64,000 nucleotides of DNA from Pezicula radicicola. Taxonomy: Eukaryota > Ascomycota > Leotiomycetes > Helotiales > Dermateaceae. Location: assembly GCA_003008705.1 (NCBI GenBank), contig PDUO01000063.1, positions 70,548 through 134,547 of the forward strand. Reading direction: 5' to 3'. The position numbers and the translations under genes are program-made. The notes beneath the pieces were generated by a model. The model worked only from the letters and a program-made list of their open reading frames with translations, had not been told where the DNA came from and searched no databases. Positions 1 through 64,000 of this stretch are shown here, piece by piece (the first letter of the stretch is position 1; every line of letters begins with the position of its first letter).

Positions 1-1548
1 ATATTTCTAGGGTGGTCGCCTCCTTCTTCTACTTATTTATTGGAGCTTCTCTCGCGGAGTTGGCCTCGGCCGTTCCTTCATCTGCTTCTGGTGCGTACTC
101 CTTGCAGCGAGGAATATTTTCTAATTGATCAAAGTCTATCACTGGGCGTCGGTGACTGGAGGTCCTAAGTATGGTCGTATCTGCAGTTTCTTTGCCGGAT
201 GGTAAGTTGTCTTATAATTCGATACAATTCAATTACTGAGACTGATTATTTAGGTGGAACTGCCTTGCTTGGACATTTGGGACAGCCTCAGCTTCTCTAT
301 ACGGTGCCGAAGCGATCATGGCATTATATTCCCTCTACCATCCCGACTTCGTTCCGTCAAATTGGCAGTTTTTTGTTGCCTATTTGGGTGTGACATGGAC
401 GGGTTGCTCTATTGTTCTCTTCGGTCAGCGTGTTCTGACCCATTTCGTCAATACATTTGCAATCACGTGTCTTGCAATTTGGTTCATTAGTCTAATGATC
501 GTTGCCATTATGCCTTCGACCAAAAATGGCCATGCTAGCCATCACTTCGTCTGGGGCGAATGGAATAACCAGACTGGATACTCCAGCAATGGCTTCGTCT
601 TTTGTCTGGGCATGCTGAATGGTGCTTTTGCCATAGGCACACCTGACGGCTGTACTCATTGTAGTGATTTCGCTTCTTCTAGCAAGTAAATGCTGATTGA
701 AAACAGTGGCAGAAGAGATCCCCGACCCCAAGCGAAATATTCCCAAAGGAATAGCTGCGCAACTGGTAACCGGCTTCGTTACAACCTGGACTTTCTACAT
801 TGCTCTTTGTTACGCCATCACTTCAATTGATGATATTTTCACTAGTCCAATCAACGAACTCCCACTTGCCGCAATCTACTACCAAGCAACTGGAAACTCG
901 CGTGCAGCAACTACAGCACTTCTCATGCTCTTCCTTATCAACGATATTGTCACGGTTCCGGGTGGTTATCTCACAGCAGGTCGGATGCTTTGGACGATGG
1001 CCCGCGACGATGCTCTCCCTTTTTCATCCTATGTTAGCAAGATCTCCCCAAGATTTCGAAATCCATTTGTCGCGACCTTCATTATTGGCTGCTTCTGTAC
1101 CGTGCTCGGCTGCATCTACATCGGGTCTCCAGTAGCCTTCAATGCGTTCATAGGAGTTTTTGCAATTCTCACAACTATGTCTTACCTAGCTGCTATTCTA
1201 CCTCACCTGCTTTCCCGTCGCCAATTCGTCAAGCCAGGCCCCTTCTGGATAAATGGAATCTGGGGTTATATTATCGGTGGGATTGCTTGCGCATATATTA
1301 TTGTTTTTAACGTTATATATATGTTTCCATATTCGAAGCCAGTGACGGCTGAAAGTATGAATTATTCGTGTGTTATGGCTGGTGGGACGACAATATTTGC
1401 TGGGTTGTGGTATTTATGGAAGAGGAATCATGGGTACATTGGTCCAAGGGTTCTATTGGAGGCGAATAACGAGATTTCGAAGGGTATTATTGATGTACAG
1501 GTTGTGACAAGGATTAGGAGTGAGCAACAGAAGAAGGATGGTACTTAA
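1..1548 (+). CDS. APC-family amino acid/choline permease (5' end outside window)
   Basis: Plasma-membrane permease of the APC superfamily, most like fungal choline/GABA permeases (Hnm1/Uga4 group). The visible exons are <3-90, 135-201, 254-660 and 707-1548. Joining them gives a continuous reading frame with the family signatures VTGGPKYGRICSFFAGWWN, MLNGAFAIGTPDGCTHLAEE and EIPDPKRNIPKG. Many hydrophobic spans follow, then a cytosolic C-terminal tail. The introns are short; the third has an unusual GTAGTG donor but restores the conserved THLAEE exactly. The N-terminus and first membrane segments lie upstream of the window. The substrate cannot be told from the sequence: choline, GABA or another amine are all possible. 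No frame break is seen in the part present. Confidence 0.9.
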
Positions 1549-2104
1549 GGAAGCCGATTCATATATCGAGGTCGGATTTGAGGGACGGCTTTTCCTTGCG
1601 CCCTGCCACCTTATCACCTTTTTTGTGGATGATTTTGATACAATGTTACGTTGTCCTTACGTTTCTTTATAGATTTAGAATTGAACTTATTCTATAAGTC
1701 TACGATTCTCAATTCTGCTGTGACACGCACAAGCAACGCGTAACAAACTTACAGCAGCTTCCCATCCAAAAGTGATGGTGATCATGTCTAAGTTACTACG
1801 CCGTACCTTACCTCAGTCTCAATAAACGATTATAAGTCAATATCAGTGGCTGAACTTCTTGTCTCTTCGTGATTGTGCTACAATTCTCCGTACTATGCTG
1901 CGAAATGTCCTCTAATAATAAAGCTTTGCGTTACCCCTTAATAACCGAGGTATGCTACTCGCTTAAAGCCACCCGAGGAGCCTCAGCGAGTAGGCAACGA
2001 CGGTACGGTGTGTAGCTGTATCGAATGAGGTAGAATGATACAAAAGCTGAGGTAGTTCCTGAGTGTCATTGCAAGACTATGTTATCGCAACCATTTCCCT
2101 TCCT
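1549..2104. other. Intergenic stretch
   Basis: About 550 bp downstream of the permease. I see no supported coding region, RNA gene or repeat. It will hold the permease 3' UTR and the end of the broken gene on the other strand. Confidence 0.5.
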
Positions 2105-2469
2105 TTACTCCCCATCCAAAACGCCGAGCAACACACTCCCAACCGCCGTCAGAATCGGTGCATAACTCCAGTGATTCAAACAGCACCATCCATAAATGCT
2201 ACACCACTGCCCGCAATCAAAATCAAGCCTAATGACTTACGGTCTCCGAAGTAGACGGCTGAGTAGATTGCTAGGCCCATGAATATGTCTCTCGCTCCGT
2301 AGATTACCACCAGGCCATCGACAAGCTTCTTGTCTGAAGCGGAGGCTGGGGCTTGGAATTCGAAGAACGTGAGGGCGTTTCGTGGTTGTAGGATGGCGTT
2401 AATGCCGAATCCTATGAATATAGTGCCAAAGATGCTGGCGGCGATTAGGAGAAGCTTTAAGGGGTCATA
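2105..2469 (-). pseudogene. Small integral membrane protein, DUF4267-like, frameshifted
   Basis: On the minus strand, translation from 2469 reads YDPLKLLLIAASIFGTIFIG, then FGINAILQPRNALTFFEF, then DGLVVIYGARDIFMGLAIYS. This is the pattern of small fungal four-helix membrane proteins (DUF4267 family). The frame stops at 2176 (TGA) after FMDGAV. The expected C-terminal helix follows in another frame (NHWSYAPILTAVG, then LLGVLDGE and a stop at 2105), so one base is missing or extra, and a few linker residues seem lost. A CTACACAG acceptor just before 2469 suggests a further 5' exon that I could not place. The function of the family is unknown. I call it a pseudogene, though a single sequencing error could explain the shift. 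Confidence 0.6.
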
Positions 2470-3984
2470 CTGTGTAGATTTTGTAGTCTTATAGTGTGAT
2501 TTGAAGGCTGAATTGGGTTAATGGCCAGTGAATATATAGTAAACTACCTTAGTGGTTAGTGCTTACCTCTTAGATACTGGGGAACTGAAATGTTATTTTA
2601 AATGCATACTAGTACTACCCACTAGTTTCTACCAGTACGAAAGTGGAAGACTGCTTTTGGCTTTAGAATGCTCTATAACCACTGACTATACTAGATTTGC
2701 ACACTCTCTCATTTGTGTTCGTCCGATCCTAGAAAGAGAGAACATCAGCCAAGAATCACTACCAAAAGCTTCATTTATGGCTAGAATTTCCTTTTCCGTT
2801 GGTTATGTAAGCTGCTATTCAAGGTGGGTTTATCACATCTTAGCTCAAGATTAGTTGCCCCTTTTCTCTGGTGTGGCTGGCGAGGGAGCAAGGACGGTCG
2901 CGGCCATCTTCAAGTGAAGATAGATCTCGCTGCTGGAGTCTGGATGCCTTTTAATCTCAACTACAAATATCATTCGGTCTGTCTGCTGAGACGATGCCTA
3001 TCCCCGAGGCGCTTGCCATCACAGGTACAACGCTATCTCTTGCTACCAAGGCCTTCAAGGTGAGAACACTAGACAAAGAGTGGAAGTAGTAGCAACGATA
3101 CAGGAATAGAAGTTTGGCGTAAAGAATTATATAGAGACTTGCCAGTTAATAGGGAGATGAATTATTGTTAAGAGGATTAGATGAGTCTAGGTGAGGCCTG
3201 GTATCTTTAAGAAATAAAGGGCCTTGCTCACTTACTTATTGCTGGCTAAAAACATTATTGTACTTAAAATACAAATTCTAGCTCCCTTTTTGCAAAAGGT
3301 TTACTTACCTAAGGTTATTAGTATATTTAGTGCAGTACTAGGGATTTTATCTTCTGTAGTAAATCGAAATAAGACATTTGCTACTATAAGTCAAGTATCT
3401 AGACTATTCAGATTAGATATGAGTAATGTAAGAAGTCTAAAACGTTAGCTTTAGGTAGTCAAGCAACTAATTATTAGCTTCTAGAACGTTCCTTTAATAT
3501 TCTTATTAACATTTACAAGGACTTCGGATTCTAGATTCCTTATTATACTAGATACTTAGGGAGTCACCGATAGAAAAAAACCTTATACAAGATACTTCAA
3601 TTTAATTTGTCAAAGTATCTTCAGAATGCAATAAGGTTTACTCAACCCAGCGTGTGTACTTTCATACTAGGTACAAATATCTTACACCTTTGTGATTCGT
3701 CTCGAGAAACACCAGAATTCTGAAAGATGGCAATATTCTCAACTTCGAAAAAAGCCTCCTTTCAGGGCAACTTTACTTAATGAGAGTTGAACCATGATGA
3801 ATAATACAGAGCCGAAATAGCAAGACCCATGAACCGAAATTTTTCTTTCTCCAACAGCTGAACATAAAATTATGCTCTCGTCGGAACAAAATCCATGGCA
3901 GGGGGGGAGGGGGCAGGGTGAATCTTTTTCCTACCGCCCAACAATGTTAGTGATATGGTGAATTAAGCCTTACTTCAGTTTGGC
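2470..3984. other. AT-rich gene-poor stretch
   Basis: No intact gene is supported. An ATG at 2994 opens MPIPEALAITGTTLSLATKAFK followed by a GT donor-like site. It resembles the hydrophobic N-terminal leaders of fungal NLR or ankyrin proteins, but no continuation is readable. 3060-3780 is AT-rich, stop-rich and looks like decayed repeat DNA. Confidence 0.4.
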
Positions 3985-6144
3985 TTATGGCGTTTCGAAG
4001 GACTTCTCGTTCCATCCATACGTTCTTTTCAAGCGACTCGCAAGAACGAGTAGTTTGCAGCCTTCAATCTGGGACTTATGGGGTCGATGGAACGTAAACG
4101 ATGTCTGAACCCCCGTATTTTCGGGAGGAGAAAACATAAAGACAGACCCAAACCTTGGAGTTATAGAGAATTTCAAGTCCGCCATCGCTGCTTCAAATGC
4201 TGTCCAGTTGATGGATCCTCGGGATTCTGATCGAGAGAATAATTTCGAGAAGGTTTCGGCAGTGGCTTGCTTTACTTTAAAGATCTGAGATGTCTCCACA
4301 GTCTCTGGTTGAGTAGGACTAGATGTTATTGAACTGATGCCGTATATGTATGAGTGCGCAGGTCGGGTCTTCTCCTTTTCTCTTCGTTGTTGAACTCGTA
4401 TTTCTGAGCTCTGAGTTTCACTGATCAGTGCCATTGGTTCTGGTGTAAGCTTGGCCTTCACATTCTGTTCGAGTTTTACTTTCTGCTGCTGGCAACGCTG
4501 TTGGATGTCCGACACACACTCTTCAACAAGATCTTGGTAAAGGAGTGCCATTCCAGTGCCGGTATTTTCCGTAATGAAATGATCTAGGGCACCAAGAGCT
4601 CCTTCCGTCATGCCAGGTTCCATGAGGTTGTCAATAGGGACCGCAAAACCCGATAGGTCAATCTGCCTCTTCAAGACGTCAAACTCAGCAGCTAAATTCT
4701 TTAATTTTGAAAGATATATCTGTCCATTCGTGTTGTGTATGCGAGGTAGTGGAAGGATAGTGGACAGAGATTGAATGAAGCTAGCTATTACAGCTAGATC
4801 GCTAAAGGAGTCCAATTCTCGTTCCTCCATACCGTCTCGTTCGGTGGGATGAGATCGATGAAGGCCATCTAACTTCAAAATCCAGCTAATTGCCTTGGAG
4901 GCATCAGTCTGCAGTGCGCAAAGGCGGAGCATATATGAAAGCTGTGGGTTCTCTCTTATCAAAAGATCTGGATCACCTTTCAGAGTTACCCGAGCAATAC
5001 CATTGGCATATTTCCCTGAGACACGTTTGAAGTATTTTCTACCCGAACCCGTTTGAACATGGCGTTTGAAAAGGTTCTGTACTCGACTGTACTCCAGATG
5101 AGATACATTCGCTACCTCTTGGAGGATGATGGCTCTAGAAACCTTGTCGTTCGGCTCGTCAACTAGCAGCTGTAGGAGGCGATGAAGATAATCCCAGTTT
5201 GTTGCACCTGTTGCTGCATGCTGAATCATCTCAAAGATTGCAATGCCAATGTATTTATCTGTATGAAGTGGCATGGTTCGACCCTTCTCGTCTGGCACAA
5301 GCTCGGGTCTGCTGAAGAACCAAATATTGACGGTATGGGCGAGAAGAACCGGTTCGGTGCAACATAAATTGAGATAATCATCGAGAGATGACTTTTGATC
5401 GAGGGCACTAGCCAGAAGGTTCGGCAAGGAGTGTTTCTCTGTCTTTGGGGCAATAGAGAGTCTTGACAGAGAAGCTTGGGCGGCCGCCTCGGGCTTCGTA
5501 GGTCGTGTTTTCGTAGATCTAGAGGTTGAGCCAATTTCCAGAATATCCTCGACTATGATGTTGAGCCCCTGAAGGATATAGTGCTGTCTTTCCAGAATCA
5601 ATTCGCCGGTCGATTGGGGAACGCAGTATCCAGAATTTAAAACCGGAGATAGACTAGCCATCGTTTCTGCATACCTCGCCCGATCTGTGACTTTGAAGGA
5701 GTGCCCATAACTTTCCTCGCTATGGAAAGTGGTGAAGCAGTACTTGAAGGAGTTGGCATGGCGGAGGTTGTTAACTTGCATACTGAGGAGAATGAACCCA
5801 TGATCACCTGGACTGCCGTTAACCCCTTCACAATATTGTTCCACAAGGGATTTCGCAGCTCGATGCTTCAAAATATCTAGGAGATAGTCGGACCCCGGTT
5901 CTGTGATGTCGCGTAGATTCCATTCTGGCAGAAGTTTGTAGACATTGCCCATGCTTCGATCCGTAGGATTTTTCAGGACCAAACCTTCGGCGGCGCCAGC
6001 CTTCAAGGCGTTAGATCGTTGATTTCTGTCAAAAGAGCGCCAGAATTGCTCGATTTTTGTTCCGTGAAGTTGATATTTCCGTGCAAGGTCGCGATGCAGT
6101 TCTTTGATCGCGCCTGGCTTCCCCTCCATTGATGGGTCGTCCAT
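3985..6144 (-). CDS. 'Ipa'-type fungal protein with HicA-like C-terminus
   Basis: Intronless 719-aa protein starting at the ATG at 6144 (MDDPSMEGKPGAIKELHRDL). A frame open upstream to 6267 only adds residues unlike the family. The N-terminal 400 residues match a widespread fungal family annotated as 'ipa protein' (IKELHRDLARKYQLHGTKIE, GVNGSPGDHGF, VPQSTGELILERQHYILQGL). The middle part is helical and leucine-rich. The last ~85 residues, from about SINWTAFEAAMADLKFSITP to the end, contain a W..FE.AM..L.F, G.VF.F, F.FHRPH pattern resembling the dsRBD-like fold of HicA RNA-binding proteins; this is my inference. Biochemical function is unknown. No disabling change is seen, though it lies between degraded regions. 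Confidence 0.85.
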   Translation of the reverse strand: MDDPSMEGKPGAIKELHRDLARKYQLHGTKIEQFWRSFDRNQRSNALKAGAAEGLVLKNPTDRSMGNVYKLLPEWNLRDITEPGSDYLLDILKHRAAKSLVEQYCEGVNGSPGDHGFILLSMQVNNLRHANSFKYCFTTFHSEESYGHSFKVTDRARYAETMASLSPVLNSGYCVPQSTGELILERQHYILQGLNIIVEDILEIGSTSRSTKTRPTKPEAAAQASLSRLSIAPKTEKHSLPNLLASALDQKSSLDDYLNLCCTEPVLLAHTVNIWFFSRPELVPDEKGRTMPLHTDKYIGIAIFEMIQHAATGATNWDYLHRLLQLLVDEPNDKVSRAIILQEVANVSHLEYSRVQNLFKRHVQTGSGRKYFKRVSGKYANGIARVTLKGDPDLLIRENPQLSYMLRLCALQTDASKAISWILKLDGLHRSHPTERDGMEERELDSFSDLAVIASFIQSLSTILPLPRIHNTNGQIYLSKLKNLAAEFDVLKRQIDLSGFAVPIDNLMEPGMTEGALGALDHFITENTGTGMALLYQDLVEECVSDIQQRCQQQKVKLEQNVKAKLTPEPMALISETQSSEIRVQQRREKEKTRPAHSYIYGISSITSSPTQPETVETSQIFKVKQATAETFSKLFSRSESRGSINWTAFEAAMADLKFSITPRFGSVFMFSPPENTGVQTSFTFHRPHKSQIEGCKLLVLASRLKRTYGWNEKSFETP

Positions 6145-7031
6145 GGTTCCAAGATAGGAGTGTCCTGGGGGACCTTTTCCGAGACAGGACAAATGGAAAT
6201 AATTTGTAGCCTCCGTTCCTCCAGATGATGAAGCAGTCAGTAGGAGAAGGCAAAAATTCAATGTCAAGAGTAGTTGTATTAAGGTTCCTGACTATAAAAG
6301 CCAGAAGGTTTCAATCGGGAGTGCACTAGTCCTGGTTAGGAAAGGCGTAGCGTATATTCACCCCAACCCATCCTCTTCCACGTGTGCTCTTAAATTCACC
6401 TTCTCCTATACAAATTAGCATGAAAGCTATACTAATAAAATAATCGAAGGAAAAAAGAAATGTTCGAACCGTTGTCCCAAGAAATACGCGCCATGCAAAC
6501 CAACCTCAAGGGCAATAACTTTCATCCAAACGGGACTCTAAGCCAGAGCCCAAAAGCGATAATCTGACCCATTCAAGACTTGTAAGGCAGGCTTCTAATA
6601 GGAATAAGACGTTGAATTTAGATTAATTTTAAATTGTAGCAAAAATCGAGTTGATTTGATTTGATTTGATTAGAGCCCTCCTTAAGACTCCCTAATATAA
6701 CTTTTGAAAATGGGCAAGATGCAACTAATTATACCGCCAAGGCAAAAGTGGTAGTTGTAAATTACAAGGACTTCAAGTAGTAATGGATGTAAGAATATGA
6801 GGCCAGGCAAAAAGAAATCAGAAGGAAAGTTTAAATCCGGGTTCTACTTGAGATTAAGCGATCATAGTGCTCCGGAGCTCGCTTAGTGTTCGGCGATTAC
6901 CTAGGTATTGAAGCGCAAAACCCCGATCTCTAGCAGAATAAGAAAAAAGAATAACTGCAGTTATCCTTCTTATATGAGATTTGCCGAGACAGTCGTCTAC
7001 GGATCAATCATACCTAGATTTTTATAGCAAC
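6145..7031. other. Intergenic stretch with 5-bp repeat
   Basis: Promoter side of the ipa gene and of the dead rhodanese gene. A short GATTT pentamer repeat lies at about 6651-6671. Nothing else is supported. Confidence 0.5.
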
Positions 7032-7731
7032 ATGGATGACAAACAGAAGAGCATCCTTCGTCCTATTTTGGTGACGCCAACCGAGCTTAATGGGCTTTTG
7101 AATAGCAATGATGGGTCAAATCGCGTCATCCCTGTTCACGCAGCTTGGGTTATGCCATCTGATCCACTGAATATGACCGGGATTAAAATATTCAAACAAA
7201 GACATGTTCCTTCAGCAGTGTAATATTCTTGATGAATAATACTAGTTCGCCGCTAAGTTAGCAAATAGGTTCGTCGACGTTGATGGTATATGCGACAAGA
7301 ACTCGCCCTATCCTTATATGCTGCCCGATTCCACCACCGTCTCCAAATGCATGAGCCAGCTTGGTATACGACGTAATGATATACTCGTGGTTTACGATAG
7401 TGCAGAGTTAGGAATACTCAGTGTACCCAGAGTGGTCTTGATCTTGCGCAATTTTCGTCACCCAGATGTGCGCATTTTGAATAATTTCAAGTTGTATATC
7501 GAATAGGGATATCCTATTGAAACTAGGGAGCCAAAACCTGTCGAACCGAACCAATACCTAGCGTGTTGTTTGAAAACTGATAGAGTCATCAGTTTTAATG
7601 ACATGAAGTCTTCTGTTAAAGGTTGTGGAGGTGAAAATGGTTTGCAGATTTTAGACACTAGGACAGCTGGTCAATGGAGTGGCGAGGAAGCCGACTATAA
7701 TCACCACAAGAGTCCACTCCAGACATTCTGA
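7032..7731 (+). pseudogene. Rhodanese-type sulfurtransferase, broken and truncated
   Basis: Remnant of a two-domain thiosulfate/3-mercaptopyruvate sulfurtransferase (TUM1/TST family), which moves sulfane sulfur to acceptors. The first exon (ATG 7032, ending 7219) reads ILVTPTELNGLLNSNDG and RVIPVHAAWVMPSDP. After a 49-bp intron (7220-7268) comes FVDVDGICDKNSPYPYMLPD, then RRNDILVVYDSAELGILSVP and ILNNFKLYIE. A TAG at 7504-7506 then replaces the codon where relatives have Gln (IEQGYP); CAG to TAG is a C-to-T change in a CpA context. The frame resumes with GYPIETREPKPVEPNQYL and the start of the second domain (LQILDTRTAGQWSG). It then loses similarity and stops at about 7731, before the catalytic Cys loop. 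The gene is dead in this strain unless the sequence is wrong. Confidence 0.8.
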
Positions 7732-7762
7732 AGTCCAAGCCCAATCAGTAGCTCAAGCTTGT

Positions 7763-7780
7763 AACCCTAACCCTAACCCT
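7763..7780. repeat. Interstitial telomere-like repeat, (AACCCT)x3
   Basis: Three perfect copies of AACCCT (TTAGGG on the other strand), the usual ascomycete telomere unit. They sit exactly between the truncated rhodanese pseudogene and the point where the regulator pseudogene begins in mid zinc cluster. The position at a breakpoint between two truncated genes suggests repair of a double-strand break, but 18 bp can also arise by chance. Confidence 0.65.
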
Positions 7781-7781
7781 T

Positions 7782-9291
7782 AAATGCGATTCTGAATCGC
7801 CCATCTGCTCCCGATGTGCGGCTAAGAATCTTGAATGTAATTACGTTCCTTCTAGAAGATGGCTAAAGAATTCGTCTGGCACTTCGTTGACAAGCAAACG
7901 TAAACTGGCAAATTCAATAGCGACCATCCCACCAATCCCGCTTGTGCAGACTCTAGGGAGCCAATTCAATACGTACAGCAAGCACAATGGTCAAATGAGC
8001 CCAAAGCCCCACCGATTGTCGACGTGAACGCCAGCCCTATCCAAGAAGTTACAGCAGTGATAAATTTAACCCTGCAAGGTATGGACAGCAGAGTTTCCAA
8101 TCCGGAAGTAACATAGTGTGGCACAACCGCCAGATCAACTGCGATCGTCAATATCGCCAACTACTCTAAACGACGACCGTCTTGTTAAACTCTACTATAC
8201 CCACTTCCATCTCACCCACCTACCCAATTTTGGTACCTCGGAATCTCTACAAGGTTCAGAATTATCCTGTATATCTACAATGGATTGTTCAACTCATAGG
8301 AAGTCATTCCGCCCCGGGGAAATGGAACGATACTTGGTCTGATAGTATTGAAATGGCCATTGCAGATGACCACAACAAGAGCACATCAATTGTGCAAGCA
8401 AGATTGATCTATGCAATTACACTCTATGGCTGCAATAAGTTAGATGACTTTCACGCCGTGTTAGCCGGGGCCGTAGAGCTTGCACTGGAATTGGAAATGA
8501 ACGAGGAGCAATTTCTACTCGCATATGTTAGGCATGATGCTGCGGGGACAAGCTACAGGAGGACTTGGTGGGAGCTTGATGTCGTTGATGGCATGACGGC
8601 AGCATTCTGGCGGAAGGCGTCTTTCAAAACCAACGCTATCCCCTTAAGCATTGGCTTACCTTGCGATGAACTATCACGTTCACCTCTATTGGCTCGGTTC
8701 GGTCAAAGGCTCTTTACAGATGATAAAATAGACTACTCTTCCTTTTGCTATCGCATCGAAGCAGTACGCATTCTCGACAGAGTTCTAGCACTTATAGGTT
8801 CAAACGATACTCATCGAGGGCGTATTCAGGCTGTAGACAACGCTCTTACAGGCTGGGCCTATCATCTCCCTCCAGCTAAAGGCGAAGTAGATGAGGTGAT
8901 ATTTCAGGCTCATTGGATTATTTACTGCGCAAGCATCATCCTCCATTTTCCTCGAAGCAATCTCCTGCATACCTTCGCTGCTACTGCCGATATTACGGGA
9001 AGACAAGGCGATACAGATATACCTCCTGCGTCTACAATACATACTCATACAGTAAAGGCAATTGAAGCATCTAAGCAGATATCAAATCTATTAGCCTTAC
9101 ACCACTCAACTCCCAGTCAAACACCGTTTATTGTGTGTGGACTGACCCTAGCCACTGTGGTACAGCTTTCTGCTGCCTCAATACATGGAACCGTTTGTAA
9201 AGAACAGCATCATGACCGCGTTGAATTGATAATCAGGATTCTGAGGCCGTTGAGTAAAATCTGGTCGTATTCCAATGTGGTGCTTCGCTAA
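7782..9291 (+). pseudogene. Zn2Cys6 transcription factor, 5'-truncated and frameshifted
   Basis: The first readable part is the second half of a fungal Zn2Cys6 cluster (KCDSESPICSRCAAKNLECN, then YVPSRR). The first Cys pair (CxxC) is missing; telomere-like repeats stand in its place. The reading frame changes at least three times (near 8010, 8115 and 8215). The long 3' part from 8182 (PILVPRNLYKVQNYPVYLQW, RRTWWELDVVDGMTAAFWR, LPCDEL) is the fungal-specific regulator domain. It ends at TAA 9289-9291, followed two codons later by TAG. The sequence after these stops still reads RAAVEVF as in relatives, so both look like Gln codons turned to stops by C-to-T. It probably once regulated the neighbouring transport and catabolic genes; this is inferred from position only. 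Confidence 0.8.
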
Positions 9292-10212
9292 CTTTAGAGA
9301 GCAGCCGTTGAAGTTTTCTATATAAGGGAATCCCTTGAGGATACTCCCTTATCTCCTTCGTTATGCATAATAGCGAAGCTTAATAGGTGGGTAGTAATGA
9401 TAGCACTTGGCTAGATGCACTCGAGATTAAAGCCCTCCAAGACATCCTTAATTTCGATATTGGAACTGATACTCTATGACACGTAGTCACGAATTATTAT
9501 CAGAGTCATCCATTCGCCGTCCAAATACTCTTGCGGGCATTTTGCTTTTCATCCGAGACTGAAATTTACAAAAAGTTACCCATTATATTGGCCTGTACAA
9601 TATTTCTTTTATTTAGATACAACTTTTGCAACAGATCGAGCCAGGAGGTAATGAGTGGTTCATTATGGGATGTCATTTGATGTTCTCGAAGGTAGTCGGC
9701 ATGGCGATAATTTAAGCAGACAGGCTACTGACTTGAATTAAGCCAAAGCACCAACTGCGTATGTACTGTCATCGCTTCAAAGGTAGAGTAATGTGAAATT
9801 TGAGGTAAATAATGATTTGCATGCTTCTTATTTGGACGAGAAAGTCGCACGGAAAGGGTTGCGATCACCAATTAAACTTTATGCATTCTGTATCTACTGT
9901 AGTGCTGGATATGCCAAATACTTTACTGGACTATTGGCTTATGATGAAGCAAGAGCCGCCGTCAATGTTCTGCATTCCTGGGAACGAATCTGAGCTTATG
10001 CCACACAGGAGCAGCCCTGTTATGAACAGGATTCTCGATTCCTTTCAGCGGGTCAATCTTGATACTGTCAGTATCCTCTTCAGTAGGAGCGATTTCAAAA
10101 TTCCCGATAAGATATAGAAATACAGTTGACAGGGCTTTACTAGCGAAATGCGACGCAACGCACATCCGTGAGCCGTGGGCCCAATCTCGTTGGCGGGGCC
10201 CTTGAGATAATG
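9292..10212. other. Decayed intergenic stretch
   Basis: Short open frames between 9793 and 10117 match nothing I recognise, and they shift frame. It probably contains further unreadable parts of the MFS pseudogene that follows. Confidence 0.4.
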
Positions 10213-10709
10213 TGGTGTTGGTTATCGGACCATTATCAGCAAAGAGCATTAGCAGCCCCAGGTGCAATGCTTTTCGCCATCGTAGGTTTATTTGCTTGGC
10301 TACAGTCGATCTAAGTACCAATTCTCACGCTGGATACTTTTTTACCTATCTTCTCGAGATTGGAACATTTACCTCCGGGGTTATTATTCCACCATGGATG
10401 AGCACCAATCTCCCTAATCCTACTGTCAAAGCCACTGCTCTTGGAATGGTATACATGTTTACGAACCTATCTGGTTTCATTTCTTCAGAGGTTTTCCGCT
10501 CTCAGGATGCGCCGGTGTATCGGTTGGCGCTTATTGTTAGTGGTTCTTTTCAGTCTGCTTTTGTTGTTACTGGACTTGCTATGTGGTGGTATTATAGGGT
10601 ACTGAATAAACGACTCGATTCTGGGAAGTTAACCAATGTGAAAGGGATGGAGCATAACCCAAGCTATCGCTATGCGCTCTGGAAGGGCTGGATAGTGTGT
10701 GGTCAATAG
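10213..10709 (+). pseudogene. MFS permease (allantoate/ACS type), C-terminal remnant
   Basis: Fragment of an anion:cation symporter-family MFS permease, the group of Dal5, Tna1 and Fen2. From 10213 one frame gives WCWLSDHYQQRALAAPGAML and FAIVGLFAWLQSI, then a TAA. A second frame gives YLLEIGTFTSGVIIPPWMST, the conserved NPTVKATALGMVYMFTNLSG, and a typical tail ending NPSYRYAL shortly before the stop at 10709. The N-terminal six helices are missing or unreadable. Frameshift, stop and truncation together show that it is dead. Confidence 0.8.
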
Positions 10710-12076
10710 TAGTGTTGAGAATCGAACAACCAAGAGGAAGGAAATTGACATGACTTGCCAAACGATTTATTTGCACGCGGCGTCAATTGTTAGCTGATAG
10801 CATCACCTACACGAATCGCTATCCTTTGAACATCATGCCTTGTCTCATAAAATTACTCTGGAAATCAAAGTACCGTACGAATTGGTCTATACGGATCATT
10901 TTGAATAATTATCTATTCAAATATAAGAGCTTGACTTGAGTAAGTCAGTTTCCCTAATCAAAATTATCTCAGATAAACCAATTCGTACCGTATATTAATT
11001 CAGTTTCAATTTCTTATCGTGATGGGTCTGACTGGAGAGAGAGCTAAGCGAGCCAGTGTTTTCTACTTCGCTATTATGGTGGACCTAGCCCCCAAACTCG
11101 CTTTCCGACATAAAGTCTCAAACATTGTACCCAGCCTATTAATCCAATTGAGAGAGCTGTATATTTAGTATATATAGACTTCACCTCTGATTCGTTCAAG
11201 AAGTTCCACATAGCGAGGCGGCACTAAAAGCGGGAGAAGACAGGTAGATTTAGATCACAAGAGGATTTCAGCTCAGTTCATGAGGTCAATGATATTAATA
11301 GAGTAAGACTGTTAACGTAAGCAATAATACTCCGTATGCGACTCTCTTTTCTCAATGTACGAGTAAGGCAAGATGAAGCTTTGCCAAGCAAGCAAAGAGT
11401 GCTTCGTATTCGACTGTAGTCAGCTTTGTGAGACGTTGGCATAAGCATCTGATGGAAGGCTTGTGGAGTTATGCTTTTAAGTTCTTAACGTTTACCAGAA
11501 AATGACGACAACGGAAAGCGCGATATGCAACAGATGAAGGTACTGTTGGATTGCAAGCCATAATTCGTTGGATGTCAGCTCGGGGTCTCGGAGACTGTCT
11601 GATGTGCAGCAGAGGCTTGTATTTTACCACGGGTGTAAAGTTGTGGTAAGGTTTTAGGTCGCGGTCTAGATTCCCTTACTCTGTGTTGAAGTTATCGTTG
11701 TGGGCCCTTATCTAATTTAATGCCTCGTCTATTTTATGCCTACAAATGTAAAGCTTCGAAGAAAAGATAGTAGAGAAACCTTTGAATAAGATTGACAAAG
11801 ATAGACAGAAACTCTATGTTCTACCCCCTATTTTCCTCGGGTAGCACATTGCTAGGCTGTATCAGGAATAGTATGTCCACCAAGTGTTACGCCTCGGGCA
11901 ACCATAAAGTCTGCATCACGAAAAGCACAGAATAATAGAATCATCCCAGTCAATACTTCACGACCCACGACTCCATATCAATGCAGGACCGGAATACCAG
12001 CCCAGCCCTCGAAACTTGGCAATGGCAGATGTTCTACGCAAAGCTTCCCCCAAGCAACGAGAGCCAACCTCTCGCT
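10710..12076. other. Gene-poor stretch with inverted repeat
   Basis: About 1.4 kb without a recognisable gene. It contains a 16-bp inverted repeat (10871-10886 and 10977-10992), listed separately. The rest is moderately AT-rich with no open frame of note. Confidence 0.5.
10871..10992. repeat. Short inverted repeat, possible MITE
   Basis: The arm TACCGTACGAATTGGT at 10871-10886 is matched by ACCAATTCGTACCGTA at 10977-10992, with one mismatch. A related sequence (AACTAATTCGTACTGTAC) occurs near 29600. The element would be about 120 bp. I see no clear target-site duplication, so the mobile nature is a guess. Confidence 0.4.
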
Positions 12077-13546
12077 CTAGTCGTAATACTTCTGATGGAC
12101 GCCTGCGATAATCTCAGACTCCCTCTGCTGCTCGACCTTTGTCCTGAACCGATGATCATTCGCGATTCGAGCTCTAGCCCATTCTACGAACCGTGTCAGC
12201 AAACGGGGACAAAGTTAGAAAACGAGAGCAGTGGAAGAGATGAGACATACCTTCTGCTGTGACTTTTGCGAGCGATTCTGCGATGCCTTTCTGCAGGCCT
12301 AGTCTGGCAAGGAGTGGACTTCGCACAGGCTCCAGCATGATGGCAGATTCAGGACGGGCGAAATATATCAGACTAAGACGAGGCTTACTGGCCTGATCTT
12401 CTGGAGGACGGATGACACGATGCACCGTCGACTTGAGATATCCTCCACTAAGGAACTCCAGCGCATCTGCGACGTTGACGATAATTGTGTCTGGGTTCGA
12501 TCGAACATGTTTCCATCCATTTTTGGTCTGTACCTGTAAGCCTGCAACTGGCTGGTGGAAAAGAAAGGTAAGAGTGTTATAATCCTGGTTTAAAATTAGT
12601 GTGAGTATGGTGAGCCAAGAGGTGGATATATACTGTGTGTCCTCTAGCCCAGATGTTATTCAACTTTGCATCCTCTTCCGCCGTTCTTGGATGATACAGC
12701 ATGTAGCGAAGATACTCTAGTCCCTCTGCATCATAGCGGTGGCGATTCACGAAGTAACTAGTCGGAAACTCAGAGTTAGTTGACTTGTTCTAGATATTAC
12801 GGGAATACCTCAAACATGATTCAGGAGCAATGAGTAATTGACCCTGAAAGCGGTAACTTGCTCCGAGAACTTGAGACTTACTCTTCATCAATCTCCAGAA
12901 CATGCGCAAATAAGCGAAGGAGTGGGAGGAGGATTTTGTTATGGATATGCTGTAGGTCTCCATCAGCATTGAGAAGCAGTCTTCTGCAAAGAGGAGCAGA
13001 CCAGTGAGAACGTCTTTATCTCTTCAAAATGCTTCAATATGATCTCCGGGTGTGGTCTTTCATGTTCTGGGGTGAACTTGGGAATGTTATATCTTTCGTC
13101 GTTGTCTTTCGAGGCAAGCTCTCCTTTAGCTTGAGTTTTGTAACCTCTGAAGTCACCGACCGCTGTGTTGGCTAGGAATTTCTCCTTCTCTTCCAGTGGC
13201 AGTTTGAAAAACTCTCTTGCAATGGCATACTGGCGCCTTATATCTTCATCTTTAAGGCCATGTCCTTTTACATAAAAGAAGCCTTCACTAGGTTAGTATA
13301 GGTGTTTGGTACTTGCCTTTAACTTACCATTCTTATCTATAAAATTCAAAACTTGGGCAGCTAGTTCCTCTTTGCCACCTGGTTGATCCAGGCGAGAGAT
13401 GTCTAAGAATTCGAGTTCCGCCCACTCCACTGCCAAACCAAATGTCTATTAGAGCTATTCACCTGACCCGTGTATTTGCAAGTGTGCTTACACTTCTTCG
13501 TTGTCTGTGCTGGATATTGGTATTCTGGAAGTTCTTCGGCTGACAT
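12077..13546 (-). CDS. 2-oxoglutarate/Fe(II)-dependent dioxygenase (IPNS-like)
   Basis: Cytosolic non-heme iron oxygenase of the isopenicillin N synthase/flavonol synthase-like family; such enzymes couple 2-oxoglutarate decarboxylation to oxidation of a small molecule. Seven exons join in frame to 356 aa: 13546-13492, 13429-13328, 13282-13002, 12949-12882, 12757-12634, 12584-12251, 12183-12077. The N-terminal DIOX_N part reads MSAEELPEYQYPAQTTKK, LEFLDISRLDQ and GFFYVKGHGL. The iron ligands are present as HTD (about H209/D211) and distal H265 (KSTVHRV). The 2OG-binding R279-x-S281 lies in KPRLSLIYF. The third intron is 52 bp and starts GTCTGC; splicing it is needed to avoid a stop. It is divergent to an MFS permease across 670 bp, suggesting shared control. 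Substrate unknown. Confidence 0.9.
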
Positions 13547-14215
13547 CGTTGGAGGCTCTTTCGTAGTATTGGGTACGGGTTATGTCGTGCGAGTTAGTTA
13601 TATGACCAAAAAGACAAGCTCCTGGTGTCAATACAACTATGTATGTCTTGAGCCGCCGGGGTTCGAAATCAGATTAATGCTAGAGACGAACAGTCTTTTA
13701 CAGGAGATCAACTCTGAACAACAGTAATTGCTGTACCCCTCAATTCTATTCAGATCGGAAGAGAACTAGCTATGCCCCGCCCCGCACTTAGTGTTACATC
13801 CGTTTATGTCAACGAATTGTGGGGAGGGATCTTGAGATAGCGAATCACAGCGCCTGTTTTCAATCACAACTTCTAACCCCGGAATTTCAACATCTCCTCA
13901 ACACGATACCTTTCATCCCAACTTCTCAATCTATTGTGTACAATCTAGACGAGCAGCGTAAGCAGAAGGGAATATGCACCGGCGGGTTTGCCGACGAGAT
14001 GCGTCCAACAATTCTTCTTCCCACGTTCTACATTGTACCCACAAGGCATGCAATCGTCCACTTATGATGATGCCATATTCAAGTAGCTTTTCGTGCTTTA
14101 AAGACGGGCAAATTGCAGAAGTTTTCGGGCAATATGTAGTTCAAGTGTGCAGCTCCAAAAAGCATGCGAGTTTCCACCCAAGGTTTCAATAATCATCCCA
14201 TTGCGCGAACCCATC
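13547..14215. promoter_or_regulatory. Shared upstream region of divergent oxygenase and permease genes
   Basis: 669 bp separate the start codons of the 2OG oxygenase (minus) and the MFS permease (plus). No coding sequence is supported here. A bidirectional promoter is the simple reading, and co-regulation is an inference. I could not identify a specific operator. Confidence 0.45.
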
Positions 14216-16001
14216 ATGTCTCACGATTTTGAGAAGACAGAGCCTCAGACCCAGGTTGTTACACCGGCATCAAGTGACTTATTCAGGCGAGAGGCAGAAA
14301 AGAAGCCGCTTAAGCATCGCATCCGTGAGATAGTATGGGATAGTCTTGATCGCTCTCCAGAGGAACGTAAACTTATTTTCAAGATTGACTTATTCATCCT
14401 GTAAGTCTCCTCGCTAGATTTATGCTGCAATGAATATCTAATACTAAATTAAATAGAACTTGGGCTGGATTTACCTACTTCTCCAAGAACCTCAACTCCA
14501 ACAACCTCGCAAATGCCTACGTATCTGGAATGAAAGAAGACCTACATGTCGTCGGAAATGAGTACCAGACATTTACCACAATGTGGACCATTGGCTACGT
14601 TGTAAGCCAAATCCCCTCGCAAATGATCTGCACCAGAATTCGGCCTTCCATCTGGTGTCCTTCCTGGGAGTTGTGCTGGGTCATCGTCACTTTTTGCACG
14701 GCAGCTGTCAAGACTCCTCATCAGCTTTATGCATGTCGTTTCCTCGTCGGTCTCGCTGAAGGGACATTTTATCCTGCTGTGCACACGGTTCTTGGTGGGT
14801 GGTATACTAAACGAGAACTTGCTAAGCGGGCTTCAATATTCTTTGCTTCTGCGTTTGTGGGATCTATGTTTAGTGGCTATTTACAAGCTGCACTTTATAC
14901 TGGCATGAATGGAACTGGTGGGCTGGCAGGGGTATGTATACCCCTAGTATCTATTGTCAAGTGTAACATAACTAAGTCTAAAATTAGTGGCGATGGCTTT
15001 TTATATTCGATGGAGTCATTACCTTTCCCATGGCTGTCTGGGGTAGGTTTTTAACATGATAGGAAGAACGAATAAATTGCTGACTTTCACAGGCTACTAT
15101 GCACTTCCAGATCTCCCAAGTAACACTCGGGTAGGATGGTTGAAACCAGAAGAGAAAGCATTAGCCATGAAACGAATGGTTGAGGCAGGCAAAGGAGAAG
15201 ACGTCCCATTCACATGGCGAGGAATCAGTCGAGTTCTCAAGAAATGGCATTTCTGGGTCTACACCGCCTATTATACGTTTTTCATCTGTAGCGAGAACAT
15301 TGGTAGTTACATGAACCTCTGGCTCAAAAGCCTTGGGACGTAAGTTACCTATAAACTGCTAAGCTATATCTTAGCGTAGCTAACAACAAACAGTTATTCC
15401 GTCTCAAACGTCAACACGTACCCCACAGTAACCAACGCTATAACAATCGTAACGACCCTTTCCTACGGTTGGACAAGCGACGCTCTACAACTACGCTCAC
15501 CAATCGTCTACTTCTCCTTAACAGTCTGTTTCTTCGCAGCCATGAACCTCGCAATCTGGGACGGAGTTCCATTCGGTCTAAAATGGGCATCTTATTACCT
15601 CACCGGTTTTGCACAAGGTTCCGGACCAATTTTCCTAACCATGGTAAATGAAGCCTGTGCCGATGATACTCTGGAAAGGAAATTTATTCTTGGGACTACG
15701 AATTCTGTGGCTTATGCTTTTAATGCTTGGATTCCTTTGATTACTTATAATACAACCAAGGCGCCGAGGTTCTTGGTTGGTAATTCGGTTACTGCTGCTT
15801 TGATTGTTTGTGCTTTTATTACCTTGACTGTGGCTGTTGTGCTTCAGCGGAGAGATGCGTAAGTTGATTGCTTTTAATCTGAGGAAGTGTCTGTTCATGG
15901 CTAATTGGTTGAATAGAAGTCATGAACCTGAGAAGGAGAAATTGGTTGAGTCAGAGCGAGAACTTGGTGGGACTGTAGTTGTTGGTAAAAGCCATGTATA
16001 A
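14216..16001 (+). CDS. MFS permease, pantothenate/allantoate type (ACS family)
   Basis: Plasma-membrane proton symporter for organic anions, closest in pattern to Fen2/Liz1 pantothenate transporters. Six exons (14216-14400, 14457-14931, 14988-15042, 15093-15339, 15394-15858, 15917-16001) give 503 aa in one frame. Typical features are RKLIFKIDLFIL before helix 1, NNLANAYVSGMKEDL, the motif-rich FLVGLAEGTFYPAVHTVLGG, WYTKRELAKRASIF, WRWLFIFDGVITFP, TLSYGWTSDAL and MVNEACADDTLERKFILGTT. The protein has about 12 membrane spans with cytosolic ends. The start at 14216 (MSHDFEKTEPQTQ) fits relatives; the frame is open further upstream but without family similarity. Next to the oxygenase and the class V PLP enzyme, it may import the substrate of that small pathway. 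Confidence 0.9.
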
Positions 16002-16112
16002 CCAACTGTATCATGATTCGCCAAACAGATTCGACTAGTAGAGAAAACAAAATATGACTACCCTAATTTGGAGCAACTCTGCTCCAAAATACATCACGAC
16101 ATAGGAGCTTTC

Positions 16113-16526
16113 TTAAGGTAAAACATCATATTTAAATTCATCCCCCAATTCATCATCCCAAAAGTCCTTCCACCATCTCAACTCACGTCCCTGTCTCAAT
16201 TTCTCTTCATTCCTCTTCTCCACACGAGATTCCTCCACCACTACGTCTTTTTCCCTTCTAGCTTCCAATGTAAAACTCTTTCCCCTTGAGCACTGTAACT
16301 GAGAACCAGTGGTTGGTTTAGTTGGATGCATAGGATAGACGTTGGGTGTTTGAGTCTTTAAAACTCGACCACAGTGCAAGCTGATCGAGATTCCTGGTCC
16401 TGGTTTGATGGAGATTGGTAGTTGATTGGATGGGCTGAGATTTGTTGCGTTGTTCGGATTGGACAGGTCTGAGGGCATCTTAGGATCGAATACTACTAGG
16501 GGTTGTTTTCGCTTCTGGTAGTTCAT
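16113..16526 (-). CDS. Hypothetical protein, 137 aa
   Basis: Single-exon frame starting at ATG 16526 (MNYQKRKQPLVVFDPKMPSD). It is proline- and asparagine-rich at the N-terminus. A charged, probably helical C-terminus is rich in Glu, Arg and Trp (REKDVVVEESRVEKRNEEKL, RWWKDFWDDELGDEF). No membrane span, signal peptide or known domain is visible. The acidic WW/FWDDELGDEF tail looks like a real protein segment rather than a chance frame, and no gene lies opposite. I do not recognise the family. Confidence 0.5.
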   Translation of the reverse strand: MNYQKRKQPLVVFDPKMPSDLSNPNNATNLSPSNQLPISIKPGPGISISLHCGRVLKTQTPNVYPMHPTKPTTGSQLQCSRGKSFTLEARREKDVVVEESRVEKRNEEKLRQGRELRWWKDFWDDELGDEFKYDVLP

Positions 16527-17260
16527 ACTATTTGTAGTTGGTGGTGGTGGTTAAAGTTGTTGGATGTTGAAGCAGGAAATTTTGGAAGAGAAGGTAGTGA
16601 GCATGGTTTTTATACTTGAAGGTTCGGCTTTGGCATTGAATGTAGATTGTGATTCATGGATATATTGACTGTGAGGATGTTTTGAGTCTTACGAAATAGT
16701 ACAAAGTAAAACGTTTAGAGCAATCATGATTTTACAAGGCTAGACACTTGTTGCTAGCCTGGTATGAATAAACCACATCTAGTGAATCAAGTTTTCCACC
16801 TTCAATCTGCGACTACAATTCTTGGAGTTCCTACGTCTCCTCGCACTGAATGTTCTTAAAGACACCAATGACTACCTATACAACAGAACCTATGAGTACA
16901 CTGAGGATACTATCTTAACGAATGTCTCCGCAAGTTAATAGTTCCGTTAGTTTAGCAAAAACGCTTGATTAAGCTACCTAACTCTTAGTAGGTAAGCTCC
17001 CCCTAGAAAATTAGTCACATAACCTGACTAATAATGAATGATTGGTGAAATGAAAACAAGATTTATCTTTCTATGCTCTCTGATATCTTTATAAATACCT
17101 ACTGTATAAATTGCTTTATAAGATGTCGTTTTGATTAGGGCTATGGCCCACGTATAAAGTGAGTTACTCAAATCCATCTCTTATATCTTAACAGATATCG
17201 ATTCAAAATAAACAAATTAATACAGTAAAGGCTGTACCATCAACACATCCCATCATTCAT
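16527..17260. other. AT-rich intergenic stretch with repeat fragment
   Basis: No gene is seen. A segment near 17157-17190 (AAGTGAGTTACTCAAATCCA, then TCTCTTATATCT) recurs in inverted orientation near 43513-43548, marking an old dispersed repeat. Confidence 0.45.
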
Positions 17261-18874
17261 CTAGAAATCGCAAACCCCAACACCCACAACCTCCCCATCC
17301 TCAAGCCTTCCACAAAGCTCTCTCAACCTCCAACCAACCCACTCAAAGTCTCCCATCTCAAGATAAATCTGCCCAGAAAGCCTAACCCACATAGCACCCC
17401 CAAGAAAAGCAATCTGTAAATAAGTATCAAACTCCTTAAAGGCAGTACCATTAAGCCATTTCTGAATCTTCGGCGCATCATCAACCCCAAACCTTTTCTT
17501 CTTGATCTCCCCACTCCGCCCCTCATCCTTAACCAAAACACCAGAAAAAGAAAAATCCAAAGGTAATCTAATATTAGCAAAACAACATTTCCTCAAACTC
17601 CCTTCCTTATTATCTAAAACCTCAGTACCTAAAATCTCCGCAACACGATCTCCACCCTTTCTAGCTATCTCCCAACAATAAGTCCTGATAGCTTCTTCGC
17701 CACCACAGATTTTATTGCGGAATGAGAGGGCTGCTGGTACGCAAACGTAGGGTGTATAATCTATGGTGGCTACGAATTCGAATTGGTGGACGAATGCTGT
17801 TTTGCCGTCTGGTGTTGGTGTTGAGGAAGACTTTTGGGTGTAGCCGTGAGAGGTTGGGAAACTGGTTCGGATTAAATGTTGGTTTTTGGTTGGGACGTGA
17901 AAGACTGCGCAGCCGCGGGGTGTGTAGAGCCATCTGTTTTGGGTGTTAGTTTTGTGCAGGAGGTATTTGGGCGTGTAGTAGTTGGGTACTTCTTTGTCGT
18001 TTAGTACTTTGTTGGTGGTGGAAGACTGGCCTCAGACTCTCTGAGTACCTCAAATCCAACTAAGAACTTGTGAGGCTTGTTTTCGATCCTAGTCTTTCAC
18101 TAAAAAATAATAGCAAGAACAGCTTGATCTTTCAGACAACCAGCCTCAATATGAGGGTGTTGTGATAGAGGAGAAGCGAGAAGTGAGAAAGACATACTTA
18201 TGACAGTTGCTCACAAAAAAGTCTGGACCAACCGTCCCCACATGCGTCAAATCAATATGACCAATACCATGTGCCCCATCAATAAGACTCAAAATTCCCA
18301 GCTCCTTACAAACCCCTACCAAATCCTCCCACGGCATCCTAACACCAGGAAAAGTCAAGACAGTATCAAACATAGCAATCTTAACCTTCAACCCTTCACT
18401 CCTCACTTTCTCAACCGTTTCCCGAAACCTGCTAACAATCTCCGCATCTTCAATCGGATATTCCAAGGGAATAGTAACAATCTTCAAAGGTTCCTTCTCT
18501 TGAACAGACCAAATAGTCTTCTCACAAGCATCATAAATAGTACTAAAAACCACAATAACATCCCGTTCTTCGAAAACCAAATTTCTCATTACGGTATTAA
18601 TGCCTGTTGTAGCATTTGGTACGAATACAACTTCATCGACAGGTACGCCTAGAAGGGGAGCTATTGCTTCACGTGACTCGTCAATGTAATTTGGGAGGTC
18701 GAAGACAATAAAGGTATCTGGTCTCTCGGCTGCGAGTTTGGTGAGTTCATTTTGGCGGTTTTGGACGAGGCGTGGGTAGGCTCCGAAGGATCCGTGGTTT
18801 AATGGTGTGTAGGTGCTTGCGAATTGGAAGTGTGTTGTTTGCATGGTATGACCAAAGGGCACTTTGCGTGTCAT
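17261..18874 (-). CDS. Class V PLP enzyme (isopenicillin N epimerase/cysteine desulfurase-like)
   Basis: Pyridoxal-phosphate enzyme of aminotransferase class V, 449 aa from two exons (18874-18198 and 17933-17261) around a 264-bp intron. The start at 18874 (MTRKVPFGHTMQTTHFQFAS) matches the family; the frame is open upstream without similarity. Hallmarks are LNHGSFGAYP near the N-terminus, FVPNATTGINTVMRNLVF, DGAHGIGHID with the cofactor-binding Asp, and SNCHKW with the Schiff-base Lys at about residue 226, encoded across the splice site. The C-terminal small domain ends in LRELCGRLEDGEVVGVGVCD. Fungal relatives include hercynylcysteine-sulfoxide lyase of ergothioneine synthesis and isopenicillin-N-epimerase-like lyases. 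Which activity it has cannot be decided here. No frame break is seen. Confidence 0.9.
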
Positions 18875-19431
18875 TTTGCTTCTGGATTTGGCTTGCTTCC
18901 TCGTTCGGTTGGTGTAGTCTAAGGTTTGAGTGTTGCTCCGTTGGTAAGTACTGATAGCTGTGGCCGATAAGGTCTCTAGAGGAGCTGGAGAGGTGCTGGG
19001 GTGTTGTGGTAAATGGGGTGAACGGGGGTTGGGAATATGGTTAAAATATGGGGACGAGCTTATTTCACTGAAAAAGACTTGGCGATAGGTAACGTTGTAC
19101 AGAAATGGATGTATCTTAGGATGAATGAGAACCTGGGTAGTGATGATAACGAAGGGCGAATTGGAAGGGGAATCAAGAGTGGGCCGAGTCACATGATTAC
19201 CCAGATACACCTCCAGCTCCAGTTACTGAAACCAATTCAGTGGTTGATAAACAGACTCCAACTAATCTGGGCAACTTGGAGTTGCCTTTTTATTACACGT
19301 TGCTTGTGCTTCTACTACTTTTTTTTTACCGCAAGAAGTCGATGTTAGGAGATAGCTAAGCCAAGGGAAGCCTTGGCCTGAGATTATATTTTAGATTGTA
19401 TTGAACAAGTGAAAAAGACGGTTGCGAAGCA
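18875..19431. other. Intergenic stretch
   Basis: Upstream region of the PLP enzyme and 3' region of the GH16 gene. A T-run (about 19318-19327) is the only simple feature. No gene is supported. Confidence 0.5.
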
Positions 19432-20385
19432 TTAAAATGGAAATGAATTCCAAACGCCAACGTAATCAACTTCCATCTGAACACTAGGACCATCAATCGT
19501 GGAGTTGTTTGGTAAACCAGGCCAGTTTCCTCCCACGGCCACATTCAAGAGGAGAAAGTGATCCTTGTGAGCCAGCTGAGTCCATGCATCTTCGTCTCCA
19601 ACCGTGGTACCATTAACAGTGAACACTTTAGTGCCGTCCAAGTACCAATTCAAAGTCTCGTCTTCCCATGTGGCGCTACTGTTTTTGGTACACATGCTCC
19701 TGTCGACCATAAAACCGATGGTATGAAAATCACCATGCGAGAATGGATAACCACCATTCCCAATGCCATTGTACTCATTGCAAGGTCCACCAGGAGCAAT
19801 ACCACAGTGAATGGTTGAATACATGGTGTCGACTCCGTTTAAAACTTCCATGATGTCCCATTCAGAGACTTGAGGCCAATTCGTATAATTGCCTCGAAAC
19901 TCACTGCCTAGAGTCCAGAAAGCGGGCCAGATACCTTGCTGTTTAGATGCTGGAGCGTTGCCAAGCTTGATCCGGCCTTCAACAAAGAGCTTCCCACCGG
20001 GAGCTGCAACAAAATCAGTCCGTTGAGTTTCGATGCGAGCTGATGTCCAAGTTCCATTTGGAAGCTTTCGTGGTGTAATGGCAAGGTTCTGATCCTTGGT
20101 AATATGGAGGTTTGAGGGTGAAGATGTATATGTCTCTTGCTCGTTATTGCCCCATTGCACTGCTCCACCAGGATACTGAGTTCCGATGTCGATAATCCAG
20201 TTGGAGGCCGAGGGAAGCCCACCAACTGGGCCGAGGAAGGCGTCGAAGAAGGTAGTTGTATAGCCGGGTTTGAAGATGGCGCTTGAAGTCGAAGTTGACC
20301 TGGAGTGAAAATGTTGATGCCCATGTGACGTCCTGGCCTCGACTGTGGCGGTCGCGAGGAGAAAAAGGAGTGACAGCGACTTCAT
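19432..20385 (-). CDS. Secreted GH16 endo-beta-glucanase
   Basis: Glycoside hydrolase family 16 enzyme acting on beta-1,3(4)-glucans of fungal or plant walls. Single exon, 317 aa from ATG 20385; MKSLSLLFLLATATVEARTS is a signal peptide. An upstream ATG at 20457 in the same frame would add another hydrophobic stretch and is less likely. The catalytic motif is SEWDIMEVLNG, with nucleophile and acid/base Glu at about 173 and 178 and the bridging Asp between. Other family landmarks are GGAVQWGNNEQETYT, GIWPAFWTLGSEFRGN, WPQVSEW, and LLLNVAVGGNWPGLPN near the end. Several N-glycosylation sequons (NGT, NYT, NSS, NNS) are present. No GPI signal is seen, so the enzyme is probably released. Confidence 0.92.
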   Translation of the reverse strand: MKSLSLLFLLATATVEARTSHGHQHFHSRSTSTSSAIFKPGYTTTFFDAFLGPVGGLPSASNWIIDIGTQYPGGAVQWGNNEQETYTSSPSNLHITKDQNLAITPRKLPNGTWTSARIETQRTDFVAAPGGKLFVEGRIKLGNAPASKQQGIWPAFWTLGSEFRGNYTNWPQVSEWDIMEVLNGVDTMYSTIHCGIAPGGPCNEYNGIGNGGYPFSHGDFHTIGFMVDRSMCTKNSSATWEDETLNWYLDGTKVFTVNGTTVGDEDAWTQLAHKDHFLLLNVAVGGNWPGLPNNSTIDGPSVQMEVDYVGVWNSFPF

Positions 20386-20866
20386 GACGATAGGGATAAC
20401 AATGCGCAGATGGGCCAAAAGAGTGACAAGAATGAGGAAGGAAATATGAAATCTCAATTATTACAGGAACTTGGTAGTACCAGAACCAATTTGCGAGGCA
20501 TAAGTACGACGTAGAGGTATATATTTATCGTAGATTTAATAAAGTAACTTACGGACCAAGACTTGCTGGATCTGGATGCTGGATAATTACCTTTGAGTTT
20601 TGCCGATACGAGATATTTGCTGAGAGCGCCTGAACGAGACCAACATCAGCGGCAGACACGGAAATTGACAGCATCTTGTTTGTAATAGATGTCGTAGTTT
20701 CTTCTTGTAGTCGTAGTAGAAGGTTTCGTTGAAGGAGACAGAGTAGTACAGCAGGTGGGGAGTAGTTCTGTCCTGTGCATCCTGAAAGTGCTGATGCGTG
20801 GTGGTTCGTGCCATCACGAGATCGGGCTTAACGGAGGCTCCGTCCTCCCGAGAATTTACCGACGAC

Positions 20867-20980
20867 TACGGAGGTACAGGACCTAATGTTTGTCTCACCG
20901 CTTCGGTTTCTGCCACGCAAAATATGGCTACATACTCCCTGCAAAACGGTGAGACGAATATTGGGGCCTGTACCTCCGTA
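20867..20980. repeat. Foldback element with 34-bp inverted arms
   Basis: Arms at 20867-20900 and 20947-20980 are inverted copies of each other (30 of 34 bases match) around a 46-bp loop. Both begin TACGGAGGTACAGG and end GTCTCACCG, read in the same sense. Of the four differences, three are transitions, as expected of RIP or deamination decay. It would form a strong hairpin. It is probably a small MITE or foldback; no coding capacity. Confidence 0.7.
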
Positions 20981-21342
20981 CCACCAGTCCTAGTACGAAG
21001 GTCACGGCAAAAAGTTTAGAGACTATAGGCGATTATAGGGATGTCGCGATAACTTATAGCGTAAAAGAGCCTATAACTTGCCCCTGTTCTGCCCGATCTA
21101 CAGGGCGTAGTAGGCAAATTACAGCGGGCTTAGGTAGTGCAAAAGAGGACTAGGTTGCTTAGACCCCTATAACCCGTTGCTGTAGCATTAGTGCTTGACC
21201 GCCTAAAGGTCCCTGTAGACCTTCGTACCCCTTGCCTGTCCGGACGTTGCGAAGTTCGAAGTTCGTCCGCGGCGTCTGCTTTGGGCTACTGCTTATTTTT
21301 TCCCATTACCCATTCCAAGTATGAAGTATTGTATTGTACTGG

Positions 21343-21361
21343 ATATATATATATATATATA
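21343..21361. repeat. AT dinucleotide microsatellite
   Basis: Uninterrupted alternation of A and T for about 19 bases. Confidence 0.9.
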
Positions 21362-23164
21362 CCACGCCTTCTCTTTGCAGAGAACTTGAACTGATGGGCT
21401 TTGTCTTTTATTTCAAGAAAGGCAGTACCTCCCTACCTTATCAGCGTTCCAGCCCTTTTGCATCGATGCAATCCCCCACCTTTCTCTACCGGTATATTTC
21501 CATATCGGTCGAACCTTACTTAGTACAGCACCAGTAGTACATTATTCGTACGAAGTACAATCACCAAATCCATCTCGGCACTCGCCTACAAAATCTCACA
21601 ATGACAAGGTCCATGCACCTGCTTACTTTCTCCTGCTGTCTTGAGCTTATTCGGAAAGTCACTGCAACCATCAGATGGCTCTAGACGGTGCAAATTTTTG
21701 TATTCGTATAATACAAGTCCAACATAAAAGCAATAAATGAACCTGCAGAAGTTGGGAGGCATTCAGGCTGCAGTTCTTTGTCAAGTTCCTGTAGCCAACC
21801 ACCGCCAAGATAAAGATCAGATCGCCGGCCGGGGAAAACCTCGAAAGCTTCAAATTGCTTAATTGATAGCTTGTCCCCTGTCAATCAGGATAGCTTTACG
21901 ACTGATTGCGCCCTTCTACAGTACCTTCCCCTTCAAGTCTTAGCTCGGCATCTCGTGTCGCAGTACAGCGGGATCTGAAGCCGTGTATTGGTTCTCGGGA
22001 TCGCTCGACTTTATTACCTTGGACATTTAGAATACCGGAGCTGCTACAGTACTGATGTGGCACTGATGTGGCACTGTATCAAAGGACGTGCCTCCTTCCT
22101 CAATTCCAGAATCCAGGTCAACCATAGTTGTATGGAGACCATATAGTACCGCCCACAGGTCTACTATGCCACTTGTTAATGATACAGTACGGTGCCAGTG
22201 GTACAGTTACAGCTTCTGTATTGCTGCAGCCATTGGTACGGCCGCGTGTACAGTAAATTTACCGTTATGGCCGTGCGTTGCTATGGTGGGGAAGCGCAAA
22301 CCGCAACCACTTTCAGCAAGGAACTCAGGAACTCAGGAACTCGCCAAACGGGCAAAGTTGGCCATGGCTCGAGTATGGAATCACGGAGATATGGTAGGGT
22401 ATGTTCTTGTGACCACTATCTACGCCTTCCGAAAAACAAGCGGAAAATCCGGTGATGCGGCGAAGTAAGTACGAAGTCGTATTGTTCTCTTCGCCTTCTA
22501 GAAGAAGACAAGAACATCTTTTCAAAGGAAGGTCATGCATGGGTCACCACTTATTCCCGAAAGCCAACGCCTTTCTTCTGCAAGCCAAGTCTTGCCAAAA
22601 AAGCTTGTCTTTTTCCAACAAAAATATGCTTTCCTTTCCCTTTAAAGTAGTTTTAAAGATAGGAACTTATATTGCCGTGCAAGCGGGTATGTTGGACAGT
22701 GAGGACACCCATTGACTCGTTGCCACTTAGATGCACCCATGTCGTTCTCTTATCTTCACGGCGAGATTGTTCTAATGCAGCTGTCGCAAATTTATCTCGC
22801 AGAGAGACGAAGTTCCAACGTCAAATCAAAAGCTTGCTTACATGGGATAAATGATATAGGAGGGTCTCGATTTGTCTGAGATATGTGTCGATCATATCTT
22901 CGTTGTCCCCCAAACCCTGGTGTTGGCATGGCCTTCTCTGAATCTCTGGAAACAGACTTCTGGATAGAGTTAGATAGACTTATGCACCTGCCACATTTAA
23001 TGGTAACCCCGGAAGATCACCCCTCAATCCTTTTTCTTATCGTAGTGTTCAGAATCATGCGTCTCTACATAATGTAAGTCTCTCGTCTCAATTCCTTCGA
23101 GCTGTTCAGCATCGTCTCACACCTCCTTTCTCTCTATTTCACGCTTTGCGACTCAACAGCAAGT

Positions 23165-25678
23165 ATGGTGGAAATCAACGACACCGCTCCGGCGCACGAC
23201 AGTACTGTCAATGAGAAAGGTGACATCAGCTATATGAAAGATCCAGAGGCATATGTGTACGCTGCAACGCCAAGTAATACATCTGAGAAGCAAGGAGCTG
23301 TCTCAAAAGATGGCAGCATCGACCCCGAGATGGCAGAGATCACTGCCGATACGAGTCTAGAAACAACCTTACAACTCGTTACCAAGACGCTTGATATTAC
23401 AGACGACCCAACTGAGAGCCCCTATACCTTCCGAGCCTTTTTCTTTGGCCTAGGACTTGCGGCGTTCGGAGCAGTTATTGCTGAAATCTTCTACTTCAAG
23501 CCACAGACAGTCTCGGTTAATGTTATCTTCCTTCAAATTATCGCTTTTTGTTTTGGAGAGGCAACGACTTTAATCCCTCAATGGGGCCCCGTCGGCCGAT
23601 TCCTCAACCCTGGCCCTTTCAATCAGAAGGAACATGTTTTCATCACAATCCTCGCTTCTTCTGGAGCTGTTAGTGCTCTTGGTACTGAACAATTGGCTGT
23701 GCAATCTCTCTACTATAACGAAACGCCCAATCCAGCTTCAGCTATTTTCCTGCTCTTATCCTCTCAGATGCTTGGTTATGGATTCCTAGCTGTAAGATCT
23801 CGTATTTTGGGTCCAATTCTGTATACTAATAAAAGTCTGCTTAGATAATGAGAAAACTATTCGTGTACCCAACAAAAATGCTGTGGCCAACTCAGCTTCC
23901 CCTCGCTTCTCTCTTCCAATCTCTGCATCTCAACAAGGATCTTGCCAAGAAACGTCTAAGGGTCTTTTGGTGGGTTTGTGGATTCGTTATCGTTTGGGAG
24001 CTCGTCCCTGAATACATCTTCCCATTGACTGCCGGCATATCGATCTTTTGCCTTGCAAACCAACACTCGGCAGCTTTCACCTACCTCTTTGGTGGTGCCA
24101 ATGGTGATGAGGGTCTTGGGTTCCTCAGCTGGTGCATGGACTGGCAATATGTCGGTACGACATCATTGATTCTTCCCATGAACACCCTTTTCAATCAATT
24201 TATTGGATACATCGGATGCATTGCACTAACAACGGGAATTTACTGGGCCAACCTTTGGGTAAGCTATAATTCTGTCCTTTCGAATCTTGTTGAGACTAAC
24301 TTAGAGTAGAACGCCAGGGATTTCCCTTTCATGGCGCAAGATCTGTTCACTGCGAACGGTTCACAATATAACCAAACGGAAATCTTGGGCCCAGACAATA
24401 CAGTTGATCCAGCATTGCGAGACGCTTATGGCCTTCCATGGTTCGCAACTTCCAATGCTATGTCTCTTCTAGTTCTGAATGTTGGGATTACGGCCGCTGT
24501 CGTCCACATCATCTGTTGGAACTGGGAGGATGTTCGAAGCATCTTCGTCTGGGCTAAACCTGCGGCTTTGAAGGCACATATCAAGGAAGCTCGTGCAGAT
24601 GGACGATACAAATTCTGGAAGGATAGCACTTATGTTGAGAAATTCCCTGGAACCGAAAATGATCCCCATTTTGCGGCTATGAGAGCATACAAAGAGGCTC
24701 CTAGTTGGTGGTACCTTGCCGTTCTTGTCTTTGCGCTCGTAGTTGGTCTTATTTGCACATACCAACAGAAGACAGCTCTTCCATGGTGTAAGTAGTAACT
24801 CCTACCGAAAACTCAAATTTTACTAACCAATAATAGGGGCATTCCTCCTGGCCTGTCTCCTCTCATTCTTCCTTCTCATATTTTACGCTCCTCTATACGC
24901 CATCACCGGATTCTACTACCAGCCAGTCTCCGCCGTGCAAATGATCGGTGGCTACATGGTTCCAGGAAAGCCGGTAGCAAACATGATGTTCACGCTTTAC
25001 GGCTCAAACTCCATGGTACAAGGCCTACTCATGCTATCAGATCTCAAGCTAGCACAATACGCCAAACTCCCACCTCGAGCAACCTTCCTAGCACAAATGC
25101 TAGGTACGATTGTAGGCGCCATTCTCAACTGGGTAATGATGAACTCAATTGTCAAGAACCAACGCGAAACCCTGCTCAGTGTCGAAGGAACCAATATCTG
25201 GTCTGGGCAAAATGTGCAGACTTATAATGCTCAAGCTGTTGCGTGGGGAGGTGTAGGAGATAAAATTTTCAGTCATGGTGGAGTTTACCAAATGGTTCCA
25301 ATCGGTCTCGCAATCGGAATCTTCGCACCACTTCCATTCTGGATCGGTCATAAATTCTTCCCAAAGCTCGGTTTGAACAGATTTAATACCTCTATCATCT
25401 CTACATGGCTCGGTTGGCTTTCCGTCGGAATCAACTCCTCTCTTCTTCCATACTTCGTCTTCGGTGTCTTCAGCCAGGGATATCTGAGAAGATACAGAGC
25501 CGTGTTGTTCGCTAAGTGGAATTTGATCGTCACTGCAGCTATAGGTGGAGGTGTTCAAATCATCGTTTTCATTTTGACTTTTGCGGTGTTTGGTGGGAGT
25601 GGTGAGGCACATAATTTCCCTACTTGGTGGGGTAATAATATTAATGGGAATGTGGATCGTTGTTTGTATACTAATTAG
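23165..25678 (+). CDS. Oligopeptide transporter, OPT family
   Basis: Proton-coupled importer of small peptides (Isp4/Opt1 group) in the plasma membrane. Four exons (23165-23791, 23845-24258, 24310-24787, 24837-25678) give 786 aa. After a hydrophilic ~75-residue cytosolic N-terminus come the family signatures DDPTESPYTFRAFFFGLGLA, EATTLIPQWGPVGRFLNPGP, WPTQLPLASLFQSLH, IFCLANQHSAAFTYLFGG, GIYWANLWNARDFPFMAQDL, FYYQPVSAVQMIGGYMVPGK and a C-terminal tail NFPTWWGNNINGN. Twelve to sixteen membrane spans are expected. Every intron restores a conserved block, so the gene looks intact. A long open frame exists on the opposite strand (25145-25873), but it is a codon-bias shadow. Confidence 0.95.
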
Positions 25679-25902
25679 AGCATTCACGAATTTTGCATAT
25701 ATGCATCGAAGGAGAGAGGCGTTGTTGGGGATATTTAGTGGGTTGATGTTTGATGAAGAAAAGATTATGGCATTTAGATGATGTATGTGACTTGGCATAG
25801 ATGAAATATAACGATGCAAAACACAATTTCCCGAAACCAAAACAAAGTTATCATTCTTTAAACGCCTAGCCAAAGTACATCAAGAACATTGTTCTTGGAA
25901 AC

Positions 25903-26349
25903 TTAAGGACGTAATCTCTGCAACCGTTCTAAACCTCGTTCTCTAACCAAAAGCCACCCTCTTCTATCTAGTTCGCCAAGTATCTCTAACACCCAATCCC
26001 GGCAGTTCCACTCAGAGTCGATATTGTTAACAGGCCAGGAATTCATCATTCTACGGACTCGGCGCAAGTGCTTCCAACGGATTCTGCCCAAAAAAATTGT
26101 CACTTGGTGCAGACGGGACTTGTTAGGAGCACAGCTCCATCTCGCAGGGCTAACATAGTAGCCGTAGCCGTCATTGTTATTATTGACTTGGTGGAGGCTG
26201 GTAGAGCGACCACGGGGAGGGAGAAGGTGTATGGCCCAATGGCCGGTCTTATAGACGGAGACGTCGAGGTTCGTTTCGACATTGAGAGGGTGGTATTTGG
26301 GGAAGCGAGGAGGAGACTGGGAGAGTCGTCTGCCAGGGCGGGAGGCTAA
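25903..26349 (-). pseudogene. Fragment of a fungal WNCRxWV-type protein (DUF6914-like)
   Basis: Minus-strand frame open from about 26349 to the stop at 25903, without an ATG. It reads YKTGHWAIHLLPPRGR, then TIFLGRIRWKHLRRVRRMMN and SEWNCRDWVLEILGELDRRG. The order of a GHWAI strand followed by the WNCRxWV...L segment matches a common fungal family of unknown function that I associate with DUF6914. No start codon or upstream exon could be placed, so it is either the last exon of a gene whose 5' part I missed or a fragment. The C-terminal part looks well preserved. Confidence 0.4.
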
Positions 26350-27210
26350 CCGTACCCTAATGGGCGAACGAATAACCCGTCGGTTTCTATATCTGTTTTA
26401 GCTATTGACATATATCCCAGAGCCTAGGATTCTTACGCCATGTGGCCTAGGATAGCAGGTCCACCAGCGGAAGTAAGGCTCAAAAATACTATAATAAACG
26501 TACACTAATAGTAAAAGACACCAACAATAGTAATAACACAGCGAGACGGTATGCACTGCATTGATATTGATGCTTAACCAGGAAAACAGTCCCTAGAACT
26601 CAAGATTCACTATTTACGGAACGTATGTTAAGGTTTACACTCTAAGTTCTATACATATAGAAAGAGCGGATGTGCCTTGGATACTATGATTCTACTCAAG
26701 CCTTTATTAAATTATACTATAATTATATCTTGACTAGTATAACAAGCGGCCTAAAAATATAGTTGTGCGCCTACAAAAGATATTTGTAATTGTGTTGGCG
26801 TTAGAAGTCTTAAGTTATCAGTGTTGTTTTCAAATACCAACCTAAGTTGTGTGTCGCAATGTGTGAGTCGTGAGTTGTATACACCCCTTTTAGCTAGCTT
26901 TTCCCGCTCTCTTTGCTCTTTATAGATCCTAGCAGAATATAACCACCTTTGCAACTATAATTATATGTTGAGAAAGGGGGAAAGATTCTATCATGTGATA
27001 TGTACTGGCATTTTTTATGGAGATGACCTGCAACACTCGCAGTAGATAAAGCGCTGAGGTTAACATGTCTTTACTATTAGTACATAAGCTCTTCCCATGG
27101 CATAAGCTTCTATTATCCTTGCTACTAACTAAAGCCTCTACCCTTCTGATTTTGCGGCCCCCCTCCCACCTCCATATCATTCCTAGCCTTTTAAGCTCTG
27201 CTTTCGGGCT
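26350..27210. other. AT-rich stretch with dispersed repeat copy
   Basis: No gene is supported. 27062-27136 is an inverted, decayed copy of a sequence found at about 40080-40151 (see findings). The remainder is AT-rich. Confidence 0.5.
27062..27136 (-). repeat. Dispersed repeat, partial copy
   Basis: Read on the minus strand it aligns with 40080-40151 through AGAAGCTTATGCCATGGGAA against AGAAGCTTGTGCGATGGGAA, and GAGCTTATGT against GAGCTTGTGT. Most differences are transitions. Nature unknown. Confidence 0.6.
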
Positions 27211-28289
27211 TTAGACGTCGATAATCTTATAAAGAAAAGTCGAAATATCATCTACACCATATTTCGAATGAATCCAATGACCTCCATCTTCATATTCCTT
27301 CCAGGTTACATCAAATCCTAGATTCTTGATGTTTTTGTGCAAGCCTTGGCCGTGGGTGAAAGGGACAGTCTGTACAAAGATTTTGAGTTAGTAATTATTT
27401 ATTGAAGAATTTTGAAAGAAGAGAAACGGAAACGGGTAATAAAAACTCTAAAAACACGTACCTCGTCATCCTGTGAGTGAGCTAGAAAAACCGGGGTTTT
27501 GACGACTGGCTCTTGGCATATACATAAGGTACCGAGCATTGTTTCCAGGTCGTTAGTATCCAATGTTGTAGTATCGATAGGTCTTTTAGAAACTGATATG
27601 AGTTGCTCATCTGCCTGCTTGTCTTTGGAGATGTGCAAAATTGTCTGAATGTGTCGTGATATTTCTTCATTGTTTTTGCTGGAGCTCCAGGGAATAGTTT
27701 CGATAAGACTTTGAAATGGGAGCCAGCTAGACAAGCCGATGAAACCTCCAAGATTCAAGCCAGAGGAAAGAAGAGTGTGGATAGCAGTTGCGCAACCTTG
27801 ACTAATCCCTCCAAGAATGATTCGTTCTAGGGGAACTATTTCTGCTTCTTCTCGAATGATGTTGACAATATCTCGAATGCTCTCTTGCAACCCAGGAATC
27901 ATTAATTCTTGCTTGTCGTCGGGGTCTTTTATATCCCAGACATCGAACCATTGGGATATGATTTCTTCGCCTTTCAGTAATTCTGCGAATGAGCTAGAGC
28001 TAAATTCAAAGTCTCTTTGTGCTGAGTATCGAAGTTTTGCTGTTGGGAAGACCCACTTGACCGAAGGGAACATTTCAGCTAGAGAACTACCCTCCGAAGC
28101 TTTGCTGTCGAAGAAATATTGGGCTAAATCTTCGCCAAAGTCCTCACGGCCATGAAGAAAGATGATGGTATGAGTATGCTTGTCTCCCAAAGGGGCAATA
28201 ATAGTGGTAGCGTCGCTAGGAACATCATCGTCTGTGGGAACGTTCATCGTGGGAGTGTTGGTGGTAGAAGCGCTGAGAGTGCTTGCCAT
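27211..28289 (-). CDS. Alpha/beta-hydrolase, acyl-protein thioesterase/carboxylesterase-like
   Basis: Serine hydrolase of the phospholipase/carboxylesterase (APT1-like) family, likely cytosolic. Two exons (28289-27462 and 27369-27211) give 328 aa. After a Thr/Ser-rich N-terminus comes HTIIFLHGREDFGEDLAQYF (oxyanion region). The nucleophile elbow GGISQGCA holds the catalytic Ser at about residue 162. FLAHSQDDE supplies the Asp immediately before the intron. Exon 2 carries WKEYEDGGHWIHSKYG with the catalytic His. The full triad is present. Fungal members are often weakly characterised; thioesterase or lysophospholipase activity is inferred from the family only. Its upstream region borders the duplicated segment that contains the orphan gene at 28868. 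Confidence 0.9.
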
Positions 28290-28867
28290 ATTAACGGCGG
28301 CTTAGTCCAATTGAATCAGGGTATCCAAATCCAAAACTCGCAAGTGTGAAAAAATTGTAAATAGCGAATTTTTAGCGTCAAAGATAGCTAAATCGAGGGT
28401 GGGAGTTCGAATGTGTCCGAATGTGTCCGAATGTGTCGCGACTAGTGAGATATTTAGAGTTAGAGAACGAAAACTCTGGAAACTACTAACCAGAGCTCAG
28501 ATTTTCGGTTTGGTTCGGAAGTTAGAGTAATGATTCGTAGAATTTAATGTTTCGGTGGTTTAGTCGTTTGGGGATGATTTTTAAAGGAAGAAGGAAGGAG
28601 AGCATTGGTGGGAAGCCTTCTTATATACCTAGAGGTCTCGTAGTAAAGACGCTAGTTGACAAGGGCTAACACCACTAGTTCAATGACGGATTTCTATTTC
28701 GACTGACAGGAATCATAACTCATCTACTTATTAACAAAACTTTACCAAATCCTCGTACAGTAAATTCATTACACCTCCCAATCCAATCCAATCCAATCCG
28801 CTAGTACAACAAAAGTTACAAACCTTTTACCAATCAGTTCTCTCTTCTCCGAAGATATATCCACAAA

Positions 28868-29481
28868 ATGCTTTCGAACATCACAAAGTTTATCAACAAA
28901 ACTACATCAAATCCTCGCACAATAACTTCACTACTCCTAACCCGACAAAATCCAGTCCATTACTTCAACAAAAATTACAAACCTTTTATCTATCCATCAC
29001 CTCTCTCTATTCCTAAGATACATAGTCGTAAACTTCATAAAATGTCTCCTCTTATATGAGGACCCAGCCTTAGAGGCCTACATAATAAACGAACTATTAT
29101 AAGACTATTTGAAAACCCGTTATTGAATCCTCGACCGACAAAATCATTATTATGTCACTCTACGATAAAGAAGTGGCAACCTTTAATTAAAACAACTTGC
29201 AAAAACTTAGCCTGGTTCCTTGCATGGGCTATTATAGTAGATATGTGGACAGTGTAAGAACTTATCAACCTATCATCATTCTACAAAACGCATTGTATAC
29301 TAATGCTTTATTTAGCGGTCTGAATCAGATGAGACGTTATATATTTGGATAGCGTTTGGGCAACCCGGGGCAATATGAAGAGAATGTATCGCAAAACTGG
29401 CGTACGAGAAATTGGGGCATGGAATCGTGGTACTGGGTAAGAATTTTGTTGGTAACAGTTGTAGTGTTATTCTTCAATTGA
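28868..29481 (+). pseudogene. Broken copy of duplicated orphan gene
   Basis: Paralogue of the gene at 36000-36637, sharing the same intron. The first exon (ATG 28868) encodes MLSNITKFINKTTSNPRTIT and YKPFIYPSPLSIPKIH. A TGA near 29057 interrupts it where the other copy reads ARG. The frame resumes with KNLAWFLAWAIIVDMWT up to the intron (about 29258 to 29314). Exon 2 (GLNQMRRYIFG) is cut by TAG where the other copy has TGG, then ends in the same WVRILLVTVVVLFFN tail. Two in-frame stops make it a pseudogene. A 10-bp unit (GAATGTGTCC) is triplicated upstream at about 28410-28437 but single in the other copy. Confidence 0.75.
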
Positions 29482-30475
29482 AATAGAGATGGGAGTAGTA
29501 GTATTTTGGAGGACAGGTCAACATTTTTTGAATACCTACCAAAATGAAGCGAGTTACCTAAATGATCTAAATAGACAACCATTCAAAATGATCTCTTGTA
29601 AACTAATTCGTACTGTACAATTGCAAGTTTAGAGCGAAGTGTTTTCCTAGCTGCCATTTTCGCTTTAGTCTTTGGGCAAAGAGCAAAGTTGGGTCCTTGG
29701 ATGATGTGGTGATGTTGCCTGATTTTGGAATTTTTTTCAAGCGTAAAGAAGTTATTTTTGAATTTCAAAAGGGCCTAAAACGTGAAGGTGGTTCCTCAAG
29801 CCAACCAAGCACCCTGCGTCCTTTCTGCCGTCAATTACATCCAGGAGGTGAAGGCTAACATTGATACTATGGAGGTGGTTTTGTGATAGAGCAGTGCAAG
29901 TTGTGAATGGCGTATCTGAATCCTTTGCTCCGTAGCTTGCTTCATATACGTCCAAAACACGAGCATAAAGCACACCATCAAGCTCCAAAGTGACACTGTT
30001 TGTCGTAGTAGCACTCTGGCTACTTTATATAAGCGATGGGATCGAGGAATAGGACTAGTATGACAAGACCAGGTTCCAGAATGCGATTTTAGCAAAAATA
30101 TCTTTGTAATCTTCATATTATTCCGCGTGCATAGCTATTCTATCTTTAAGTGTATGCACAATTCGTGTCTTCATTATCACTTATAATGAGCCCTCAAAAG
30201 CCCTGAGGACTCATGTAAATCAATATAGTGCGATCGAGTAAGTACTGATATTACACTACATATCTAAAATCTAAATTCCTACAGAGTGACACACAACAAA
30301 TTAGCAAATCCCAACTTCTAGATTAAACCGACTCATAGGTAACAGTAGCACCTCACTACCTCACCACAAACTGAGAATTAAAAGAAAAAAGAACGGAAAA
30401 GTAGCAGGAAAAATAGTATATCCAAATCCTAAGTGGGAGGGGATTGGAAAGGGATAGAGGGTAGATCAGAAGAAC
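29482..30475. other. Intergenic stretch with repeat fragments
   Basis: The duplicated segment continues to about 29575. 30047-30110 is an inverted fragment of the dispersed repeat also present near 40139-40190. Open frames on the minus strand (29752-30116) overlap in two registers and are not convincing as genes. Confidence 0.45.
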
Positions 30476-32704
30476 TTACTCGAGATCCGTTAAATCCATA
30501 AACTCTTGATTTGCAACCGGTGTATATGAATCGCCTAGCTCCGCTCTCTTTTTATCTTTTGCGGCATTGCGGCGGACAAAGAGGAGGCGCATTGTCAAGA
30601 GAAGCAGGACAGCGAAACCGTAGAGGACACAGATCTTTATGGGGGTGATATTGTTAGCAAAAAGGTCTTTCTGGAGCGTGTCTGGGAAGGATGACGATGG
30701 TTTAGGATGGTGGAAGGATAGAAATTGAAGGGGAAAGTTACAATTGTTTTAGCTGTTATGTATCTTGGTGCGTTTTTCAGATTGATTATTTGGGGACCGA
30801 TTAGGTTTCCGACGCAGTAGCCGATTACTGGTTGAGGGATAGTTGTGTTAGATTTTGTTTGGATTATAGCCGAAAGGATTGGGATAGAACATACGGTTTA
30901 CAGCGTTTATGACTGATTTTTTAGATTGTCCAGCTACCTGCAATGCGTCATGTAACATTAGCAAAACATTCAATAGTACGGGAAAAGAGGAAAGGTATAA
31001 ACAGTAAGTAGAAAAGGGGAAGTGAAAAGGGATACCATACATTACTAGAAATCATACTCAAAACTAATGTAAACGCTGTACTTGCAGTACTAGTGATATA
31101 AAAAGCAGCAAGTTGACCACCAAGATTGCCTTGTGGTAAGGTAACCATTAGGATAAAACCGAGAATGGGAATCATTAGTGCGAAGATTGACCAGTAGACC
31201 CTGTTCTTGGTTCGGTCTGCTAGATAGCAGATTAAGTTTGTAGATACTACTTGGACTGCTCCTGAGGGTGCGCCGTAGAGGAGGGATTCTTCTTTGTTTA
31301 GTCCGAAACCTAGGTTTTTGGTCAGTGAGATGGGGAAGAATGTGTTTAGGTGGGGTGTTTTGGTGGCTTGCCTTGGAGGATGATGTTTTTGAAGTTTGTT
31401 AGGGCGCCGTTTGGCTATGGTTGGTTAGCTAATATTGAGTTTGAGTCATACGAATATAGACTTACAATATTTGTGGTAATAGAGTAGATGAAAAGTAACC
31501 AAGTCTATACTCAATTAGCAAGCAACATGTATTGCTTAGCAAAAGCCCACTTACAAAAGGATCCTTCAGAGCCTCAACGACCTGATACTTCTTCAAATGC
31601 TTATTCCCTACCCCCTGCTGATTTGACCTAATCCGTTCGATAGCCATAACTTTCTCCTCCTCGGTCAAAAACCATGCTGTGGCAGGACTGTCAGGAACTA
31701 CACAGAAAAAAACAATTCCACTCAAAATTGTCAAGCTCCCAGTAAAAAGGAACATAATTTGCCAGCCAGCCAGAGTCGTATACCCATTCTTTCTGATACC
31801 AGTAGCAATAGCATAAGAAACCACAGCACCTAAAATCTGTCCGAATCCATTACAACAGAACCAGATTCCTGTTCGGAGTCCGTGCTCTTCCTTTCGCCAC
31901 CATTGTGATACTATCATTATGAAGGCTGGTGTCACACTTGATTCGAAAATTCCGAGCAGGATTCGTACAGTCATTAGTCCGCCGAAGTTGGTGCATGCTG
32001 CGTGGATCATTAGGACGCCGCCCCAGAGGACGATCTGAGTGGACAGAAATTTGGCGAGCGGGAGACGTTGGAGTGCGACTATTTTACAAGGGATTATAAG
32101 TTAGGTACTGAAGTAAAGGTGGGACTGGGTTGGACTTACTGTTGGCCGGATATTCTGCTACCAAATAACCGATGTAGAAGGCTGAGCCGAGCCAGTTGTA
32201 CTGTGTTCCAACTAGACCAGTATCTGGGATGATGTTCATAACACTGAAGTTGAAAATTAACCCACAGAACTCAAGATCTATAATCCGGGATTTTATTTAC
32301 CTCGCATAAGAAATAGTCGTCTTATCCAAAAACTGAAGCATGTACAAAACTCCAAGAATCGGCAAGATATATAAATCTACTTATTGTTAGCCTGCAAAGT
32401 ATCACAATCTCCTAGTATCAGAAAAACAAAAGAAAATACGACACTTACCAATTTTCCACAGTAACTTCCTATTCTGCTCCTTCGAATAAACAACCTTCTC
32501 TCTCGCACCTAGAAATTTCAATGCATCATCAACATCCTCAGAGGCGAAAGCTTCCTTTCTATTCTCCTCGTCACTATCAGGACTAATCGACACATTCAAA
32601 TGCTGGCCTTTCTGAATAGATACAGCATCCGTGTCCCCAGAGGCGGTCGCCTTCGAGATCTCACGCTTCTCGTCGGCTATTTCTTGGACTTCTGAAGGTG
32701 CCAT
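30476..32704 (-). CDS. MFS permease, allantoate/ACS family
   Basis: Plasma-membrane symporter of the anion:cation symporter family (Dal5/Tna1 group). It starts at ATG 32704 with an ~85-residue acidic cytosolic leader (MAPSEVQEIADEKREISKAT). The exons then read DLYILPILGVLYMLQFLDKT, WLGSAFYIGYLVAEYP, RILLGIFESSVTPAFIMIVS, QWWRKEEHGLRTGIWFCCNG, LFTGSLTILSGIVFFCVVPD, SSNVAGQSKKSVINAVNLIG, YCVGNLIGPQIINLKNAPRY and a tail ending QEFMDLTDLE at TAA 30476. About eight or nine short introns interrupt it; the last carries a TGCTAAC branch site. I checked the first intron and the last two: they join in frame, so I read the gene as intact. A 3' segment spanning 30641-30750 is intron, not the frameshift it first seems. 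Confidence 0.85.
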
Positions 32705-33419
32705 TGTGAAGATCGTCTGAAACTGGACTTCAAGGAGATTTAATGAAGATCGAAAAAGTTTACAACTTGTATTCTTGCATTATTATAGGAAAAATGTAAA
32801 ATGGGATGGTCTCTTTTGTTGACGTCGTCTCTTATCGGTGCCCAGACTTGCCGAGTGATGAAGGTTTCCTTATCTCTTGGCTATTATGATTCTGCATGGG
32901 GCCCATGAGCACTGATGATCGGTTATCCGACGTTAGAAACGCGGGGTACATAGACGGGTAATAGGGTATATACAGTAGCTTACATTCTCTGCTAAGTACT
33001 TACGAAAGCCGCAAAAGTTGTGTTGTACAGTATTACAGGTTTCGAATTAGAGTTTCTTCCACTTGTTACCTGTAGACGACCCCGCGCCATGTAAGGAAAT
33101 GTGCAGGAATGAACACAAAGTTAACTTAAACACATTAATAGAAGCATTAAAATACGGACTATCCTTAAGCCTTCGAATTCGAGTTCATGTATAGCACTGT
33201 ATCTACCGGCGGGAATTTCCTTCGGAGTTCACCGATTGTTAAATGCCAAGTCAGAGATATCAGCCGCCAAGTAACAAGATACCCCGACCAAGAATATCAA
33301 CAGTGGGAGGAATTGCCCAGATTCAACCATAGCGACACCAAAGTTGGTTTTAAATTCCGAGCTGTGAGTGGCCAGAATAGACGATCGCTTGTGTATGAAT
33401 TTCGCCTTCCGACTATTCT
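32705..33419. other. Intergenic stretch
   Basis: Promoter of the MFS permease and sequence upstream of the LINE-like insertion. Small open frames here match nothing recognisable. Confidence 0.45.
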
Positions 33420-33432
33420 CTAAAGAGCTTGG

Positions 33433-34184
33433 CTCACCTGCTCTTGTAGGCAACTCAAGGACCCTGACCACCTTGTGCGATGCCGCAAAGCCGATAGGTC
33501 TTCTCGCCACTAGCCCAAGGACCAGAAGCCGGACCTCCCACCTACAACACCCCGTGAGGGCTTCGACTATCTCTCGCGCCTTATGGTGGCCCCGTAGGAC
33601 TTCGAAAAGTTCCTTTAGGTTGCTAGGTTCTACTCTCGAATCTACACTCGTTAAACAGTGTAGTTTCTAACTTTAGACACCCTACGGGTCAGCGTGATGT
33701 ACTCCCGTGGGAACTTTCTTCTAACATCGGCAATACGCGTCGACGTAAATTTTTACTTTTATGGCACTACTTGGTTCTTTTTAGGTCTATATAGGCGTTT
33801 GGGCTTATACTCTTTTAAGGTCTCTACTTTCATTTGTATAATATATCTTTCCCTTGTTGGCTACGCTAGTCTCAACCTACTACCTCTCTTAGCATCAACT
33901 ATCGCTAGGCAGTCCTAGCTACTAAACACATACGCCTCTATAGGTAAATCTCTGAGGGATCCCTTCTTTTATGCACCTAGTGGTCCACCCCGACCGGTTG
34001 TAGGAGGTTATAGTTAACACACCTTTAGGGCTATGCCTTTTGCAAGAAATGCTTTCTAAGGTCTTACTTTTGTATATAATCCCCTAGCTTAGTACGGCCC
34101 TATACCCTTCGAGAGGTCATAGGACTACAAGTTCCACTTGTAGCCCGCCGGACGTAAATAAATATCATCATCATCATCATCATC
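33433..34184 (+). mobile_element. 5'-truncated LINE-like retrotransposon insertion
   Basis: 752 bp flanked by a perfect 12-bp direct repeat TAAAGAGCTTGG (33421-33432 and 34185-34196; 13 bp if the preceding C is counted). The insert ends in a short A/T-rich stretch followed by an (ATC)n tail at about 34163-34184, with no inverted or long terminal repeats. Target-site duplication plus a simple-repeat 3' tail plus missing coding region is the signature of target-primed reverse transcription by a non-LTR element such as fungal Tad. No reverse-transcriptase domain is readable, so only the 3' end is present. Confidence 0.7.
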
Positions 34185-34196
34185 TAAAGAGCTTGG

Positions 34197-34900
34197 AGTG
34201 AATTGGTTCTCTCATTCTGAAAGCTAACTTTCAGAGTATATGGGTTTCTTTCGCTAGGGCTAGGAAAATTACAATGAGATACCCCACGGGGTATTCACGA
34301 TAGAACGTCGTGCCAACTTCGGAGATGCACTTAATGAATAGTACTATGCACGTGACCTAGAAATGAGATATGTTTTTGGATTTTGAAGTTTTCTCAAGAT
34401 TGGTAATGAATAATAATTCGGTATCTTGAAAATTAATCAAATGTTTCGTCAAAAGAGTATCTAGGTAACTAGAAATATCATCTTACGTAAGGTGCCTTAT
34501 AAGGGCGGTGCTCACTCGTCAAGTGCTGATCCGTTTCTCCACCAATGGACGCGAGCGCTCGCTTAACTTTTTCTGCCCACACCAAAACCAAAACGACATC
34601 AAAGACCCAAAAAGAATTCATTAAATATTATACAAGTAGCTTTTTTGCTCCCTAGAGCCCTTTTCTAGCGTATTTTACTAAATGATAGCAACCCCAAGGA
34701 AAACTAGACCTCAAATCACATTATATCCAAATCTACAAAATGGGCAAAAAAGGCAAAAAAGAGGCTATCCAAGCCATTGCTCAGGGTCCTGAGCTATTAG
34801 ATGTACTCTGTGATGGGGAGTCAAGCCCTCGGATTCATGGTAAGTGGGCCGAGCGTGAAATTGGCTCGCATATTTTAAAACTGAGAAAAAAAAAGATATT
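34197..34900. other. Intergenic stretch
   Basis: No gene is supported. A 72-aa frame from ATG 34740 (MGKKGKKEAIQAIAQG) runs into the antisense of the tRNA and is not accepted. The Pol III terminator of the tRNA is at 34886-34894. Confidence 0.45.
34886..34894 (-). terminator. Pol III terminator (T9) of tRNA-Asp
   Basis: Nine consecutive T on the minus strand, six bases after the discriminator base of the tRNA. Confidence 0.8.
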
Positions 34901-35043
34901 CTCTCTGACGGGGAGTCGAACCCTATGCGTTGTTAGTAAGAGACGTCTGATTTATTAACTGAAGGAAGGAATCATACCCGATCTCCCGCGCTTGAGATTC
35001 TAGGAATGACAAGCGGAAATCATGACCGTTAGACCATCAAAGA
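34901..35043 (-). tRNA. tRNA-Asp(GTC) with a second, spliceosome-type insertion in the T stem
   Basis: The 143-bp gene contains a 16-nt intron at the usual site after position 37 (35006-34991). A further 55-nt segment (34977-34923) splits the T stem after about position 51. Without both, the product is a regular 72-nt tRNA: acceptor UCUUUGA/UCAGAGA, anticodon loop UUGUCAC with GUC, stem UCCGC/GCGGG, T arm CGGGG-UUCGACU-CCCCG and discriminator G73. G10-U25, C38 and G73 are as in yeast tRNA-Asp. A and B boxes are intact and a T9 terminator follows. The 55-nt insertion starts GTATGA, has a perfect TACTAAC and ends ATAG, like the protein-gene introns here. Whether it is removed is unknown; if not, this is a tRNA pseudogene. 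Confidence 0.8.
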
Positions 35044-35999
35044 TGAGAAGTGTTGAACACTTGGTGATGAAGTATCAGAGTGTGTTTGTTGTGTTTGTTG
35101 GAGACTTTGGCCTTACTTGACTTTTTATGCAGGAAGTAGAAAGTTGGGGCCCAAGCTTCACTATCAGATTACTAGCTTGATTAGTAACCAGTTTAACTAA
35201 GCCTAAATGAAGTTAGGATGTAATGTGGATAGATGCGATGAGTCTATTTTCTGAAGTGTACGTTTATACTACCTATGTTTCTAGATATTGCAGTTTAGGC
35301 TTAGCTACAAGAGTACACTACACAATGTACACGTAGGTATTCCTATAAAAATCTTATAATACATTATTATTGTGTTATGCTATCTCTTATTGAGTAGATT
35401 ACCACTTGTAAATTCTAGGTTTTTTCCATTTCACTATATTCAACGCAGAGGACGAATATCCTGTTCTGATCAAGCATCACGTCGTCACTGTAAGATTACG
35501 GGACTGGGCTCGGAGAAAAGTCCGATCTTCTGATACTTCTAAAATTGAATGAAGGTATCCAAAGCTCGCAAGTGTGAAACATTTGTAAATAGCGAAATTT
35601 CGGCGTCAAGTATAGCTAAACCGACGAGCTTCGAATGTGTCGCGACTCGCGAGTTATTTAAAGTTATAGAACAAAAACTCTACAAGGTGCTAAACAGAAC
35701 ACAGATTTTCGGTTCGAAAGTTAGACCATTATAAGTTTAACGTTTCAGTAGTTTGGACATACCTAGGTCACGTAGAGCCGCTAGTTGAAAAAAGCTAGCA
35801 CCACTAGTTCAACCACGGATTCATATTTCGATTAAACCATGGGTACCTCATCTATTTATTGACAAGACTTCGTCAGATCCTAGTACAAACAAAATCGTTA
35901 CGCCTCCCAATCCAATTGATCTTGTCAGTCCACTACTACAACAAAGGTTACAAACCTTTCATCTGTCCATCACCTCTCTCTATTCCAAGGATCCACAAA
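35044..35999. other. Intergenic stretch; start of duplicated segment
   Basis: From about 35553 the sequence aligns with 28321 onward (CTCGCAAGTGTGAAA, CGAATGTGTCGCGACT, CAGATTTTCGGTT), which is the upstream part of the segmental duplication. A first copy of the repeated peptide region (YNKGYKPFICPSPLSIPRIH) is readable at about 35930-35995, just upstream of the chosen start. Confidence 0.6.
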
Positions 36000-36637
36000 A
36001 TGCCTCCTCTTACAAACATTATAAAGTTTATTAATAGAACTTTATGGACTCCTCGAACAATAAAATCACTATATCTCCCAGTACGATCCAGTCCAGTAGT
36101 CTACTGCTACAACAAAGGTTACAAACCTTTCAACTACTCATCACCTATCTCTATCCCGAAGATACATACACTCAAATTCCACAGAATGGCCCCTCTTACA
36201 AGAGAACCCGATATTGGAGGCCTACGTGATAAGCGTATAATTATAAAACAATTCAAAAAAACATCATCAAATCCTCGCTCAACAATACTATCTTACTCTA
36301 CCATAAAGAAGCGGCAATCTTCTACTAAAACTACTTACAAAAACCTAGCTTGGTTCCTTGTATGGGCTGTTGTAGTCGATATCTGGATAGTGTGAGATCT
36401 TATTAATCTATTATATCATCCCTCTACAAAAAGTACTTGTATACTAACGAATTCTTTAGCGGTTTGAAGGAGCTAAGACGCTATATATTTGGATGGCACT
36501 ATGGCAAAGAGAAACCTACGGAATGGAGGGAACTTAGAGAGACTACTTCAACCTGGTATTCCAGAAATTGGGGCACAGACTCGTGGCAGTGGGCAAGAAT
36601 TTTCGTAATAACAGTTGTAGCGTTATTGTTCAATTAA
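36000..36637 (+). CDS. Orphan membrane protein, intact copy of duplicated gene
   Basis: Two exons (36000-36391 and 36460-36637, intron with TACTAAC branch site) give 189 aa. The start MPPLTNIIKFINRTLWTPRT is Arg/Lys-rich and amphipathic, compatible with a mitochondrial presequence. The frame is open upstream to 35859 and there repeats the peptide NKGYKPFxxxSPxSIPxIH, showing an internal tandem duplication. Two likely membrane spans follow: NLAWFLVWAVVVDIWIV at the exon junction and WARIFVITVVALLFN at the C-terminus. Between them, RRYIFGWHYGKEKPTEWREL is charged. I do not recognise the family. The broken paralogue at 28868-29481 has the same exon structure, which supports this being a real gene. 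Confidence 0.6.
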
Positions 36638-37027
36638 AATAGAGATGGGAGGAGTGGCATTCTGGAGGACAGGTCAACATTTATCGAGTGCTTGCCTAAA
36701 TGAAGTGAATTACCTAAAACAAAAACAAAAAAGTACTAACAGAATGTACATGACATTTTCCTTCAAGCTCTTTATGTAAGCGATCTTATCGAGGAATAGT
36801 CTTGGTCTGGACGTCTTGATATCCATGGACTAAAACGCGCGTTGATGTCATTCGCAACTACCTTTTTTAGGGTTCATTGAGCATGGCTTTCTAAGCTTGT
36901 GCTTGAAGATAATGCAACGTCTTCATCCAACTTACTTGTTATACATACACTTGGTAGGAAATATCTTCCAAGTCCCTTTTGTATACAATTGCACCAAATT
37001 CATCACTAGTATATACAACTTTGGAAA
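36638..37027. other. Intergenic stretch
   Basis: The duplicated segment ends near 36720. The remainder is the promoter of the coiled-coil gene. A short match to 29990-30045 (TAAGCGAT...ATCGAGGAATAG) is seen near 36775. Confidence 0.5.
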
Positions 37028-38020
37028 ATGGCGCCGCTGTGAGTTTCAAGCACTTTCAATCAATCATTTTATGTGTTCAAATCTGACTCCGATTGCAGTA
37101 CTCCTATCGCTGAGGTCGAGAAAGAAGATATCGACGAGGCCGGTCGCACATCATCTGATTCTACTAATACCAACGGCTCAGTTATCAGTAGACTCATGTT
37201 AGACGAGCCATTATCCAACGACGAAATATATGAAGACGACAGCAGCGATTCAGGAAATGATGACTCAATGGATGGAAGTACCCAAGTCGACAGTATATCC
37301 GATGATCCTGAGGATCTGAAGGAAGCAATTGCCATGGCGGTGATACATCACATGTCTGAAGATGGGCCGACTTTTCGCTTCTTGACAAAGAAGCTAAAGA
37401 GTCAAACGGGCCTGATTGCTAGCCTCAATGATGAAGTTGTACCTCTCAAGAAGCAGCTCCAGGAAAGGAACAGTTTGATCAACAGTACGTTTGATGAGGT
37501 GGCACAGCTCCAGGCACATAAATACCTGGTCGACAAGCAGCTCTGGAAAAGGGATAATCAGATCCAAGAGTTCAAGGAAGAAGCTTTGCTTCTCAAGGAA
37601 CGACTTACAGAAAAGGATGCTTTGCTCAGCAAGAAGGAAGATCAGCTCCAGGTATCGGACAGGCTAGTCGACACGTACATCAACCAGCTCAAGTGGAAGG
37701 ACTGGGAGCTTCAAGCACTTCAAGAGCGCGAGATGTCCGTTTTACTAGCTCAAATGCAAACCCAGAAAGCACACGAAGAACACCGTGCACTTAAGGAGCA
37801 AGTGCATAGGTTAGGCGAAAGGCTGGAAAGTAAGCATTGTATGCTTAAGACAGTCGAGGAGTGTCTTCAGCATGGAGACGATCTTGAGATGATACGAGCT
37901 ATGGTGGCAGAGTTCAATAGGCAGGATAAAGAAACCTTTGTTTTGAGGCCAAAGAACCCAAAGCTGCTTGAAGCCTTGGAGACGGCTGAAACCAAGGCAG
38001 GGAAAGCTTTGGGTGATTGA
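37028..38020 (+). CDS. Acidic coiled-coil orphan protein
   Basis: A tiny first exon (37028-37038) is joined by a 60-bp intron to 37099-38020, giving 310 aa (MAPLTPIAEVEKEDIDEAGR). Residues ~20-85 are strongly acidic and Ser-rich (DEIYEDDSSDSGNDDSMDGS). From about 95 to 285 the heptad-like pattern of Leu with Lys/Glu/Gln (VPLKKQLQERNSLINS, LLLKERLTEKDALLSKKEDQ, LKEQVHRLGERLESKH) predicts a long coiled coil. No catalytic domain or membrane segment is visible. It may be a scaffold or dimerising protein; this is only a structural inference. I do not recognise a named family. Confidence 0.7.
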
Positions 38021-38439
38021 AGACATAAGAGGAGTTAAATACTTGGGATACCCACCTAAATTCATATGTTGGCATTGTGTCGCCAAGAGTACTGGAAGGG
38101 TGTGTGCGACTAGAAGTGTCCCAACCCGAAAGACGGAGGATGTTAGAATCCGACATGGGAAGCTGAGTATCGCCCCAAGGCTTGCGTCACATAGTTTATC
38201 TGCAGAATGCTTCAAAGCCACTGACGGATAGCTGCCATATTGAGATAGAAAGAGGTGGCCATATCCGGGGAACTAGAGCCTCGGGATTGCACCCAGGCCA
38301 CACATAGCAAGGTTCATGTAGTCAATATACTCCGTCTCCCAAAGTCTACACTGAGTGGATAATCATGATGAGCCATTAAGTAAACCACCTAGAAGTGGCT
38401 GACGCGTATCGTACATCTATGGTACATAAGAACATGACT
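38021..38439. other. Convergent 3' intergenic region
   Basis: 419 bp between the converging coiled-coil gene and the CBP3 gene. Open frames here are shadows. Nothing else is seen. Confidence 0.5.
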
Positions 38440-39517
38440 TCATGCCTTCTTCGGGGCTTTATGCGGCGCCGCAGGGGCACTAGGAGCCTTCTTAAATGGT
38501 AGTTTGAGCATCGGACTTGGAGCAACAACGATCCTCGACTCCTCGTTGGGGTTACCGAATTTCAACTGCCCAATTGAAACATCGTGATCTGTTGCAGCTT
38601 CCAGCATTTTCAGGGACCTCCTCATATAGGACACAATCGTTGCTAGAGTCCTCACATCGACCTCCTCGTTCGCCTTGAAGATATTTCTCCACACAGCAGC
38701 GGCCAACACAGCATCTCCTTGCATCACGCCCTCGTCATATGCAGCGATTAATCCTCTCCACTGGATGAACAGATCCTTGAGGTATTTATTTCGTGTCCCC
38801 CGAGCGTGCATATTGTGATTTATAACCATTCGATTCTCAGCATCGTAGAAGAAGTGGTCAAGGAGATGTTGCTGCCATATTTGGGATTCCGAAGCATCGA
38901 AACAGCGGAAGCGTGCGGCCAAAAAATACATGTGGAGCATAGTAACTTGGGACCAGGTGCTGAATGTTGGTTGTAGCCCAATTTCTGAAGGTGGTTAGTA
39001 CCAACTGTTCACAACGAGGAGCATATATGTAAACTCACCAGTATGCCACCAGCCTGATCCAACACCCAGATCCTCACCATCATCTGTCTTCGGCATCTCT
39101 GCCTCATGATCTCTCGCCTGAGGAATTGAATAATCTGCCAATTCCGCACATGCTTTATATAGCGCCTCTGTAGTACCGTACGCTGTATATGTTTCTGTTG
39201 CTTTCCCAGCAAATTTCCGGAGCTCTGCAGCCGCCTTCGTGCTTAGAGGTGCAGGTGGCCGTTTAGCAGCGCCTTCTGCTCGTTGTGGTGTTACAGGTGG
39301 AGTTGATGTTGCAGGTGTCGCATTAGACTCTGGGAGCTCCCCCTGGAAGATATCATGTCTCGTGAAGGATCGTGTTGTGGTGAAGGCCAATGGTTTGCGC
39401 GTCTGTTGCCATGTTAAGAGGACGTTCTCGCATGAAGTGAATTCTGCGTACTTGAGGAATTGAGCGGGAGTTTCGCTGAAATGTTCGTAAACATGATGCG
39501 CAAGCCTTAGACGCCAT
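38440..39517 (-). CDS. CBP3: Ubiquinol-cytochrome c reductase assembly chaperone
   Basis: Mitochondrial protein that, with Cbp6, binds newly made cytochrome b at the mitoribosome and starts complex III assembly. Three exons (39517-39452, 39402-39039, 38984-38440) give 324 aa. The N-terminus MASKACASCLRTFQRNSRSI is an Arg/Ser-rich mitochondrial presequence. The Ubiq_cyt_C_chaperone domain runs from about 145: QPTFSTWSQVTMLHMYFLAA, RFRCF, WQQHLLDHFFYDAENRM, RGTRNKYLKDLFIQWRGLIA, AYDEGVMQGDAVLAAAVWRN and SYMRRSLKMLE. The first intron (49 bp) is needed to switch to the frame of the second exon; the second has a TACTAAC branch site. The C-terminal tail is Lys/Ala/Pro-rich (PAAPHKAPKKA). The gene looks intact. 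Confidence 0.93.
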
Positions 39518-39868
39518 GGTTGTTTCGGAGACTACTGTGAATAGGAAGCCTGTCACATACTATGTATTTAGGGACGTTGGAGCCAAGGCTGTCTCCAAGT
39601 CAAGATGGATAATTTTAGCAGGGATTAGAGCACGGATTAACTATTATACCTACGATACGAATACGAGTACAGGGAAACAACTGACTACAATCCTCGACCA
39701 AAAGAATCACCTTCTAAGTACAACAAGATGTATATTGAAGGCAATCTCTACACGCGTGAAATGCCCACACGTTTACCCGTAAATCGCCCTGCTTATCGTG
39801 CAAAATATTTCTACATGTACAAATTCACACATAGTGTGACAATGGTGTATACACAGTTTATTCTAGCA

Positions 39869-40000
39869 CCCGCAAACACTATTCTTCGATTCGTACCACA
39901 ACAAAATAAATGGATTGTAGAGCGCACCAACGTCCATCACTACCCGCAATCACTATTCTTCGATTCGTACCACAGCAGAATGCATGGATTATAGAGCGCA
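39869..40000. repeat. Imperfect tandem duplication
   Basis: Two copies of CACTATTCTTCGATTCGTAC followed by CACA(A/G)CA(A/G)AATxxATGGATT, ending TAGAGCGCA, at about 39869-39927 and 39944-40000. Confidence 0.8.
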
Positions 40001-40079
40001 TAGGAGAAGTTGCATAGGGCCGCACAGTGCCATGCATAAAGCTCTTGATTATGAGCTTACGTGCAATTGACGTTGTTAA

Positions 40080-40190
40080 AGGCTTAGGTTGGTAGCAAGG
40101 AGAAGCTTGTGCGATGGGAAGAGCTTGTGTTCTGATGGCAGAGACATCTTGCTAAATTGCATTCTGGAACCTGGTCTTGCCATACTAGTT
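40080..40190 (+). repeat. Dispersed repeat, fullest copy
   Basis: The first half matches 27062-27136 (minus) and the second half (GCATTCTGGAACCTGGTCTT) matches 30047-30110 (minus). Translation of the first half gives SLCDGKSLCSDGRDIL here and SLCHGKSLCTNSKDML at 27 kb, so the repeat may have come from a coding element. Confidence 0.55.
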
Positions 40191-40313
40191 ATACAGAAAG
40201 TAAACTTATTAAATAAGTTGCTTGAAATAAAAGGCTATCTAAAAAGTAAGCTATCTATCTACCTATGTGAAGTATCTGAGTTAGTTTTGCCAAGTTCCTT
40301 GAGTATGTCCCCT

Positions 40314-40366
40314 AAATCAAGTCAGTCACTCAAATCAAGTCAGTCACCCAAATCAAGTCAGTCACT
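40314..40366. repeat. 18-bp tandem repeat, three units
   Basis: AAATCAAGTCAGTCACTC is repeated three times; the second unit has one change and the last lacks its final base. Confidence 0.9.
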
Positions 40367-40428
40367 TTACTGCAATTACTTTATTGCCTATCTAATTACG
40401 CTCGCTATTGCAAGAATAATTCCGTACT

Positions 40429-41126
40429 TCATTTAGCCCACAGAGTCCCCGGGACAAAGACTGGTGCTTCTGGGTTGAGAGGCCTAGATGGTCTCTGCAT
40501 TCTTCTGTATTGCTCAAGTTCAGCAATAGCCATTCTTTCACGCTCAAGAGCTCTTTTGAGTCTCTGCCGGGATCTGCCAAGGTCTCCCAAAAGTTCGTGA
40601 ATCATAGAGTTATACGACGCTATGAGGACGTCTTTCTGGTCTAACAAGTATTCCCAAAGCCTGCACTCGTCTTCGAAATAAGTTGCCTCAGATGGCGCCT
40701 CATGAGCCTCCTCCATAATCGGCCAGGCTCCCAGTAACCCCGTTGTGCCATTTGCAATCGTTGGTCTGAGGTACTATGTTAGCTTGAATAGCTAAAGTAG
40801 GGGCTATTAAAGGGACTTTACGTTACAAGGCACGGTGGGAGTTCGCTCTCCGACACTTCCTCATTGACGCTTACATCATCTTGTGAGCTCGCATCGCCCT
40901 CCGAAATCAAACCATCGTCCGAGGATGCGTCTTCATAACAAGTCAAGTCGTATTCCGAGTCTACGTCGTCCTCAATGCTCTCTTCCAGAAGAGCAATCAA
41001 CCAATGTCCATCCTTGTCTGCAAGTTTGGCGTCCATCTTGCGGATTGAGCTGCCATCGACAAGACTCCAATTCGAATCCGAGTCACTACCCATGCTACGA
41101 GAAGGACAAGTCAGTATTGTGTCCAT
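40429..41126 (-). CDS. Acidic orphan protein with helical C-terminus
   Basis: Two exons (41126-40822 and 40765-40429) joined at a GTAAAG donor and CTCAG acceptor give 213 aa in one frame. The N-terminus (MDTILTCPSRSMGSDSDSNW) may instead start at the internal ATG 41093 (MGSDSDSNWSLVDGSS). Residues 45-100 are very acidic and Ser-rich (DDVDSEYDLTCYEDASSDDG). The C-terminal half is helical and basic (LGDLGRSRQRLKRALERERM) with a proline-rich end. No known domain is visible. It resembles the neighbouring 37-kb protein in having an acidic N-terminal part and a helical C-terminal part, but no sequence homology is evident. Confidence 0.55.
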
Positions 41127-42221
41127 GTACTTAGTGAGGTTATCGAACTCGGAAAGTTGATGTGCTGGAAATGGTGCCGAGGATCATGACATGAGTTGTC
41201 ATAAGCCCTGACTCAAGACTTTCGTTCACCCAGCATACTCATGCCATCGAAGCTGAGTATATCGACATACGATGCGTAATTTCTTGGAGAGAAGAAAGGA
41301 CTCAGACTCACATTTGCAGAAGACGAGAATGCAGTAAGTGATAGTAACGAATGACTCGGGTGTATAGTTGGACCGATATGTTTTGTAACGAGTGTTCGTG
41401 GTGTAACGAGTGTTTGTTGTATAACGAGTGTTTGTTGTGTAAAGAGTAATGTTGTGTAAAGAGTAATGTTGTGTAAAGTGTAATGTTGTGTAAAGAGGGG
41501 AGAGAAAAGAAGTTGAGGGGAGTTTAAGATCATCGTCAGGTAAGAGCCATGTATCTGGGCGGCGCTAGAAGACCCTTGGCCATGACCTCAGCTTGTTCGG
41601 TCGCACTTTCCCAAATGGACGGGTTTGAAATGCCCTTCTCAAAACACTAAGATTTCATCATATGAACAGTAAAGTCAACGTGACTGAAGTGGTCAGTATA
41701 TTGAGCATTGTATAGCTCACATTCTCCTAACAATTCGTCGGTACGTCGCTTAGAAAGGGGGTTTCATGTGTGCAAACAGAGTACCAACCTAGAGCTTTGT
41801 GAGTACCACCAGCTACATTGACGTTATCTCCGAAAGATTTATCTTTGAAATTACAATGATGAAGTGTTTTCCTGGAGGGTTAATCGAGTTCTTTTTGGCG
41901 TTTATTGTATGGTTGGCTTGTTTCGAACTACTTGCGAGGTCGTCAACCATCCTCAAGATCACGACAAGAACCATAAAAGGAAACTCAGCTCAAACTTTCA
42001 AGTCACAGTAATATCCAAAATGTTTCCTTTCTCAAAGGAAAGTTGTTTCAGTATATTCTCTGCAACTGAAGAACTTTCTACCCAATCCCATCCCCGCTTT
42101 GATACGATTACTCCAAAAACGTTGACCTGCCCTCCAGTACGCTATTATTCCCACCTCTACCATTATTACCAGTCCTTTATATCCTGTCAGCAACATTCAA
42201 ACATAGCTATAGAGCTTCCTC
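41127..42221. other. Intergenic stretch with tandem repeats
   Basis: Includes the tandem array at 41383-41498. A short frame from ATG 41859 (MKCFPGGLIEFFLAFIVWLA) has one hydrophobic span but no other support. Confidence 0.45.
41383..41498. repeat. Short tandem repeat array
   Basis: About three units of GTAACGAGTGTTTGTTGT-like sequence run into four units of GTTGTGTAAAGAGTAAT-like sequence. Confidence 0.85.
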
Positions 42222-42649
42222 TTACCTCTCTCTCCTCTCAATCGGGATCCGTAACCTCAACGCCTTCCGCTCATCCTTTACTTCCCGCAGCTCCTCGTGG
42301 TATTTAGCGATGACGCCGGAAGCATGAATCCACTGTGGACTCTGCCACTTTGTGAGCTGATTTTGAGCAAGGGAGCAAGAGCTGATCAGCTGTTCAAGGC
42401 TGTAAATCAATTCGTTGATTTCTTTGAAGTGTCTTTGCCATCGCTTCCATGTCTCTTCAAATGACTGTTCGGTATTGACTGCGGCTTCTTGTCCGATGAG
42501 ATATGTAACTTTAGCTTCAACGAAGCTATCCGGTTGTTAGTTGGTGTGGAGAATGGAGGTTGTATTTTGGTATTTTTATAATCATACCTGGAGCGCTTGT
42601 TCACTACGTAATCAAGAACCTGCTGGGAAATGCGTGCTGGATCTGCCAT
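42222..42649 (-). CDS. Small helical orphan protein, 121 aa
   Basis: Two exons (42649-42588 and 42525-42222) around a 62-bp intron with GTATGA donor, CTAAC branch region and GATAG acceptor. The product begins MADPARISQQVLDYVVNKRS and continues FVEAKVTYLIGQEAAVNTEQ, SFEETWKRWQRHFKEINELI and a basic end LRLRIPIERRER. It is almost entirely predicted helix with regularly spaced Leu/Ile and no membrane span, so a small coiled-coil or helical-bundle protein is likely. Splicing removes a stop and joins cleanly, which supports the model. I do not recognise the family. Confidence 0.6.
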
Positions 42650-43910
42650 TTTTGGAGATGAGTTGCGCAGTGTTTGAAGGATGTAGAATTGTTTTGCGAA
42701 ATAACCGGGTTTTTCGAGTTTTGCGTATTGTGTGTAGGTTGAATGGCTTGCTTAGTTGTGAATGTGAATGCAAAGAAACTTATGAACTTGGCTAGCGCTT
42801 TGTTTGAAAGAATGGTATTTTTGTGGTGAATGTGTTTATAATATTCTTTCGACTTGCATCTTGCGGCATTCCCAAAACACTCCCACCACCCAAATGAACC
42901 TTTTTTTTTTGTGATTGGAATCATATAAATAATCGCACAATTGGTGTAATGTCAACTCTAAAGGACTTACAATATCATTTATTCGACGATAGCCAAGTAA
43001 GAGGACTCTGTTGCGGATAAAAACATGAACTTTCCACCTGTCTGTGTTATAAGGTGCTTAAAACATTTGCTTCTAAGCTTTGTTAGGCAGTTCATAATAT
43101 GTGGGATAGAGATAGATATAGCGCTTTCCTGTATATTTAGATATAAAAACTCGTACCGTGATTCATGACAGCCCGTATCTACATGACAGCGGTTGCAGCT
43201 TCGGAATAACAAAATCTGCTCGTTTAGGTTGACATTACATACTTCTGCACCCTTCCAGCCTATAACTTGTTTGACAACAAATAACCACTTAACAAGCGAC
43301 GAGTCCATTTGCCACAAAAAAGTATAAGCATTTAACCTCCTACTAGATATTCCAGCAAGAAACCAGTGAGAAGGATATCACAGAAGTTGAACTTGAAACT
43401 GGTATTAATAGCACAAGAGAGGGGGGACTACCACGGAAGGGTGACTTCGAGCTTCTTTAGACTATTGTAATAGTTTCTTTGTAAGACATCATTTTGAGTC
43501 TCTATGTACTGAGATATAAGAGATAGATTTGAGTAACTTACTTGACTATATACCGAGAAATGCCACGTGCAGAGTCTTCTTTGTTTTAGAAACGTAGCTA
43601 TAGGTTATGATTAATTCATGTTTAATTGGGAGTCTACACAAAATTATGCATACAGTATCCAAGTGTTCCTAGCGAAGGTGCCGAATGTTTGCCAAATTCC
43701 ACAGTTTTGTTCCCCAATGCATAGAGGTAAGTACAATTATTAAGTCTGAATTATCCGACAGCTGTCCATCTACTCGAAAGACATCGAGCGCTCCCACTTC
43801 TCCGCTGGCATTGAGCGGTCACATGGGCGGTTGCCAAGTGTGCTACTGTCTTATCAGCTGAATTATTCTCAATCCTTGAACTATATTAGTTCGGTTCCTC
43901 GAAAATGATG
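42650..43910. other. Intergenic stretch with repeat fragment
   Basis: No gene is supported. 43513-43548 carries the inverted counterpart of the repeat at 17157-17190. A T-run (42901-42911) is the only other simple feature. Confidence 0.45.
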
Positions 43911-44159
43911 CTAGCTTACATACTTATAACTGTGGCTATCAAACTCCGTCGCAAATATTATCACCATTCTCTTGTTCTTTACCGCGAACAACTCAGTCAT
44001 AGTGTTCTTGATGACTTGATCCGCTATTGTGTATGAAGAAATTCGTATGGCAACGCGATCTTGCGACGACTTGTACCAGTTGATTAGGCTTTGAAGACAT
44101 CTTTCCTCGTCGGTGAGTCTGCGGAACTCGGCCAACCACTCGTCTTCATTTTCCATCAT
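43911..44159 (-). CDS. Hypothetical small protein
   Basis: Frame of 82 aa from ATG 44159 (MMENEDEWLAEFRRLTDEER), continuing CLQSLINWYKSSQDRVAIRI. The composition (charged helical start, mixed core) looks protein-like. The last codons overlap a possible GTATGT donor, but the downstream acceptor only adds a few residues before a stop. No family recognised; could be chance. Confidence 0.3.
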   Translation of the reverse strand: MMENEDEWLAEFRRLTDEERCLQSLINWYKSSQDRVAIRISSYTIADQVIKNTMTELFAVKNKRMVIIFATEFDSHSYKYVS

Positions 44160-45528
44160 GGTTGAGGAATCCGACTATCTGCCACCTGTTCCCGTAGTGC
44201 CAAACTCATTTCCCGTTCTCCTGCTTCAAGTCTCTTTAGCTCAAGCACATAATAGAGTTGGAAGGTTCCATCGGCTCTTACCTCGTATTGCCTGTCGCGG
44301 CAGCTTGCTCTTTGTTTCCCTTCATGAAATTGGATGTGGGAAACATCTTAGACCTTGAAATCTGGCACTTTAGTCACAGGGTACCGAGTTCTCGCACAAA
44401 GCATTAACAAAGGTCACTCAGAAGTACTTTCCGCTAGTAAAGGTATTCGTAAAAGGTATTCAATTGCTTTTAGTAAGATAGATGGCTATTTTATAGCTGT
44501 TCGATACGATATTGGTTTCGTGTCGTAATTTTGTGTATTTCTGTTGAGTTAAAAGAGATGGACCAGGACGCGATGAAGACCTCCGCATCCTCCCTAGTCT
44601 TTTACCCTTGCGCATTTGGTGAATGAGCTGTCTATCGGTACAAACTTCACAACAAATATTTATACCACAGTATCCATAGGTACGGTCATCCACTGGTTGA
44701 AAGCATTCGTTCTGCATAACCTCGTGTTAGCTGGTATGACACTAACTAAGTAAAGTAGTTTCAAGCCTTCGAACTACGAATCTACGTAGGAATAAGACTC
44801 TATCGCTTTCAAATTATAGACATACGTATAGAATAAAACTGTTATTGAAACAGAGTTTGTAAGATCTCCATATTTTAACAAGATATCATGATTTTAAATC
44901 ACTTTTAGACTTCCAAGACCAGCCAGGTTTGTCCGGTATTTACGGATCAGGTAATTGTTTGTCTGAGCGTTCAAGAAATAGCGGTTTGATAGAATGAAGT
45001 TGAGAAAAGAGTCAGAGCGAAAGTATAAAGAGAAGCACGGTTTTCAAAGCTTACATCAAGTCCTACCTAAGAGCTTCTGTAATTCAATGACGAGTAAATA
45101 CAAATGGCGGGAGTACAGTAGTGCCCCCATTTAATTAAGCAAGATTCTTACTCGAACCGATAATTCTGTACTTCCGTACCTGTTGCTACAAAAATAAACC
45201 TGGAAAATTTATACTCTAAATGTTTGGATTGTTTGGCCATCTTCAGAGGAGAGAATCTTGTGAGCCAATATCATTAGCAATCAATGGCTTGGTAGCCAAT
45301 AACTCAGCGCTGCTATAGCCCCACTCTAACGCACAAGCGGAAATAAAGGCATTATGCAACAAAAAATACTTCGTACCTCGTACTTCCACTTTCGCACAAG
45401 GACTGCAGTTTCTGATACACAAAAATCCATGTCCTGTCCTTGAGGTCAAACCCATCAATATGTTTGTGGCAGACATTTGTAACAAAAGGCCAAAAAAAAA
45501 AAATCCAACGCCAGTAGCCAGAAAGTGC
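44160..45528. other. Intergenic stretch
   Basis: Open frames of 80-115 aa exist (for example a Cys-containing one at 44460-44717), but none shows domain, splice or composition support. I see nothing further here. Confidence 0.4.
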
Positions 45529-45533
45529 AAAAA
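45529..45533 (-). terminator. Pol III terminator (T5) of tRNA-Val
   Basis: Five T on the minus strand shortly after the tRNA 3' end; a longer T12 run follows at 45492-45503. Confidence 0.7.
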
Positions 45534-45538
45534 GATAA

Positions 45539-45628
45539 TGATCAGGCTGGGGCTCGATCCCAGGACCTTCTCGGTATTATGTGTTAACATTGTTAACGAG
45601 ATGTGATAACCAACTACACCACCCGACC
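45539..45628 (-). tRNA. tRNA-Val(AAC) with 16-nt intron
   Basis: Cloverleaf on the minus strand: acceptor GGUCGGG/CCUGAUC (two G-U pairs), D arm GGTGTAGTTGGTTATCA, anticodon loop UUAACAC (AAC) with stem UCUCG/CGAGA, T arm CUGGG-AUCGAGC-CCCAG and discriminator A73. A 16-nt intron follows position 37. Mature length is 74 nt. The T loop starts with A instead of U54, a minor deviation. It appears functional. Confidence 0.88.
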
Positions 45629-47007
45629 ATGTTTGTTCTGATTGTTGATGTGGACTTTGCTATCTGTGTACTTCTAAGAAAGATGGAGGGGTACCAAAAC
45701 TTTGAAGTTTATAGATAATTCAAATTTTCAAGTCAATCGATAAGTGACCAATCAAGAAATTGAAATTTCTAACTCCGGTACTGTTTTCCAATAATACTAC
45801 TCGGCTTCTCCCTATGTCTCACCTTATTTTGCTTCTCCCCATCTGCGTGTTCTCAGCCCCCCTTTATTAAGCGAGGTTGCTACTGCTTCGATATGAGCAT
45901 GGTGGACGGGTCGCAACACAGATGGTTAAGACTCCGCGTTTCTTTGTGCTTACAGCTGCTTAGGACTTCATCAAGAACTTCGAAGGCCCTTAAATTATCT
46001 AAGACTTTCTTTTCTTTAAAACAATTCTCATTCGAGTGCGCCTTACTCGAGTACTTGTACCTATTTCAAGCGAGCAAGTACAAATCAATATCAAGTCATT
46101 AACGTCCCGAAAAGCCATCAGTGTGCCACAAAGCAAGTCAATCTCGTTACCGCCACCTTCAGCATCAGGCCCAATCTCAAAAGAGAGCGAAATACGATGA
46201 TTCTTGCACACGTGATGCGATAGGTCTACAGTGAGGAAATCGAAGCCCCAGCTCGATACGGGTGGTTATCGGTGATTATTGGTAATCCGACTACAGGTGT
46301 GAGCCCCCGGCAAACTCTAAAAGAACATTTCTCGGTCATGACCGGCGTTCTGGATATTGACATCCCTCTGGAACGTCTTCGGCTTCTCATCGGCACGGGC
46401 CGGATTGTCTGACAGCAGTCTGATAGTTGAGATGGCTATGAAACTGTTCCTGGTTGGTTGGGAGAAGACTCCCGCTTCCTACGAACGACAAGAAAAGGGG
46501 GGCGCAACTGCAAGTGCATTTACTAATTCTGGCCACAACTTCTTCGCTCTTTACATCCACCTTCTTACCAGATCTAGTGACTGCATGGTTAGTCCGTACA
46601 GTACCTATGAGTACTAGTGACGCAAGACTTGACGCAGGCCTTTCAGGCGGAGACGCTGGATAGTTCGTGTATCTGTATCATCGTGGTTTTTGCGCCGCGG
46701 TCTTCTCATAAACTTTATACTCGAGCATGTTGCGAACAATGCGAGGGAACCAAGCTGCTGCCGAAGCCATCTCTCACAGTCACTATGGATTCAGTTGCCG
46801 ATCATCCCCCAAATTACTCCATAGACCGAGATTTTGCATCCCTAGGGGTTACTTCAGCGTTGATGCGTTAAGCTGCCTTATGACAACGGCACCTCTTGTA
46901 ACTGCTGGGTAGATAAGCACTGCACCAGGTGAGACCGCCGTCCTTTTTGGACTTTCTTTTTGATTTTCCCTTTTCTCGAGCCTCCATGTTCTTCCTTACG
47001 ACGCCCT
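45629..47007. other. Intergenic stretch
   Basis: 1.4 kb upstream of the rhodopsin-domain gene. Overlapping short frames only; no repeat or RNA gene recognised. Confidence 0.45.
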
Positions 47008-48410
47008 ATGTCTACTTCCACTACTGTTGAAGTAGTCAATCGGGGACCTCTGGCCGTGAGGATCGGTATTGCCTTGACTTGCGTTTGTACTTTCTTCGTT
47101 GGGTTGAGAATATGGGTGAGGAAATCCAAAAGCATTCGCATTGGAGCTGATGACTATACTATTTCTGCGTCTCTGGTAAGCGATTGATTCTTGCTTTTAT
47201 CAACAACTCATAATACTAAGCATGAGTAGTTGCTACAGTATGGCTTGCTAGCAATCCTTATCATAGGTATTTCGCTCTCCGCCTTCCTCGACGTTTTTCA
47301 TTGACCAAAAGAAGCTGTTCAAAATGGCCTCGGTCAGACAATCACAGCAGTTTCGGACAAACAGGTTCAAAGTGTCTTGAAGGTATGCATCTAGCAGGCT
47401 ACTTTTGAATACGTTAAGACTGACATGGATATAGTGTCTCATAGCCACTGTAATTGTGTACGGCACAGCTCTCCTTACGATAAAAATAGCCATACTTCTC
47501 ATGTACCACACCATCTTCCCAACACACTATTTCCGAACGGCTGCCGTCATCATTAGTGGAGTTACTATCGCCTGGTGGATTTGCACTGTTTTCATCCCAA
47601 TCTTTCAATGCAATCCTATCCCACTGGCCTGGGATAAGTCACTGGAAGGTCACTGCTTAGACGAAGGCAAATTCTTCGTCGGTAATGCCGTTCCAAATAT
47701 CGTCACAGACATCGTAATTCTGGCTTTACCGGCCAGAGAAGTATGGAATCTTCAGATCTCGAGATCCCAGAAGTTTGCTGTATCCGGTATTTTTATGATG
47801 GGTGGACTGTAAGTGATTCCAGGAATGCCGGCTTGGAAAATAATTTGCTTAACAGGCACAGTATTGTCATCGTTAGTGTTATTCGATTAGCTAGTCTCGT
47901 GAAACTTTCCGAAGAAGGAACAGATGCGGATACTACATGTTAGTCATTCCAATTCTACATTAATCTAGGCTTTAAATAACTGACAATTGTCTAGATATCC
48001 TCACACTTCCTTGGATCTGGACGATAGTCGAGCCCTCAATCGCCATAATAAGTGCCTGTCTCCCAACTCTCCGTCCACTAGTCAGAGAATGTTTCAGCCG
48101 GACTCCCCACGGCACCAAAATTGCCAACAATACGAGTATTACCACATCTAAGGGGAACCATACATGGACTTTAGGAAAGGTCAAGGGTGATGATGGTACA
48201 GGAAGCTTTGAAAGATTGAACGAGCCAGACCATGGAGAAATTGGTGGTCTTACTCCTGAGGGATATGCGAACGAGATGAAGAATACAGTTCAGGGAGGTT
48301 GTCCGAATGCGAGAAATGAGGCGATGAGATTAGAAGAGGAGTCTGGATATCCCATGCATACTATTATGGTTAAGAAGGATGTGGTTATAGATTGGAAGGA
48401 AACGGCTTAA
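47008..48410 (+). CDS. Fungal rhodopsin-domain (SAT4-like) integral membrane protein
   Basis: Seven-helix membrane protein of the fungal 'rhodopsin domain' family, related to PTH11-like receptors but lacking the CFEM domain. Six exons (47008-47175, 47230-47266, 47312-47382, 47435-47808, 47856-47938, 47995-48410) give 382 aa. Signatures are VVNRGPLAVRIGIALTCVCT, FVGLRIWVRKSKSIRIGADD, YGTALLTIKIAILLMYHTIF, FQCNPIPLAWDKSLEGHCLD, NAVPNIVTDIVILALPAREV, WNLQISRSQKFAVSGIFMMG and YILTLPWIWTIVEPSIAIIS. The C-terminus is a cytosolic tail with charged residues. These proteins are thought to sense or transduce signals, but few have a proven ligand. No frame defect is seen. Confidence 0.9.
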
Positions 48411-50587
48411 TTTGACCGACGTTGCAAAGTTGCATAGCGTGAACACGTAATATCAAGATGATCAAATGTCCAGAGAACAGAATGGCCAATAATTTTCACT
48501 TTGGAGCATCCATAGAGAATTCCGTAAAATTCATTCCATCAAGAGAGAAAGATATGCTACCTATCAATAGAGCGCAGGAGCTCTCGAGCAGATAACGGAC
48601 CTTTCAAATAGTTGTCTTCTCCTTTACCAAATGAGCTTGGCAACAACCTCACTTATAGCATCGTTGTTCCTAGACTCATACTCTACGAGTAGTCCACCTG
48701 AGATAATCTACTGTTAGAAGTAAGCTTTGTTCTTTTGTCTCCATATTGTCAACTTTAGCAGTGAGTTGTTGCAAGAGAACTCGTTTAGCGCGCAGGCAGT
48801 CCTCCAGCTATTTCAACTTCTGCTTCAACATTAGTCAGATAAAGACAAGCGGCGATTTATTATGAAGTGAGTCATGGTAATAGGGCCTTGTGGATTTTGA
48901 ATAGCGTAGCGATTGCCATATTTCGCAAGTGCTTCACCGCGCTATCCATTGCCAACTAAGAGCGAGAGCCAAAAAAAACCCCCAAAACACCAAACACAAC
49001 TCAACAAAAATACAAGTAAAACGACAAAACTTTGTCATTGGAGCTTGCGGTCAAGCTCCTCTAAAGAAACCCCTTCGAAATGGGATTTTTTTCGTATCCG
49101 TAAGCGGGGTTGGCGGACCTTATTATTACTCTCCTCCTCTTAAACAGAATTTGACTTGATACCACTGACCCATAAGTGCGTACACCTTTTCTGTTTGTTG
49201 GAAAGTTTGTTGATATTATGAGATTTGAATAGGTTTGTTTTGTGGATGATGCCTTGCGGTTATTGGTGTTGGTCGTTAGGCTCTTGATTTTAGCGAGGAG
49301 GTTGATATGAACCTTTTTGGTATTACTGGATTTCTCTTTTACTTACTAGCATGGAATCTCTAGGACTCGAAATTCTTTGTATTAGCATCCTATTTGCTCA
49401 CATGCCGATGTCGAATTTTATAGAACATTTTCTAGTATCTAATAGATAATACCTCCAGTTGTTGCACTAACGAAATTGATATCAGGATTCTCAATTCAAT
49501 ACGTACACTAGCAATCTCATATAAAAGCTTACAAGTCCAGAAGTCCGCAGTGTCCATTAAACCAAAAATAGTAACTAAATTTACCAGGATACACTTCTCT
49601 TGTAAGTAGAAGACCAACAAAGAAGAACTGAAAAACTAGCTTCACTCTTAGCGAGAGTTCAATAAATTGCTAAAACAATAATAGCCTCTGCTTTAAACAC
49701 ACCGAAAATCATAACTAAATATTTTTCTCTGTAGACCTTCCTGGGCATAAACCGACTTGGTGCTTCATAGACTGCTGAGCATTAGCACAGCGGAGACGCA
49801 TCCCAACATGTCAGCATCCCAAGAGGTCTTATAAGCCCATTGATGATTCTAGATGGTAAACTACATTGCCATCTTCAACTATTAGCGAGCCTCTATAAAA
49901 AGGTTTAGCACCTTATTTGGCTATAAAGTAAACCTTCCATTGGTATAAAATTCTCCATGCTAGAGGATGTGGTCACTTATCGGCTCCTTGATCAAAATGA
50001 CCACCCATCTGACAAGAATGTGTTGCATATCCTTGAACTCTTTGAAATTCTTTGTGGTGGTATTTTAGAAGCTTCAGAACATAGCATAGCAGTGTGGGCT
50101 GAACGCCTGCCAACCCGCCTCACAATTCCACAGTTTCTAACTGCCGTCTTCATTGAAGACGTATTGGAGAGGGGCTTTCTGATGCAAAATATGTTTGGAT
50201 CGAAAATTTAAACAAAAAATGGCTTGGGACTACGCCACAGGAGTCTCTAAGAGATGTTTAAGACTCGTCCAATGGATTCTTTGCATTAGTAAAACTACTT
50301 ACAAGGTACTCACGACAAAGATTCCATTGCTTCGTAACAGTTACATCCACCTGGAGGCCTTCGGCAACTCCTGAAAAGCATTAGCATTACCGAAAGACGG
50401 CTGGCTCACAATAGCCAAATTCCGGCCGGGAAGGTATGTATTGTACCATTTCTACGGGGGCACCTTGACGCCAAATGGCTCCCGCTAACCATCTAATGCA
50501 ACCTCCCAAACCGTCCAGATGCCCAATGCTAAATTCCCTAAGTAATCCACTGCAGTCATCCATTTTAATTGCCTTCAGGATCATAAA
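48411..50587. other. 2.2-kb gene-poor stretch
   Basis: AT-rich, with stop codons in most frames. An 84-aa frame at 49957-50211 (MLEDVVTYRLLDQNDHPSDK) and protein-like fragments at 50385-50480 may be relics, but I recognise no family. Confidence 0.45.
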
Positions 50588-51316
50588 TCATTCTTCTGTT
50601 CTTTCCCACATCTCAAAGACATACTTCGTTCCATTCTCCTCTTGAATTCCTCCAGGCACCGGAATACCCACCCAATCTTGCAAAGCGCTCATGCCGGTTC
50701 TCTCCCAACCCTTTGCTCTTCCGCTCTCTGGTAATTGCAGTGGGAAGTAAGTATCGCAATCAAAATCGTTCAGGATTCTTGTCAATAGTATTCTTTTTGT
50801 TTCCCCCAGCTTCAGAGCAGATTCATAGATTTGTGCACCTCCGATTGCGAATGTCTTTCGGTAGGTAGCAGTCGCCAGAGACTTGACGGCGGCCTCGAGA
50901 GAATTTACCTCCAGCTTTCCTCCGCTACTCTGAAAATTTATACTGTCGGGATGTGACCGACTTATGACAACATTTGTCCTCTCCTTCAGTGGTCTGAACT
51001 TCTCAGGGATACTTTCCCATGTCTTCCGGCCCATGATAACTACATTACCAACCTGCGGGGTAAATAAACTCAGCATTTTGGTTGAATAATGAAAGCAAAA
51101 TAGACGTACACCTGGCTCTGACTTCTTTGTCACATTTGCAAAGTAAGCCATCTCTTTCTTCAGGCCACTCCAAGGAAGGCCGCCATCCTTTCCAATGCCC
51201 ATGTTCTTAGTTGTGGCTGCCACAATCAAGGTGAGTTCTCTTCGGAACATCATGGGATGCTCGAAGAAGCTTGGGGAGTGGAATTCTGCAACTGGAGTTT
51301 CAATAAAATTAGCCAT
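50588..51316 (-). CDS. DFR1: Dihydrofolate reductase
   Basis: Reduces dihydrofolate to tetrahydrofolate with NADPH, for thymidylate, purine and methionine synthesis. Two exons (51316-51110 and 51052-50588) give 223 aa. The core starts at RRELTLIVAATTKNMGIGKD, then GGLPWSGLKKEMAYFANVTK, VVIMGRKTWESIPEKFRPLK, RTNVVISRS, FAIGGAQIYESALKL, ILLTRILNDFDCDTYFP and a final TKYVFEMWERTEE. The catalytic acidic residue and the GGAQIYE cofactor loop are present. The 57-bp intron is a multiple of three without stops, so unspliced mRNA would also encode a full-length protein with a 19-residue insertion. An internal ATG (MMFRRELTLIV) is an alternative start nearer the family norm. Divergent from TFIIE-alpha. 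Confidence 0.95.
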   Translation of the reverse strand: MANFIETPVAEFHSPSFFEHPMMFRRELTLIVAATTKNMGIGKDGGLPWSGLKKEMAYFANVTKKSEPGVRLFCFHYSTKMLSLFTPQVGNVVIMGRKTWESIPEKFRPLKERTNVVISRSHPDSINFQSSGGKLEVNSLEAAVKSLATATYRKTFAIGGAQIYESALKLGETKRILLTRILNDFDCDTYFPLQLPESGRAKGWERTGMSALQDWVGIPVPGGIQEENGTKYVFEMWERTEE

Positions 51317-51817
51317 TGTTATTTGGCAGCGATTCTCTGCGACTCATGTTCAGCACAAAAAGAAAGGGTTTATGTGGCTGAGCTTCTACCACGTGATCAT
51401 TGTGGTAGCGTAGCCAAATGCAGTTTAGCTGTAAATCTTCGCATCCAAGCCTACCCTACCAAGCCAGCCTTGTGTGACGTCCAAAGCTAAAGTTGAGGAC
51501 AATGGAAATCTTTATTCTTTAAATCTTTCTCCACCATCCATTCACTAACCACCTTGTGCGGCAACTTCGAGTCCCACAATCTCTTCACCTCTTCGTCTCT
51601 GTGTGCATTCACTTCCTCGGGACTACTGCTGCCCCAGGCTATGAATCATGGGCGCATATCACACTCACTAATAGACTAGAAATCCGTCTTTATCCTACCT
51701 ACCCGCCGTCGCATTCTCTTCGACCTGATCTCAGTCGTCTTCCCATTACGCTTTTGCATCCTTCGAATCAAGTGCCACTACCACCAACCTTAGAAGTCTT
51801 CCATCTACTGCGCAACC
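51317..51817. promoter_or_regulatory. Shared upstream region of DFR1 and TFA1
   Basis: 501 bp between divergent housekeeping genes; presumably a bidirectional promoter. Open frames within it are not supported as genes. Confidence 0.5.
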
Positions 51818-53263
51818 ATGGATCTCGCCCAGATGCTGGTGCGCTCCTGCGTGCGCTCGTTCTACGACACGAGGCACATCCTGGTGGTTGATGCGCTGAT
51901 CATTCACTCGGCGTATGTCTCTCGGTGGTTGCTCAGTAGCTCTGGAAGGAGATGTTGACACAATCGACAGGTTGCGCGATGATGATATGGCCTATCTTAT
52001 GGGCATGAACACGAAGGACCTTCATAAGTTATGCGGAAGGTTGAAGGAGGATCGTTTTCTAGCAGTGTACGTGCCAACCCCATCGCCGTACCTAAAAAGT
52101 GTCGCTGACTTCAAGTCCATAGGCACACCCGTCCTGAGACGAAAGAAGGACAGCAGCGCCCAATGAATCGAACCTATTACTATATCGATTACCGGGCAAC
52201 GATCGATGCGATCAAGTGGAGAGTCTACCTCATCGACAAACAGGTCCAGGGTAACACAGTACCCACGGATGAGCGCAAAGAGTACTTCTGCGATCGATGC
52301 AAGGGCCAATGGACAGTTATGGAGGTGCTCGATAAATGGTCTGGGAGTCAGGGCTTCCTCTGCCCAAAATGCAGCTTTGTTCTCAAGCACGATGTTTCAA
52401 ACGACCGTGGTGGCCATGAGCAATCTTCAAGGCTAAGCAAACAATTTGGATTCATCACAAAGCTCTTGCCTAAGATTGATCAAGTTGTCGTGCCAGAGAA
52501 CACTTTTGAACAGGCCTTGGCATCTGCTCGCCCAGTTGTTCGTGATGAGACCAACCCGGCGAATGTCACAGCTCCTATTGATGCATCATCGAGCAAGGCG
52601 ACTGCAGTCAAGGGAATGGTAAACCAAGGTCCGACGTCTATTTCAGTCACCATTACCACCGAAAGTGGCCCCACGGCCGCAGACAAAGCCGCAGATATGG
52701 CACGAAAGGAGAAAATTGCAGAACAGAATGCCTTGCCTAATTTTTTCACCCACAGTACTGTCAGTGGTGAGAAATTCATGGGGGGTGGGGAATCAACCCT
52801 CAAGGCTTCGGAATCACTAGATCTGGATAAGAAGGATATCAGCCTCAATACCCCTTCTGCAAACGGCGACGGTGCGGAAATAGATGATTACTTTGCAAGA
52901 CTCAAGGCCGAGCAAGCCCGAGAGGCGCAGCAAGAGCAGGATGAGGAGTATGAGACGGATGAAGAAGATGATTTTGAGGATGTAGTGCCGAACAGCGGAT
53001 CCGCTGTTGCCACCCCTGCGAGCTCTGGAGGTGTCGGTGACGTCAAGCCATCCTCACTTCCTGCGGGGATCTTGAAGAGAGGAGGCAGTGCTTCTGCAAG
53101 TGGTACGAGTACAGGTGTTAATAGTCCGGTGACAGGACCAGGTACCCCTAATGAAGATGGCAGACCTGCAAAGAAAGTCAAAATCGAGGAGCCAGAACCA
53201 GAGCCAGTTGCTGTGAAGGAAGAAGAGGAGAGCGAAGAGGATATGGAATTTGAAGATGTTTAA
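51818..53263 (+). CDS. TFA1: TFIIE alpha subunit
   Basis: Large subunit of general transcription factor TFIIE, which bridges RNA polymerase II and TFIIH at promoters. Three exons (51818-51912, 51971-52066, 52123-53263) give 443 aa. The N-terminal winged helix reads MDLAQMLVRSCVRSFYDTRH, then HSALRDDDMAYLMGMNTKDL, HKLCGRLKEDRFLAV and NRTYYYIDYRATIDAIKWRV. The zinc ribbon uses CDRC (about residues 119-122) and CPKC (about 146-149). After GGHEQSSRLSKQFGFITKLL the C-terminal half is disordered, with acidic blocks (EQDEEYETDEEDDFEDVVPN, EEESEEDMEFEDV at the end). Choosing the acceptor at 51970 rather than a nearer AG restores the conserved HSALRDDD. Confidence 0.95.
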
Positions 53264-53883
53264 GCCATATATATATGAATGTTGCATAGTTTCTGGGGTG
53301 GGGCATTTACAGCGTGCTTCACATTGGCGTTAGGAAAAGTGCAATACTGGGATGCAGAGTTGTGATAACCTGGCGTTCAGAGAAGGTCGAGCTGGTCGGC
53401 GGCATATACAAGAAGTACTTGGTCTCAAAATTTGGGACTTGTAACACCAACAGAGATAAATAAAACTCGTTAACCATTGACAAGTATATTCTCTTTTTAT
53501 TATAGTCTTCTTGCAGACAAGAAACCCGTTCCTCTGCACGACTGATCAAGCATAAGCTGTGCCCGTTGACTGTGTCATTGGCCAGAAGTACGTAAAATCC
53601 GCACTAAAATAAATAGCCACGCTTGTGCACGCGCCGTTCCTCGACGACAATACTATTGTCTGTTGTCTTCTTTGGATAGAAATACTTGCCAGACACATTC
53701 ACTGGAGAAGCTTTTTGTGCCTGGTGATGCTTCAGGATCGTTGGACTGGCGCGCAATCATCGCGTCTTCTTTTGTCGACATGACGTCTCGACTTTCTGGT
53801 CTACAGTACCCCCACCGCAACAACGACGAGGGGCACCCAGCACAACAACAGCACTATGCACAACTCTAGCCCATTAGTTCTGG
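53264..53883. other. Intergenic stretch
   Basis: 3' region of TFA1 and promoter or 5' UTR of the polymerase gene. No gene is supported. Confidence 0.5.
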
Positions 53884-55911
53884 ATGTGCCTTGCCACAAT
53901 GTCTCTCCAATTCCCTCGCATCTATGTGCTCCGACCGCCCCCAGAACGAATGTCCTTCTTTGAGGAATGCGACTTCGTACGGGAAATACCCACGCGCACC
54001 TATTGCATCAAAGAAGCCCAGGTCATACTCGGCGTGGAGATGAAGAGTGGTAAAGCAGGACTCGAGCTGCGCAAACTGGGACTATACACCGATGAGGTTG
54101 TCAGGCCCCAGCGCACGGTGGTCAAGGGTAGAACGAAGAGGAAGAGGAGCGATGCGACGAGCAATGGGCAGAACCATGGACGCGCAAAGCGGAGGAGCAT
54201 TGAGCCTCAGAAAGAAATTATAACCATAGATTCAAGTACTGAGTCCGAGGTTGAAGAAGCACCAAGAAAGTCATCCACAAAGCGTGTCCGGTCATTAGGA
54301 AGTACCCAATCAACTACTCGCGCTAGTCCTGAAATTACCAGTAGCCCAATTTCACTTCCATCGCCATCTTCGACGACGACATCGATCGAGTCTGAGACGG
54401 AAGTTGACTGGGGAGATACCATCAAAATATTGAGACTTGAGTGGTATAAGGATTCAAAGAATGCCGGAGTTCTATTACCAACCGATGATTACTTGGTGTA
54501 CGAAGGAAAACCAAAGGACCTGCCAAAAGACACAGCGCCTAAGGCTCTACCAACTATATTATCTCGTACAAAAAATGTAATATCCAGGGCGAAAGCTGAT
54601 GCTCCAGAAACTATGAGAACTTCATCTCCTAGGTATAGTGGTCACAGACGTAGCCAGTCCGGCCAGCCTACAATTACACGGCACACGCAACTCCTCCACG
54701 AGACAACTTCAGAGCACGACAACCCTGAAAATTTGCCCCCTCTACCAGATTGGCTCCGTTACAAATACTCCTGCCAGCGTCCTACCCCACTTCATTCGCC
54801 AAATGACCCCTTTATTGCGCAACTCAAAATCATCAAGCATTGGCGGCAGTTGCAAGCTGACGATGTGGGCGTTGTTGCGTACTCCAGAGCTATAGCTTCA
54901 ATCGCTGCCTATCCGCATACAATCACCTCCTACAAAGAAGTATTAAGGCTCCCCTATTGTGGCGACAAACTAGCAACGCGTTTTAAAGACTGGAAAGACA
55001 GAGCTCGCCTTCCAGATGTGGATGAGATCCTCCAGAACGCTCAGTACCAGATCTTGGACACATTCTGGAACATTTGGGATGTTGGAGACAAGACAGCTTT
55101 GAAATTTTACAAGATGGGCTATAGATCTTTAGAAGATTTGGTCGAATATGAATGGGACAAATTGTCAAGAACGCAGCAAATTGGCGTCAAGTATTATGAC
55201 GAATTCCTCCAAAAGATCCCAAGAAGGGAGGTAGAATTCATCGGAAAACAGATTCTTGATCATGCCAACAGAATGCACGAAGGGTTTCAGATGGTGATTG
55301 TTGGTGGCTATCGCAGAGGCAGTGCCGAGATTGGAGATGTGGATGTTCTGCTTACCCATCCCGATGAAGCAGCCACTGCGAGTTTCATCCGTGACCTTGT
55401 ATACTCTCTGGAGGATAGCGGCTTTGTGACTAAGTCACTACGAGTTGATACCAAGATGAGTAAAAGGAATCAAGAAACAGTCAGCTGGAAAGGTGAAGCG
55501 GCACCGAGCGGCTTCGAGCACAACGGTTTCGATTCTCTTGACAAAGCCTTTGTAGCCTGGCAAAATCCCGACTGGCCAACTAAGGCTGAAGATATGGCTG
55601 CAAATCCTGGTGTTACGCTCAATACGTTAAACAAAAATGTGCACCGCAGAGTCGATATTATTATCAGTCCGTGGAAGACGGCGGGCTGTGCTATTATTGG
55701 CTGGACTGGTGGCACTCTGTTCGAGAGGGACTTAAGACGCTACTGCTCGAAGAAAGGATTGAAATTTGACAGTAGTGGCGTTCGGAGCAGAGTCGATGGA
55801 TCTTGGGTCGACTTAGAAGCAGGCGGTACCGACCTTTTGGATAAGGAGAAGAAAGTCTTCGAGGGGCTGGGCTTGGAGTGGAGAGAGCCGATGGAGAGAT
55901 GCACAGGATAA
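53884..55911 (+). CDS. POL4: Family X DNA polymerase (Pol4/beta-lambda type)
   Basis: Nuclear gap-filling polymerase for base-excision repair and non-homologous end joining. Intronless; 675 aa from ATG 53884, or 670 from the second ATG at 53899 (MSLQFPRIYVLRPPPERMSF), which better fits relatives. The N-terminal ~50 residues form a BRCT-like segment. A Ser/Lys-rich linker with a basic stretch (GRTKRKRSD, RAKRRSIEP) that may be an NLS follows. The lyase/fingers region includes YSRAIASIAAYPHTITSYKE and LPYCGDKLATRFKDW. The palm carries GGYRRGSAEIGDVDVLLTHP (metal-binding Asp at about 485 and 487) and RRVDIIISPW (third Asp at about 590). The thumb ends GLEWREPMER. All catalytic carboxylates are present. 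Confidence 0.93.
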   Translation: MCLATMSLQFPRIYVLRPPPERMSFFEECDFVREIPTRTYCIKEAQVILGVEMKSGKAGLELRKLGLYTDEVVRPQRTVVKGRTKRKRSDATSNGQNHGRAKRRSIEPQKEIITIDSSTESEVEEAPRKSSTKRVRSLGSTQSTTRASPEITSSPISLPSPSSTTTSIESETEVDWGDTIKILRLEWYKDSKNAGVLLPTDDYLVYEGKPKDLPKDTAPKALPTILSRTKNVISRAKADAPETMRTSSPRYSGHRRSQSGQPTITRHTQLLHETTSEHDNPENLPPLPDWLRYKYSCQRPTPLHSPNDPFIAQLKIIKHWRQLQADDVGVVAYSRAIASIAAYPHTITSYKEVLRLPYCGDKLATRFKDWKDRARLPDVDEILQNAQYQILDTFWNIWDVGDKTALKFYKMGYRSLEDLVEYEWDKLSRTQQIGVKYYDEFLQKIPRREVEFIGKQILDHANRMHEGFQMVIVGGYRRGSAEIGDVDVLLTHPDEAATASFIRDLVYSLEDSGFVTKSLRVDTKMSKRNQETVSWKGEAAPSGFEHNGFDSLDKAFVAWQNPDWPTKAEDMAANPGVTLNTLNKNVHRRVDIIISPWKTAGCAIIGWTGGTLFERDLRRYCSKKGLKFDSSGVRSRVDGSWVDLEAGGTDLLDKEKKVFEGLGLEWREPMERCTG

Positions 55912-56900
55912 TACATTTATTTTGGATATAGGTCTGCAGAAAGTACATATGGGCTGCGGTGTATAGATTATCAACTTGCAGGCTCGGAGGCTTGCCCACT
56001 GTAAATTAGCGTAATGACGGAAGGATATATCTTGGTGTGGAAGAGAGATAGTCCTATGATAATGATAATGGCATTTGATTTGACTTCTAGAGGCTTTGGT
56101 TGCAGTCCAGCAATTAAATTGTTTGCATAATTAGAATAGGTTTCAAATTTCACTGAGCCATTGTCCTTGCGGTAACTCTCTACATTCTAACTGCTCAAAT
56201 TGGTAGCTATATCCTTACCTATGCATCCTAAGTCAAGCTAAAATTGAAACGAGTCTTCGAACCATAACTACGCGACTAGAACTCCTACTATATATAAACA
56301 AAAGCCTATTTTAATATCATCTCACACCAAATAACTCAAGTCTCCAGTTTCTCTCATCCATCTTCTTTGTCTATCCTCGCTTGACCCTTTTGAGCATTGT
56401 AGTACCAACTCAGGCTTCCTAAGCGAGCACTTTTGTCTCTTCACTCGAGGTAACACAATAGTAAGCCACAACACCACAATAGCAACAACACAACAATGAA
56501 TTACAAGTACAACAAAGCCTAGCTTCGCTTCTCAACTCAATGGTATTTTTCTCTTATTGTCACTCCCTTCCCATTGTCCTATTTCCTAGTAAGAAAGCAA
56601 ATCTTTCCATTCCAAATTTTCATTCTCATTTCAGGTTCTACCATATTCATCTCTTCCTCCTCATACTTCCATACGAACACAACTCCTTCAATTCAATCAC
56701 TCAACCAAAGCTGGTCCTTTGGAAATACTCCCATCTCTTCTATTTACTTCTGATACACACACATACCCTCCCAAGAAAAACAAACCCCTTCTCTTTATTC
56801 AACACAAATCTCAAGCTGGTCTTGAGAGCAACAGTTCCTTCAATTTCACCCCAGTCATTACCTACGAAGAAAAAAAACGTTTTAAACACACCACTCCAAG
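55912..56900. other. Intergenic stretch, pyrimidine-rich
   Basis: 3' side of the polymerase gene and a strongly C/T-rich region upstream of the next frame. A 172-aa frame at 56540-57058 is composed of low-complexity Ser/Pro/Phe and is regarded as a by-product. Confidence 0.45.
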
Positions 56901-57410
56901 ATGAACCACCTATCCGTCTCAATATTCACCAGAGCAGGTCGTCATCGCCTCGCAAACCCACCCCTCTATTCCCTTCCACCACTCCAACGCCCAAGAACCA
57001 ATCGACTTTATCAAAGACGTCGTCCTCTACCAGCACCACCAAATCCAAACCCCGATAACAACAACGAAGACAACAACGGAGACGGAGACAACGAAGAAGA
57101 CAATGACAACGACATCCCAGAACTCAACCTCGGTTCACCCGTTCTTCCTCTTCCAATTCAGGGAGATCAAGAAGGAAACGGTGGTGAAGCGGAGTATATA
57201 GAGGATCGAACTGGTGGATGGGTGAACTTTTATCCTAGGGAGGAATTACCGAGAGTTTTGAGGGAGAGGGCTGAGAGAGGGAGAGAGAGGAGGAAGATGG
57301 AGGGGAGGAGGAGGGTTAGGGATTGTGTTGGTTGTCAGAGGAGGAGGTTGAGGTGGAAGAAGGGGAGGGGTGGGATGAGGGCTAGGGGGGTGGATGGGAG
57401 GTTTTTGTGA
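56901..57410 (+). CDS. Hypothetical low-complexity protein, 169 aa
   Basis: Single frame from ATG 56901 (MNHLSVSIFTRAGRHRLANP). An N-terminal proline/arginine-rich part is followed by an Asn/Asp/Glu block (NEDNNGDGDNEEDNDNDIPE). A more ordinary segment (YIEDRTGGWVNFYPREELPR) follows, then a very basic end (RRRVRDCVGCQRRRLRWKKG). The GGWVNFYPREELPRVLRERA part looks like a genuine conserved patch; the rest could result from biased composition. No domain recognised. The long pyrimidine-rich leader upstream is typical of an expressed fungal gene. Confidence 0.4.
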   Translation: MNHLSVSIFTRAGRHRLANPPLYSLPPLQRPRTNRLYQRRRPLPAPPNPNPDNNNEDNNGDGDNEEDNDNDIPELNLGSPVLPLPIQGDQEGNGGEAEYIEDRTGGWVNFYPREELPRVLRERAERGRERRKMEGRRRVRDCVGCQRRRLRWKKGRGGMRARGVDGRFL

Positions 57411-57735
57411 GGGGGGTTGGAGTTTGGGGTTGGGAGTTTTGATGAGGTTGTTGTGGGGTTGGGGACTGAGTACGAGTAGCGAGGTGGTGTGATATGTTTG
57501 AAGAGTACCTCAGGTACATATTCTGAGTCAGTAGAAAGCACTTAAAGTCAATTGACAAGCAAGCTCATCATGGCTATGGAAGCGAAGTTCCAACAAACAT
57601 TGTGATGTGAGAATGTAGGATATGAAATGAACCAAATGTTAAAAGCTACTCCCAAAAGCCAACTTCTCCCATATTGCGGTAATGACAGTATAATGCTCCT
57701 GGATCCATCGTGACGACTAACCCAAGACATTAGTT
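57411..57735. other. Convergent 3' intergenic region
   Basis: 325 bp between the hypothetical gene and the 2EXR gene. The first ~60 bases are a G/T-rich continuation of the low-complexity gene. Nothing else is seen. Confidence 0.5.
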
Positions 57736-58905
57736 TCAACTAGTCCATATGTACGACTCGTGGTACCAAATTGCCGTGTTACTCAAAGCCTCCAGCACGT
57801 CAACCGATACATCCTTAGATACAATCAATCTATAATCAATTTCTGGCATCTTCCATCGATAGCCATCCCTTTTCATTTCTTTCCGTGTCTCTTCAAGCAT
57901 AGCAACGTCCAAACCCCAGGCATATTGCTTTTTGATTGCCTCTTCAAGCAACTGCTTTCCATTGACTATTTGTTTCCCAGAGGCGCCGACTCTTTCATCC
58001 AGTGATCGGGACTTAACTATCTCAAGCGGCCCCTTTTCGGTTAGGTCAATCATATCGCCGAGAAAGGAAAGTCTTCCCTTTTGTTCCGTACTAAATTGGC
58101 TAATATTAGGGTTAATGGTCCGCTCGACCTTGTCCTTCTTGCCATGATACTCGCAGACCAGTGTCAAATTCTTGACATTTCCGAACTTCGAAAGCACCTC
58201 GGCCAGAAAGTTCACGAGAATAATTTGTTGGTAGTGCAGGACATAGCAATTCAAGTCGAACGCAATGGCTAGATGTTGGACCTTTTCTAATTCGTCGTCA
58301 TAGAAGTCGTATCGCAGACCAGATATAAACTCGTGACAACTAGCACCCATGGTACTGGAATCAAGAAATCGCATGCAGAAGGATAGAGGAACTAGGTACA
58401 ATATATCGTGTTCAAAGTCGAAATATGTCTGTGCTAAGGCCATGCGTTCCTTCTCGTCCGTGCCGTCGGAATTCTCGACCATGAGAGGACAAGAGAAAGT
58501 CCTAGTGTAGAATTGGGAGGCTATAGCGTAAGATTCGCGACACACAAGTAATATCGACGGCGGCGATGTGTGCGAGTGGAAACCCCAGTGGCTCTCATAT
58601 AGAGTTGGTGGCGGGCTCTCCTCGTCGGCCTTTTCAGCCTCGTAATTGCGATTCCACTCCTCTCTAATTTCTTTCAGTTCGTGTTGCTCAAGATAGACAA
58701 TTCGTGGCCCAGGTAATGCAAAATTCCAAATCATGTCCCTGATTTCTTTTGGCAGTAGTTGGAACTTCTCGAACAGTCGATTCCTGTTCCGAGGATTCAT
58801 GGCGCCGATACTCAGGAGATATCGATAGTTCATATACTCTTCAAAACTACATTGGTAGTGCTCTCCTGGGCTGGATGGCGAACTGGATCTAGAGCCTTGA
58901 TTCAT
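57736..58905 (-). CDS. 2EXR-domain protein
   Basis: Intronless 389-aa protein from ATG 58905 (MNQGSRSSSPSSPGEHYQCS). The 2EXR domain begins at about residue 45: FEKFQLLPKEIRDMIWNFAL, followed by PGPRIVYLEQHEL and PPSILLVCRESYAIASQFYT. This fungal-specific domain of about 100 residues is common in proteins of expanded, fast-evolving families. Its biochemical role is unknown. The C-terminal ~250 residues are helical without a recognised domain. No signal peptide or membrane span. The frame is intact. Confidence 0.88.
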   Translation of the reverse strand: MNQGSRSSSPSSPGEHYQCSFEEYMNYRYLLSIGAMNPRNRNRLFEKFQLLPKEIRDMIWNFALPGPRIVYLEQHELKEIREEWNRNYEAEKADEESPPPTLYESHWGFHSHTSPPSILLVCRESYAIASQFYTRTFSCPLMVENSDGTDEKERMALAQTYFDFEHDILYLVPLSFCMRFLDSSTMGASCHEFISGLRYDFYDDELEKVQHLAIAFDLNCYVLHYQQIILVNFLAEVLSKFGNVKNLTLVCEYHGKKDKVERTINPNISQFSTEQKGRLSFLGDMIDLTEKGPLEIVKSRSLDERVGASGKQIVNGKQLLEEAIKKQYAWGLDVAMLEETRKEMKRDGYRWKMPEIDYRLIVSKDVSVDVLEALSNTAIWYHESYIWTS

Positions 58906-59734
58906 AGTAAGTGTCTCGCGATGCTGAAGCAAATCGGTGAACGGTAAGTTGGTAGCTGGAATTGAACGATAATCAACAAACCTGAGGGTAGATTCTGGAG
59001 CTTATGTCCATTCGAAGTTTGCTTGAAGTTCAACACCAAGTCTTGCCCAGAGCCTAAATGCCGAAATAGCGGTCAATCATGAATCTCTTGTTCAACGCCT
59101 ATGCCTCAAAACCTTCCTCTATTCGATAGTTCTATGCCGGCTCAGCACGATATCGGTATGCACGTTGACAACGCCACTGGCAAAAGAAATAAAAATGATA
59201 GTGCCATGATCAAATGAAGGCATTCAGGGTAATCTAGCGGTGTGGGATGATTGCTTCTGAAATGCGTCGGCACTTGAGTTCGTGAATTTGCTTTTGATGT
59301 GTAGGCGATATGCAGGCAATAATGGTGGGGTTCTCACCCGAGTTCAGTGCTGGTGGTGTTTTCCACTTCCTGGCCATTATGTGCCTTCGTATTCGGTCCT
59401 AAGTGCCTGTCAACTGTACAAATTGATACAAACTAGGTATGTGATGGTCATGAAAGCTGCTATCATGGATTGTCTTGCCCTTGGCTAGTCAATCGCAGTA
59501 TTTCTTGTATAAATCCTTGCGTGCTGGTCAAAGGTGATGTCTAAAATGAGTGACAGAACTTACCTTAGCGATCACCAGATAACAAGAGTTCTCACCTTCC
59601 TGCCTGCCTACTGCTGATGATTATCGAGTATCCATTTAAAAGTTGGCAGCAGGCCTGGTATCTACCATCTCCCAACTCCAAAGTCCCATGCCCGGTAACC
59701 AATACTCCAAAAAGCAAATACCGTCTAACCAACC
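58906..59734. other. Intergenic stretch
   Basis: Upstream of the 2EXR gene and downstream of MED22. No gene or repeat is supported. Confidence 0.5.
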
Positions 59735-60380
59735 TCAATTTCCATCAGGTTTGTTGGCCTGTGCGATGAGCTTCTCAACCAATTCGCCGACCTTGTTCGC
59801 ATCAGTGTCAATACTACCTTCCCCTTCACCCTCTCCAATGCCTCGCAGTGGTCCAAACATCCACAATTCCTTCAACTCGCGGGTAAATCGGTGTAGATCC
59901 TCAGCACCTTGAACCTGTAAATACTAACGTTAACTGCCTTTCATATTCTCCATTCTTTTCACCAAGCCTTACCAGAGCCCTACTCTCGACTTCCATCTGG
60001 TATGCATGCGCGGCAGCAACCTCTTTCGTCGCACCTTCTGAGACAGGGGCAGCAGCGAGGCTGACCAGGTTGCGGAAACGCGTCAACATGGCGGCGATGA
60101 GCTTATCTTTGCGTTCTAGAAGCGACTTAGTCGTTGGTCTCTCATTTACGTCTTCTTCTTCAGAGGTCTTCGAAGAGCGTGACACCTTAGAAGATTGAGA
60201 GTCTTGGGAGTCTTGAGAGTCTTGCGAGTCTTGAGCATTCTGAGAGGGTTGAGAGACATCAATATCGCCGCCCTCTGAGATAGCTTGTGGAGAATGGGAC
60301 TGAGACGCAGTAACATCGCCAGTGATGGTCTCAGAATCTGTGAGAGTTCCATCCGTGGGGCTGGATGGAATTGCAGACAT
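59735..60380 (-). CDS. MED22: Mediator complex subunit 22
   Basis: Head-module subunit of Mediator (Srb6/Surf5 family), linking regulators to RNA polymerase II. Two exons (60380-59973 and 59914-59735) give 195 aa. The start is MSAIPSSPTDGTLTDSETIT. The N-terminal ~75 residues are disordered and contain four DSQ repeats. The conserved domain follows: LLERKDKLIAAMLTRFRNLV, SLAAAPVSEGATKEVAAAHA, YQMEVESRALVQGAEDLHRF and TRELKELWMFGPLRGIGEGE. The protein ends VGELVEKLIAQANKPDGN. The unspliced frame would stop soon after the intron; splicing at GTAAGG/ACAG restores the family pattern. Confidence 0.9.
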
Positions 60381-60816
60381 TGTCAAGATGTTTTTGGGTT
60401 GTGTTGTTTTTCTGAAGAAGAGTGTTGGATGGACTTACCCATAAGACTACTTGTCGTGGGCTGGCCACCTTCCATTATAGCGAGCGCGTTCGTAACTGAA
60501 GGAAAGTGAATGATGTACACCTCCGGCCTGGTTGAAAGAAAGAACAGAGGGCAGAGCATCACGGAAACTTAATGCCCCTCCATTAGAGGAGCTTCTGCAC
60601 GGACCACTATTGACAGATTTGACAGCAACAACAGCGCCACACGTGGCTGAACTCGTTGCTCCACGTTATGCCCCTCTCTCTCTCCCCTCCTCCTTTCAAA
60701 CAAAACAAAAACATATTATCCACCAGAAACCTGAACACCTCCTCCCCCTCTCGCCTCTTACTCTCTCTCTCTCACTAGCCGGCAGCTTGAACTGACCATC
60801 CGGTTAGCTAGTCAAC
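60381..60816. promoter_or_regulatory. Shared upstream region of MED22 and twinfilin
   Basis: 436 bp between divergent conserved genes. CT-rich runs (about 60660-60780) precede the twinfilin start, as is common in fungal promoters. Confidence 0.5.
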
Positions 60817-61975
60817 ATGCAGTCCGGAATCTCAGGTAAATAGCTTCGAAACCCGTATCCAGCACATTGAAACATCTGCGAATGCCCTCGTTCCCCACAA
60901 TAATGCTCTTACATGTCTGTCTCTTTGCTAATAATACTGTGACCAGCTTCAAGCGAGCTTAAGGCTGCTTTCCAAACTCTTGTCTCGAACCCTTCCCAAC
61001 GAGGTCTTATTTGCACCATCAGCTCCGAATCTCTTCAGCCCCTCACTGTGCTCGAGCCCGCGACCTCCTCTTTCTCTGATGATTTATCTCTACTTGCTCC
61101 CCATCTCGATCCCAAAGTCGCGCTTTATATCATCCTCCGGCGCTATTCTGATTCCGATACTGCTCCGTTTGTAGCCGTTACCTATGTACCCGACTCTGCT
61201 CCCGTCCGTCAGAAGATGCTCTTTGCATCCACACGCCTCACGCTGGTCCGTGAGCTAGGCCTTGAACGTTTTAGAGAGACAATATTCGTGACTACCAAAG
61301 AAGAGTTGACAAAGGAGGGATTTGAGAAACATGATAAGCATGTACAGCTTAAGGCTCCTCTGACAGAAGAGGAACAGACTCTGGGTGAGGTCAAAAGAAA
61401 AGAGGCCGAGGAAGGTGGAGGAAGCTCACAAAGAAAGAGCCATGTCAGTTCAGGCATCAGCATGCCAATCACCGACGAGGCTTTAGCTGCTCTAAAAAGT
61501 CTAGGGGATGATAACGGTGATAATCTTGTGCAATTGGTGAGTACTCCTTTGAAACCCTGATGCGAAGAATAACAGTCTCATTAAATTTCAGAAAATCAAT
61601 ATTCCTACGGAAACGATGGAGTTAGCATCCACAAGCAACACAGAGATATCTGCTCTCTCAACCACGATCTCTTCCACCGAGCCACGATATTCCTTCTATC
61701 GTTACACCCATACCTATAACGGCACTGATTCTTCTCCTATTCTGTTTTTCTATACCTGTCCTACAGGCAGTAAGATCAAAGAGCGAATGCTCTATGCAGC
61801 ATCTTCACGGTCTGCACAGCAGGTAGCTGAAGCGGAAGCGGGCTTGAAGATTGAGAAGAAGATTGAGGCGGGAGGCCCAGAGGATATTGACGAGAAGAGC
61901 ATTGATGACGATTTGCATCCAAAGGTTGAGGTTAAAAAGACATTTGACAGGCCGAAGAGGCCTGGAAGGAAATAG
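60817..61975 (+). CDS. TWF1: Twinfilin (ADF-H domain actin regulator)
   Basis: Cytoplasmic protein that binds ADP-actin monomers and caps filament barbed ends at cortical patches. Three exons (60817-60835, 60947-61536, 61592-61975) give 330 aa. ADF-H domain 1 starts MQSGISASSELKAAFQTLVS and includes RGLICTISSESLQPL, VAVTYVPDSAPVRQKMLFAS, TRLTLVRELGLERF and EELTKEGF. Domain 2 follows with PRYSFYRYTHTYNGTD, ILFFYTCPTGSKIKERMLYA and ASSRSAQQVAEAEAGLKIEK. The C-terminal tail KKTFDRPKRPGRK is the conserved basic capping-protein/phosphoinositide-binding tail. The short first exon is typical for the family in fungi. Confidence 0.94.
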
Positions 61976-62239
61976 ATCTGGAGTTAAGAGAAACGACGAC
62001 CTGCAAATAGCACGATGACAAAAGAAATTATGGTTTCCAATGAATCAATGACCTTCAGTAACGATGTGGAGATCGTGTAGATAAAAACTGCAAGAGCGGG
62101 AAATGCCTGCACAAGTGCTCAGCCATAATAAGATATTTATCTTGGTAGCGAGCGAGAATTACTAGCTTCTAGTCAGATAAAGTTTTCCAGTCGTAGGCTC
62201 AAGGACAATGTTTCATCATTGGCGAGCGCATTTGATTCT

Positions 62240-63400
62240 CTCCTTATGCCTCCTTCTGTTGCAAGTCGTCTTTGAGTTGATGAAGGCCTCGTCTTGTCAC
62301 CCTTTTTGGTGGGGATCACCAACGAAGTCCCAACCATCTTACCAGCTGTCCCCTGGCTGTTACTATCTTCAGCCAGGCAGGAACACCTGTTGCATATCGG
62401 TATTGTGTCGACCAAAGCCTCGTCTAGGATCACCATTTCCTACAAAGTCAATGACCAGTCCTGCTGTCCAATTATCTCATACGCATTTCCCGCTGTGGAG
62501 TACTTTGTAACTGTTATACATCGACAATTTGTCGATCGGGCCTCGTCCAGGATCATACATTTACTAAATGAGATCCCAGCCGCTCTGCTACTGTCCAACA
62601 ACTGGCCGTACCAAACTTCAGCCTTGTAGTAGTTGTTGCATGTCGACAGACGGGTCTCGCCCCGCCTCGAGTATAGTCCACTAGAAAATCATTCCACTGA
62701 CAGTTTGCCAATCACTATTGATTGGTGTCCCCCATCTCAACTCATCTTACGCATAGTAATGTTGCACGTCGTCCTCATTGTCGATCATAGGCCTAGCCCA
62801 AGCTCGGCAGACAAGTGGCTGTCATCTACCTCATCAAACAAAAGGTACAAAGCGCAAAGTAGCATGTATGGCCGTAAGCCACAATAGCCACTCATCCAAC
62901 AACTCCACCCAACATCAAAGAACGGGAGAACCACTCTTAGCTAAACCTCTTTGTTGCACGTCTACAATCCTGCAAATCGAAGGCCTCGTCCAGTCTCGAA
63001 CAAAGAGGAAGTCTTGGTGGTCCAACGCCAACAAAGACCCTGCAGAAGAAAAGGAAGTATTCCTTGACAATGGGCACAATAGGCTTTCACTTTCCCTTCC
63101 TACTGGTTACCTTGCTTCTCAAAATCATTATGTTGCACATCGAACATTCCGTCGATCAAAACCTTTTTTTATTTTTACCAATGTAATCCCCTTGCTTGCG
63201 AAGCGTCAAAGCCTCGAAACCGCCAACTTCTCGGCCTTGTATAGTCTAGACTTCTTCAATATCTGCAACAGATCCTAAGCCACAATACCACACGTCCCTT
63301 GCCCATCCAAAAGTCCAAGAACCTATGAAAACCCCCCAAAAAGAAATGTTTTATTTTGTTGCACATCGAACATTTTGTCGATCAAAGGCCTCGACTGACA
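62240..63400. repeat. Degenerate satellite-like repeat array
   Basis: A motif of the form GTTGCACATCGA...TGTCGATCAAAGGCCTCGTC recurs about eight times, near 62258, 62389, 62512, 62633, 62761, 62952, 63131 and 63358. Spacing is about 120-130 bp in the first half and 180-230 bp later. Copies are diverged and the intervening DNA is C-rich and non-coding. Open frames through it are incidental. Confidence 0.7.
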
Positions 63401-63927
63401 TCGAGTTACGGAGCGTAACTGTGCGTTGTGCGTGATGGAGTTGAAATTGGCGCACCAGGCGTTATGTGGCACTTCCGGCATCATCCGTACCTACACGTGA
63501 CAAGTTAGTTCTAGCTCGTAGAGCCTCTCCCGGTAGAAGCCCCAGCTTGGGATCAAAGTCAACAGTCCTCTTTAGGAATCGCGTAAAACGGGGGGAGGTA
63601 GACAAAAAGATAGAAAGTCTTCTAACTCTATAACAACATAAGCTAAAAATATATATAATTAAGTACGAAAAGAAGTGCATACGTATACATATTCTAAGGA
63701 AATAGTCTACCTGTTTAATATAACTATATCTAATAGACAATTAGAAGAAATCGATTTATTCACTAAATAACTTGATGCCTTACCTCGCTTACACACAGTA
63801 GGTGCCTGAGCAGTCCCACGTCTCATCCGTACAGAACCCCCGCCGGATTATTCCTTGTCGGCTATATTAGTGATAAAGATCTGTCGCTGTTTTTTCGGCC
63901 TCGTGATATAAGCACTACAAGCCGCCT
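63401..63927. other. Possible decayed transposon sequence
   Basis: No gene. GC-rich and AT-rich patches alternate, but I cannot assign a family and see no terminal repeat. Confidence 0.3.
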
Positions 63928-64000
63928 GCCCTACAACTACAGGCTATGTGCCCTATAAATATAGGCTATATGCCCTATAATTACAGGCTACTTACCCTAT
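63928..64000. repeat. 22-bp tandem repeat running past the window end
   Basis: Three full units of GCCCTATAAxTACAGGCTATxT and the start of a fourth, with a few differences between units. Confidence 0.9.

Follow-up and report, generated by a model that had tools for sequence, protein, structure and literature searches.

The window analysed here, a stretch of 64,000 nucleotides from one contig of Pezicula radicicola, contains a tRNA-Asp(GTC) gene on the reverse strand (34901..35043) that is interrupted at two places. The precursor is 143 nt long, and the mature tRNA is 72 nt. Exon 1 (35007..35043, 37 nt) covers tRNA positions 1-37 and includes the A box TGGTCTAACGG (35036-35026). After position 37 comes an ordinary anticodon-loop intron of 16 nt (34991..35006). 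Exon 2 (34978..34990, 13 nt) supplies position 38, the 3' half of the anticodon stem, the variable loop, and the CGG of the T stem. The T stem is then broken between positions 51 and 52 by a 55-nt insert (34923..34977), a predicted spliceosomal intron with the sequence GTATGA...TTACTAACAACGCATAG. It carries the branch-site motif TACTAAC (34932..34938), whose likely branch A (34933) lies 10 nt from the end of the insert, and closes with ATAG. Exon 3 (34901..34922, 22 nt) covers positions 52-73 and holds the entire B box GGTTCGACTCC (34922-34912). A Pol III-type terminator of nine T (34886..34894) follows 6 nt after the gene. All of these features lie on the reverse strand.

The initial annotation had proposed that excising the 16-nt intron and the 55-nt segment leaves a regular 72-nt tRNA-Asp with a perfect T stem. 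The joined exons are indeed 72 nt long and form all seven acceptor pairs and all five T-stem pairs. The product is a complete cloverleaf with a GTC anticodon and G73, and the gene has A and B boxes and a T-run terminator. The D stem forms three of four pairs, as it does in the other five interrupted tRNA-Asp copies of the genome. The GTATGA start and the terminal ATAG of the segment were also read correctly, as was the terminator, where AATATC and then nine T follow exon 3. The spacing of the branch motif was not: TACTAAC had been placed 9 bases before ATAG, and the actual gap is 5 bases. When introns are permitted, ARAGORN identifies the gene without its T-arm insert as tRNA-Asp(gtc) with a 16-nt intron, whereas in the unspliced window it reports no tRNA. 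Rfam models at the gathering threshold gave no family matches over the whole window, including group I and group II introns; a length of 55 nt is far below the size of such introns. The architecture of this gene is far beyond chance, since it recurs across 22 genes of the genome.

The 5' leader contains a hairpin, AAGTGT-TCA-ACACTT (35048..35062, reverse strand), whose 6 bp are common to all eight Asp sequences compared, namely six interrupted genes, one insert-free gene, and one fragment. All 48 of its 48 cells are paired, and two pairs are changed on both sides, a result reached by 31 of 500 shuffles.

The likeness of the insert to nearby protein-gene introns, which had been pointed out at the start, extends to five introns of an MFS transporter gene and one of a desulfurase-like gene. 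Part of the MFS gene lies 2.2 kb from the tRNA gene on the same strand (31415..32704). Its introns of 72, 57, 61, 50, and 51 nt start with GTAAGT or GTAAAT, end with TAG or CAG, and contain YTAAY, the distance from its A to the intron end being 10, 13, 22, 10, and 10 nt. Their borders were chosen by motif and open frame, and removal of all five gives a continuous frame of 355 aa (PF07690, 1.6e-30). Past these 355 codons, the spliced frame meets several stops, which may reflect further introns or a broken gene. The intron of the desulfurase-like gene, placed through homologous proteins, is 264 nt long (GTATGT...ACTAAC...CAG). A loose composite count of intron motifs in the window is weakly raised (26, against 18.4 +/- 4.5 and a maximum of 28 in 60 shuffles), so the comparison with protein genes rests on these six introns, a small sample. 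Two proteins encoded in the window are 62-75% identical to named relatives in Bisporella, Lachnellula, Stipitochalara, Leptodontidium, and Coleophoma, which points to a helotialean ascomycete as the likely host.

Interrupted tRNA genes across the genome

The assembly comprises 61 Mb in 152 contigs and contains at least 22 interrupted tRNA genes, which represent 13 anticodons for eight amino acids and have inserts at 11 positions. The initial annotation had proposed looking for other tRNA-Asp(GTC) genes in the genome. A search with the window gene showed that the insert at 51/52 is present in six of the seven full-length copies found. The seventh, L007, lacks it, and broken pieces are also present. 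In an alignment of the six Asp inserts (52-60 nt), all keep GTANG, TACTAAC or TACTAAT, and ATAG. The anticodon-loop intron of the other interrupted Asp copies is 16, 19, or 23 nt long.

Three tRNA-Tyr genes are interrupted at the same position, 51/52. They were found by a pattern combining the branch motif, AG, and the B box, which gave 37 matches against 36 for the control; nine of the 37 are the Asp and Tyr genes. Because this pattern demands the motif, weight falls on an exon search that does not use it; that search returned five tRNA-Tyr genes, the same three interrupted ones and two without an insert. In the inserts of the three genes (L039, C3:359 kb; L040, C3:493 kb; L045, C61:901 kb), the branch CTAAC lies within a small inverted repeat, AATTTG/CAAATT. 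The leaders of two of these copies contain TGTTG...CAACA.

Thirteen further interrupted genes came from loci of the Rfam tRNA model and from exon searches. Seven families have inserts in the 5' part of the tRNA: Thr-TGT at 4/5, Leu-CAG at 6/7, Leu-TAA at 7/8, a second type of Lys-TTT at 9/10, Arg-TCT at 10/11, Leu-CAA at 11/12, and Asn-GTT at 15/16, with one gene each except for Lys-TTT, which has two. Two Val-TAC genes are interrupted in the variable loop at 47/48, one Arg-ACG and one Arg-TCG gene at 52/53, and one Lys-CTT gene at 61/62. These positions follow our own numbering from measured distances, and Leu-CAG and Leu-CAA were named by reading the anticodon loop. An ordinary anticodon-loop intron is present as well in 18 of the 22 genes. 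Eleven of the 13 families also include insert-free genes. Val-TAC, with two genes, and the second Lys-TTT type, with two genes and some broken pieces, were seen only in interrupted form in a census that is a lower bound; L009, a different Lys-TTT gene, has no insert.

The number of tRNA genes is a minimum, since 63 of the 2516 candidates from the RF00005 genome search were scored. A probe set of nine tRNAs produced five matches, and each of these was to the probe for initiator Met. A scan with a D-arm pattern gave 73 matches against 135 for the reversed control, with two known genes among the matches listed; two further D-arm candidates lie at C2:1366965 and C47:396898. Scans of viral contigs found nothing. 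The 22 genes do not include truncated or broken copies that lack one half (L008, L108, L109, L123, and short Asp 5' pieces) or two loci with odd inserts in the anticodon arm (L090, L095). L123 (C25:339797, reverse strand), L108, and L109 are copies of Asn and Lys tRNAs that have been truncated. Part of an mRNA-type insert is retained before the D arm of L109, from which it follows that an interrupted gene was itself duplicated.

Splice signals and exon junctions

The inserts range from 50 to 63 nt (n=22) and share the signals of mRNA introns. Every 5' end fits GTANG, as GTAAGT in nine genes, GTAAGC in five, GTAAGA, GTACGC, and GTACGT in two each, and GTATGA and GTATGT in one each. Every 3' end is AG, preceded by T in 13 genes, C in five, and A in four; AAG is a less favoured acceptor. 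The branch motif YTRAY occurs in all 22; when the 3'-most match is taken, 10-16 nt separate its A from the end of the insert. The exons on the short side of the inserts are 4 to 26 nt long. For each insert, 1-5 placements of the cut are equivalent. The chance that GT..AG could be read in all 11 families is about 1080/256^11 = 3e-24, an estimate that assumes uniform bases and independence and in which Arg-ACG and Arg-TCG might be a single event. As a control, GT..AG was readable in none of 41 ARAGORN-placed anticodon-loop introns in any of seven registers, a set that left out introns shorter than 8 or longer than 60 nt and twelve loci (ten interrupted genes, L090, and L095).

Exact excision restores all seven acceptor pairs and all five T-stem pairs in every one of the 22 genes. 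After splicing, ARAGORN with introns allowed finds a tRNA in all 22 sequences and reads the expected anticodon in 20 of them; of the 22 unspliced genes it reports one, which it calls wrongly; the Asp2 sequence in this test and in the reused control file began 225 nt too early. The two misread anticodons are those of Leu-CAG and Leu-CAA, and the insert-free sisters of these genes, L082 and L089, are misread likewise. Insert-free sisters are available for 18 of the 22 genes (11 families). Over 18-28 bases around the junction, the spliced gene and its sister show no difference in 12 cases, one in three, two in two, and four in one. The predicted joined Asp sequence is identical to the empty site of L007 over 28 bases.

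Removal of the inserts and alternative readings

To our knowledge, the handling of nuclear tRNA introns is ascribed solely to the tRNA endonuclease and ligase, and spliceosomal introns are considered nearly exclusive to transcripts made by Pol II. The initial annotation had suggested that a spliceosomal intron entered a gene transcribed by Pol III, and the 21 further genes with the same splice signals strongly support this. The inserts are, in our judgement, probably U2-type spliceosomal introns, which would be removed by the ordinary spliceosome, and they would reside in functional tRNA genes, probably transcribed by Pol III. The machine that splices mRNA is thus likely to mature tRNAs as well in this genome. 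For the window gene, Pol III would start transcription with the help of the A and B boxes, both intact, and continue to the T run. GTATGA, TACTAAC, and ATAG would be recognised by the spliceosome, which would join CGG to GGTTCGA. The Sen tRNA endonuclease would take out the 16-nt anticodon-loop intron, in the likely path after removal of the insert, and end trimming would come last. One small RNA would in this way be processed by two unrelated splicing machines. Two stretches encoding the tRNA endonuclease domain (PF01974) are found in the genome.

Each of the 22 inserts leaves the B-box core GTTCGA unsplit, and the last G of the insert completes GGTTCGA in Arg-ACG and Arg-TCG. A run of at least five T occurs within 22 nt downstream of 20 genes; the exceptions are Lys-CTT, whose T run lies further off, and the Asn locus, for which 16 nt downstream are covered. 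By our pattern, a contiguous A box is absent from five of the 22 precursors (Arg-TCT, two Lys-TTT, Leu-CAA, and Asn), and the A-box match in the Tyr genes is out of register, the region itself being untouched by the insert. In three genes (Thr, Leu-CAG, and Leu-TAA), the insert lies between the gene start and the A box. An insert at this place should disturb the choice of start site by Pol III. With no contiguous A box in five genes and an insert before it in three, the choice of start site needs explaining.

These A-box interruptions fit a different transcription route, in which the spliceosome acts on mRNA-like Pol II transcripts of these loci. The tRNA would be released from such transcripts, or the loci would be by-products of longer ones. 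The spliceosome normally acts on Pol II transcripts, which also favours this route. However, the T runs after 20 of 22 genes and the sparing of the B-box core speak against it, and no open reading frame of at least 90 aa overlaps the window gene. We regard Pol II transcription as improbable, although it is the strongest of the competing explanations and may apply to some of the genes.

A second possibility, which the initial annotation had also raised, is that the interrupted genes are dead pseudogenes with inert inserts. Truly broken tRNA copies do occur in the genome (L008, L108, L109, and L123), an insert-free Asp gene exists, and 11 of the 13 families have insert-free sisters. The pattern of divergence speaks against decay, however. 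In pairwise comparisons of the six interrupted Asp copies, the exons differ at 5/1080 positions and the T-arm insert at 134/807, and the anticodon-loop intron (62/249), upstream (168/810), and downstream sequences (235/580) drift as well. For Tyr, exons 1 and 3 differ at 4/183 positions and the insert at 32/162. Gene conversion can also keep tRNA exons alike, which weakens the argument from exon conservation. Stem differences that affect both sides remain paired. The Tyr acceptor pair 5-68, which flanks the insert, reads C-G in all three interrupted genes but T-A in both genes that lack the insert. Pair 6-67 of Thr-TGT is T-A, where its sister has A-T, and the Tyr gene at C3:493 kb differs at two pairs of the anticodon stem that stay paired; these pairs do not span the inserts, and their changes speak for function only. 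Moreover, the splice signals are kept in all 22 inserts, and interrupted copies make up six of the seven full-length Asp genes, both full Val-TAC genes, and both full genes of the second Lys-TTT type. It is therefore very unlikely that these genes are dead.

Removal of the inserts by the tRNA splicing endonuclease, as ectopic bulge-helix-bulge introns like those of red algae, nucleomorphs, and archaea, appears even less credible. Both PF01974 stretches could supply the enzyme, and ectopic tRNA introns are removed in this way elsewhere, according to PMC4090602 (section 5). In a simplified test, however, all four central-helix pairs can form at the exact borders in one of the 22 genes, Thr-TGT. 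When the borders are shifted by up to two bases either way, the other 21 genes reach at most three pairs. The bulge-helix-bulge shape that had been suggested for the window gene does not reach the full four pairs of the central helix in this test. Neither GT..AG ends nor a branch motif would be expected of endonuclease substrates, and GT..AG is found in none of the 41 ordinary introns. A canonical Sen intron is rejected because all 22 inserts sit away from position 37, and an assembly artefact because the same pattern occurs on many contigs with diverged inserts.

If spliceosomal removal of the inserts from tRNA precursors is correct, the spliceosome may be a general tRNA-maturation machine in this lineage. 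Such a role would comprise repeated intron gains that spare the B-box core, precursors cut by both spliceosome and endonuclease, and some tRNAs that depend on the spliceosome. The inserts would then form a further class of tRNA intron. We consider this broader reading somewhat favoured, with less assurance than the intron assignment itself. Val-UAC and the second Lys-UUU type would then reach the ribosome only via the spliceosome, and translation capacity would be tied directly to splicing capacity. Pol III transcripts would be able to enter the spliceosome routinely, and the introns would be spliced beside very short exons of 4 to 26 nt. Such genes would offer a natural setting in which to test whether coupling to Pol II and a cap are needed for splicing. 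Annotation would be affected too, in that real genes could escape tRNA finders in genomes of this kind, as ARAGORN correctly called none of the 22 unspliced sequences.

Origin of the inserts and related systems

The occurrence of inserts at 11 positions suggests that introns were gained several times in tRNA genes, and the Asp intron would later have spread through gene duplication. The Asp insert appears clearly to have multiplied together with its gene. Fungal introner-like elements are known for the repeated gain of short spliceosomal introns, a property that the inserts described here would share, and the initial annotation had considered such an element and a search for similar sequences in protein genes. 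A query with 15 of the 22 inserts gave 18 matches, all of them in these tRNA genes and none elsewhere, so that, in contrast to an introner family, the tested inserts have no near copies outside the tRNA genes. The same search missed the diverged relatives Asp1, Asp2, Tyr1, and Tyr3, and only near copies are therefore excluded. A recent introner burst is not seen in these comparisons, and older, diverged copies are possible.

A second tRNA-Asp 3' half follows all six interrupted Asp genes at a distance of about 60-200 nt (blastn E 2e-8 to 0.02). Exon 3 (22 nt) is exact in three of these second halves, has one change in one, is truncated in one, and is decayed in the window, where it lies downstream of the gene on the reverse strand (34803..34830). 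No such half was found after the insert-free Asp copy. Its presence beside the interrupted copies suggests that a duplication or an insertion at GGGAGATCGG accompanied the gain, and the second half may record how the insert arose. At L002, L004, and L006, too, the second tRNA-Asp 3' half lies downstream of the gene. Several fragments of the tRNA-Asp 5' half lie within 0.2-3.3 kb of Asp genes (loci L103, L101, L006, and L007, near Asp2, Asp5, Asp6, and Asp7) and hint at local partial duplications.

We found no earlier report of spliceosomal introns in tRNA genes, of which at least 22 are predicted here, in the titles and abstract beginnings of the full-text search results listed, which mostly do not extend to the subscription literature. 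A close parallel is the U6 snRNA gene, which carries mRNA-type introns in some species, e.g., Schizosaccharomyces pombe. These introns also are short, have GT..AG ends and a branch site, and interrupt a gene for a small non-coding Pol III RNA. U6 belongs to the splicing machine, whereas the genes described here encode tRNAs for eight amino acids and are interrupted at 11 positions. Unlike U6 introns, the tRNA inserts mostly share their gene with an ordinary tRNA intron. Rogers et al. 1993, to judge by its title in the reference list of PMC11782384, deals with introns of the mRNA type in fungal nuclear rRNA genes. These likewise reside in a structural RNA that is not made by Pol II, but the transcript there is a Pol I rRNA rather than a tRNA.

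The review PMC4090602 (section 5) regards eukaryotic tRNA genes with short insertions in the D or T arm as mostly pseudogenes, apart from the ectopic introns of nucleomorphs and red algae. For Cyanidioschyzon merolae and nucleomorphs it describes ectopic introns of nuclear-type tRNA genes that lie in these two arms, as seen here, and notes that several per gene are possible. The Guillardia nucleomorph introns listed there are 3-24 nt long, whereas the inserts of the present genome are 50-63 nt long and carry spliceosomal signals. The C. merolae introns are reported there to rest on a bulge-helix-bulge and the endonuclease, whereas the corresponding helix is possible in one of our 22 genes. Canonical eukaryotic tRNA introns, removed by the Sen endonuclease in the account of the same source, differ in their position after nucleotide 37 and in the lack of GT..AG (0/41 here), and they coexist with the inserts in 18 of the 22 genes.

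Other Pol III-type genes of the genome were also surveyed. All 47 scored copies of 5S rRNA, from 2522 candidates, are 120 nt long and uninterrupted. For U6, 47 of 4167 candidates were scored, and the U6 at C146:17702 (77 bits) has no insert. A diverged U6-like copy, L127 (G000:C3:394362-394523, reverse strand, 49 bits), contains an apparent insert, GTGGGT...ATTAAC...CTTAG. This locus could be a pseudogene, and its insert hints at another affected Pol III-type gene. Finally, the tRNA locus L095 (G000:C109:672923-673077, reverse strand) has an 82-nt insert in the anticodon arm, and the ends of this insert, AAGTCGTTCTGA and TCAGAACGACTT, form a perfect 12-bp stem.
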